From Geothrix sp. (GTDB taxonomy: Bacteria; Acidobacteriota; Holophagae; Holophagales; Holophagaceae): a stretch of DNA of 36,245 bases. Both the position numbers and the translations under genes were made by a program. Below are positions 1-36,245 of the stretch, piece after piece. The DNA lies in the NCBI GenBank assembly GCA_031292655.1, contig JARLGO010000415.1, positions 1 through 36,245 on the forward strand. Direction: 5' to 3'. Under the pieces are notes generated by a model, which was not told where the DNA came from, did no database searches, and saw only the letters and a program-made list of their open reading frames with translations. Within the stretch, counting starts at the first letter, position 1. The number at the start of each line of letters is the position of its first letter.

Positions 1-141
1 AGCCCCACGCGCTCCCAGAGCGGCTCGCAGAGCCGCCAGTAGGCCCGTTCGGAAGGACCCAGCACCACCGCCGCCACCGGCAGCAGGAGCGACTGCATCA
101 GGGGGCGGATGGCGGCGCCGGGGCTGAGCCAGCAGCCCTTG
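1..141 (-). CDS. bshC: Host gene fragment, BshC-like (bacillithiol biosynthesis), interrupted at prophage left end
   Basis: Read on the minus strand from 140 downward, the flank is open throughout and encodes a segment containing LSPGAAIRPLMQ, LLPVAAVVLGPSERAYW and EPLWERVGL. This resembles the stretch of BshC, the cysteine-adding enzyme of bacillithiol synthesis, where LSP, RPL.Q, LLP and GP.E.AY are conserved. Both ends are cut, one by the window edge and one by the prophage terminus at 142, so only about 46 residues are visible. The assignment rests on motif memory and no search was run. The other side of the prophage is a different gene (ArsR-like), so this is not a simple insertion into bshC that can be read on both sides. 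Confidence 0.55.
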
Positions 142-163
142 TGTGAACCGTCGAAATGATTCG
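142..163 (+). repeat. Left terminus with outermost transposase-type site (L1)
   Basis: The sequence TGTGAACCGTCGAAATGATTC lines up base for base with the inward reading of the right end, TGTGGCGCGTCAAAAAGAATC: identical TGTG, three differing bases, identical CGTC, then an A-rich block sharing most positions. TG...CA termini are the rule for Mu-family elements, which fixes the boundary at 142. An alternative TG at 140 would spoil the alignment with the right end. Transposase binding is inferred. Confidence 0.75.
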
Positions 164-242
164 ATGAGACGGGGTTAGGGCGCGACGGGCCCGGGATTCA
201 ATTTCGGCGCGGGTTCACGGGCGATTTTCAGCCGCGGGGAAC

Positions 243-265
243 TTGCAGAAAGATTGGGAAGTTTC
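243..265 (+). repeat. Degenerate transposase-type end site (L2)
   Basis: TTGCAGAAAGATTGGGAAG followed by TTTC is a diverged form of the motif seen better preserved at 287 and 350. It has the same orientation as those copies. The role as a transposase-binding site is inferred from its position in the left end between the terminus and the repressor gene. Confidence 0.5.
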
Positions 266-286
266 GCGCGGGCCGCTGCGGTGATA

Positions 287-307
287 TTGCAAAAAGAATG
301 GAAACTC
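287..307 (+). repeat. Transposase-type end site (L3), identical to an internal copy in terL
   Basis: This 21-bp block starts TTGCAAAAAGAATGG and ends AAACTC. It shares the CAAAAAGAATGGAA core with the sites at 350 and 36074. A perfect 21-of-21 match in the opposite orientation lies at 15941..15961 within the large terminase gene. A transposase-binding role is inferred from its place in the left end. Confidence 0.75.
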
Positions 308-349
308 AGGGCCAGGAGGCAGTCACGGATGGCGGCCGGCTTCGCGTCT

Positions 350-368
350 TTCAAAAAGAATGGAAGTT
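350..368 (+). repeat. Transposase-type end site (L4)
   Basis: TTCAAAAAGAATGGAAGTT here is identical over 19 bp to the copy at 36074..36092 in the right end and shares the core with 287..307. It lies just beyond the stop codon of the leftward repressor gene. Multiple sites at each end are expected of Mu-type transpososomes, in which several transposase subunits bind each end. Confidence 0.78.
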
Positions 369-375
369 TTCCGCT

Positions 376-1086
376 CTAGTTGTGCTTCGCCGCGGCCCTT
401 TTCAGGTCCTCCACTTCTTTACGCAGCCGCGCCAGTTCTCGCCGCATGTCCTCGACGGATTCCCCGTCTTCTTGGTGCGCCGGCTTCTTGCGCTTCGACT
501 TGGGGACGACATAGGGGGCATCCAATGTGGCGTCTTTCAGGGGTGTTGGTGCCCTGCGTGGAAGGATGGTCGCCAAGGGATCCACCTCTGAGATGCTCTT
601 CACGATGGGGCGACCGTCCGCATGAACAAGCAATCGCATGGGCGACACCCCAAGGACCCTGGCGATGGTACCCACCTCACCAAAGGTTGGCAGATCGTGC
701 CCGCGGACGATGGAGAAGTATCTGTCGCTACCCATGGTGCGTACTAATAGGTCGACTGAGGCGGCGCGCCGCGATTCGCGCATAACCTTGAGCATCCCCG
801 CGAGGTCGTCCTTGTAGATGCCCCCGTCCGGGGGCTCCTCGACGGAGCTAAGGTTTAGTTCAGACTCAAACATTGGGCCGATGCCGTCGAGGATCCATGC
901 GCGTGATGCCCCATAGACCGAGGCGGCCGCGAGGAGCACCGGCATAGGCACCGAACGCTTCCCAGATTCCCACGGGGACAGATTGCTCTGTGGTACCCCA
1001 ATGGCGCGGGCAAAGTCCACCTGGCCCACACCAAGATGAAGCCGGAGCTGCCGCAGCCGTGCGCCTTGACTCAGTTCCTCAGACAT
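376..1086 (-). CDS. Leftward XRE-family phage repressor (Mu c-like)
   Basis: This 236-residue protein starts with an XRE-type helix-turn-helix at about residues 10-65 (QVDFARAIGVPQSNLSPWE). A second HTH-like stretch lies near 130-155 (FGEVGTIARVLGVSPMRLL), then a lysine-rich linker and a predicted coiled coil at about 205-231 (EDMRRELARLRKEVEDLKR). It is the only gene read leftward at the left end and is divergent from the Ner-like gene, exactly where Mu-type phages keep the lysogenic repressor. It probably binds the inverted repeats at 1107..1168 to silence the transposition genes. There is no recognisable S24/LexA-type protease domain, so RecA-stimulated self-cleavage is not expected. The coiled coil may mediate oligomerisation. 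The ATG at 1086 is preceded on its strand by a strong GAGGAGGG ribosome site. Confidence 0.85.
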   Translation of the reverse strand: MSEELSQGARLRQLRLHLGVGQVDFARAIGVPQSNLSPWESGKRSVPMPVLLAAASVYGASRAWILDGIGPMFESELNLSSVEEPPDGGIYKDDLAGMLKVMRESRRAASVDLLVRTMGSDRYFSIVRGHDLPTFGEVGTIARVLGVSPMRLLVHADGRPIVKSISEVDPLATILPRRAPTPLKDATLDAPYVVPKSKRKKPAHQEDGESVEDMRRELARLRKEVEDLKRAAAKHN

Positions 1087-1106
1087 TTTCTGTCCCTCCT
1101 CAAAAA

Positions 1107-1121
1107 TACCCCTTGCGGGTA
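1107..1121. promoter_or_regulatory. Operator-like inverted repeat TACCC-N5-GGGTA
   Basis: TACCC and GGGTA are perfect inverted halves separated by five bases. The same half-site recurs in the neighbouring repeat at 1128..1147, which suggests one protein binds both. The repressor or the Ner-like protein is the obvious candidate. Confidence 0.6.
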
Positions 1122-1127
1122 GCCATA

Positions 1128-1147
1128 ACGGGTATTACATTACCCGT
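1128..1147. promoter_or_regulatory. Operator-like inverted repeat ACGGGTA-N6-TACCCGT
   Basis: Perfect 7-bp inverted halves flank TTACAT. The half-site is shared with 1107..1121, but here the halves face the other way round (GGGTA...TACCC instead of TACCC...GGGTA), giving alternating half-sites about 10 bp apart across 40 bp. This is the arrangement expected for cooperative repressor binding over a divergent promoter pair. Confidence 0.65.
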
Positions 1148-1150
1148 GAA

Positions 1151-1168
1151 GGCTAAGGCACCTTAGCC
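1151..1168. promoter_or_regulatory. Perfect palindrome GGCTAAGG-CA-CCTTAGCC upstream of Ner-like gene
   Basis: Eight-base perfect arms with a two-base centre lie about 14 bp before the ATG at 1183. Its half-sites differ from the other two operators, so it may be the site of a second regulator (for instance Ner autoregulation). It could also form a hairpin in the early mRNA just upstream of the GGAG ribosome site. Confidence 0.55.
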
Positions 1169-1182
1169 GCTGTGGAGCCATC

Positions 1183-1524
1183 ATGAGTCAAGATCACGGC
1201 CCAGACAAGGGCAGGCCTGAGGCCTGTCTAGAAGACGGCCTGGCGCAACACCGCACCCTATCTGAGATCCAGCTGGTGTTCGTAAACCACGTCAGAAAGA
1301 ACGGGAGCCTCACGCCAATTGGCATCAAGGCCCTGCTTGAAGCTGAGGGAGTGACCATCCGCACCTTTGCGGAGCTGCTTGGTGTGACAGAAGGATTTGT
1401 CCACCAGGTCATCAGTCGCCACCGCAGGAACAAGCGTGTGGAGGACGCCATCACCGAACGGCTTGCCCGCTATGGGTTCGCATCAGACCGGATCTGGGGC
1501 CGCCAGACCGAACCCGCCGCCTGA
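1183..1524 (+). CDS. Ner-like early DNA-binding regulator
   Basis: This 113-residue protein contains a helix-turn-helix at about residues 58-80 (VTIRTFAELLGVTEGFVHQ) followed by a basic segment (RHRRNKR) and ends near DRIWG. In Mu, Ner is a small HTH protein made first from the early promoter; it turns down both repressor and early transcription so the lytic programme can proceed. The gene sits directly between the divergent operator region and the transposase gene, which is the Ner position. It is longer than Mu Ner because of a roughly 45-residue N-terminal extension. A GGAG ribosome site lies just before the ATG. An alternative is a second XRE-type repressor, but location favours Ner. Confidence 0.72.
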   Translation: MSQDHGPDKGRPEACLEDGLAQHRTLSEIQLVFVNHVRKNGSLTPIGIKALLEAEGVTIRTFAELLGVTEGFVHQVISRHRRNKRVEDAITERLARYGFASDRIWGRQTEPAA

Positions 1525-1528
1525 CACC

Positions 1529-3889
1529 ATGGCCACCTGTGCCCGCCCCTCTCTATCCGAGAGCCTGGCCTCAGCCGAGGTTGTCCTGTCTGGTTGTCCT
1601 GTGGTTGTCCTGTCGAACAGGACAACAGGACAACCGGGCCTACGGACAGGACAACCGTCATTAAATGACTGCAAAGCTGAGTCTTGCTTCTCACCGAAAG
1701 ACAAGTCGGAGTCATCTTCTTTTGCCCCTACGGTTGTCCTGTTCAGTGTCCCAGAGCTGGCGGAACTGGCAGGTGTAAGCCGTCAATCGGTGCTTAAGGC
1801 GGTCCTCGCGAAGAAGCTCGAATCCGAGGTGGTCACCATCACGGAGGGGCGTCGAACAGGCCGAACTGAGCACCGGATCCACCCTTCCGCTGCATTCGCC
1901 TACTATCCCGCCGCCCGCGCCGCGTTCGAGGTCCGCCAGTCCGCCGCTCTGCCTGTGGCCACGCGCTCGGCCATGCCGGTCATCAAGCGCGACCCCCAGC
2001 AGGTCGTCCTGCGGGCCAATCCCGAGGCCCTCCAGCGGGCGCGGCAGGTCCAGCAGGCCCGGCTGAAGCTGATCGAAAAGACCCGCCTCCTCCTGGCCGA
2101 GCAAGGCCCCTCGCGCCGCTCCGCCAAAAAGGGCCTCCCCGGCGCCGTGTGCCAGGCGGCCATCACCTGGCTGTTGACCGCGCCGGAGGCCGAGGATGTG
2201 CGCCTGGTCCTGGGGGAGATCCCCAGCACCTCCACCCTTAATAGGTGGTGGGCGGCCCTGGCCGAGGACCCCAGCGGGGAGGCTCTGCGCCCCCAGTGGA
2301 GCGCCTGTGGCCGGCCCCGCAAGGTCGAGCAGGATCCCGAGCTGCTGGACAAGATCACCGGGGCCTTTGCCCACGCTGGCAGCTTCGCCTTGGCGGCCGA
2401 GCACCTGCAGAAGCAGGGCACGGCCATCAGCGAGGCCACCCTGCGCCGGGTGGTCCAGAGCCTGGATCCCGCCATCCGCATGGGATTGCGCTTTGGCAGC
2501 CGCAAGGCCCAGACCGACCTGGGGCCCTACGTCCGCCGGCGCCCCAGCGCCCCCTTCCAATGCTGGTCCATCGACGGCCACACCGAGGACTCCATGTGGA
2601 TCTGGGAGGAGCTGCTGCCCGGGGAACAGCCGAAAGGCTTCCGGCCCAACATCTATGCGGTGCGGGACGTGGGATCAGGCGCCCTCCTCAGCCTGACCGT
2701 GGGCTACAACCTCAACCGCTACCTGCCGTTCATGGCCATCGCCGAAGCCATCCTCCGGACCGGCGTCATCCCCGAGACCATCCAATCGGACAACGGCCGC
2801 GAGGTCCGGAACCGCTTCTTCCTGGGCGACGAGGACATGGTGGGCTACTTCCCCCAGCTGGCCATGGACTGGAAGGACGACGAGGCCCTCTGGCGCGGTG
2901 CGCTGCCCTACAACAGCCGCTCCAAGCCGGTGGAACGCGACTTCCTGAACGTCAAACAGCGTTTTTCAGCCCTTATTCCCACCTTCACAGGCGGAAGTCC
3001 CAGTACCAGGCCCGGCGACACCCTGGGCGAAGCCCTCAAGCGGGGCCAGATCGAGACCATCGACAGCCTGAAGATGCGCCTGGAGGCCTTCCGCGAAGCC
3101 GAGCTGGACCGCGTCCGCACCATCCACGGCCACAAGATCCACCCCCGCCAGGCCCTGGAGCAGGCCAAGGCCTCCCTCTTGCGCAGCCTGGGCCCGGAGC
3201 ACCCCCGCTTCATCCGCCCCGGCCAGGAATGGCGCGTGCTTCCGAGCCTCAAGGCCCAGAAGGCGCGGGGCTACGTCACCTGCAAGGTCGAGGGCCAGGA
3301 ATTCCGCTACAGCGCCCCCATCCTGCACGAGGTCGACGCGGACAACCTGACCGTGCGGATCAACCTCTGGGATGCCCGTCAGGCCTGGCTCTGCCGGGGC
3401 GGCGAGCTGCTGGACACCCTCACCTTCGTGCCCGATGGCCCCGAGCTGGGCGCCGCCGAGACGGATGTGGTGTCGCTCCGCATCATGCAGAACGCCAAGA
3501 AGACCCAGAAAGCCGTCATCCGGCGGGCCGAGGTTGAGCGCGACCGCATCCGCACGGCCGAAGGCTTCCAGGTGGGCCGCCCCACCCTCAAAGTGCTCCC
3601 CCAGGAGCCCATCGAGGTCAACGACCTGACGGATGACCAGCTCCGCCGCGCCCAAGAGCAGCGCCAGAAGCTGGGCCTCACTGAACCCGCCATCCCCCAG
3701 CCAGAGCCAGCCCCGGCTGATCCGGAAGCCCCGGTCCGCCTGGGCCGCGCGGGCCTCAAAGACCGCCTGGACTGGTGCCGCTACATGCTCACCAACCCGG
3801 ACGACGCGGATGACGACGAACGGCGCGATTTCCAGCGCTACCTCGACGCCAATCCCCTCGTCCGCCAACAGCTGGGCATCCCTGCCTAG
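1529..3889 (+). CDS. DDE transposase (MuA-like)
   Basis: This is the transposase that should cut and join the prophage ends during lysogenic insertion and replicative transposition. Taking the ATG at 1529, it has 786 residues. An HTH near residues 72-95 (FSVPELAELAGVSRQSV) resembles the MuA N-terminal DNA-binding region. The integrase-fold core shows the catalytic triad: D349 in CWSIDGH, D421 in IQSDNGRE and E469 in SKPVERDF. A Mu-type C-terminal beta-barrel region and a Q/P/A-rich tail follow; the tail probably contacts the MuB-like ATPase. The open frame continues upstream to 1397, but that part overlaps the Ner-like gene, so 1529 is preferred although its ribosome site is poor. The first 70 residues are S/T-rich and are encoded across the seven-copy DNA repeat cluster. 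Confidence 0.93.
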   Translation: MATCARPSLSESLASAEVVLSGCPVVVLSNRTTGQPGLRTGQPSLNDCKAESCFSPKDKSESSSFAPTVVLFSVPELAELAGVSRQSVLKAVLAKKLESEVVTITEGRRTGRTEHRIHPSAAFAYYPAARAAFEVRQSAALPVATRSAMPVIKRDPQQVVLRANPEALQRARQVQQARLKLIEKTRLLLAEQGPSRRSAKKGLPGAVCQAAITWLLTAPEAEDVRLVLGEIPSTSTLNRWWAALAEDPSGEALRPQWSACGRPRKVEQDPELLDKITGAFAHAGSFALAAEHLQKQGTAISEATLRRVVQSLDPAIRMGLRFGSRKAQTDLGPYVRRRPSAPFQCWSIDGHTEDSMWIWEELLPGEQPKGFRPNIYAVRDVGSGALLSLTVGYNLNRYLPFMAIAEAILRTGVIPETIQSDNGREVRNRFFLGDEDMVGYFPQLAMDWKDDEALWRGALPYNSRSKPVERDFLNVKQRFSALIPTFTGGSPSTRPGDTLGEALKRGQIETIDSLKMRLEAFREAELDRVRTIHGHKIHPRQALEQAKASLLRSLGPEHPRFIRPGQEWRVLPSLKAQKARGYVTCKVEGQEFRYSAPILHEVDADNLTVRINLWDARQAWLCRGGELLDTLTFVPDGPELGAAETDVVSLRIMQNAKKTQKAVIRRAEVERDRIRTAEGFQVGRPTLKVLPQEPIEVNDLTDDQLRRAQEQRQKLGLTEPAIPQPEPAPADPEAPVRLGRAGLKDRLDWCRYMLTNPDDADDDERRDFQRYLDANPLVRQQLGIPA
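1579..1742. repeat. Cluster of seven GGTTGTCCTGT sites (3 direct, 3 inverted, 1 direct)
   Basis: Copies of GGTTGTCCTGT lie at 1579, 1592 and 1603 on the plus strand. Inverted copies follow at 1617..1626 (10 of 11), 1625..1635 and 1646..1656, and a last plus-strand copy is at 1732..1742. Copies 2 and 3 are directly adjacent; copies 3 and 4 form a 10-bp perfect inverted repeat with a three-base centre. The copies fall in different codon phases of the transposase gene, so selection acts on DNA (or RNA) rather than on a protein repeat. By analogy with the Mu internal enhancer/operator cluster, this may be a transposition enhancer or repressor-binding array; that role is inferred. Confidence 0.8.
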
Positions 3890-3923
3890 CCCCCATAACC
3901 CATCCCTCTGGGAGGAGGACCCC

Positions 3924-4691
3924 TTGCACCAAGTTTTCTGCCACACCGTCAGCAACGTCTCGCGCCTGTTGGCCGGCATCGCCATCGTCCAGGAGCGAGG
4001 CGCGGCCGAGGCCTGCCAGATGCTCGTCACCGGGCAGCCCGGCCTGGGCAAGACCGAGACCCTGGGCTGGTATGTCACCCAGCAGCCCTATGCCGTCTAC
4101 CTTCGGGCCAAGTCGGGCTGGACGCGCCATTGGTTCCTGAATGACCTGCTGGCCGAGCTGGGCGAAGCGCCCGCCCGCCTCACCGAGGACATGTTCAAGC
4201 AGGCCCTGGCCGCCCTGGCCCGCAAGCCCTACATCCTGGTCGTGGACGAGGTCGAACACGCCCTCAATGATACCCGCGTGCTGGAGGCCATCCGCGACTT
4301 CAGCGACCTGCTGCGGCTCCCCACCGTCTTGGTGGGCATGGCCGAGGTTCGCAACAAGATCGCCCGGCATCCCCAGGTCCAAAGCCGCATCGCCACCATC
4401 GTCACCTTCCAGCCCGCCACCCTGGAGGACGTGAAGGCTACGGCCATGATGCTGCTGGAGGGCGGCGTGGCCATCACCGACGAGGTGGCCGAGCTGATCC
4501 ACTTGCGCTCCGAAGGCCGCATGCGCCTGGTGCTGAACGGCCTGGCGGCCTGCGAGCGCGTGGCCCGGCTGCGGAAGACCAAGACCGTGGGCCTGGCCGA
4601 AGTCAAGGATGTGGAGCTGGTCCACGACTGGCAGTCCCGCAAGCCCCAGACCCTGAAGCCCCAGGCCCGTGGGGCGAAGGAATCGCTGTGA
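3924..4691 (+). CDS. AAA+ ATPase, transposition target-selection protein (MuB-like)
   Basis: This 255-residue ATPase should bind target DNA non-specifically, activate the transposase and direct strand transfer. Walker A is GQPGLGKT at residues 37-44, and Walker B is ILVVDEVEH with D108 and E109. The later part (TVLVGMAEVRNKIARHPQVQ) resembles sensor and arginine-containing segments of the TniB/MuB group. The TTG at 3924 is chosen because a GGAGGAGG ribosome site lies 5-13 bases before it and no ATG is suitably placed; the open frame extends upstream only as overlap with the transposase gene. It lacks the N-terminal HTH domain of Mu B, being shorter than Mu B (312 residues). Its stop overlaps the GTG of the next gene. 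Confidence 0.9.
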   Translation: MHQVFCHTVSNVSRLLAGIAIVQERGAAEACQMLVTGQPGLGKTETLGWYVTQQPYAVYLRAKSGWTRHWFLNDLLAELGEAPARLTEDMFKQALAALARKPYILVVDEVEHALNDTRVLEAIRDFSDLLRLPTVLVGMAEVRNKIARHPQVQSRIATIVTFQPATLEDVKATAMMLLEGGVAITDEVAELIHLRSEGRMRLVLNGLAACERVARLRKTKTVGLAEVKDVELVHDWQSRKPQTLKPQARGAKESL

Positions 4692-5248
4692 ACGTGGCCG
4701 ACCGCATCCTCCAGGCCCTGGCGCCCGACCCCCAGCGGCTGGGGGACCGGGTGTCCGTGGGAAGCCTGGCCCTCAGCCTGGGCTTGACGAACGTCTCGGT
4801 GCGCTTCGCCCTCTATGCCCTCAAGGACCGCAAGCTCGTCCGGCGCTGCTGGAAGGGCGTCTATGCCATCACCCCCGCGGGCCTCCAGCACCTGGCCGAG
4901 GGGAAGACCATCACCAGCGGCCCCAAAGGCCCGCGAACGAATCCAAGCCCCTTCGCCCCATCCACCTTGCGCTCGCGCCTGTGGCGGGCCCTCCGCCTCA
5001 AGCGGGTGGCCTCCGTGGATGAGCTGCTGCTGTTGGCCGCCAAGGGCAACGAGGGCAACGCCAAGGACGACGCCCGGCGCTACCTCAACGCCTTGCACAA
5101 GGCCGGGATCCTCGATCCCGCCTACACCCGCACCGGCCCCCAGCGCTACCTGCTACTGCGGGACCGGGGCCCCCTGGCCCCCCAGTGGAACAAGCGCCAG
5201 AAGCGGGTCTTCGACCCCAACGACGGGACCACCTATGACCTGGCGTGA
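4688..5248 (+). CDS. Double winged-helix protein of the Mu-like early operon
   Basis: This 186-residue protein begins at a GTG that overlaps the stop of the ATPase gene (GTGA). Residues about 18-62 look like a winged helix (VSVGSLALSLGLTNVSVRFA, then a wing ending GVYAITPAGLQHL). Residues about 95-160 look like a second one (SVDELLLLAAKGNEGNAKDD to GPQRYLLLRDRGPLAPQW). Proteins with the latter domain are common just after the B gene in Mu-like phages, but their function is not known to me. A role in DNA binding during transposition or early control is likely from the folds and location. Confidence 0.75.
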   Translation: MNVADRILQALAPDPQRLGDRVSVGSLALSLGLTNVSVRFALYALKDRKLVRRCWKGVYAITPAGLQHLAEGKTITSGPKGPRTNPSPFAPSTLRSRLWRALRLKRVASVDELLLLAAKGNEGNAKDDARRYLNALHKAGILDPAYTRTGPQRYLLLRDRGPLAPQWNKRQKRVFDPNDGTTYDLA

Positions 5249-5546
5249 GCTGCTCGAAATCAAGATCGCCGATCGTGGCCAGGCGGCTGTGGCCCGCGAA
5301 CTGGGCTATTCCGCCACCACCCTCAGCCTGGTCCGCCGGGACAAATACCCCGCCGGCATCGAGCAGATCGCCGCCCGGGTGCTGGACCTCTACGGCGAAG
5401 TCGACTGCCCCTTCCTGGGCCACTCCATCCAGGCCGAGCCCTGCCGCCGCATCAGCCACGGGCCGGTGCCCACCTCCAATCCCAAGGCCATCCAGCACTG
5501 GTCGGCCTGCCAATCCTGCCCCCACTTCAAAGGAGCCAAGCCATGA
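5235..5546 (+). CDS. Small HTH protein with C-terminal cysteine motif
   Basis: This 103-residue protein starts at ATG 5235, overlapping the end of the preceding gene. It has an HTH near residues 14-38 (GQAAVARELGYSATTLSLVR) and four cysteines at 58, 70, 92 and 95 (DCPFLG, AEPC, ACQSCPHF), which probably bind a metal. This combination (LacI/XRE-type HTH plus DCP.LG and CxxCPH) is typical of a small regulator conserved in the early region of Mu-like phages. Its target is unknown. The reading frame continues upstream to 4815, but that part is out of phase with the real gene there. Confidence 0.75.
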   Translation: MTWRELLEIKIADRGQAAVARELGYSATTLSLVRRDKYPAGIEQIAARVLDLYGEVDCPFLGHSIQAEPCRRISHGPVPTSNPKAIQHWSACQSCPHFKGAKP

Positions 5547-5830
5547 GTACCTTCGAGCCCTCGCAGCAGGTGGCCGCCTTCGCCGCCGCCGCCTACACCG
5601 CCGGCCACGCCATCAGCTTGATCACCGATCAGACCAGCGTCGACATGGCCTGCGACGCGGTCAAAGAGGCCATCCAGCGCTCTCTGCCGCTGGCCAGCGT
5701 CGAACTGACCCTCGCCAACCTGCTGCGGGATGAGGAGGGCTTCCCCCCCCCCTCCCTGCAGGGCCTCTTCTTCCAGCTGAATAACCAGATCAGCATCCTC
5801 CGGGCCAGCGGGCGCTTTCTCTCCGCATGA
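5543..5830 (+). CDS. Small protein of unknown function
   Basis: The 95-residue product is coupled by ATGA overlaps to both neighbours. It is mostly helical and neutral, with a FPPP segment encoded by a run of ten C residues (5743..5752). No family recognised. The C10 tract is in frame here: the downstream end still meets the next start as ATGA, which argues the reading is right. Such tracts are prone to slippage and sequencing error. Confidence 0.6.
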   Translation: MSTFEPSQQVAAFAAAAYTAGHAISLITDQTSVDMACDAVKEAIQRSLPLASVELTLANLLRDEEGFPPPSLQGLFFQLNNQISILRASGRFLSA

Positions 5831-5952
5831 CCAGGCCCGCCAAGGCCCTGGTCTGGGTCCTCGCCCCTTTCTGGCTGCCGATCCTCGGCGCCCTTCACCT
5901 TCGGGACGCCTGGCGCCGCTGGCACCACCGCTATCCGACCTCCCGCCTTTAA
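5827..5952 (+). CDS. 41-residue putative membrane peptide
   Basis: A short open frame starts at ATG 5827, overlapping the previous stop (ATGA), and ends at TAA 5952. It contains one hydrophobic segment (LVWVLAPFWLPILGALHL) followed by a basic, tryptophan-rich tail (RDAWRRWHHRYP). This pattern, tight coupling and absence of a competing frame make it a probable real small membrane protein. Function unknown. Confidence 0.5.
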   Translation: MTRPAKALVWVLAPFWLPILGALHLRDAWRRWHHRYPTSRL

Positions 5953-5972
5953 CCCCCCATCAAGGAGCACGC

Positions 5973-6584
5973 ATGGCCATCAAGATCCCCGAAGGCTACC
6001 GCCAGAACGCCAACGGCGACCTGGTCCTCATCGAAAACATCAAGGCCATCGACCTGCTGCGGGACGAGCTGGTGGTATCCATCGCCGCCCGCTCCCGTGA
6101 GCGGTCGGGCGAGCTGGCCGAATTCAAGAACAGCATCATGGCCGAAATCCAGGCCTTCGTGGCCACCAGCGCCGAGCGCTTCAAGGCCAAGCTGGGCGGC
6201 ACCAAGGGCAACCTGACCCTGATGAGCTTCGACGGCCGGTTCAAGGTGGTGTTGGCCCAGCAGGACAACATCAGCTTCGACGAGCGCCTGCAGGTGGCCC
6301 ACAGCCTCATCCAGAAGTGCATCAAGAAGTGGAGCGAGGGCGCGGATTCCAACCTGCTGGCCCTGGTCAACGATGCCTTCCAGGTGGACAAGGCCGGGAA
6401 CGTGAGCATCCGCCGCGTCCTGGGCCTGCGTTCCCTCGACATCAACGACACCCACTGGAAGAAGGCCATGGACGCCATCGCCGAATCCGTTCAGGTCACC
6501 GGCAGCAAGAGCTACATCCGGGTCTACGAGCGCAACGAGGCCGGCGACTACCTGCCCATCTCCCTCGACATGTCGGGGGTGTAG
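5973..6584 (+). CDS. DUF3164 family protein
   Basis: The 203-residue product begins IPEGYRQNANGDLVLIENIK and contains the charged helical stretch and the KLGGTKGNLTLMSFDGRFKV block that I associate with DUF3164. This family is found in the early region of many Mu-like phages. The later part (HWKKAMDAIAESVQVTGSKS) is also typical. Its function is not established; a role in DNA metabolism during lytic transposition is plausible. A clear AAGGAG ribosome site precedes ATG 5973, and about 20 bp separate it from the preceding gene. Confidence 0.85.
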   Translation: MAIKIPEGYRQNANGDLVLIENIKAIDLLRDELVVSIAARSRERSGELAEFKNSIMAEIQAFVATSAERFKAKLGGTKGNLTLMSFDGRFKVVLAQQDNISFDERLQVAHSLIQKCIKKWSEGADSNLLALVNDAFQVDKAGNVSIRRVLGLRSLDINDTHWKKAMDAIAESVQVTGSKSYIRVYERNEAGDYLPISLDMSGV

Positions 6585-6585
6585 C

Positions 6586-6981
6586 TTGAATCAGCTGCTG
6601 CAGGACCTGAACCTGCCCCGGCGCCCCATGGGCTACCTGAGCGCCCCCATGAGCGCCCCCGATGCCCTGACCCGCGCCAAGCACCGCTTCCTGGCCCTGG
6701 ACGCCTCCCATCACCTGTGGGAGGCCGAGATCCTGCACTACTGCCCCATGGCCAACGCACCCATCATCGGCACCTCCGATGTGCATTATGAGGTCTGGAT
6801 GGCCATGGACCTGGAGGTCCTGCGCCGCTGTGACTACATCCTGCTGGTGGGGGAATGGGGCACGAGCGCAGGGTGCCGCCGCGAGCTGGCCATGGCCCGG
6901 AGCCTGGGCAAGCCGGTCGTCTTCAACGTGGAGGACGCCATCACCCTGGATCGGGAACTGCTGGGACGGATCGTCTCGTGA
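6586..6981 (+). CDS. DUF4406 / nucleoside deoxyribosyltransferase-like protein
   Basis: The 131-residue product starts at TTG 6586 (GGGGGTG upstream) or possibly ATG 6628. The features GYLSAPMS near the start, HYEVWMAMDLEVLRRCDYIL in the middle and EWGTSAGCRRELAMARSLGK then PVVF fit the Rossmann-like fold of the nucleoside 2-deoxyribosyltransferase/DUF4406 group, with an acid in the E-x-GC-xxE segment. Members cleave or exchange N-glycosidic bonds of nucleosides or nucleotides, so a role in phage nucleotide metabolism is possible. The N-terminal part is shorter than usual and activity is not shown by the sequence. Confidence 0.6.
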   Translation: MNQLLQDLNLPRRPMGYLSAPMSAPDALTRAKHRFLALDASHHLWEAEILHYCPMANAPIIGTSDVHYEVWMAMDLEVLRRCDYILLVGEWGTSAGCRRELAMARSLGKPVVFNVEDAITLDRELLGRIVS

Positions 6982-7652
6982 CCAGCGAACCCGCCACCGC
7001 CCGGCCCTTGCCCTGCCTGATCCACATCCAGGGCGAGGACTACGTCTGGACCGAGGAGGGCGGCCTGGACCCCGCCGCCGTCCTCACACTCCGGCGGTTC
7101 ATCTGGCGCGAGGCCAAGCGCTACGCATCGGTCGGCCTCCGCTCCGGTTTGTCCCTGGAGGACCTGGCCCAGGAGGGGCAGCATGGCGCCCTGGTGGCCG
7201 CCCGTCGCTTCGATCCCACCAAGGGCCTCCGGTTCATCACCTATGCCGTCTGGTGGATCCGCGCCCGCATCCTGAACGCCCTGCGCAAGCACATGGTCTA
7301 CGTGCCGAAGGAAGTGGCCCGGGCCCTGCGCCAGAACGGCGGCCTGCCGCCCGTCTGCTCCCTCGATCTACCCCTGTTCGCCGACGGGACCACCCTCGGC
7401 CAATGCCTGGCCGGCGAATTCGACCAGACCACCACGGAAGCCCCGGTCGTGGCCCTGGAAGTCCGGCGCCTGGTCCGCAAACTCAAGCCCAGAGAGCAGC
7501 ACATCCTTGTCCGGCACTACGGCCTTGATGGCCAGCCTGCCGAAACCCTGGCCGCCGTCGCCGTCACCCTGGGCTTGAGCCGCGGGCGCGTCCGTCAACT
7601 GGAGAGCCAGGCTCTGGCCCAGCTCCGGAAAGTCATCGCCTTCAAAGGCTGA
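6978..7652 (+). CDS. Phage-encoded sigma-70-family factor
   Basis: This 224-residue protein starts at GTG 6978, overlapping the previous stop. Residues about 35-105 match sigma region 2: LSLEDLAQEGQHGALVAARR then FDPTKGLRFITYAVWWIRAR, including the core-binding helix and the -10-recognition W-W-IR pattern. Residues about 165-222 match region 4 (LKPREQHILVRHYGLDGQ, then LGLSRGRVRQLESQALAQLR), which reads -35 elements. No region 1.1 is present and region 3 is short. It would redirect host RNA polymerase to phage promoters. In Mu, middle and late transcription depend on Mor and C, and neither was seen here, so this gene is the best candidate for the late switch. Confidence 0.88.
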   Translation: MTSEPATARPLPCLIHIQGEDYVWTEEGGLDPAAVLTLRRFIWREAKRYASVGLRSGLSLEDLAQEGQHGALVAARRFDPTKGLRFITYAVWWIRARILNALRKHMVYVPKEVARALRQNGGLPPVCSLDLPLFADGTTLGQCLAGEFDQTTTEAPVVALEVRRLVRKLKPREQHILVRHYGLDGQPAETLAAVAVTLGLSRGRVRQLESQALAQLRKVIAFKG

Positions 7653-7664
7653 ATGGGAGGATTC

Positions 7665-7871
7665 ATGCCAGACGCAGAGGTTCAACACCGCCGCATTGCC
7701 CACGTCGAATTCAGCGGTCCAATGGCCACGAAAGTGATCCTCAATGATGGCTCTGAACTCGATGGGCTCATCAGGGTCGATGTCATAGGCCGTGAATGGG
7801 ATTTACCTTATTTCAAGATCGAGGGATACATCCAGGGGAAGCCTGAGCCCCAAGGCGGCTGCGATGACTAG
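7665..7871 (+). CDS. Small protein of unknown function
   Basis: The 68-residue product starts at ATG 7665, chosen over the in-frame ATG 7653 because GGGAGG lies four bases before 7665. It looks beta-rich (VEFSGPMATKVILNDGSELD) with an acidic centre. Its base composition is more AT-rich than its neighbours. No family recognised. Confidence 0.5.
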   Translation: MPDAEVQHRRIAHVEFSGPMATKVILNDGSELDGLIRVDVIGREWDLPYFKIEGYIQGKPEPQGGCDD

Positions 7872-8049
7872 TCAATTCGCAGTCCAGCTCACCATTGACG
7901 ACGCGATCCGGGAGCGCAAGCGCCAGGAACGCGCCGCCACACGGTCCACCCGGGACCAGCACCGTCAGCGCAAGGCCGCCACGGCCGGCTCGCCCCTGCT
8001 CCCCCTGGAATCCACCGAAGCCGAGACCGGCGAGGTGAACCATGGCTAA
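7864..8049 (+). CDS. Small basic protein of unknown function
   Basis: The 61-residue product starts at ATG 7864, overlapping the previous gene by eight bases. It is highly charged (DDAIRERKRQERAATRSTRD) and probably helical, which would suit nucleic-acid contact. Nothing more can be said from the sequence. Confidence 0.45.
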   Translation: MTSQFAVQLTIDDAIRERKRQERAATRSTRDQHRQRKAATAGSPLLPLESTEAETGEVNHG

Positions 8050-8274
8050 GCCTTGGGCCGAGGGTGAACACGTCCGCTGGCGCACCACCCCGCTGGGGGA
8101 GAGCGCCCACATCAAGGGCGGCAAGTGCGTGGGCTCCTATTGGGCGGGGGGGGGGGCAAATTCTTTGCCAACTACCACCGTGTCGAGCGGTTTGCGGGCC
8201 CCTTCAACGGCCCTTCCGAGGCCCGCGGCTGGGTGGACGACCAGGCCCGGCTTGAGTTCCAGGAGAAGCGATGA
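8042..8274 (+). pseudogene. Small early protein broken or switched by an 11-G tract
   Basis: The gene starts at ATG 8042 (MAKPWAEGEHVRWRTTPLGE). At 8146..8156 a run of eleven G residues interrupts the natural frame. As written, translation continues to 8290 with an unlikely sequence rich in S, P and T. With one more or two fewer G residues it instead reads KFFANYHRVERFAGPF and ends at TGA 8272..8274, overlapping the next ATG as ATGA, the same coupling used by its neighbours. The second reading is plainly the ancestral one. It may be a true mutation, a slippage-based switch or a sequencing error. No function recognised. Confidence 0.7.
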
Positions 8275-8498
8275 CCCCAGCCGCGCCTGACCTCATCACC
8301 TGTCCCGCCTGCCAAGGCTGGGGCGCCCTTCTTGAGGGCAAGACCGGCACCGTCCCCTGCGCCTTCTGCCAGGGCGAGGGCACCGTCGAGGCCCGCGAGG
8401 AGGCCCCTGCGCTCCTCGTCGTCGTCTGCCTGGCCGTGATGCTCTGCCTGGTGGTGGCGGGGGTCTATCTCCTCGACGCCATCGTGGGAACGTCATGA
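8271..8498 (+). CDS. Small membrane protein with DnaJ-type zinc motif
   Basis: The 75-residue protein has two CxxCxGxG-like repeats, CPACQGWG and CAFCQGEG, as in the zinc-binding region of DnaJ. They are followed by one hydrophobic transmembrane segment near the C-terminus (LLVVVCLAVMLCLVVAGVYL). The zinc domain would probably lie in the cytoplasm. It is coupled at both ends by ATGA overlaps. Its role is unknown. Confidence 0.7.
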   Translation: MTPAAPDLITCPACQGWGALLEGKTGTVPCAFCQGEGTVEAREEAPALLVVVCLAVMLCLVVAGVYLLDAIVGTS

Positions 8499-9271
8499 GC
8501 GAGAACGCCCGCATCCGCGAGGTCCGCCAGGAACTGGCCGAGCTGCGCGACCCCGGCGCCCAGGACGGCCCCGGCCACGACCTCTTCCTGCTTCTCCAGA
8601 AGAGCTACCTCGAGGAGTTGGAGCTGCTCGGGGCGCCCATTCAGCCGGAGGAGCCTCGCCGGCCCCTACCACATCTGGCCCGCATCCCGGTCAAACCTGC
8701 AACAAACCCGGCCATTCCCGCACCAAAGCCGCCCGTTTCTGCAACGCAGCCGGAGGCCTTGGATCCGACGCCAACCCAGGAGGTGCGTCATGCCGACAGC
8801 CCCGGTAACGCCGGGGCACCTGGCGCCTCTTCCATTCCAGAGATCCCCATGCCCAAGCAGGCCGCCAAGACCGACGAAGAAAAGGCCGCCGCGAAGCGCG
8901 AGTACCAGCGCCGCTGGTATGCCAAGAAGCATCCCAAGGTCCCGTCCAAGCAAAGTGCCCCCCCCCAGCAGTTCGCCGATGCCCTGGAAGGGCTGGACGC
9001 CGCCTTGCGCACCCTGCCTGAGGCCGAACCGATGGTCATTGACCGCACGGGCCACGGTACGCCACTTCGGGCCCTGGGCACCTACCCTCCACCACAAGAA
9101 GCCATTCCCGAAGCCGCCAAGCGCCTGCGCACCCTCCGTGCCCAGGCGCTGGAGATCCTGCCCCTTTGCGAGGGCCTGTCCCGCGAGGACGGCTATGCCG
9201 TGCGCCATCAGATCGACCTCCTGGCTGATGTGCTGGCCATGGGTGACCGGATTGCCCGGGAGGCGTCATGA
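8495..9271 (+). CDS. Charged helical protein of unknown function
   Basis: The 258-residue product has an N-terminal coiled-coil-like region (IREVRQELAELRDP), a proline/alanine-rich linker at about 50-110, a basic block (AAAKREYQRRWYAKKHPK) near 130-150 and a helical C-terminal domain at about 160-258. The basic block resembles short DNA-binding segments in phage proteins, so DNA binding is possible. A C9 run at 8958..8966 is in frame. No family assigned. Confidence 0.65.
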   Translation: MSENARIREVRQELAELRDPGAQDGPGHDLFLLLQKSYLEELELLGAPIQPEEPRRPLPHLARIPVKPATNPAIPAPKPPVSATQPEALDPTPTQEVRHADSPGNAGAPGASSIPEIPMPKQAAKTDEEKAAAKREYQRRWYAKKHPKVPSKQSAPPQQFADALEGLDAALRTLPEAEPMVIDRTGHGTPLRALGTYPPPQEAIPEAAKRLRTLRAQALEILPLCEGLSREDGYAVRHQIDLLADVLAMGDRIAREAS

Positions 9272-9537
9272 AGGCCCTCTACACCCGCCGCATGCCCCAC
9301 AAGACCAACCATCTGCCCGTGGGCATCTCCACCACCTGGCGGAAGCGGAAGGGGCGGCGCCCCTACCTCGAATTCCAGGTGCTCTGGGCCGACCGGCGGG
9401 GGAAAGCCAAGATCCGCCACTTCTATGTGGGCGTCGATCCCACCCACATCCGCCTGCGCCTGGAGCTGGCGCGAGCCATCGCCTTCCGCCGCGCCTATGA
9501 ACTCACCCGCCCGCCCTTCACCCGCCAAGCCGCCTGA
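9268..9537 (+). CDS. Small AP2-like DNA-binding protein (tentative)
   Basis: The 89-residue basic protein has the pattern RKRKGRRPYLEFQVLW, RRGKAKIRHFYVG and a C-terminal helix LRLELARAIAFRRAYEL. Three beta-strands followed by one helix is the layout of AP2/integrase arm-type DNA-binding domains, which phages often carry as stand-alone small proteins. It overlaps the previous stop by ATGA. The fold call is from pattern only. Confidence 0.55.
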   Translation: MKALYTRRMPHKTNHLPVGISTTWRKRKGRRPYLEFQVLWADRRGKAKIRHFYVGVDPTHIRLRLELARAIAFRRAYELTRPPFTRQAA

Positions 9538-9548
9538 AAGGAACTCCC

Positions 9549-9782
9549 ATGCAGGAATGCCGTACCGAAGACTCCCCCACCAAGCCCCTGGCCGCCATGC
9601 CCGAAGGCCCGAACAGCCGAAGCCTCCGCCGCGCTGGCCTCGTGCAGGCCGTGCTGGAGGTCATGGCCACGCCCCTGACCCTGAGGAAGCGCCCGGACCA
9701 ATCTGAGCCCCAGGAGACCCTGCGGGCCATGAACCGCCACGAGCGCCGCAAGGAAGCTGCGCTGGCGAGGAGGGGGCGATGA
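9549..9782 (+). CDS. Small protein of unknown function
   Basis: The 77-residue product has a GGAACTCCC leader and ATG 9549. The C-terminal part (RAMNRHERRKEAALARRGR) is strongly basic and helical. No family recognised. It overlaps the next gene by ATGA. Confidence 0.5.
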   Translation: MQECRTEDSPTKPLAAMPEGPNSRSLRRAGLVQAVLEVMATPLTLRKRPDQSEPQETLRAMNRHERRKEAALARRGR

Positions 9783-10348
9783 GCTTCTTCCGCATGAATT
9801 CCATCGTGGTAGAAGCCTTCTGTTGGACTGGCGACATTGACCAGGCCGAAGATTCCGAGTGGGCTATCGCCGCCATCAAGGCTGGAAAGATCGTCTTTTA
9901 CATGGTGGGAAGCCCTGAGGTCCGCATGATCATCACGGCCATGGAAGGCGTGATGGAAGCGACCCCTGGCGACTACATCATCAAGGGAGTGAAGGGCGAG
10001 ATCTATCCCTGCAAGCCCGACATCTTCCAGATCATCTATAAGCCGGTTGATGCGCAGCATCCGGCGGAACGCATCCAAGCTGCGATCCGGGAGCTGATCC
10101 TCGCTTGCGCGAATATGGAGGCCATCCACGCGGCACAGGACATCCTTGCCTGTCGGTTTTACAAGGCCGATGGGTCCTACGAGGTGCTAGAGAGCGCCGA
10201 GGCCGTGATCACACGCCGGAAGGAATGCGCCGCCACCCTTCAGGACCAGGCCGCCGAGATCGCCACGCTCCGCCACGACCTGGCCAACGCCCAGCAGATC
10301 GCCATCACTGCGACAGAGCTTCTCCATCTGGAGCGGGCCCATGATTGA
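9779..10348 (+). CDS. Phage protein with PGDYIIKGVKGEIYPC motif
   Basis: The 189-residue product contains, at about residues 62-82, the block PGDYIIKGVKGEIYPCKPDI, which is a widespread motif in small tailed-phage proteins of unknown function. The second half is mostly helical with a coiled-coil-like end (AAEIATLRHDLANAQQIAIT). It belongs to a run of genes (9779..11670) that is somewhat less GC-rich than the transposition and head genes, suggesting separate acquisition. Confidence 0.65.
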   Translation: MSFFRMNSIVVEAFCWTGDIDQAEDSEWAIAAIKAGKIVFYMVGSPEVRMIITAMEGVMEATPGDYIIKGVKGEIYPCKPDIFQIIYKPVDAQHPAERIQAAIRELILACANMEAIHAAQDILACRFYKADGSYEVLESAEAVITRRKECAATLQDQAAEIATLRHDLANAQQIAITATELLHLERAHD

Positions 10349-10871
10349 CCTCGCCCTCATCGCGCCCCGTCCGGACGGGAAATACTCCACGAACCTCTGG
10401 CGGCACCTGAAGAAGCATGCGCTTCGCTACGGCCTCCAGGTGTTTCAGCGCACCGGGAGCTTCATTGACGGTTCCCCCACCGATCCGAAGGACTGGCATA
10501 TGGGCGACGTTTGGATTGGGGAAAACCCCGACCCAGGTTGGATCCATGGCCACACCCTTCGGGAACTTGTCCAGGACAGGTGCAGCTCCATGGGCTGGGC
10601 CATTCCTTTGGGGATCGGCGGCTTCAGGGAGATCACCGAGGAGTTCTGGGCGACCTACCTCCGCATCGGGCGCTGCGCTTGGGACCGTCGCCACTTCGAT
10701 TTCATGCGGAATAACGAACACCGCTTCACCATCGTGGGCGCCACCCGCCGCTGCAACTGGTGTGGGGAATGGCAGCGCTTGCAGGTGAAGAAGCACGTCC
10801 GTATCGCCCGGGACCAGGTCTGGGTTCCCCAACAGCGGCTGGGGGCGCCCATGCCCAACGCCATCAGGTGA
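10341..10871 (+). CDS. Protein of unknown function with a CxxC pair
   Basis: The 176-residue product overlaps the previous gene by eight bases. It is rich in tryptophan and aromatic residues (KDWHMGDVWIGENPDPGWIH) and holds CNWCGEW near residue 140, which could be half of a metal site. No recognised family. Confidence 0.55.
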   Translation: MIDLALIAPRPDGKYSTNLWRHLKKHALRYGLQVFQRTGSFIDGSPTDPKDWHMGDVWIGENPDPGWIHGHTLRELVQDRCSSMGWAIPLGIGGFREITEEFWATYLRIGRCAWDRRHFDFMRNNEHRFTIVGATRRCNWCGEWQRLQVKKHVRIARDQVWVPQQRLGAPMPNAIR

Positions 10872-10874
10872 GCC

Positions 10875-11060
10875 ATGCCCCTTCCTGAGCACCTCCAAGC
10901 CATGGCCAAGGCCCTAAGGGATCGCGTGGATGGCCTTCCACCCCAAGAGCAGGCCCCGATCTTCGCGGCGCTCTGCATCATTCGAGCCACGGTGCGGGCC
11001 CTTGGCGAGCCCGGGCAGATCGCCCTGGCCATCGCCGCCGCTGAATTCGCCGCCGAATAG
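10875..11060 (+). CDS. 61-residue helical protein of unknown function
   Basis: It starts at ATG 10875, four bases after the preceding stop. The product is alanine-rich and helical (PIFAALCIIRATVRALGEPG) without a clear membrane segment. Nothing recognised. Confidence 0.45.
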   Translation: MPLPEHLQAMAKALRDRVDGLPPQEQAPIFAALCIIRATVRALGEPGQIALAIAAAEFAAE

Positions 11061-11079
11061 CGGCCCTCCAGGAGATCCC

Positions 11080-11400
11080 ATGTTCGCGCTAGTACGAGAA
11101 GCCTATGCACTGGTCAAGAAGCAGAAGGCGGAGCGCGTCGAGCGCCTCGAAAAGGCCGCCATCGCCAAGGCCTTCAATGATCGCTACACCTACCGGAAAC
11201 CGTGGGTCAAGGGCCTGCCGCGGCTCCCAGGCAGCGGCATGTTCGGCATCACCCCCGAGGGCGGCTACGCCTGGATGTGCCCCGAGTGCAACCGCATCCA
11301 CCATCCCGTAGAGTCCTCTGTCTTCTCTGGAATCCAATACCCGGCCTGCTGTCGATGGCCAGAGGGACATCGGTTCTATGACGAAATCAGGACCACGTAA
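11080..11400 (+). CDS. Small putative zinc-binding protein
   Basis: The 106-residue product starts at ATG 11080 with AGGAG upstream; the open frame extends to 10930 but that part overlaps the previous gene. A basic N-terminal helix (LVKKQKAERVERLEKAA) is followed by CPECNRIHHP and a later CC pair, which together could hold a zinc ion. Function unknown. Confidence 0.55.
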   Translation: MFALVREAYALVKKQKAERVERLEKAAIAKAFNDRYTYRKPWVKGLPRLPGSGMFGITPEGGYAWMCPECNRIHHPVESSVFSGIQYPACCRWPEGHRFYDEIRTT

Positions 11401-11418
11401 CGCGACCCAGGAGCCCAC

Positions 11419-11667
11419 ATGAACGACTCGCCCACCATCAAGGTCCTCTACTCCTGCCACAAATGTGGCATCAAGGACCGGCCCGTCCTGATCCCTGAAC
11501 GCCGGTTCGATGAGCCCATCACCAAATGGGTGGGTGACTTCGTGCCCAGATGCCTCTACCTCGACCACCTGATCGTCAGCCCCGGCTGCCGAATCGACAG
11601 CTTCTCCGAGGTCAAGATCCCCCTGCCTCCAGGCGAAGACTCCATCGGTTTCGCGACGGGGAACTAG
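11419..11667 (+). CDS. Small putative zinc-ribbon protein
   Basis: The 82-residue product has SCHKCGIKDRPVLIPERR near its start and later cysteines at RCLYLDH and PGCRID, a spacing that could form a zinc ribbon. A CAGGAG ribosome site precedes the ATG. It lies next to another small cysteine-containing gene. No function assigned. Confidence 0.5.
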   Translation: MNDSPTIKVLYSCHKCGIKDRPVLIPERRFDEPITKWVGDFVPRCLYLDHLIVSPGCRIDSFSEVKIPLPPGEDSIGFATGN

Positions 11668-11671
11668 GGCC

Positions 11672-12067
11672 ATGACCGCCTTCCTCTCGATCAAGGATCA
11701 GAAGCGCGAGGCGCGGCAGAAGGCTGCGTCCGCCAAGGTCCCCCTCGCCACCCGGGTGGCTTTCATGGACGCCTGGCTCGCCTCAAAAGACTTCTCCATG
11801 AAGGACCTCGCCAAGGCCCAAGGGATTTCCGAGGACGCGGCCTGGGGCATCCTGAGCCATCCTCCTAGCTACAAACAAAGGCGGAGGCTGGAGGCCGATG
11901 CATTGCCTTTGGCCACCCGCCAGGCCTTCCTGGATGCCATGAAGGCAGGCCGGACTATGGGAGAAGCCTGCACGGCCACTGGGATCTCAACGGATGCGGG
12001 GATCTCGCTCCTGGCCCGTGCTTTCAAACGCCGCACCCACTACGACCTCGACTGGGTGGCGAAATGA
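11672..12067 (+). CDS. Tandem HTH-like repeat protein
   Basis: The 131-residue protein contains two related units. Unit one, about residues 24-62, reads PLATRVAFMDAWL, then FSMKDLAKAQGISEDAAWGI. Unit two, about residues 75-112, reads PLATRQAFLDAMKAG, then RTMGEACTATGISTDAGISL. Each looks like a helix-turn-helix of the kind found in small phage regulators, and the duplication is recent enough that PLATR is unchanged. DNA binding is likely; the target is unknown. It overlaps the following gp16-like gene by ATGA. Confidence 0.65.
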   Translation: MTAFLSIKDQKREARQKAASAKVPLATRVAFMDAWLASKDFSMKDLAKAQGISEDAAWGILSHPPSYKQRRRLEADALPLATRQAFLDAMKAGRTMGEACTATGISTDAGISLLARAFKRRTHYDLDWVAK

Positions 12068-12546
12068 GCACCCCGCTCCAGATCAAGATCATCCACACGC
12101 TGCGGGGGCAGATCCCGGGGCTGGCCGAGGACGACACCTACCGGGATTTCCTGGAGAACGTGGCCGGGAAGCGCAGCAGCAAGGACCTGAGCGAGTACGA
12201 GGCCCGGCAGGTGCTGCGGGCGCTGGAGCAGCTGCGGGGGCACAAGCCGGTCAAGACCAAGCCCATGGCGCCCCAGGACGAGCCCAAGGCCCGGCTCATC
12301 GGGCGGCTGCTGAGGGAGGCCTACAACGCGGGCTGGGACCAGCCCCAGGCGGCCGGCCCCTTCGATGCCAGCGAGACCGGACGCCGGGCGCGGGTGCGCG
12401 AGCGCGTGGTGGCCTGGCTGAAGACCAACCATCCTCACATCCACGGCACCCCCCAGCGCCTGGAGGCCTGGCCCATGGAGGCCCTCCAGCACCTGGTGGA
12501 GCACCTCAAAGGCGTCGCCGGTGCCCAGCGGCGCTGGAAGCGGTAG
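12064..12546 (+). CDS. Mu gp16/GemA-like regulatory protein (DUF1018)
   Basis: The 160-residue product begins IKIIHTLRGQIPGLAEDDTY, followed by a segment on conditions of processing (RDFLENVAGKRSSKDLSEYE), a basic linker and a C-terminal half with LLREAYNAGWD and LKTNH. This architecture matches the DUF1018/gp16 family at the end of the early region in Mu-like phages. GemA of Mu has been linked to modulation of host gene expression and DNA supercoiling. The gene ends at TAG inside the first copy of the 41-bp repeat described below. Confidence 0.8.
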   Translation: MSTPLQIKIIHTLRGQIPGLAEDDTYRDFLENVAGKRSSKDLSEYEARQVLRALEQLRGHKPVKTKPMAPQDEPKARLIGRLLREAYNAGWDQPQAAGPFDASETGRRARVRERVVAWLKTNHPHIHGTPQRLEAWPMEALQHLVEHLKGVAGAQRRWKR

Positions 12547-12577
12547 GATGGGCGGCAAACATAAGGGGGAAGACATG
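12537..12577 (+). repeat. 41-bp direct repeat, copy 1
   Basis: GAAGCGGTAGGAT, GGGC, CAAACA and AAGGG blocks occur in the same order as in copy 2 at 12798..12839, with most positions identical and a one-base gap. The repeat contains the stop of the gp16-like gene, a ribosome site and the ATG at 12575. Confidence 0.8.
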
Positions 12578-12799
12578 TCGGGAGGATGCACGGTGAAAAT
12601 CCAAGTTGAGTTTCTGAACTCGCCTAGCAGGGAGCCAGAAATTCACTCTGTTTCGCGTGTTCCAGTGGTTAATGAAACCCTTGTTACCGAACATGAGGAT
12701 TTCGATGTGAAACGGGTTACACATTGCCTCGATGCAGAAGACGGCTATTGCTCCGCCATTGTCCATGTGAAGAAGCGGGCGGATATCAACGTTGATTGA
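12575..12799 (+). CDS. Small protein on an AT-richer repeat-bounded cassette
   Basis: The 74-residue product starts at ATG 12575 (AGGGGGAA upstream); GTG 12592 with GGAGG before it is an alternative. It looks beta-rich (VKIQVEFLNSPSREPEIHSV) and contains two cysteines. Base composition is clearly lower in GC than the phage average. The 41-bp repeat lies at its start and again right after its end, so the gene looks like a moron-type cassette. No family recognised. Confidence 0.55.
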   Translation: MSGGCTVKIQVEFLNSPSREPEIHSVSRVPVVNETLVTEHEDFDVKRVTHCLDAEDGYCSAIVHVKKRADINVD

Positions 12800-12839
12800 A
12801 GCGGTAGGATTGGGCACCAAACACAAGGGAGGAACCATG
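12798..12839 (+). repeat. 41-bp direct repeat, copy 2
   Basis: This repeats 12537..12577, again ending in a ribosome site and ATG (12837), the start of the secreted protein gene. Recombination between the two copies would precisely delete the 12575..12799 gene and leave the flanking genes intact. Confidence 0.8.
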
Positions 12840-13223
12840 CGACAGCGAGCATTGATGGCCGTGGTCATGGCCTGTGGGTTGATGGGTGGGCTTTCAGCCA
12901 AACCCTCAGCCAAGACGCCAGAGGTGCAACGGCTGGAGACCTTCAACGACCTGGAGTCAGACAACGTCGACAAGGCCTACTTCCGGGGCGTTCAGCAGGC
13001 CGGAGACAAGGTCGTCATCCGGATCGCGGACCGTTGGCACCTGCTTTCCAAGGACCGGCGCGAGGCGCTGGCCAAGGGCATGTTCAAGCGGTGGTTCATG
13101 CTCGGCGCCCCACTGGGCCTTCATGAGAAGCCAGGCGCTTACCATTTCGAGTTCCGCCATGCCGAGAGCGACCGGCTGCTGGCGACCTGGGATGGGCTGT
13201 CGGGGTTGTCCTTGAAGGACTAG
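12837..13223 (+). CDS. Putative exported protein of unknown function
   Basis: The 128-residue product has a classic Sec signal peptide: basic start MRQR, hydrophobic ALMAVVMACGLMGGL and a probable cleavage after LSA. The mature part is about 105 residues, mixed alpha/beta (VVIRIADRWHLLSKDRREAL), with no recognised domain. It follows the cassette and precedes a strong terminator, so it is the last gene of the early/middle transcript. Such a protein could act in the envelope, for instance in lysogenic conversion; that is inference only. Confidence 0.65.
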   Translation: MRQRALMAVVMACGLMGGLSAKPSAKTPEVQRLETFNDLESDNVDKAYFRGVQQAGDKVVIRIADRWHLLSKDRREALAKGMFKRWFMLGAPLGLHEKPGAYHFEFRHAESDRLLATWDGLSGLSLKD

Positions 13224-13250
13224 CCGTTTCCAATCTTTATGACATCCCAT

Positions 13251-13274
13251 AGCCCCGCCCACGCGGGGCTTTTT
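13251..13274 (+). terminator. Rho-independent terminator of the early/middle operon
   Basis: AGCCCCGC and GCGGGGCT form an 8-bp stem with a four-base loop (CCAC), followed directly by four more T residues. It lies 28 bp after the stop of the exported protein gene. The T-run faces rightward transcription, so it ends the plus-strand operon before the convergent leftward gene. Confidence 0.9.
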
Positions 13275-13561
13275 CATGCCGGGACGGGGAATACCAGGCC
13301 TTCGTTGATGAGCCGTTCCACGTCCACCGGGCAGACCAGGACACGCCGGCCACCCTTACGGCCCTTGCGCTGCCAGATTCGGACGCGGGGGGCCTCGGGA
13401 GCGCAGTAGGTAGCTCGGAAGGCGTCCGGGGTCATCTGCATGCGTGCGGCGGCCTCTTTGGGGGTGAGCCATTCACCCAAGGGGGGTAGCTCCGCCAGGT
13501 CGTCGAAAGGCAGCCGGACCATGGCCGCCTGCCGCTTATCTTCCTGGAAGTGTGCCCGCAT
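13274..13561 (-). CDS. Leftward MerR/excisionase-like DNA-binding protein
   Basis: The 95-residue product contains LTPKEAAARMQMTPDAFRAT at about residues 32-51, the pattern of the winged-helix family that includes excisionases and MerR-like small regulators. A basic wing (RIWQRKGRKGGRRVLV) and VDVERLI follow. Apart from the repressor it is the only phage gene on the minus strand. It is divergent from the late operon, so it may regulate the region 13562..13807. M15 is an alternative start. Confidence 0.72.
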   Translation of the reverse strand: MRAHFQEDKRQAAMVRLPFDDLAELPPLGEWLTPKEAAARMQMTPDAFRATYCAPEAPRVRIWQRKGRKGGRRVLVCPVDVERLINEGLVFPVPA

Positions 13562-13807
13562 CCCTGATCCCCTGGGCTAAAGATGCGCGATTGCCGCGAA
13601 CCGCGCAAACCCGTGGCCCAGAGGTAACAGGCCGGGCCGCGCTTTTCGTGATCTCCGCGCCTTCCGGCCCAGCCGCTGGCGGCCAGGGGATGCGCGGGCC
13701 ACCTATGGGGCTACCGCGGCGCGACCGTCCTCCCCTCCGGCCGTGCGGACTTCGGTCCCGGTCCAGGCGTCACCCCTTTCGCCTGGACCGCCGCCCAAGG
13801 AGCCTTC
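13562..13807. promoter_or_regulatory. Intergenic region likely to hold the late promoter
   Basis: This 246-bp stretch separates the leftward regulator from the first late gene and is the largest gap inside the phage apart from the left end. Transcription of the whole late operon must begin here or upstream. I cannot assign a standard sigma-70 promoter; if the phage sigma factor recognises it, the elements would be unfamiliar. It also contains the long hairpin at 13759..13790. Confidence 0.5.
13759..13790 (+). other. Long perfect hairpin in the late leader
   Basis: CGGTCCAGGCG and CGCCTGGACCG form an 11-bp perfect stem with a 10-base pyrimidine-rich loop. It lies just upstream of the AAGGAG ribosome site (13797..13802) of the lysis enzyme. 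There is no T-run after it, so it is not a standard terminator. It may be an operator, an mRNA-stabilising 5' hairpin or a translational control element. Confidence 0.6.
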
Positions 13808-14209
13808 ATGAACCTCAACTTCAGCCAGAGCACAGGACTGATCACCAAGGACGATGGCACCTCCGTGGCGCATGGCTGGGCCGGAAACGATTCGAATCCG
13901 GAGAACCCCCAGCGGATCCACGGGAAGCTCAACCCCGACAAGCAGGCCCTACACAAGATCGGCCCTCTGCCTCAGGGGGTCTATTCCGTCGGGCCCTGGG
14001 AAGAGAAGCATGGGCACCTGGGCGCCATGGTGGCGCCCCTCACCCAGATCAGCGGTGAGACGTTCGGGCGCGACGCCTTCTACATCCACGGCCCCGACCG
14101 AGACCCGGCCACGTATGGCCAGGAGTCCCTGGGCTGCATCGTGGTCCCCCACGCGGGCCGCCAGGCCATCAAGGACCTTGGCCCGGAGACTGTGACGGTG
14201 ACGGCGTGA
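13808..14209 (+). CDS. L,D-transpeptidase-fold (DUF2778-like) enzyme, candidate endolysin
   Basis: The 133-residue protein contains FYIHG (H94) and, after a short loop, ESLGCIVV (S107, C110). This HG...S-x-GC arrangement is the active site of the L,D-transpeptidase fold; the flanking pattern (GPLPQGVYSVGP, then SLGCIVVP) resembles DUF2778, whose members include the Tlde1 peptidoglycan-cutting effectors. No signal peptide is present, as for a canonical endolysin requiring a holin. It lies first in the lysis cassette, followed by holin-like and spanin-like genes, where Mu has its lysozyme. I infer it cuts cell-wall peptides for host lysis. No muramidase or amidase was seen in the window. Confidence 0.75.
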   Translation: MNLNFSQSTGLITKDDGTSVAHGWAGNDSNPENPQRIHGKLNPDKQALHKIGPLPQGVYSVGPWEEKHGHLGAMVAPLTQISGETFGRDAFYIHGPDRDPATYGQESLGCIVVPHAGRQAIKDLGPETVTVTA

Positions 14210-14451
14210 CCCCGCTCCTCCAAGCCATCCGTCACGCGCTCACTGGCAAGGACAACACGACCTGGGACCTGGGCCGGATCAGCTGGGCGTCCAGCTTCCT
14301 GGCTGTCGTGGGCCACGAGGCCCTCCAGCAATGGAAGGGCAAGGGCTCCAGTGTCCGCGACTTCGCCATCGCCCTGGCGGCCGTGGCGGCCGCTCACGGC
14401 GCGGCCCTAGGCCTGAAGGGCAAGACCGAGCCGGATGGAGGTGCCCAGTGA
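14206..14451 (+). CDS. Holin-like small membrane protein
   Basis: The 81-residue product starts at GTG 14206, overlapping the previous stop. Two moderately hydrophobic segments (ISWASSFLAVVGHEAL and FAIALAAVAAAHGAALGL) and a short hydrophilic tail are the layout of a two-pass holin. Its place between the wall-cutting enzyme and the spanin supports this. The hydrophobicity is modest, so an accessory lysis protein is an alternative. Confidence 0.5.
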   Translation: MTPLLQAIRHALTGKDNTTWDLGRISWASSFLAVVGHEALQQWKGKGSSVRDFAIALAAVAAAHGAALGLKGKTEPDGGAQ

Positions 14452-15068
14452 CGCCGCTGCGCTGGAAGATCCTCGCGGGTGCGATCGTCGCCCTGGTGCT
14501 GGTCTATGGCACGTTCTGGGTGGTCGAACACCACCGCCGGGCCACCGGCTCCAAGGACGAAGCCCAGGCCCAGGTCTTCAAGGGAGAGGCGAATGCCACG
14601 GAAGCGCAGGCCCGGCAGACGGACGCCAAGACGGAGGATGCCAAGGCCGGGGACGTGGCCGCCGGAAAGGTGGTGGCTCGGGTCGAAGCTGAACGCGCTC
14701 CCCTCCGCAAGGCCTGGGAATCCCGTCCGGTTCCCCCCGATATCCTTCCCCCGGCTGCCTCTGATGATCGCGCTGCTCTAATCGAGCAGCTGCACCAGGC
14801 CGAGGCCCTGATCGAAAAGGACCAGGAGGACATCGAGGCCCTGCAGAAGGCCTGCGCTGCCAAGGATGTCCTGATCGCCTCGGCCCTCCAGCGCGGCGAC
14901 GAATGGAAGGCCACCGCTGAGCTTCGGGAGAAACAAGCCCTGGCCCAGGAGGCGGCCACGGCGGCCTGGAAGGAGGCGGTCACCGCCTCCCGGTGGGAAG
15001 GCCGCATGGAGGGCGGGGGCGCCGTGGGCGGCATCTGGGGTCTGGCCAAACTCCTGGGGCACCTATGA
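14448..15068 (+). CDS. Inner-membrane spanin-like protein (Rz-like)
   Basis: The 206-residue product starts at GTG 14448, overlapping the preceding stop. An N-terminal signal anchor (ILAGAIVALVLVYGTFWVV) is followed by a long alanine/glutamate-rich periplasmic coiled coil (residues about 35-180). This is the build of an i-spanin, which links inner and outer membranes in the last step of lysis of Gram-negative cells. No separate lipoprotein partner (o-spanin) with a lipobox was found nested or downstream. The C-terminus is glycine-rich (RMEGGGAVGGIWGL). Confidence 0.65.
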   Translation: MTPLRWKILAGAIVALVLVYGTFWVVEHHRRATGSKDEAQAQVFKGEANATEAQARQTDAKTEDAKAGDVAAGKVVARVEAERAPLRKAWESRPVPPDILPPAASDDRAALIEQLHQAEALIEKDQEDIEALQKACAAKDVLIASALQRGDEWKATAELREKQALAQEAATAAWKEAVTASRWEGRMEGGGAVGGIWGLAKLLGHL

Positions 15069-15310
15069 GCGGCGATTTCCAGCCCTACCTTCAGCCCGCG
15101 GTGATCATCGGGGTTCTGGGCAGCATGCTCAAGTTCCTGGTGGCCGACCGGCTGAAACAGGTCACCACGGCCCTGGGCATCCATGAAAAGCGCATCCGGC
15201 GTACCGAGCTGCAGACCGCCCAGATCCGAGGCGCCCTGCGGGCCAAGGGCTGCCTCCAGATGGACGGCTGCCCCCTGGGTGATGACGACCTGGAAGGGGA
15301 CGGCCAGTGA
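15065..15310 (+). CDS. Small membrane protein before the terminase genes
   Basis: The 81-residue product starts at ATG 15065, overlapping the previous stop by ATGA. It has one N-terminal hydrophobic segment (LQPAVIIGVLGSMLKFLV) and a charged helix (GIHEKRIRRTELQTAQIRGA). Its position corresponds to Mu gp25 (DUF2730-type) proteins, but I cannot confirm membership. It could alternatively be the second holin component. Confidence 0.5.
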   Translation: MSGDFQPYLQPAVIIGVLGSMLKFLVADRLKQVTTALGIHEKRIRRTELQTAQIRGALRAKGCLQMDGCPLGDDDLEGDGQ

Positions 15311-15780
15311 CCGTCCACGGCAACACCCGCTTCACGGCCGAGGACCGGGTCAAGGCCCGGCGCCTCTATGTGGAGGAGGGGTCCAACGTCGAGCAGATCG
15401 CCGCCATCATCGGCTGCTCCGAGCGCACGGTGCAGAGCTGGATCCGGGATCTGGGCTGGAAGGATGCCCGGTCCGCCTGGGTCGAGGTCCACGGGATCCC
15501 CCTGGAGGAGCTGGAGGAGCGTGCCCTGCGCAAGCTGCTGGGCCGCCTGGAGCGCGAGGCCTCGGAGCTGCAGCCCGCCGAGCTGCTGTCGCTGCTCACC
15601 CACGTCAATCGCTTCAAGGCCCTCATCGCCAAGCAGCAGGGCTACCGCCTGATGGACGCGGCCCTGGTGGTGGGCGAGGACTTCCAGTCCTTCGTGCTGC
15701 GGGAATTCCCGAACGAGGCCACGCGCCTGCTGGAGGCCTGGAAGGCCTTCCTGGATGAAGTCAACCGGAGGACCGCATGA
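15307..15780 (+). CDS. Terminase small subunit (Mu gp27-like position)
   Basis: The 157-residue product starts at GTG 15307, overlapping the preceding stop. An N-terminal HTH (residues about 27-50, NVEQIAAIIGCSERTVQSWI) precedes an all-helical oligomerisation region. The gene immediately precedes the large terminase, as small subunits do, and would recognise the phage end for packaging. In Mu-like phages the corresponding protein selects DNA near the left end. Confidence 0.78.
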   Translation: MTVHGNTRFTAEDRVKARRLYVEEGSNVEQIAAIIGCSERTVQSWIRDLGWKDARSAWVEVHGIPLEELEERALRKLLGRLEREASELQPAELLSLLTHVNRFKALIAKQQGYRLMDAALVVGEDFQSFVLREFPNEATRLLEAWKAFLDEVNRRTA

Positions 15781-17453
15781 GCGGCCCGCGCATCCACATC
15801 CCCCGCGCCACAGGCGCCCGGGCCCGCAAGAAGGCCGAGGAGCTGGAGCAGCTCATCGCCCGCCTGCGGGAGATGGAGGATTTCCCCGCCGATGCCCGCA
15901 CGGCGGAAGGCACCCTGGCCCGGCGCAAGGCGGCCCAGGCGAGTTTCCATTCTTTTTGCAAGACCTACCTCCCCGACCTGATCCAGGGCGACGGCTGTGT
16001 CCTGCATGACGACATTGCCGCTGGCTGCCAGGCCCTGGGCGACGGGAAGGCCGCACCCGTGCGCGATCCCGGCCCCTTCGGCGAGGTGGTGGAACCGGCC
16101 GACCAGGCTCTGGAGGCGGCGGAGATCCACGCCGTGGTCAAGGCCGCCCCCCGTGGCCACGCCAAGAGCACCTGGGGCACCATCGCCTTCAGCGCCTGGT
16201 GCATCCTCACGGGTCGCAAAGGCTACGCCCAGCTGGTGTCGGACACCCAGGACCAGGCCAAGGGCTTCGTGGAGGCCATCCGCACCCTCATCGAGGAGAG
16301 CCCCCGCATCCGCTGTGACTGGGGCCAGGTGCAGGTGGAGGGCCCCGAGGGCCTCATCGACCTGGTGGTGCCCACCGGCCCCGAGGGCGAGCGCCCGGCC
16401 TTCCGGCTGGCGCGGCTCCAGGGCTTCGGCTCGGGGCAGCGCCTGCGCGGCCGCACCTTCCAGGGCCGCCGGCCGGACCTGATCATCCTCGACGACGTGG
16501 AGAACGACGAGGCGGTGGAGAACCCCGACCGCCGCAAGAAGCTCCGCCGGTGGTTCATCAAGGCCGTGCTGCCCGCGCTGGATCCCAGCTGCGGGGCCCT
16601 GGCGGTCTGGGGCACCATCCTACACGAGGACAGCCTGCTCTGGTCGGTCCTGCGCATGTTCGGCGGGGCCATCTGGCGGTGCTGGGACGAGGGTGAGACG
16701 CCCCTATGGCCGGAGCGCTTCCCCGCCGGGCACCTCCGCTGGCTGCGCGCCACCATGGACGCCGAAGATCCCGGCAGCTTCGCCCAGGAGATGGAGAACC
16801 GCGCCCAAGGCGATGACGAAAAGCCCTTCAAGGCCTTCCAGGAGTACGACCAGCTGCCGGAGCGGCTGTCGGTCCTGACCCACATCGACCCCGCCATGGG
16901 CAAGCGCCGGAGCGACTTCACGGCCCTGGTGACCGTAGGCTTCGCGCCGGATGGCCTTTGCTACGTGCTGGACGCCGTGATCAAGCGCCTGGGTCCCACG
17001 GAGACCGGCCGGGCCATCCTCGCCCAGCGGGAGAGCTACCCGGGCGCGGTGCAGTCCGAGGACGTGGCCTACCAGGCGGCCCTGGTGGAGATCGTGGACC
17101 TGCTGTCGGCCAATGAGGGCGTCATGATCCCCGTGCGCCCGGTGAAGCCCATCGGCGGCGACAAGCCCACCCGCATCGCCAGCATGGCTCCCCATGTCGA
17201 GACGGGCCGGATCCTCTTCCCGCGCCTGAGCCCCCTGGCGAAGGGAAATGGCAGCATCGAGCCCTGCTTGATCGGGGGCGCCAGCGGCATCCGCAAGCTC
17301 CAGTCCCAGCTGCTCGCCTTCCCCAAGGGCGCCAACGACGACGGGCCGGATGCGCTCCAGGGCGCCGTGGCCGGCCGGTGGCGGAAGAAGTCCTTCGCCG
17401 GGGCTGGCATCGGCATGAAGCCGGGCCGTGAAGCCTTCGAGGTGCGCCTGTGA
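15777..17453 (+). CDS. Terminase large subunit (Mu gp28-like packaging ATPase/nuclease)
   Basis: The 558-residue motor protein pumps DNA into the head and cuts it when full. It has a Walker A variant PRGHAKST with K130 and a Walker B LIILDDV with D239/D240. A RNase H-like nuclease starts at THIDPAMGKRRSDFTALV and ends with the acidic GANDDGPDALQGAV. The start at 15777 overlaps the small subunit stop. Codons at 15941..15961, encoding SFHSFC, are unusually AT-rich in the third position. That stretch is a perfect inverted copy of the left-end site at 287..307. Confidence 0.9.
   Translation: MSGPRIHIPRATGARARKKAEELEQLIARLREMEDFPADARTAEGTLARRKAAQASFHSFCKTYLPDLIQGDGCVLHDDIAAGCQALGDGKAAPVRDPGPFGEVVEPADQALEAAEIHAVVKAAPRGHAKSTWGTIAFSAWCILTGRKGYAQLVSDTQDQAKGFVEAIRTLIEESPRIRCDWGQVQVEGPEGLIDLVVPTGPEGERPAFRLARLQGFGSGQRLRGRTFQGRRPDLIILDDVENDEAVENPDRRKKLRRWFIKAVLPALDPSCGALAVWGTILHEDSLLWSVLRMFGGAIWRCWDEGETPLWPERFPAGHLRWLRATMDAEDPGSFAQEMENRAQGDDEKPFKAFQEYDQLPERLSVLTHIDPAMGKRRSDFTALVTVGFAPDGLCYVLDAVIKRLGPTETGRAILAQRESYPGAVQSEDVAYQAALVEIVDLLSANEGVMIPVRPVKPIGGDKPTRIASMAPHVETGRILFPRLSPLAKGNGSIEPCLIGGASGIRKLQSQLLAFPKGANDDGPDALQGAVAGRWRKKSFAGAGIGMKPGREAFEVRL
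15941..15961 (-). repeat. Internal 21-bp copy of the left-end transposase-type site
   Basis: Read on the minus strand, this block is identical at all 21 positions to 287..307 (core TTGCAAAAAGAATGG). It is embedded in the terminase reading frame, where the codons agt, cat, tct and ttt break the strong preference for G/C in third position. The match is seen directly; any function, such as an internal binding site, is inference. Confidence 0.85.
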
Positions 17454-19984
17454 GCCGCCGCAACCGCATCCAGCCCCCGTCGGCCAAGCAGGCCCAGCCC
17501 AACCGGGTGGGCGTCCTCAGGGACACGGCCTATCAGATCCCCTGGCTGGGCCTGGGGCGCACCTTCAATCCGAACCTGGACACGGGCACCGAGGGCATCG
17601 GCACCTGGCGCGAGCTGCATGACGCCCTGCGGGACACCAAGGCCGCCGCCTGCCTGGACATGCGCTGCCAGGTGGTGGCGGATCTGCCCTGGAGCCTGGT
17701 GCCCCAGAAGGGCACGTCGCCCCGAGCCATGGACTTGGTCCGCCGCGCCCTGGGCGGCCTGAACGTGGTGCAGATCGTGGAGGAGCTGGCCAAGGCCACC
17801 TACTACGGCCTGATCCCCATGGAGGTCCACTGGGATGTGGTGAAGGGGGACCTGGTCCCCATCGAGCTGGAGAGCTTCGAGCCCATCAACCTGAGCTTCG
17901 ACCAGGACCGCAACCCGGTCGTGGGAGGCCAGGTGGCCGTACCGGGCAAGCTGATCCTCCATCGGCATGGGAGCCACTTCCGCAACCCCTGGGGCCTGGG
18001 CCGGGGCCGCACCATCCCCCGCTGGGTGCGGGTCAAGGTGGCCATCGCCTATAGCACCTATCGGGACTATCCCCGGTATTCCCATGACCGCATGGTCTTC
18101 CGCTACCCCGACGGGACCGTGGACGAGCGGCAGGCGGAGTACATCAAGATCGCCAGCCAGCTCATGGACGCCCCCGGCGTGGTGGTCCCCGACGGGATGA
18201 CCGCCGAGCGGCTGCAGTTGGACAGCAAGTTCGAGACCGGCGTGAAGCTGCTGGACGCGGCCAATGCCGAGATCGCCACGGGCATCCTGGGCAACACCCT
18301 CACCACCGGGGAGGGCCGCCATGGCACCAACGCACTGGGCAACGTCCACCAGGGCCAGTCCGACCGGCAGGAAAGCGCCGATGCCGGGCGCATCCAGGCC
18401 ACCCTCAATCAGACCCTGATCCCCTGGATCGTCATCTTGAACCTGGGTCCGGACGAGGTCCCGCCCCTGTTTGTGTTCGAGAAACAGGTGCAGGCCTCGG
18501 TCAAGGACCGCCTTGAAGCCGTCCTCAGCCTGCGGAAGGCAGGCCTAGAGCCCTCCGTGCTCTGGCTGCGGGAGACCTTTGGCGTCCCGGCCCCCCAGGA
18601 CGATGATGACAAGCTGGAAGACCCGCCGGCCCCGCCCGTGATCCCGGACCTGCCGGTGCCCCAGGACGCGCCCCTGGACCCCGCGAAGGGCGTGGCCAAG
18701 CCGGTCGATCCCGCCCAGCTGGCGGACGCGGGGCTGGATCCCACCGATGCCATGCTGGCCAACTGGTCCACCGGCTATGTCCGTCGCCAGCAGCTGGCAG
18801 CCCAGCAGCTGGGGCAGGCGCTGCGCGAGGCCACCGACTTCGGCTCGGCCTGGACCGGCGCCCTGGCCGTGGCCAAGGACTTCCCCGTCAGTGCGGGCGC
18901 GGCGCTCTTCGCGGCCATGCGGGCCGCTCGGGACCTGGGTGCCTATGAGGTGGGCCAGGAAGTCCAGGCCCTGAAACTGGCGGACGGGGCCTTCGACTAC
19001 AACCAGAATCCCGACCAGGCCCTACGCTGGCTGGAGAACAAAGTCCCCATGACCTTCAACCAGGTGCAGGGGCTGAAGGATGCCGAGCTGCGGGCCCGGG
19101 CCTTCTGGGTGGCCGGCGTGGATCAGCTGAACACCCTGACGGACCTGCAGCGTTCCCTGGGCGACGCCCTGGCCGCGGGCACCCCCTTCGACGATTGGAA
19201 GAGCGCCTGGCTGGATCGCCTGGCCGGTTCGGGGATGACCGAGGACCGGCTTCGGCTGGCCTTCGACACCCAGATCCACGGCGCCTACATGGGCGGCCGC
19301 ATGACGACCCTCCAGTCCAACCCCCTGGTGGCGAACCTCACCTATGTCACCGCCGGGGATGACCGGGTGCGGCCGGAGCACCGGATGCTCGATGGCGTCA
19401 CCCGGCCCAAGGGCGATCCCTTCTGGAGCGACCACACGCCGCCCCTGGGCTTCAACTGCCGCTGCCGCATCCGGGCCTCGGAAGACGCCCGCAAGGTGAC
19501 CCAAAGCCAGGACCCCCGCCTGAACACGCCGCCGGAAAAGGGCTTCGGCCAGGGCGCACCCAGCTTTGCCGACTACCTCAACACCCTCTCGCGGGAGAAT
19601 CTCAGCTGGCAGCCCATGCCGGCGGACTCCTCCGGCTGGACCTGGCTGGACCAGTCCGCCTCCAACAGCACCCTGGCCGAGGGCGCGGCGCCGCCCCGGG
19701 TCGCCCCGGTGGACGGCCTGGTCGCCGATCCCACGGGCCGGGTGGTGGCCGCCTTGAACGCCAACCAGGACGCGCTGGATGCGCTCCAGGCCCCTTCGGA
19801 GATCTGGCTGGCCCCCGTGCAAGGCCCCGAAGGCCAGCTGGGGCTCCAGTTCAACTACCTCCGTCCCCTCCCCAATGACCAGGTCTCCCTGGTGCCCGTG
19901 CAAGGCGGCGTCGTGCCGAGGGCCCAGGGACCCCAGGTCCTTTCCGACCCGGCCCCCTACCGCCGGGGTGTGAGGCTCCTATGA
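17450..19984 (+). CDS. Portal (DUF935, gp29-like) fused to MuF head-morphogenesis protein (gp30-like)
   Basis: In this 844-residue product, residues about 10-385 match the Mu-type DUF935 portal (WRELHDALRDTKAAACLDMR, YYGLIPMEVHW, TGEGRHGTNALGNVH). A proline-rich linker (385-435) leads to a MuF region at about 530-690: DTQIHGAYMGGR, then GDDRVRPEHRMLDG and GFNCRCRIR. Mu makes these as two proteins. The last 75 residues (ALQAPSEIWLAP, FNYLRPLPNDQVSLVPVQGG, PYRRGVRLL) resemble the phage Barnase/EndoU/colicin-like nuclease domains attached to some MuF proteins. GTG 17450 overlaps the terminase stop; no internal start divides the two halves. The joint protein would form the portal ring and carry the minor head protein. 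Confidence 0.88.
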   Translation: MSRRNRIQPPSAKQAQPNRVGVLRDTAYQIPWLGLGRTFNPNLDTGTEGIGTWRELHDALRDTKAAACLDMRCQVVADLPWSLVPQKGTSPRAMDLVRRALGGLNVVQIVEELAKATYYGLIPMEVHWDVVKGDLVPIELESFEPINLSFDQDRNPVVGGQVAVPGKLILHRHGSHFRNPWGLGRGRTIPRWVRVKVAIAYSTYRDYPRYSHDRMVFRYPDGTVDERQAEYIKIASQLMDAPGVVVPDGMTAERLQLDSKFETGVKLLDAANAEIATGILGNTLTTGEGRHGTNALGNVHQGQSDRQESADAGRIQATLNQTLIPWIVILNLGPDEVPPLFVFEKQVQASVKDRLEAVLSLRKAGLEPSVLWLRETFGVPAPQDDDDKLEDPPAPPVIPDLPVPQDAPLDPAKGVAKPVDPAQLADAGLDPTDAMLANWSTGYVRRQQLAAQQLGQALREATDFGSAWTGALAVAKDFPVSAGAALFAAMRAARDLGAYEVGQEVQALKLADGAFDYNQNPDQALRWLENKVPMTFNQVQGLKDAELRARAFWVAGVDQLNTLTDLQRSLGDALAAGTPFDDWKSAWLDRLAGSGMTEDRLRLAFDTQIHGAYMGGRMTTLQSNPLVANLTYVTAGDDRVRPEHRMLDGVTRPKGDPFWSDHTPPLGFNCRCRIRASEDARKVTQSQDPRLNTPPEKGFGQGAPSFADYLNTLSRENLSWQPMPADSSGWTWLDQSASNSTLAEGAAPPRVAPVDGLVADPTGRVVAALNANQDALDALQAPSEIWLAPVQGPEGQLGLQFNYLRPLPNDQVSLVPVQGGVVPRAQGPQVLSDPAPYRRGVRLL

Positions 19985-21129
19985 ACCCATTTCGCCAGAA
20001 AGGCCCCTTTAAGCCCTCTGAATGGGTCTCCCGCCTGCACGGGTGGGCACAGACCCTTCCCGCGATTTTTAAAGGGGGGTTCAAGCGGTTCCTGGGCCGG
20101 GCTGTGGCTCCCTTCGTCCGGCTGGACGCCCCGGAGGTCCCGGTGGTTACTTCCGGGGTCCACAACGGGCACCCCCTGGGCGAGGCCGAGCTGAAGCAGA
20201 TGGTGGACACCTACAACCCCACCGCTCAGCCGGCCCCCATCAAGCTCACCCATGCCGACAAACAGGGCCCCTCCGCCGGCTGGGTGAAGAGCCTGCGTCT
20301 GGGCGAATTCACGCCACCGGGCCAGACCAAGCCCCGCAAGGCCCTCCTGGCCACCCTGGCGCCCACGGCGCATGGCCGTGAAAAGGTCCGGTCGGGGGAC
20401 TTCCTTATGCGGTCCATCGAGGCCTGGCCGCCCATGCATCCGAGCAACCCCACGCCCGGCAAGTGGAACTTCAAGGCCTTGGCCCTGCTGGGCAATGACT
20501 CCCCGGCCTGCCCAAACCTGGGTCCCCTCCAACTGGCGGACGACGCCAGCGAAGTCGAAGTGCCCGTCCTGGCCCTTGGCCTGGATGGCGAATCCCCCAA
20601 CCCCGGCGGCCCACAGCCGCCCGCCTCACAAGGAGCAGCCATGGAGCTGACCCCCGAACAGAAGGCGGCCCTGGACAAGGCCCCCGCCACCGAAGCCGCC
20701 CTCGCCGAAGCCACCCGGAAGAACACCGAGCTGGAAGCGCAGCTCTCCGCCCTGGCCCTGGCGAATGACACCGCCACGGTGAAATCCTCCCTCGACGCCT
20801 TGGTGAAGGATTCCAAGCTCACCCCGGCCCAGGCTGCGTCCCTGGCGCCCGTCCTCCTGGCCCTCCCCGCCGATGGCGAGGTGCAGCTGGCCGAGGGGAA
20901 GAAGGCCAAGCCCCGCGAGGTGCTCCTGGCCGTGCTCACCGAAGGCCCCGCCCACAAGCTGAAGGACCGCCTGCCGGTCCCCAGCGGTTCCCCGGTCGAA
21001 CTGGCCGCTGGCAAGGGCGGCAAAGCGAAGGCCTTCCAGGCGGCGGTGGAAAAGCACAAGGCTGCCGGCAAGTCCCACGCCGACGCCGTGGCCCAGGCCG
21101 CCAAGGACCTGGACGCGGACGGCCAGTAG
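19981..21129 (+). CDS. Head maturation protease with C-terminal scaffold (Mu I-like)
   Basis: The 382-residue product has an N-terminal half with VTSGVHNGHPLGEAEL, PIKLTHADKQGPSAGWV and SGDFLMRSIEAWPPM, resembling the Mu gpI prohead protease. Its C-terminal half from residue 221 is a charged, alanine-rich scaffold (TPEQKAALDKAPATEAALAE). In Mu the same gene yields scaffold Z from an internal start. Here ATG 20641 with AAGGAG before it provides that start. It lies just before the decoration and capsid genes. ATG 19981 overlaps the previous stop. Confidence 0.85.
   Translation: MNPFRQKGPFKPSEWVSRLHGWAQTLPAIFKGGFKRFLGRAVAPFVRLDAPEVPVVTSGVHNGHPLGEAELKQMVDTYNPTAQPAPIKLTHADKQGPSAGWVKSLRLGEFTPPGQTKPRKALLATLAPTAHGREKVRSGDFLMRSIEAWPPMHPSNPTPGKWNFKALALLGNDSPACPNLGPLQLADDASEVEVPVLALGLDGESPNPGGPQPPASQGAAMELTPEQKAALDKAPATEAALAEATRKNTELEAQLSALALANDTATVKSSLDALVKDSKLTPAQAASLAPVLLALPADGEVQLAEGKKAKPREVLLAVLTEGPAHKLKDRLPVPSGSPVELAAGKGGKAKAFQAAVEKHKAAGKSHADAVAQAAKDLDADGQ
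20641..21129 (+). CDS. Nested scaffold protein (Mu Z-like), in frame within the protease gene
   Basis: An internal ATG at 20641 follows a good ribosome site (AAGGAG, spacing 6) and would give a 162-residue scaffold identical to the C-terminal part of the protease. Upstream is a proline-rich hinge (NPGGPQPPASQG) that marks the domain boundary. The product is helical and highly charged, as scaffolds are. Nested synthesis is established for Mu I/Z and inferred here. Confidence 0.72.
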   Translation: MELTPEQKAALDKAPATEAALAEATRKNTELEAQLSALALANDTATVKSSLDALVKDSKLTPAQAASLAPVLLALPADGEVQLAEGKKAKPREVLLAVLTEGPAHKLKDRLPVPSGSPVELAAGKGGKAKAFQAAVEKHKAAGKSHADAVAQAAKDLDADGQ

Positions 21130-21150
21130 GCCGCCCCCTGCCTTAACGCC

Positions 21151-21166
21151 CGGCGGCGTTCCGCCG
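21151..21166 (+). other. Short hairpin between scaffold and decoration genes
   Basis: CGGCGG-CGTT-CCGCCG forms a 6-bp GC stem with a tetraloop in the 73-bp gap. No T-run follows, so termination is unlikely; it may stabilise the capsid mRNA. Low certainty of function. Confidence 0.35.
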
Positions 21167-21202
21167 AACCCTCCCCGCAATCCCTCTTCCGGAGACCCAT
21201 CC

Positions 21203-21583
21203 ATGTCCCAGTACGGACTTACCCTCAATGCCCCCATCACCACGAACATCAGCGCGATGCTCGCGGCCTACGAGGATCCTGCCACGGGCGTGGCCTCGGT
21301 GGCCGCCGTGGCCGGCGCCAAGTGCCTCGGCCTCTTCGTGGACGACACCCTGGCTTCCGCCGGGGAAGCCGCCATCCAGGTCGAGCGGGTGGCCCCCGCC
21401 GTGGGTGGCGGGGCCTGGGCTTTCAACGACAGCCTCGCCACGGACAACCAGGGGCGCCTGGTGACCGCCGCGGGCGCCTCTGGCGCCAAGGTCTGGTGCC
21501 TCGGCTTCGCACGCAGCGTGATCACCACCGACGGGGATATCGGTGACGTGTTGATCCACGCCCACGAAATCACCATCCCCTAG
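21203..21583 (+). CDS. Capsid decoration/cement protein (DUF2190-like)
   Basis: The 126-residue product is beta-rich with many small residues (ATGVASVAAVAGAKCLGLFV, then VITTDGDIGDVLIHAHE). Between scaffold and major capsid genes, this size and composition fit a head decoration protein of the DUF2190 kind. A GGAG ribosome site precedes ATG 21203. The alternative is a small head fibre protein. Confidence 0.7.
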   Translation: MSQYGLTLNAPITTNISAMLAAYEDPATGVASVAAVAGAKCLGLFVDDTLASAGEAAIQVERVAPAVGGGAWAFNDSLATDNQGRLVTAAGASGAKVWCLGFARSVITTDGDIGDVLIHAHEITIP

Positions 21584-21641
21584 GCCCCGGCCGCTGACGG
21601 CCTCGCCCCTCCCCTTTCCGCATCCCTAAGGAGCCCACGCA

Positions 21642-22595
21642 ATGCTGCATGTCGCTGATGTCATCAACATGCTCCCCGGCACCTCCATCGCCTACAAGGG
21701 CGATGGGGGCATCGTGGACGAGCTGTTCAACACCATCCCGGTCGAACTGGAAGCCGGGACCTACACCCAGTTCGGGCGCGAGTTCGCCTTCCGGCTGGAG
21801 GATCCCTCCATGAGCCGCCTGGGGGAAGCCAAGGAGATCGACTTCTCCGAGGCCCAGGTGCCCTACATGACCCGCCCCGAGGCCCTCAAGGCTGCCATCC
21901 CCTACGACCTGGAGAACCTCACCCCGGTCCAGGTGAACCGCATCCAGCAGTCGGTCCAGGGCCTCACGGACACCCTCAACCGCTGGCGGGAGAAGAAAGG
22001 CGCCGCCCTGATCGCCTCCTTCGCCACCGACGCCGTGGGCACCTCCTGGGCCCAGGATGCGGCGGACCCCATCAAGGACGCCAAGACCCTGGCCCAGAAG
22101 CTGGCGATGCCCGCCAACGTCGCCGTGGTGGGCAAGCGGGTCTACGACCGCCTGATCTACCACCCCAAGGTGGTGGCCCTGCGCGCCAATACGCGGCCCG
22201 GGTCGATCACCCGGCAGGATCTGGCCTCCATCCTGGAGGTGGACCAGGTGCTGGTGCCGACCATGAAGGCCAACACGGCCGTCCGGGGCCGCGCCGAGGT
22301 GCTGGACTACCTCTGGGGCGACCTCTTCTGGATGGGCTACAAGGCCCCCACCCAGGAGATCGGCACCGAGCAGATCACCTTCGGCGCCATGATCCAGGTC
22401 CAGAACTTCACCCTGAAGGGCGCCAACCGGGAGTCCCAGGTCTACGCCTCGTCCGAGAAGGGCACCCTGGTGCGCGTCTGGGAAGACGAGAACCGGGGCT
22501 TCGCCGGCACCGCCATGGTGCAGGTGGGCCGCAAGTACTCCATGGCGCAGGTGGCGACCGATCTGGGCCGCGGCCTCTCCGGGTTGCTGGCCTAG
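21642..22595 (+). CDS. Major capsid protein
   Basis: The 317-residue product forms the icosahedral shell. Indications are position after scaffold and decoration genes, size, and HK97-type features: an N-arm rich in charged residues, a long helix (VQGLTDTLNRWREKKGAALI) and a C-terminal part with TFGAMIQVQNFTLKG. The FGREFAFRLEDPSMSRLGEA block resembles major capsid proteins of the type seen outside the Mu gpT family, so the head may derive from another lineage. AAGGAG lies before ATG 21642. Confidence 0.8.
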   Translation: MLHVADVINMLPGTSIAYKGDGGIVDELFNTIPVELEAGTYTQFGREFAFRLEDPSMSRLGEAKEIDFSEAQVPYMTRPEALKAAIPYDLENLTPVQVNRIQQSVQGLTDTLNRWREKKGAALIASFATDAVGTSWAQDAADPIKDAKTLAQKLAMPANVAVVGKRVYDRLIYHPKVVALRANTRPGSITRQDLASILEVDQVLVPTMKANTAVRGRAEVLDYLWGDLFWMGYKAPTQEIGTEQITFGAMIQVQNFTLKGANRESQVYASSEKGTLVRVWEDENRGFAGTAMVQVGRKYSMAQVATDLGRGLSGLLA

Positions 22596-22597
22596 CC

Positions 22598-22771
22598 ATG
22601 GATGAGCGCGCCCAACTCCTCATGCTTCGCGGTGCCATCGCGGAGCTGCCCCAGAGCCAGCAGGACCAGATCAAGGCCACGGCTGCCCGGATCCGGGAGG
22701 TCCTGGCGCCAGCCCCCGAGCTGGGCATGACCGCCATGGCTCTGGTGGCGCTTGAGGAGAGCACGCGATGA
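22598..22771 (+). CDS. 57-residue small head-region protein
   Basis: An open frame starts at ATG 22598, two bases after the capsid stop, and ends at TGA 22771 with an ATGA overlap onto the next gene. The product is helical (LPQSQQDQIKATAARIREVL) and matches the codon style of its neighbours. Its tight packing between two structural genes makes it likely real. Function unknown. Confidence 0.65.
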   Translation: MDERAQLLMLRGAIAELPQSQQDQIKATAARIREVLAPAPELGMTAMALVALEESTR

Positions 22772-23184
22772 GCTGGTTTGCCCCCGCCGACCTGAGCACC
22801 CGTCTGTCCTCCGTGGAGCTGAATCAGCTTTCCACGGGGGACGGCCGGGCCCCGAGCCCCGATAACGACGTGCTCCAGGCCCTCCTGGACCGCGCCGAAA
22901 CCGAGGTGCGCGGGGTGCTGTCGGGCCGGGGCGTGCTGTCGGACACCGCGCCCACGGGCGTCCTGGCGGACATCACCCTCGACCTGGCGGTGGAAGGTCT
23001 CTTCCTGCGCCAGCCCGGGGCGGCCGCCAAGCTGCCCGATGGTTGGGTGGCCCGCGTCAAACGGGCCAGGGACCTCCTGGACCGCATGGCCTCGGGGGAG
23101 ATCCCCATCCCCACCATCGCCATTTCCCAGCGCCTGTCGATCCTCAACCCGCCCTCCTGGGTGGACAAGGCCTTCTTCCCATGA
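22768..23184 (+). CDS. Head-tail connector protein (DUF1320, Mu gp36/J-like)
   Basis: The 138-residue product begins FAPADLSTRLSSVELNQLS and has DNDVLQALLDRAETEVRGVL and a closing helical RVKRARDLLDRMASGEI then IP. This fits the DUF1320 family that Mu-like phages place after the capsid gene. It probably forms the adaptor ring under the portal. Overlaps both neighbours by a few bases. Confidence 0.82.
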   Translation: MSWFAPADLSTRLSSVELNQLSTGDGRAPSPDNDVLQALLDRAETEVRGVLSGRGVLSDTAPTGVLADITLDLAVEGLFLRQPGAAAKLPDGWVARVKRARDLLDRMASGEIPIPTIAISQRLSILNPPSWVDKAFFP

Positions 23185-23762
23185 CGCCCTCCAAACTGCT
23201 CCGCAACGTGACGGCCATGCTGGACCGGGCTAACGATCCCGGCCCGGTGCTCGCGGCCATCGGTGACCTCATGGTGGCCAGCGCGGACCGCAACTTCGAG
23301 GCGGAGGGCCGTCCCGCCTGGGCGCCCGTCAAGGCCGCCACGGCCAAGCGCAAGACCAAGGCCGGGCACGAAAAGATCCTCATGTGGTCCGGGGCCCTGG
23401 CGCGGTCGATCACCTTCAAGGTGAACGGCAACGCCGTAGCTGCCGGGACCAACTCCCCCTATGGCCGGATCCACAACGAGGGGGGCGTCATCGACCACCC
23501 TGGCCGCACCGGCACCGTGCGCCTGCGCACGGATGTCCGGGGCAACCTCCTGCGCCAGGGCACCGAGGGCCGGGCCTCGCGCCTGGCGGTCTTCGCCAAG
23601 GGCTCCCACAAGCGGGCCGTGGAACGGGCCTTCACCCATGGCGCCTACCCCATCCCCATGCCCGCCCGGCCCTTCCTGATGTTCCAGCCGGGTGAAACCG
23701 AGACCTACGGCGCCCTGGTCCTCAACTACATCCTCACGGGCCGGATCGGGGGCCAGCCATGA
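23181..23762 (+). CDS. Virion morphogenesis protein (Mu gpG-like)
   Basis: The 193-residue product starts at ATG 23181; the open frame reaches 23043 but overlaps the previous gene there. SADRNFEAEGRPAWAPVK, then ILMWSGALARSI, SPYGRIHNEGG and a C-terminal PARPFLMF are the hallmarks of the gpG/phage virion morphogenesis family (also lambda-tail-like stopper proteins). In Mu, G sits before I; here it follows the capsid and connector genes. It likely takes part in joining head and tail. Confidence 0.88.
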   Translation: MTPSKLLRNVTAMLDRANDPGPVLAAIGDLMVASADRNFEAEGRPAWAPVKAATAKRKTKAGHEKILMWSGALARSITFKVNGNAVAAGTNSPYGRIHNEGGVIDHPGRTGTVRLRTDVRGNLLRQGTEGRASRLAVFAKGSHKRAVERAFTHGAYPIPMPARPFLMFQPGETETYGALVLNYILTGRIGGQP

Positions 23763-24151
23763 TGAGCATCGACGCCATCGAGCAGGAGGCGGTCACCAAC
23801 CTGATCGCCCTGAACCTGCCCGAGCTGCAGGGCTTCGCCATCGGCAGCCTGGCCGGCCAGGTGGACCTGGAGAACGACCAGCTGCAGGTGGCCACGCCCA
23901 ACCTGCTGATCGCCGTCGTGGGCGCCCATCACGTCGGCACTGCCGCCGAGGCCGACACGCTCCAGATGGCCTTCGTGGCCGTGGTGCCTGGCTCGGATCA
24001 GATGGTGCGCCGCCAGACCGCCATGGACGCCCTGATGGCCGTCCGCCGCTGGATGGACGAATACGACACCCCCTACGCCCCCACCACCACCCGCACGGAG
24101 CGCCTGCACCCCATGACGGTCGCGGCCCTCTTTGCCAACCGGATCGGATGA
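23759..24151 (+). CDS. Tail terminator-like protein (gp37/DUF1834-like position)
   Basis: The 130-residue product reads DAIEQEAVTNLIALNLPELQ then an alpha/beta core (TPNLLIAVVGAH, DTLQMAFVAVVPG) and RRWMDEYDTPYAPTTT. Size, position before the tail tube gene and fold suggest the tail terminator family. ATG 23759 overlaps the preceding stop; ATG 23762 is an alternative. Confidence 0.65.
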   Translation: MMSIDAIEQEAVTNLIALNLPELQGFAIGSLAGQVDLENDQLQVATPNLLIAVVGAHHVGTAAEADTLQMAFVAVVPGSDQMVRRQTAMDALMAVRRWMDEYDTPYAPTTTRTERLHPMTVAALFANRIG

Positions 24152-24154
24152 CCC

Positions 24155-24376
24155 ATGCCCAAAGCCACCAGCACCAGGTCCACCCTCGCCTTGAACAGCA
24201 GCAACCACGCCTCGATCCCCAAGGAAGGGCTGGAACTGCTGGCTGGCGTCCCCACCTCCGTCACCGCCGCCCAGGCGGCCTACCTGAAGACCCTCCGGAA
24301 CGTCGTGGTGGAAGAGGACGGCCCGGCGCCCAGGCCCGTCCCCATCGCCCCTTCTGCACCCGGCAATCCCGCCTAG
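24155..24376 (+). CDS. Small protein of the tail operon, unknown
   Basis: The 73-residue product lies where Mu has its small gp38 (DUF2635), but the sequence (VTAAQAAYLKTLRNVVVEED then a P-rich tail) does not clearly match. Tight spacing with both neighbours and codon style support a real gene. Confidence 0.5.
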   Translation: MPKATSTRSTLALNSSNHASIPKEGLELLAGVPTSVTAAQAAYLKTLRNVVVEEDGPAPRPVPIAPSAPGNPA

Positions 24377-24423
24377 TCCCCGGCTGACGCCGCTCACCGC
24401 CTTTCCATCCAAGGAGATCAAGC

Positions 24424-25089
24424 ATGACCGCCACCTTCAACCGCAAAGCCATCCAGGCCGCCGCGGGCTACCTCTACCTGGTGGCCACCCCCGCCAGCGT
24501 GGTGGCCACGACGCCCGCCACCATCGTCAAGGAACTGCTGGAGAACTTCTACGTCGACGGCACCATCTGCGGCGCCCTCAAGGCCGGCATCGTGCCCTGG
24601 AAGGTCCTTGATGCCAACGGCCTCAACGCCACCATCAAGCAGACCCCCGTCAAGGTGAAGACCAACGACGGGCCGGACGAGACCATCGGCTATGAGGATG
24701 TGTCCTTCGACGGCGACACCACGGTGCTGGACGTGGACGTGCAGGTGTTCAAGGACCTGCTCAGCGCCGTCTCGGCCCATGTCCTCGAGACCGTGGCCAG
24801 CGCCACCCAGGCCGGACGTGACACGCTACTGGGCGGCGGCCAGCGCAACGTCACCACCTATCTGGGCCTCTACCGCTACGAGTCCCGCGAATTCCCCGGG
24901 GAGTTCCGCAACGTCCTCATCCCGGCCATCGTCTTCAACCTGGACGGCGCCAGCCCCATGAACAAGGCCAAGGCCCGCGAGCTGAAGGTCAAGTTCACGG
25001 CCCAGGACAGCGGCCTGCTCTACGACCCCATCACCAACAAGCCGGTGATCTGGATCGAGGACTATGTCACCGCTGCGAAGGCGGCCTAG
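24424..25089 (+). CDS. Major tail tube protein
   Basis: The 221-residue product is beta-rich with alternating charged and hydrophobic stretches (VSFDGDTTVLDVDVQVFKDL, VTTYLGLYRYESREFPGEF). It lies immediately before the chaperone pair and the tape measure gene, the standard place of the tail tube. No sheath gene precedes it, which indicates a non-contractile tail. AAGGAG before ATG 24424. Confidence 0.75.
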   Translation: MTATFNRKAIQAAAGYLYLVATPASVVATTPATIVKELLENFYVDGTICGALKAGIVPWKVLDANGLNATIKQTPVKVKTNDGPDETIGYEDVSFDGDTTVLDVDVQVFKDLLSAVSAHVLETVASATQAGRDTLLGGGQRNVTTYLGLYRYESREFPGEFRNVLIPAIVFNLDGASPMNKAKARELKVKFTAQDSGLLYDPITNKPVIWIEDYVTAAKAA

Positions 25090-25091
25090 CC

Positions 25092-25442
25092 ATGGCGGGT
25101 CGCCAGAAGAAGCTCAATCTGATCCACATGGACCTGGCCCTCCAGATGGCCCCCCGGCTCGCCGAGCCGGGGGTGACCATCGAGATGGTGGCCACCTACT
25201 TGGGCACGGCGGACCAGCTCAACAAGGCCCGCAAGGACCCCTCGGTGATGGAACTCCTCACCGAGCAGGCCGCCGCCCTGGACGCCGAAGAAGCCGCGGG
25301 GTTGCTCGCTGATTTTTTCGTGCAGTTCAAGGCCTGGAGCAAGCTTTCCCTCGGCTCTTCGCAGCTGCCGAAGGCGGAGGAGATGGCGAAAGCCGTGCTG
25401 ACAGGCGCCCCGTCCCTGCCGGACTCCTCGTCGTCCAGCTGA
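25092..25442 (+). CDS. Tail assembly chaperone (G-like)
   Basis: The 116-residue product starts two bases after the tail tube stop. It is helical and acidic-rich (DLALQMAPRLAEPGVTIEMV), like gpG-type chaperones that coat the tape measure before tail tube polymerisation. A canonical -1 slippery heptamer T-TTT-TTC lies at 25313..25319 in frame (GAT TTT TTC). A longer G-T product would read into the overlapping frame to 25630. Residues after the heptamer keep strong G/C third positions up to near the stop, so the short form is also real. Confidence 0.72.
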   Translation: MAGRQKKLNLIHMDLALQMAPRLAEPGVTIEMVATYLGTADQLNKARKDPSVMELLTEQAAALDAEEAAGLLADFFVQFKAWSKLSLGSSQLPKAEEMAKAVLTGAPSLPDSSSSS

Positions 25443-25630
25443 TTGCCACCGAGGCGGGGGGGTGGGAAGCCGCTGCCACCCTCCCCGCCGAGGAAGCCCT
25501 CGCTTGGGCCGAGCGGATCCTCCGGGACCGCCGCTGGGCCGCCTATGAACGGGCGCTCCAGATCTATGCCAGCTCGATGGCCGCCCATGGCGAGCCCCGC
25601 CCCGAACCACCCCAACCCCCTGAGGACTGA
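25092..25630 (+). CDS. Tail assembly chaperone GT fusion made by -1 frameshifting
   Basis: If the ribosome slips at 25313..25319, it would continue from 25319 in the -1 frame to TGA 25628..25630, giving about 179 residues. The distal part (WEAAATLPAEEALAWAERIL, then WAAYERALQIYASSMAAHG) is a good helical T-like domain with phage codon use. It has no ATG, GTG or TTG start of its own before its conserved part. The -1 frame opens at 25313, directly after a TGA (25310..25312). Third-position bias suggests the switch may lie nearer 25401..25440, so the exact site is uncertain. Confidence 0.68.
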
Positions 25631-28600
25631 TGTCATTCCAGGTCGAAGTCGAATTCGTGGCCCTGGCCGAGCAGCTCAAAGGGCAGCTCGGCCAGATCAA
25701 CGATTCGCTCCAGCAGATGGTCGGTGCCTCCGGCCAGGCTGGGGAAGCCGCCGGGTCCATGGGGCAAAGCGTCTTCGAGGGGGTGGTGACGGCGGAGCTG
25801 GCCGTTAAGGCGCTGACTGCCGCGTTCGAGGGAGTCAAGGAAGCCATCGGCTCGGTTATCGAGCGCGGCATCACTTTCAATGCCTCCATGGCTCAGAGCG
25901 CCCTGGGCGTGGGCACGCTTATCGCAACCATGAGCGACCTCAGGGATGCGAATGGGAATCTGTTGAAGGGCCAGCAGGCCCTCACAGCGGGATTGGAGCT
26001 TGGAGAGCGCCAAATCCAAGCCTTGCGCATCGGCAGCTTCCAGACGGTGGCCACCGTCCGCGAACTCACCGATGCCTACCAGCAGGGGCTTGGTCCCATG
26101 TTGGCGGCCGGAGTGGGTTTGGACGACACCACCAGGCTGACGGTCAAGTTCGCCCAGGCTGCGGGGGCCCTGGGCCTGGACATCCATACCCTCGGCCACG
26201 AGCTGCGGGCCACCTTCAGCGGCACCATCAGCCCCCGCATCACCAAGATCGCCAGCGCCCTCCAGATCAGCTCGGAAGACATCCAGAAGTGGAAGCAGGC
26301 CGGGACGCTGGTCGAGGAGATGAACAAGCGCCTGGAGTTCTTCGGCCTTGCCGGGGAAAAGGTGGAAGCCAGCTGGAAGGGCGTCACCTCCAATCTGGAG
26401 CACGCCTTCGAAGCCGGGGCTGGTCAGATGACCAAGCCGCTGTTCGATTCACTGCTGGAGGGGCTGCACAACGCCTTGAATGGCGCGTTCGACACGTCTA
26501 CGGGTGAATTCAGCAAGCTCTTTGATGGCTTGCTTGATGCAGGAAAGACCACCTTCGAGGCGTTGGGCGATCTCTCGAAGGGCGCCTTGTCCTGGGCCGT
26601 CCAGGCTGCTGAGGATCTATCGGCATGGTTCAAGGAGAACCGGGCCGATGTGATCGAGATGGTTGGGGCCATGAAGGCCCTGGCCATGCAAATCGGCGGC
26701 ATCTTGAAGGATGTGGTCTCTGTAGGGGCCGCTGCCAACCAAGCCCAGGGGCAGTTCAGCATCTTGAGGACGGTGGTGGAGGGGATTGGCCTGGTGATCG
26801 CGGTCATCCGGGATGTGGTCTCCGCGGTGGCCTATGCCCTCCAAACGGTGGGCGTGTTCCTTCTCCAAGGGGTGCTAGGTCCGATCCAGCTGGTGCTCAT
26901 CGGCATCGGCGAAGCCATGAACTATGTCAAGAAGGGCTCCGGCGACATGGTCGTCAAGGTGGCCGAAGACATGCAGAAGTTCCTGGATGCAGGCCATGCG
27001 GGGGCGGATGCCTTCCTCAAGCCCATCCTCGAAGGCAAAGGCGCGGTCGCCCAGTTCGGGGACGCGCTGCTGGATGCCAAGATCAAGGCGCAGAGCCTGG
27101 AAGAGGCCACGAAAAAGGCCGGAGACTCAGCCGTCACAGCCAGCGCCAAAGCGGCCAAAGAAAAACAGCAGGACAAGAGCGAAGCCCTGCGGGCCATGGA
27201 GCAGGAGGTCTTCCTTCAGGGCGAGGCCCTGAAGATGATGCCCAAGGCCACCCTGGCGGAGCAGGAGGCCCTGGCCATCGCCAAGGCCAAGCTGGAGGCG
27301 GCGCGGGCGCTGGCCAAGATCCAGGCCGACAACGAAAAGCGCGACGACGGCACCGGCAAGATCGTCAAGGGCATCAGCGACAAGGATGCAGCTGAGCGGC
27401 GCCTGGCGGTGCAGAAGGCCGAGCTGGCCGAGGAGGAGAAGGCCCACAAGGAATTCTCCGACAAGCGGGAGGCGATGATGGGGGATCTCCAGTCCCGGCT
27501 CACCGCCCAGGAGGATGGCGGCCTGGCCAAGCGACTGGAGGCGGTGCGTAAAACCTTCGCGGCCTTGCGCAAAGAGAATGAGCAACTGGCCAAGGACGGC
27601 CAGAAACCCATGTCCGAGGCGGAGATTCAGGCCGCCGAGGATGCCGCCAAGGCCCAGGCCCGGAGGGACCAGGTCAAGGCGGACCTCGCCCAGCTGAAGC
27701 AGCAGATGACCGAGCTGGCCCAGATCAACGGCGGCCCGCTGACCTCAGGCCAGATGGACGAGGCCCTGGACCGATTTGCCCGGAAATCCCCGGAGGCCGC
27801 CGCGGCCGCTTCGAAGCTGCGGCAGGAGTTGCACCTGGGGGAGGGCGCCCTGGCGGGCTTCAAAGACGGCCTGCAGATGTGGGTGGCCACCGCCACGAAC
27901 ACTTTCCAGACTTTCAAGGCCGCCGCCACGCAGGTGTTGGGGGGCGTCACGAATGCCTTTGCCTCGGGAATCCAGGGGATCCTCAGCGGCCAGATGAGCC
28001 TGAGCCAGGGGATCAAGTCCATCTGGGCTGGGATCGTAAGTTCCATCGCTGGGGCCGTGGCTCAGATGATCGCGCAATGGCTGGTCCTGGCGGCCGTCAA
28101 GAAGGCTCTGGGTCTGGAAGAGAACGCCACCGATGGCGGCCGCACGGCTGCCGCCATGACAACGGCCACGGCGGAGACCTGGGCGGCCTATGCCGGCATT
28201 CCTTTTGCGGGACCCGTCCTGGCGGAAGCCCAGATCGTGGCCATGTATGCCTCCATGGCGGCGTCGAGTGGCATGGCCAGTGCGATGGGCGCGAAGGTGG
28301 CGACCGGCATGCGGGTGGGCGGCCTGGTGACAGAGCCTCAGTTCACCTACCTGGCCGAAGACCGGGTGCCCGAAGTCGTGGCCCCGCAGCGTGACTTCAT
28401 GGACTGGGCGCGAACCATGGTCGCCATGGGCGCCAACCTACAGGCCAACGTCCAGCGGAATGACCGCGTGACGATGGGCTATTCGTCCCAGGCCGCCAGC
28501 TATGCCAGCGCCACTTCCGGGCAGCAATCCGGCCTGAGCAATCCGCAAGGCAATGGAGGCACCGTCCTCAACCTCGCCATCCACAACCCGACCATCCTGG

Positions 28601-28716
28601 ATAGCTCCCGGCGCGGCCTGCGCACCTTCGGGGGCATGGTCATCGACGGGGCCCGGGCGGCGGCGCGGGAGCGCAGCGTGGTCCTGGTGCCCGGCCAGGT
28701 CTTCGGCGGCCTCTGA
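25630..28716 (+). CDS. Tape measure protein
   Basis: The 1028-residue protein is the longest helical product and follows the chaperone pair, overlapping their stop (TGATG). It has an alanine-rich N-terminal region, a hydrophobic segment at about 375-430 (VVEGIGLVIAVIRDVVSAVA), a long coiled coil at about 530-700 (AELAEEEKAHKEFSDKREAM) and a second hydrophobic region at about 800-905. Such proteins set tail length at roughly 0.15 nm per residue, so a tail near 150 nm would be expected. The hydrophobic parts are thought to help DNA cross the inner membrane. Confidence 0.9.
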   Translation: MSFQVEVEFVALAEQLKGQLGQINDSLQQMVGASGQAGEAAGSMGQSVFEGVVTAELAVKALTAAFEGVKEAIGSVIERGITFNASMAQSALGVGTLIATMSDLRDANGNLLKGQQALTAGLELGERQIQALRIGSFQTVATVRELTDAYQQGLGPMLAAGVGLDDTTRLTVKFAQAAGALGLDIHTLGHELRATFSGTISPRITKIASALQISSEDIQKWKQAGTLVEEMNKRLEFFGLAGEKVEASWKGVTSNLEHAFEAGAGQMTKPLFDSLLEGLHNALNGAFDTSTGEFSKLFDGLLDAGKTTFEALGDLSKGALSWAVQAAEDLSAWFKENRADVIEMVGAMKALAMQIGGILKDVVSVGAAANQAQGQFSILRTVVEGIGLVIAVIRDVVSAVAYALQTVGVFLLQGVLGPIQLVLIGIGEAMNYVKKGSGDMVVKVAEDMQKFLDAGHAGADAFLKPILEGKGAVAQFGDALLDAKIKAQSLEEATKKAGDSAVTASAKAAKEKQQDKSEALRAMEQEVFLQGEALKMMPKATLAEQEALAIAKAKLEAARALAKIQADNEKRDDGTGKIVKGISDKDAAERRLAVQKAELAEEEKAHKEFSDKREAMMGDLQSRLTAQEDGGLAKRLEAVRKTFAALRKENEQLAKDGQKPMSEAEIQAAEDAAKAQARRDQVKADLAQLKQQMTELAQINGGPLTSGQMDEALDRFARKSPEAAAAASKLRQELHLGEGALAGFKDGLQMWVATATNTFQTFKAAATQVLGGVTNAFASGIQGILSGQMSLSQGIKSIWAGIVSSIAGAVAQMIAQWLVLAAVKKALGLEENATDGGRTAAAMTTATAETWAAYAGIPFAGPVLAEAQIVAMYASMAASSGMASAMGAKVATGMRVGGLVTEPQFTYLAEDRVPEVVAPQRDFMDWARTMVAMGANLQANVQRNDRVTMGYSSQAASYASATSGQQSGLSNPQGNGGTVLNLAIHNPTILDSSRRGLRTFGGMVIDGARAAARERSVVLVPGQVFGGL

Positions 28717-31700
28717 TGTCCACCTGGCACGTCACCGCCATCGAGCGCCTGGGGGCGCCGGACGCCTCGTGGCCCTCGATCTACGGGCCCACGGCGGGCA
28801 CGGACCCAGTGGCGGCCAACGGCCTGCACACCCTGGACCTCACGCCCAGCTTGGAGCCCCTGAAGGACTTCAGCGTCGAGATGCAGCGGGACCTCACCAC
28901 CAGCAGCTTCAGCAGCATGACCCTCGACCTGGCGGACGCGGACGGCAGCCTGGCCGACACGCTGGGGCCCTTCAGCGCTACCTTGGCCGCCGCCAACCGC
29001 TACTTCGGCCCCTGGGTGCAGGTGATCGAGGAATGGAGCACCGGATCGGCCGTGCGCTTCCTGGGCTACATCGACGAGGGCAGCATCCAGTGGAGCGAGG
29101 ACGACGCCCGCACCCAGGTCACGGTGCTCCACGCCAGCCAGCTGCTGAAAGAGCGCCTGATCACGGATTTCCCGGCCCTGCTGCGCCCCTGGCCCAGCGT
29201 TCCGAACGGCGTGGCCGCCAGCTTCGCGCAAAGTACCGCGGACGCTCTCCTGGCCGCCGCGGCGCCCGCCTACGCCCCCCGGTCCAACGCCGCGGCCCTG
29301 GAGGCCGCCCTGTGGACCACCGGGCAGCTTTCCTGGGAGGCCACGCCCTACAAGACCGTCATCCCCATGACCGGCGGGATGACCCGGACCATCACCACCT
29401 ATTACCCGGTGCCGACCGCCCTCGCGTCCTCCATCACCATCGGCAGCCACACCTATGCGGTGGATCACATCGACTGGGACCCCTCGCTGACGGATTCCTA
29501 CTTCGACGGTACCGAGACGGACTATTTCAAGGTGGCCCGGATCTACCTGCAGGGCGCGCCGGATCTCACCGGCATCCTGACGCTGGGAGCCACCGTCACC
29601 TGGGCCATCCCTGAGAGCCAGCGGAGCCACTACCTCCTGCCTGCGGGCTCTATCCCGGCGCCGGCATCGGGCAGCGATGGTCCGAAGTCCATCCAGCTGA
29701 ACACCGTCGAGCAGCTAGCGGCGGGTGACGTGCTGACGCTGACCTTCGTGGATTCGTCCTCCGGCGCGCCGCGCTCCACCACGGCGGACCTGCCGGTGAT
29801 CGTCGGTTTGGATGGCGAGACGGCCACGGTGCACCTGGCCACGGCCATCAGCCAGGGCTACGCCAACGTCAGCAAGGTGCGCCGCAACAGCCAGGATCCG
29901 GTGCTCTTCGACGGGCTGAAGTACGCCCAGGCCCTGGTGGCGCCCTTCGCCCTGGACGCCTCGGCCTTCACACCCGCGCCCACCGACCTGCCCGTGCTGG
30001 TCTGGCAGCCCTACGACGTGGCCACGCCGCCCCTCTACGGCGCCCACCACCTGCAGACCATCGACCAGGGGGGCGCCCTGCTGGTGGCCCGGCGCGGCGC
30101 GGACAATGGCGCCGCGGCCTACCCCACCATGGGAGTCTGGCAGGGTGCCTTCGGGGGCACCTGGCTCTGGCAGGGCTTGCCCACGGCAGACGCCACCCAT
30201 CAGATCTTCGGCGATGTCCTGCAGTGGCCGGGCGGCGTCAACGGCTACACCGCCCCGGTCATCTACACCGACGGCGACCTGTCCGGCGGGGCGACCATCC
30301 CCCCCAACGGCTGGAGGCACCACTGGCGCACTTGGAAGGACCTGGCCCACCAATCCCAGCCCGTGGAGAGCACCTGGGACGGCACCACGGTCCACTGGGT
30401 GCCCACCGTGGCCACCGGGGATGTCCCGGCCAAGCTGGTCGCCTTCGCCGCCAGCACCCCCACCCCGGGCCGCTACGCCCTGGCCGCGGGTGCCTGGACC
30501 TTCCAGGCCCACTCCGGCAACGGCACCCTGGCCGCGGCCGTGACGCCCACCCTCACGGGCGCCTGGCCCTCCGGCAATCCCCTGGCCCTGGGCATGGGGA
30601 TCTACGCCGCGGGCGACGAGCAGGAGGCCATCCTGGGTTTGGTGGCCACCGGCGCGGCCTACCCCTTCACCAACCTGACGGCCGTCCTGATGTCCCAGTC
30701 CGCCGGCGGCAACCTGACCGTCCGCCAGACCCAATCCCTGTGGGACAGCACCGGCCCGGCTTGGGCCACGGGGACCAACTACAGCCTCTTCCAAACGGTC
30801 ACCAACGCGGGCACCGCCTACACCTGCCTTGCGCCGCACACGTCGGGCACCTTCGGGGTGGACTTGGCCACCGGCAAGTGGATCGTCGCGGCCCCGGCGG
30901 GCCCCTGGGCCCTGGGCGGCGGCCTGGTGGTGCAGAGCTGGACGGAGACCATCGGTGGCCTGCCCTACGCCCACACCCGCCTCATCAAGCTCAACGGCAC
31001 CACCGGGCAGGTGGCCGACCTCAAGACCCTGGAAATCATCCCCCAGACCCTCCAGCCCCTGCTGCTTACGGGGGCATCCGGTTCGCGGGTGGTCGGCGGC
31101 TGGTACGCGCTGGCCCTGGAGAGCTACGCCGATCAGAACTACGCCATGTCGCGGCGGCTGCGCTTCGTCTACCTCGACCAGAGCCTGGCCGTGGTCAACG
31201 GGCAGCCCGAGCCGGATCCCACCGTGCCCACCGATGTCACCAAATACTTCAGCCGGGGCGACATGGTGGCCAGCCTGGTGCCCGATGGCGCCCTGATCGC
31301 CCGGATGGTGCGGACCAACAACGGGGCCGACACCATGGCGGGTCTGGTGGCGGGGCGGATCTTCACCATCGGCCACACGCTGCCCACCACCGTCGAGCGC
31401 CTGAAGATCGGCGCCACCGTGCCCCAGGGCAACACGCTGGACGTTTCCAACAGCGGCGACGGCCTGGCGGCCTCGGACTACCTCGAGAAGTTCGCCGCGG
31501 CGCAGCTGGCCAACGCCATCCCCTCGTCGGACGGCAACATGGCCCTGGTGAGCCGCGCCGGGGGCACCGTGCGCCTGCGCACCTTCGGCGCCCAGCAGGC
31601 CAGCGTGATGCCCTCCGAGCGCGGCAAGCGCAGCAAGACACAGGTCTGGACGGGCTACCTGCGCCGGGTGCGCGTCACCTACACCGACATCCTCACCGGG

Positions 31701-32066
31701 GGCACCGCCACCGTCTCGGTGGATGCCACCTTCGACGGCGGCAGCATCCTGGATCTGGATCTGTCGGACCTGGTGTGCAGCGAGACCATGGCCCAGGCCG
31801 TGGGGCAGGCCACCGTCTACTGGCTGGGGCAGCCCGCGCCCGTGATCAACGAGACGTGGGTGGATCTCTCCGGCGGCGTGCAGGGGGACATGGCACCCGC
31901 CTGGTGGGCCTCCTGGCATGTGGGCGACCTGGTGGTGCTGGATCCCTTCGTGGGGCCCTCGAATGTCACCGCCTGGAAACTCCTCAAGCTGCAGCCCGGC
32001 CTCGAGGACCGTTCCGTGGACGTGGAGCTGCGCAAGCAGCCCTTCCTCATCTCTGTGGGGTCCTGA
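28716..32066 (+). CDS. Large tail-tip/host-interaction protein
   Basis: The 1116-residue product overlaps the tape measure stop by one base. Its N-terminal about 160 residues (DFSVEMQRDLTTSSFSSMTL, WVQVIEEWSTGSAVRFLGYI) resemble the beta-sandwich hub domains of siphophage distal-tail and tail-tip proteins. The remaining sequence is a long series of beta-rich, Gly/Thr/Ala-rich stretches with a WATGTNYSLFQTVTNAGTAY block like carbohydrate-binding modules of chitinase type. A C-terminal domain ends DVELRKQPFLISVGS. It probably combines the baseplate hub with receptor contact. Confidence 0.7.
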   Translation: MSTWHVTAIERLGAPDASWPSIYGPTAGTDPVAANGLHTLDLTPSLEPLKDFSVEMQRDLTTSSFSSMTLDLADADGSLADTLGPFSATLAAANRYFGPWVQVIEEWSTGSAVRFLGYIDEGSIQWSEDDARTQVTVLHASQLLKERLITDFPALLRPWPSVPNGVAASFAQSTADALLAAAAPAYAPRSNAAALEAALWTTGQLSWEATPYKTVIPMTGGMTRTITTYYPVPTALASSITIGSHTYAVDHIDWDPSLTDSYFDGTETDYFKVARIYLQGAPDLTGILTLGATVTWAIPESQRSHYLLPAGSIPAPASGSDGPKSIQLNTVEQLAAGDVLTLTFVDSSSGAPRSTTADLPVIVGLDGETATVHLATAISQGYANVSKVRRNSQDPVLFDGLKYAQALVAPFALDASAFTPAPTDLPVLVWQPYDVATPPLYGAHHLQTIDQGGALLVARRGADNGAAAYPTMGVWQGAFGGTWLWQGLPTADATHQIFGDVLQWPGGVNGYTAPVIYTDGDLSGGATIPPNGWRHHWRTWKDLAHQSQPVESTWDGTTVHWVPTVATGDVPAKLVAFAASTPTPGRYALAAGAWTFQAHSGNGTLAAAVTPTLTGAWPSGNPLALGMGIYAAGDEQEAILGLVATGAAYPFTNLTAVLMSQSAGGNLTVRQTQSLWDSTGPAWATGTNYSLFQTVTNAGTAYTCLAPHTSGTFGVDLATGKWIVAAPAGPWALGGGLVVQSWTETIGGLPYAHTRLIKLNGTTGQVADLKTLEIIPQTLQPLLLTGASGSRVVGGWYALALESYADQNYAMSRRLRFVYLDQSLAVVNGQPEPDPTVPTDVTKYFSRGDMVASLVPDGALIARMVRTNNGADTMAGLVAGRIFTIGHTLPTTVERLKIGATVPQGNTLDVSNSGDGLAASDYLEKFAAAQLANAIPSSDGNMALVSRAGGTVRLRTFGAQQASVMPSERGKRSKTQVWTGYLRRVRVTYTDILTGGTATVSVDATFDGGSILDLDLSDLVCSETMAQAVGQATVYWLGQPAPVINETWVDLSGGVQGDMAPAWWASWHVGDLVVLDPFVGPSNVTAWKLLKLQPGLEDRSVDVELRKQPFLISVGS

Positions 32067-32563
32067 TGTATATCGTCTATGGCCTCGCCCAGACCCGGAT
32101 CACCCTCTACGCCGCCGATGGCGTCACGCCCCTGTACCGGATCACACTGCAGAAAGAGACCCGCGAGGGGCTGATCCTCAGCTACAAGCCTGAGGGTGTC
32201 ACCCACCAGCTGGGCAGCGGGGCGAACTGGGCCCAGAACCGGACCCATCGCGGCTTCCGCGCCCAGCTTGAGGTCAAGTGGGATTTCGGCCTCAACAGCA
32301 GCGTGGAGACCTGGGCCAGCGGCGCCTGGGGGCCGTCCGTCGTCATCCTCACGCCCACCGCCTTGAGCCTGATCTTCACCTGGGCTTTCCAGGCGCCCTG
32401 CCTGGTGGAGCCCCACCTGGATAAGGCCTACAGCTTCAGCGCCCAGCCTGACCCCTCCAAGGCCCTGGAGTTGAAGGACGTGAAGGGCGTGGCCCACAGC
32501 GGCCTCGACCTGGTGCTGGTGGCCACCACCGTGGGCAGCATCCCCGATTGGAGCAGCCTGTGA
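32066..32563 (+). CDS. Tail-tip accessory protein, paralogue A
   Basis: The 165-residue product starts at ATG 32066, overlapping the preceding stop. It shares with the next gene the blocks HRGFRAQLEVKWDFGLNSSV, ETWASGAWG and DVKGVAHSGLDLVLVAT. The pair is probably a tandem duplication. Short beta-rich proteins at this point of siphophage tail operons are often tip or fibre-attachment components; no family recognised. Confidence 0.65.
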   Translation: MYIVYGLAQTRITLYAADGVTPLYRITLQKETREGLILSYKPEGVTHQLGSGANWAQNRTHRGFRAQLEVKWDFGLNSSVETWASGAWGPSVVILTPTALSLIFTWAFQAPCLVEPHLDKAYSFSAQPDPSKALELKDVKGVAHSGLDLVLVATTVGSIPDWSSL

Positions 32564-33105
32564 GCTACACCGTCGTCAACACCGCCCCGGCCACGCGGAT
32601 CAGCCTGCTGGACGGTGCCGGCGTGGCCCAGGTGCGCTGGACCCTCCAGGCCCCGGAGCGCGAGGGCCGCAGCCTGCGCTGGATCCCCGACGGCATCCTG
32701 GCCCCCCTCGGCAGCGCCACGGGCTGGAGGCGCTCCTGGGAGCACCGCGGCTTCCGCTTGGAGTTGGGTCTGAAGTGGGGCTACGGCCTGACCAGCTTCC
32801 GCGAGGCTTGGACCGGCAGCGCCTGGGGCGCCCCGGTTGAGCTGCCCACCGCCACGGCCCACAGCGAGATCCTGGACTGGAGCGCCCGCTACCCAGTGCA
32901 GGTTGAGCCCTTCCTGGGCCAGCCCATGCCCAGCTTCCAGGCCCAGAGCTACGAGAAGGGCCCCAGCCTGGCCGACACCAAGGGCATCGCCCATCCCAGC
33001 CTGGAGCTGGTGCTCACGGCCATCGTGCTGCTGAGCACGGTGACTCTCCGGCAATCCCTCGGCTGGGGTATCGGCCCATGGGGCCTGCTGCCTTGGGGTG
33101 ATTGA
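32560..33105 (+). CDS. Tail-tip accessory protein, paralogue B
   Basis: The 181-residue product starts at GTG 32560, overlapping the previous stop. HRGFRLELGLKWGYGLTSFR, EAWTGSAWG and DTKGIAHPSLELVLTAI align with paralogue A. It adds a hydrophobic, glycine- and tryptophan-rich C-terminus (LGWGIGPWGLLPWGD) absent from A. Likely a minor tail protein. Confidence 0.65.
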   Translation: MSYTVVNTAPATRISLLDGAGVAQVRWTLQAPEREGRSLRWIPDGILAPLGSATGWRRSWEHRGFRLELGLKWGYGLTSFREAWTGSAWGAPVELPTATAHSEILDWSARYPVQVEPFLGQPMPSFQAQSYEKGPSLADTKGIAHPSLELVLTAIVLLSTVTLRQSLGWGIGPWGLLPWGD

Positions 33106-34616
33106 TGACCTATCCGACCACACCCAACCTGGGCCTTCCCCTGGTGCCCGACGGCGACCAGAGCTGGGGCCCGGCCATGCGCGCGGCCATGAACACCCTG
33201 GATGGCGCGGTGCCAATGAAGGGGCGTGTCCATGTCCTGGCTGCCACTGGCGTTCTTGCCTACAACGCCACGGCCAATCTGGACGTGGACTTCGCTGAAA
33301 GCTGCGACCTGATCAGCGTCACCTCCGATCATCCTGCCTGGATACGCGTCTATTCGAGCGATGCGGCGCGGACCCTGGACGCCGCCCGGGCCTACACCGA
33401 TGATCCGACTCCTGGCCAGGGACTCATGGGCGAGGTGGCCACCTATGCGCCGGATTATCTGACAATCGATTTCAGCCCCGTGCCTTTCTTTAACAACCAG
33501 GACGCCACCCTGGCAAAGACGGCCTACCTGGCCATCACGAACATGGATCCAGCCTATGCGGGCGTGATCAACCTGGATTTCATGGTGCTGCCCCAGGAGC
33601 AGTTGAGTCCGAGCGGCCCGCAGGGGGGCCGTGGGTTGCCAGGTGTGGATGGCAACACGGTCCTTTATGGCACCACCGATCCCACCATCGCCACGGGCGT
33701 GGATGGCAACTTCTACATCAACACCGCCACGCATACCCTCTTTGGGCCCAGGGCCGCGGGGGTTTGGCCAGCGGGGACCTCGCTGGTGGGGCCTGCCGGC
33801 GTCAATGGCACAGCTGGTGCCAATGGGACGAATGGCGTGGATGGCAACACCATCCTCTATGGCACCGTCGATCCCACTGGCGCCGTGGGTCTGGATGGGA
33901 ACTTCTACATCAACACCGCGATGCATGCCCTCTTCGGGCCCAGGGCCGCGGGGGTTTGGCCAGCGGGGACCTCGCTGGTAGGACCTGCGGGGAGTGGAGT
34001 TCCCGCAGGCGGCACCACTGGGCAGGCCCTCGTCAAGCTCAGCAATACCGATCTGGATGTGGGATGGGGGGCGGGTGGTGGTGGCGGCCTGGTGCTGCTT
34101 GAGCAGCACACGGCGAACAACTCTGCATCGCTCGATTTCACGACGGCGTTTACGAGTAACTATGACGACTACGTAATGGAACTGATCGGCATCATCCCGG
34201 CTACGAACGGGGCCGTGCCATACCTGCGCTGCTCCACGAACGGCGGCTCAGCGTGGGACACGTCGAGCATCTACACCGGCAACGAGCTGCACACTGGCGC
34301 CGCCGGCAGCAGCAGCATCGCCTACGGTGCGCAGGGACAGTGGATCATATTCAGTGACAACGCGGGCAGCGCACTCTCCTCGTCGGCGCTGCCCGCGCTC
34401 GTCGGCTCGATCCACATCTACGATCCGCTCAGCATATCCAAGCACAAGCGGTTCGTGTTCGGTGGGATCGGCGTGTACAGCGGAAATGGAGCGGACTATC
34501 TGACCCAATCGTCAGGCAAATACGCTAGCACCACGGCTGTCAATGCCCTCCGCTTCGTCCTGTCCACGGGCAACATCGCCTCGGGCACCATTCGCGTCTA
34601 CGGAATCGCCAAATAA
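33105..34616 (+). CDS. Tail fibre protein with collagen-like repeats
   Basis: The 503-residue product starts at ATG 33105 (the in-frame TTG at 33102 is less likely). An attachment domain (PTTPNLGLPLVPDGDQSW) is followed by two collagen-like Gly-X-Y stretches (GPQGGRGLPGVDG, GPAGVNGTAGANGTNGVDG) alternating with two near-identical 52-residue modules (NFYINTATHTLFGPRAAGVW). The C-terminal 170 residues (LDFTTAFTSNYDDYVMELIG) match a receptor-binding domain type seen in many tail fibres. The last third is less GC-rich than the rest, as expected for exchanged tips. Confidence 0.82.
   Translation: MTYPTTPNLGLPLVPDGDQSWGPAMRAAMNTLDGAVPMKGRVHVLAATGVLAYNATANLDVDFAESCDLISVTSDHPAWIRVYSSDAARTLDAARAYTDDPTPGQGLMGEVATYAPDYLTIDFSPVPFFNNQDATLAKTAYLAITNMDPAYAGVINLDFMVLPQEQLSPSGPQGGRGLPGVDGNTVLYGTTDPTIATGVDGNFYINTATHTLFGPRAAGVWPAGTSLVGPAGVNGTAGANGTNGVDGNTILYGTVDPTGAVGLDGNFYINTAMHALFGPRAAGVWPAGTSLVGPAGSGVPAGGTTGQALVKLSNTDLDVGWGAGGGGGLVLLEQHTANNSASLDFTTAFTSNYDDYVMELIGIIPATNGAVPYLRCSTNGGSAWDTSSIYTGNELHTGAAGSSSIAYGAQGQWIIFSDNAGSALSSSALPALVGSIHIYDPLSISKHKRFVFGGIGVYSGNGADYLTQSSGKYASTTAVNALRFVLSTGNIASGTIRVYGIAK
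33645..33800 (+). repeat. Tail fibre module repeat, copy 1
   Basis: A 156-bp block encoding GVDGNTVLYGTTDPT to GTSLVGPAG is repeated 192 bp downstream. The final 50 bp (coding RAAGVWPAGTSLVG) are nearly identical at the DNA level, pointing to recent duplication or conversion. Confidence 0.85.
33837..33992 (+). repeat. Tail fibre module repeat, copy 2
   Basis: Second copy of the module starting at 33645, encoding VDGNTILYGTVDPT to GTSLVGPAG, separated from the first by a collagen-like spacer. Copy number may vary between related phages and alter fibre length. Confidence 0.85.
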
Positions 34617-34686
34617 CCACCAGAGCCCCCATGTCCACCTTACTCGCATCAACTTCATTCACTGGTCTCTGAGCTAGGGGGGGTCT

Positions 34687-36051
34687 ATGCCAGTTATGCT
34701 TCCAGGCCCTAGCATCGGCATGCGGTTATTCACCCTGAAGGTGGCCTGCTCTGCGTCTACCAATTTTTCCATTTTTGAGATTCAATACCGCGACCTCTGT
34801 AACCCGATCAATCACGTCTTCGCCACTTATGCGAAGGTTCCTGATAGCCTCCTCTACACGTCGGGCCCTGGATCCACGTTGGTTCCGCTTCCGGGCTCCT
34901 GGATCTATGTGGATGGCACCGATATCTACCTGCAGTTGATCCAGGGTTATGCCGGTTCTGTGATCACCATGATCAACCTCTATAAGCTTACCGGCATCGA
35001 TCCCACCACCAAGATAGGGACGTTCGTCCTCATCAGCACCAACTCCACGCCTGGGGTGAGCCCGAATTTCAGTTATGGGATTCCAGGAGATGGTGGTTAT
35101 ACCCCTTTCGGAGAAACAACAGCAAATTATTCAATTTCATATAGCGCCGGGAACCTAGATGGAACCAACGTCACGACACTCCTAACCCAGACCGATTACA
35201 ACGGGACTCACACATTAGGAGATACCCAGACGATCAATGGTGCAGTGCTATTGCTAACCCCCTATTATCCAAGCGGTGGAGGGATTAAGCTCACCGTCAC
35301 CGAGACTTACCGGCATCGCATCATCGAAGCCACGGGCTATTATGTGCTCAACAATGTGCGGCCCTTTGGTGGCTCTATCACTTACTCCATTGGGGGCGGC
35401 ATAGCAGTGACAGAAGAAGGCGGATCTACGGAGTGGAACTGGCCTGCGCAGCCTGTCCTGAATGGGGCCCTATGGGAACTCGCAACGCTGACCGCCTGCC
35501 TGCCTGTCGCACTAACTTGCGGGGGAGAGTTTGGGGTGTTCTTTGGCAACCGAACAACCTATTCGGGATACAACGCTCACACGGGTGCGAGTGGCACGGC
35601 GACCAATGTTTTCATGTGCCAGAGCAACCTGGGAAACGTGATGGCCTACACGGGTGTCACCAGCCGGTCCAGTGGTGCCGAGTTACTGGCGGGGATCTGG
35701 GGTGCCAATGCCGAGGCTCAGGTGTGGAGCGCCTATCAGCGTGGACCGGCCTATACCTATGCCTCCAAGGGACTGGGAACGGCCTACGACTACAACGACC
35801 ACTATGTCGTGAAGGGCTCCGATACAGCGTTTGCCAACAAATACTCCATCTTCTCCTACCTGGACGAGAGCGACGGCTCGGTCATCTGGGTCAAGGGTGT
35901 GGAAGACCCCAAGCCAGAGCTTTGGCGGGACAACGTGAAGCTCTACGACATGAACGGTCGCCGCTCCCAGGGCCAGCTCTGGCCCCGCACCCGCCTCGGC
36001 ATGTGCCAGGCCAGGCCCGAAAAGGGCCAGCTCTGGCCGCGTACACGATGA
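34687..36051 (+). CDS. Putative tail fibre/tip protein of lower GC content
   Basis: The 454-residue product is rich in T, S, G and Y with predicted beta structure (FSYGIPGDGGYTPFGETTAN), typical of receptor-binding tips. It has no chaperone-like features. Base composition is clearly more AT-rich than the head genes, suggesting transfer. The last 30 residues hold a repeated GQLWPRTR, encoded by two copies of GGGCCAGCTCTGGCC (35970 and 36024). A run of seven G precedes ATG 34687 and may serve as the ribosome site. It is the last gene before the right end. Confidence 0.6.
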   Translation: MPVMLPGPSIGMRLFTLKVACSASTNFSIFEIQYRDLCNPINHVFATYAKVPDSLLYTSGPGSTLVPLPGSWIYVDGTDIYLQLIQGYAGSVITMINLYKLTGIDPTTKIGTFVLISTNSTPGVSPNFSYGIPGDGGYTPFGETTANYSISYSAGNLDGTNVTTLLTQTDYNGTHTLGDTQTINGAVLLLTPYYPSGGGIKLTVTETYRHRIIEATGYYVLNNVRPFGGSITYSIGGGIAVTEEGGSTEWNWPAQPVLNGALWELATLTACLPVALTCGGEFGVFFGNRTTYSGYNAHTGASGTATNVFMCQSNLGNVMAYTGVTSRSSGAELLAGIWGANAEAQVWSAYQRGPAYTYASKGLGTAYDYNDHYVVKGSDTAFANKYSIFSYLDESDGSVIWVKGVEDPKPELWRDNVKLYDMNGRRSQGQLWPRTRLGMCQARPEKGQLWPRTR

Positions 36052-36074
36052 ACGGCCCCAGGGCGGCCGTTCAT
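36048..36074. other. Hairpin after the last gene
   Basis: ATGAACGGCC and GGCCGTTCAT form a 10-bp perfect inverted repeat around a seven-base loop, overlapping the final stop codon. No T-run follows, so it is not a standard terminator. It abuts the first right-end transposase-type site. Confidence 0.5.
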
Positions 36075-36106
36075 TCAAAAAGAATGGAAGTTCCAATCAT
36101 TTTGAA
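36074..36106. repeat. Right-end palindromic pair of transposase-type sites
   Basis: TTCAAAAAGAATGGAA on the plus strand is followed by TTCCAATCATTTTGAA, its inverted relative (14 of 16 matching), around a single G. The plus-strand half continues as GTT, making it identical over 19 bp to the left-end site at 350. Two head-to-head binding sites are the simplest reading. Confidence 0.75.
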
Positions 36107-36116
36107 CCCGCCACCT

Positions 36117-36138
36117 GGATTCTTTTTGACGCGCCACA
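36117..36138 (-). repeat. Right terminus with outermost transposase-type site (R1)
   Basis: Read inward, TGTGGCGCGTCAAAAAGAAT matches the left terminus in TGTG, CGTC and most of the A-rich block. The terminal CA at 36137..36138 is the expected Mu-family end. Confidence 0.75.
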
Positions 36139-36245
36139 GTCATCCCCGCGAGCCCGGCCAGGGCCTCGACCGTCCGGGGACTCTGCGCCAGGAGGTCCAG
36201 CAGTTCCATCCGCTTCGGATTGGCTAGGCCCTTGGCCAGGCGGGC
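36139..36245 (-). CDS. Host gene fragment, ArsR-family regulator, at prophage right end
   Basis: On the minus strand the flank is open and reads ARLAKGLANPKRMELLDLLA, then QSPRTVEALAGLAGMT. This matches the first helices of ArsR-type winged-helix regulators. The gene is cut by the window edge on one side and by the prophage on the other. The opposite flank is not the rest of this gene but a BshC-like fragment. Confidence 0.65.

Follow-up and report, generated by a model that had tools for sequence, protein, structure and literature searches.

An array of repeats inside the transposase gene of Mu-like phages of Acidobacteria, probably a transposition enhancer read by the encoded transposase

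INTRODUCTION

Mu and D108 are reported to have different enhancers, matched to the N-termini of their transposases. The Mu enhancer lies in an AT-rich segment to the right of the repressor gene (PMC5977238) and is drawn as an operator/enhancer (PMC3820752); it is bound by the Iα domain of MuA, a winged helix (PMC3362531). Our repeat finder likewise places a cluster of the Mu genome in the segment right of the repressor. Mu A and the Mu repressor c both match PF02316, the family of the Iα head, which accounts for their common site.

We analysed a window, by which we mean the whole stretch of 36,245 bp from Geothrix sp. (assembly GCA_031292655.1, contig JARLGO010000415.1). There, a Mu-like prophage carries seven copies of the word GGTTGTCCTGT in its transposase (A) gene, all within the first 70 codons.

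THE PROPHAGE AND ITS ENDS

The array-bearing prophage (142-36138) is complete and Mu-like, with genes for repressor, Ner-like protein, transposase and ATPase in the usual order. Its features are as follows.

142-162, + strand: prophage left end, TGTGAACCGTCGAAATGATTC; same end in L008, L010, L011 and L012
243-259, 287-303 and 349-365, + strand: left-end transposase-type boxes, TTGCAAAAAGAATGGAA, direct repeats
376-1086, - strand: c-type repressor, HTH_31/HTH_3 (Pfam 3e-13)
1120-1168, no strand: candidate c and Ner operators, TAGCCATAACGGGTA/TACCCGTGAAGGCTA and GGCTAAGG-CCTTAGCC, inverted repeats in the c-ner gap
1183-1524, + strand: Ner-like regulator (PHROG transcriptional-regulator matches, ~1e-5; position; C-terminal WGR motif common to relatives)
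1529-3889, + strand: transposase A, MuA-type DDE (phrog_310, PHROG 3.5e-45; relatives' profile A2 matches MuA 4fcy at 7e-9)
1529-1738, + strand: linker holding the array, translated, predicted disordered (open frame 16/16; pLDDT ~25, residues 1-68)
1739-1912, + strand: N-terminal winged helix (the head), MerR/excisionase-type, proposed array reader (AlphaFold2 pLDDT 84; Foldseek; HTH_17; covariation)
3924-4691, + strand: B-type AAA+ ATPase (AAA_22/TniB; phrog_296 4e-49; start codon inferred)
36076-36138, + strand: prophage right end with boxes, ending GACGCGCCACA

The family has TG...CA ends and a 5-bp target duplication, as expected of Mu-like transposable phages; the duplication is perfect in L011 (ATCAG) and in L010 (AAGAA). 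A 14-base end box, CAAAAAGAATGGAA, is kept in five relatives that have three different array words. By its catalytic core and the match to phrog_310, transposase A is of the MuA-type DDE class, with a partner ATPase that matches phrog_296, and the transposase of one relative, L030, matches Mu-transpos_C (1.5e-19) and rve (8e-10). The palindromes of the c-ner gap are unrelated to the array word; they are candidate operators of c or Ner, and we infer which belongs to which.

Two further observations concern gene content. The early region of the window (6855-7652) encodes a sigma-70-type factor with regions 2 and 4, and L028 and L030 have an extra small helix-turn-helix gene between ner and A.

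THE ARRAY IN THE WINDOW

The copies of the word are listed here, with the spacer that separates the cluster from the distal copy.

1579-1589, + strand: copy 1, exact
1592-1602, + strand: copy 2, exact
1603-1613, + strand: copy 3, exact; opens the conserved F-R-R (forward, reverse, reverse) core
1617-1627, - strand: copy 4, one mismatch; outside the conserved core
1625-1635, - strand: copy 5, exact; 21 bp from copy 3 in register
1646-1656, - strand: copy 6, exact; 21 bp from copy 5
1657-1731, no strand: spacer; R-to-F spacing 87 bp in the window, 63-87 in relatives
1732-1742, + strand: copy 7, distal, exact; at the first helix-turn-helix codons

The six exact 11-mers and one 10-of-11 copy of the original prediction (1579-1742) are thus reproduced at exactly the positions claimed, in the claimed order of three forward, three reverse and one forward. 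In the common register of the family the core reads F -21 bp- R -21 bp- R -87 bp- F.

The array is real and far beyond chance. Beyond the array, a single exact copy of GGTTGTCCTGT is present in the 3.3 Mb assembly, where chance alone would give ~1.6; this is an isolated match on C115, consistent with chance. Dinucleotide-type shuffles of the linker never score above 8.8 for their best 9-mer; the linker itself reaches 21.0. Synonymous shuffles that kept the peptide and the gene's own codons (n=60) gave at most three copies, against the seven observed. The array is an internal cis site between the prophage ends, 1.4 kb from the left one, and its sequence differs from that of the end boxes. An end-binding role was considered and rejected, as the end boxes are different and stay constant while the word changes.

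CONSERVATION IN RELATIVES

Relatives were drawn from Geothrix, other Holophagaceae and viral contigs, and are not independent of one another. Sixteen sequences have a complete A start: the window, L008, L010, L011, L012, L028, L029, L030, L031, L032, L033, L037, L040, L084, L143 and L097. In all 16 the segment from start codon to helix-turn-helix holds an array that scores above shuffled sequence. The geometry is nearly fixed: F -21- R -21- R, a gap of 63, 72-75, 84 or 87 bp, and a distal F, to which many arrays add another F copy 9-12 bp further along. Whole-turn spacing of the distal copy is suggestive only (P ~0.07). The arrays of L010 and L012 start with an extra reverse copy, that of L011 is weak and incomplete, and that of L029 is incomplete, with no distal copy within two mismatches.

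About ten different words occupy this one register geometry; both words and register come from a scripted motif search, with some setting by hand.

GTTGTCCTGT: window, L008
GTTGCCCTGA: L032
TGTCGCCTGA and close variants: L010, L012, L084, L029
GGTGCAGCG: L040, L143, L097
GTTGTCGCGA: L030
GTTGACGCGA: L033
GTTGCACCGT: L028
GTTTACCG: L011
GTTCCTCTGT: L031
GTTCCGCGGT: L037

Between relatives, identity is 88-96% inside copies versus 35-61% in the linker outside them (P down to 3e-17); for the window and L008, the copies are 96% identical and the surrounding linker 39%. Comparison of these sequences shows the copies to be under selection at the DNA level. Conservation in relatives, on which the original prediction had staked itself, therefore holds for the array, kept in 16/16; the word itself varies.

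INSERTION SITES AND OTHER REPEATS

Mu-like phages insert almost at random. All five family prophages that have both a phage/host junction and a callable tRNA (L011, 3420-3591; L010/L245; L029; L030; L033) lie 78-120 bp downstream of a tRNA 3′ end, which suggests target choice near tRNA genes in this family. The neighbour is tRNA-Ser (gct) twice, adjoining the right end once and the left end once, and tRNA-Pro three times. L031 and L040 have tRNA-like 3′ halves before their left ends that ARAGORN did not call.

The host flanks of the window (1-141 and 36139-36245) belong to two different loci with no target duplication between them, and both loci are also present uninterrupted in the same assembly (C354, C87); there is no tRNA near either. 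Such split flanks are a sign of active transposition or of packaged phage DNA in the sequenced material.

In two viral contigs a tandem ACGCAATA array of 10-12 copies follows just after the transposase gene (L047, 5189-5280; L048, 3115-3225). A search for the ends of a second transposase group through shared repeated boxes did not yield them.

THE LINKER AND THE HEAD

The original prediction had asked whether translation of A begins at 1529 or later. A start at about 1529 is favoured: frame 0 runs through the linker without a stop in 16/16 relatives, stops interrupt the other two forward frames in nearly every case, and by inspection the only in-frame ATG, GTG or TTG between 1529 and the helix-turn-helix is the GTG at 1601. 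The full-length transposase model (mean pLDDT 51) was used for the disordered linker and the head only; since residues 1-68 are disordered in it, the linker peptide is probably dictated by the DNA that it carries.

Foldseek matches of the head include BldC, Xis, RacA and Cox, all with E-values >0.02, which identifies the fold class only; MuA Iα is absent among the structure matches listed. HTH_17 was found in 11 of the 17 family heads, and PF02316 in none of the 17.

COVARIATION OF WORD AND HEAD

The word tracks the winged-helix head (Mantel r=0.76, P=5e-5), unchanged after correction for the transposase body; correlations with the body (r=0.09) and with Ner (r=-0.20) are not significant. Within the head, the columns of the recognition helix covary most (mean r 0.39 vs 0.15, P=4e-4). 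Two prophages of one genome, L029 and L030, have transposase bodies 97% identical, heads 26% identical, and words that differ at 7/10 positions. The reverse case is given by L010/L012 on one side and L029/L084 on the other: between these two pairs the bodies are 26% identical, yet the word (TGTCGCC) is nearly unchanged and the recognition helix (TIQR/SIQR) is shared.

Adjacency of array and head is a confound, in that a cassette would move the two together and some of the correlation could come from linkage alone. Its effect is limited by the absence of correlation with Ner, which adjoins the array on the other side, and by the concentration of the signal in the recognition helix. Moreover, the copies change together while the surrounding linker diverges, and this calls for a common reader.

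Standard Mu-like viral contigs (L053, L085, L145, L154, L168, L208 and others) have variable-word arrays upstream of A, and there too the N-terminal domain is what the word tracks (r=0.25, P=1e-4), the body not being significant; three domains were set by hand for this test after a first automatic run (r=0.15, P=0.014). These arrays are a positive control for inferring a reader from a word. In L085, L145, L154, L168, L180, L193, L208 and others the upstream layout is R-F-F-R, ~70 bp, then F, with differing words; such layouts, apparently enhancer/operator arrays, lend themselves to a catalogue covering transposable phages.

A PROBABLE ENHANCER WITHIN A

We put at roughly 0.7 the probability that the array serves this Mu-like phage as its transposition enhancer and is bound by the N-terminal winged helix of the very transposase in whose gene it lies. 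The best reading of the sequence comparisons is that the enhancer has moved into the A gene and become separated from the repressor operators, so that A seems to contain a control switch for its own protein. Of the original proposal, a transposition enhancer or operator array inside A, the enhancer half is strongly supported by presence in 16/16, fixed helical spacing and word-head covariation; the half that made it a repressor or Ner operator is not supported, the word tracking neither Ner nor, in the few pairs compared, the repressor.

By analogy with MuA, transposase protomers would bind the end boxes through inner DNA-binding domains, and their N-terminal heads would bind the array. In the F-21-R-21-R cluster, neighbouring heads would stand two turns apart on the same side of the helix, and with the distal copy ~6-8 turns off, the spacer would loop or bend. 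No IHF consensus (WATCAANNNNTTR, up to one mismatch) was found near the array; other proteins may bend the spacer. Both ends and the array would be gathered into one complex before cleavage, and the array would stimulate transposition in this way. Since the linker codons that hold the array immediately precede those of the head, inheritance or exchange can carry site and reader along together, as one cassette.

ALTERNATIVE EXPLANATIONS

The same word-head covariation would arise if the head bound the gene that encodes it so as to repress transcription or keep transposase levels down, and took no part in transpososome assembly. An intragenic array near the 5′ end of A would suit such autoregulation, and MerR/Xis-type heads are common in regulators. 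We consider it unlikely as the sole role, however, since rigid two-turn phasing with a separate distal cluster better fits an assembly scaffold, which the parallel case of the upstream arrays in standard Mu-like phages also favours. The two roles may coexist, the array also regulating expression of A.

Control of A translation by an RNA element, with hairpins between inverted copies in the message, is improbable. Folding of the window segment is indeed much stronger than that of shuffles (z=-4.97), and each relative has a hairpin formed by its F-21-R pair. Any inverted DNA array folds likewise, however, and RNA pairing leaves unexplained why there are distal copies, why direct copies keep a fixed helical spacing and why the word matches the recognition helix. 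No Rfam family reached its gathering score.

Slightly less probable still is an operator array for the c repressor or Ner. Overlap of the Mu enhancer with operators, reflected in the label cited above (PMC3820752), and the early location in the phage speak for it. Yet the word fails to follow Ner or, in the few usable comparisons, the repressor; the c-ner gap has palindromes of its own; and repressor (HTH_31/HTH_3) and transposase head (HTH_17/MerR-like) are different domain types. L011 and L012 have the two most similar repressors of those compared (57% identical at the N-terminus), yet their words are among the most different; the window and L008 have the same word, and their repressors are ~27-29% identical. 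This comparison rests mainly on the window, L011 and L012, the choice of repressor ORF being doubtful in L008 and L010.

A repeated peptide or neutral expansion without DNA function, suggested by the low-complexity coding sequence in which the copies lie, is ruled out by the comparison of relatives, the copies being on both strands, in different codon phases, more numerous than in synonymous shuffles, and kept while the peptide outside them diverges.

COMPARISON WITH MU AND OTHER SYSTEMS

With the enhancer reading preferred, array and head may tentatively be seen as an exchangeable specificity cassette, in which recombination swaps enhancer and reader together. If so, co-resident phages with near-identical transposases, such as L029 and L030, would act only on genomes with their own enhancer, and the ten words with their recognition helices would amount to a natural DNA-recognition code for this winged-helix family. 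If the array is an enhancer, the best-studied case of the transposition enhancer principle would here have entered the coding sequence of its transposase, uncoupled from repressor control. The roughly ten words and their heads would also form a natural set of matched site/reader pairs, in which one genome even supplies a swap between its two prophages. Exchanging words and heads would then allow a direct test of why an enhancer is needed by Mu at all, an old question, and of whether it serves as a self-recognition tag.

MerR/excisionase-type winged helices (BldC, phage Xis, RacA, Cox) are of the same fold class as the head, although they are regulators or recombination directionality factors rather than transposase heads. 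The arrays of standard Mu-like phages resemble those of the family in having a cluster and a distal copy ~65-90 bp off and a word that follows the N-terminal domain, but lie ~0.5-1.9 kb before A, in the c-ner region where ORFs were mapped. Like the Mu enhancer, the array is internal and in cis, ~1-1.5 kb from the left end and apart from the end-binding sites (PMC3362531, PMC5977238), with clustered copies and one more across a gap (~70 bp in Mu). As its word covaries with the head, it would also be served by the transposase N-terminal winged helix, like the Mu enhancer. The array differs from the Mu enhancer in lying in the translated 5′ end of A instead of the segment right of c, in apparently not being shared with the repressor, in a head that is HTH_17/MerR-like rather than PF02316, and in a spacer without an IHF consensus. 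This intragenic, transposase-read array is best explained as a variant of the Mu enhancer.
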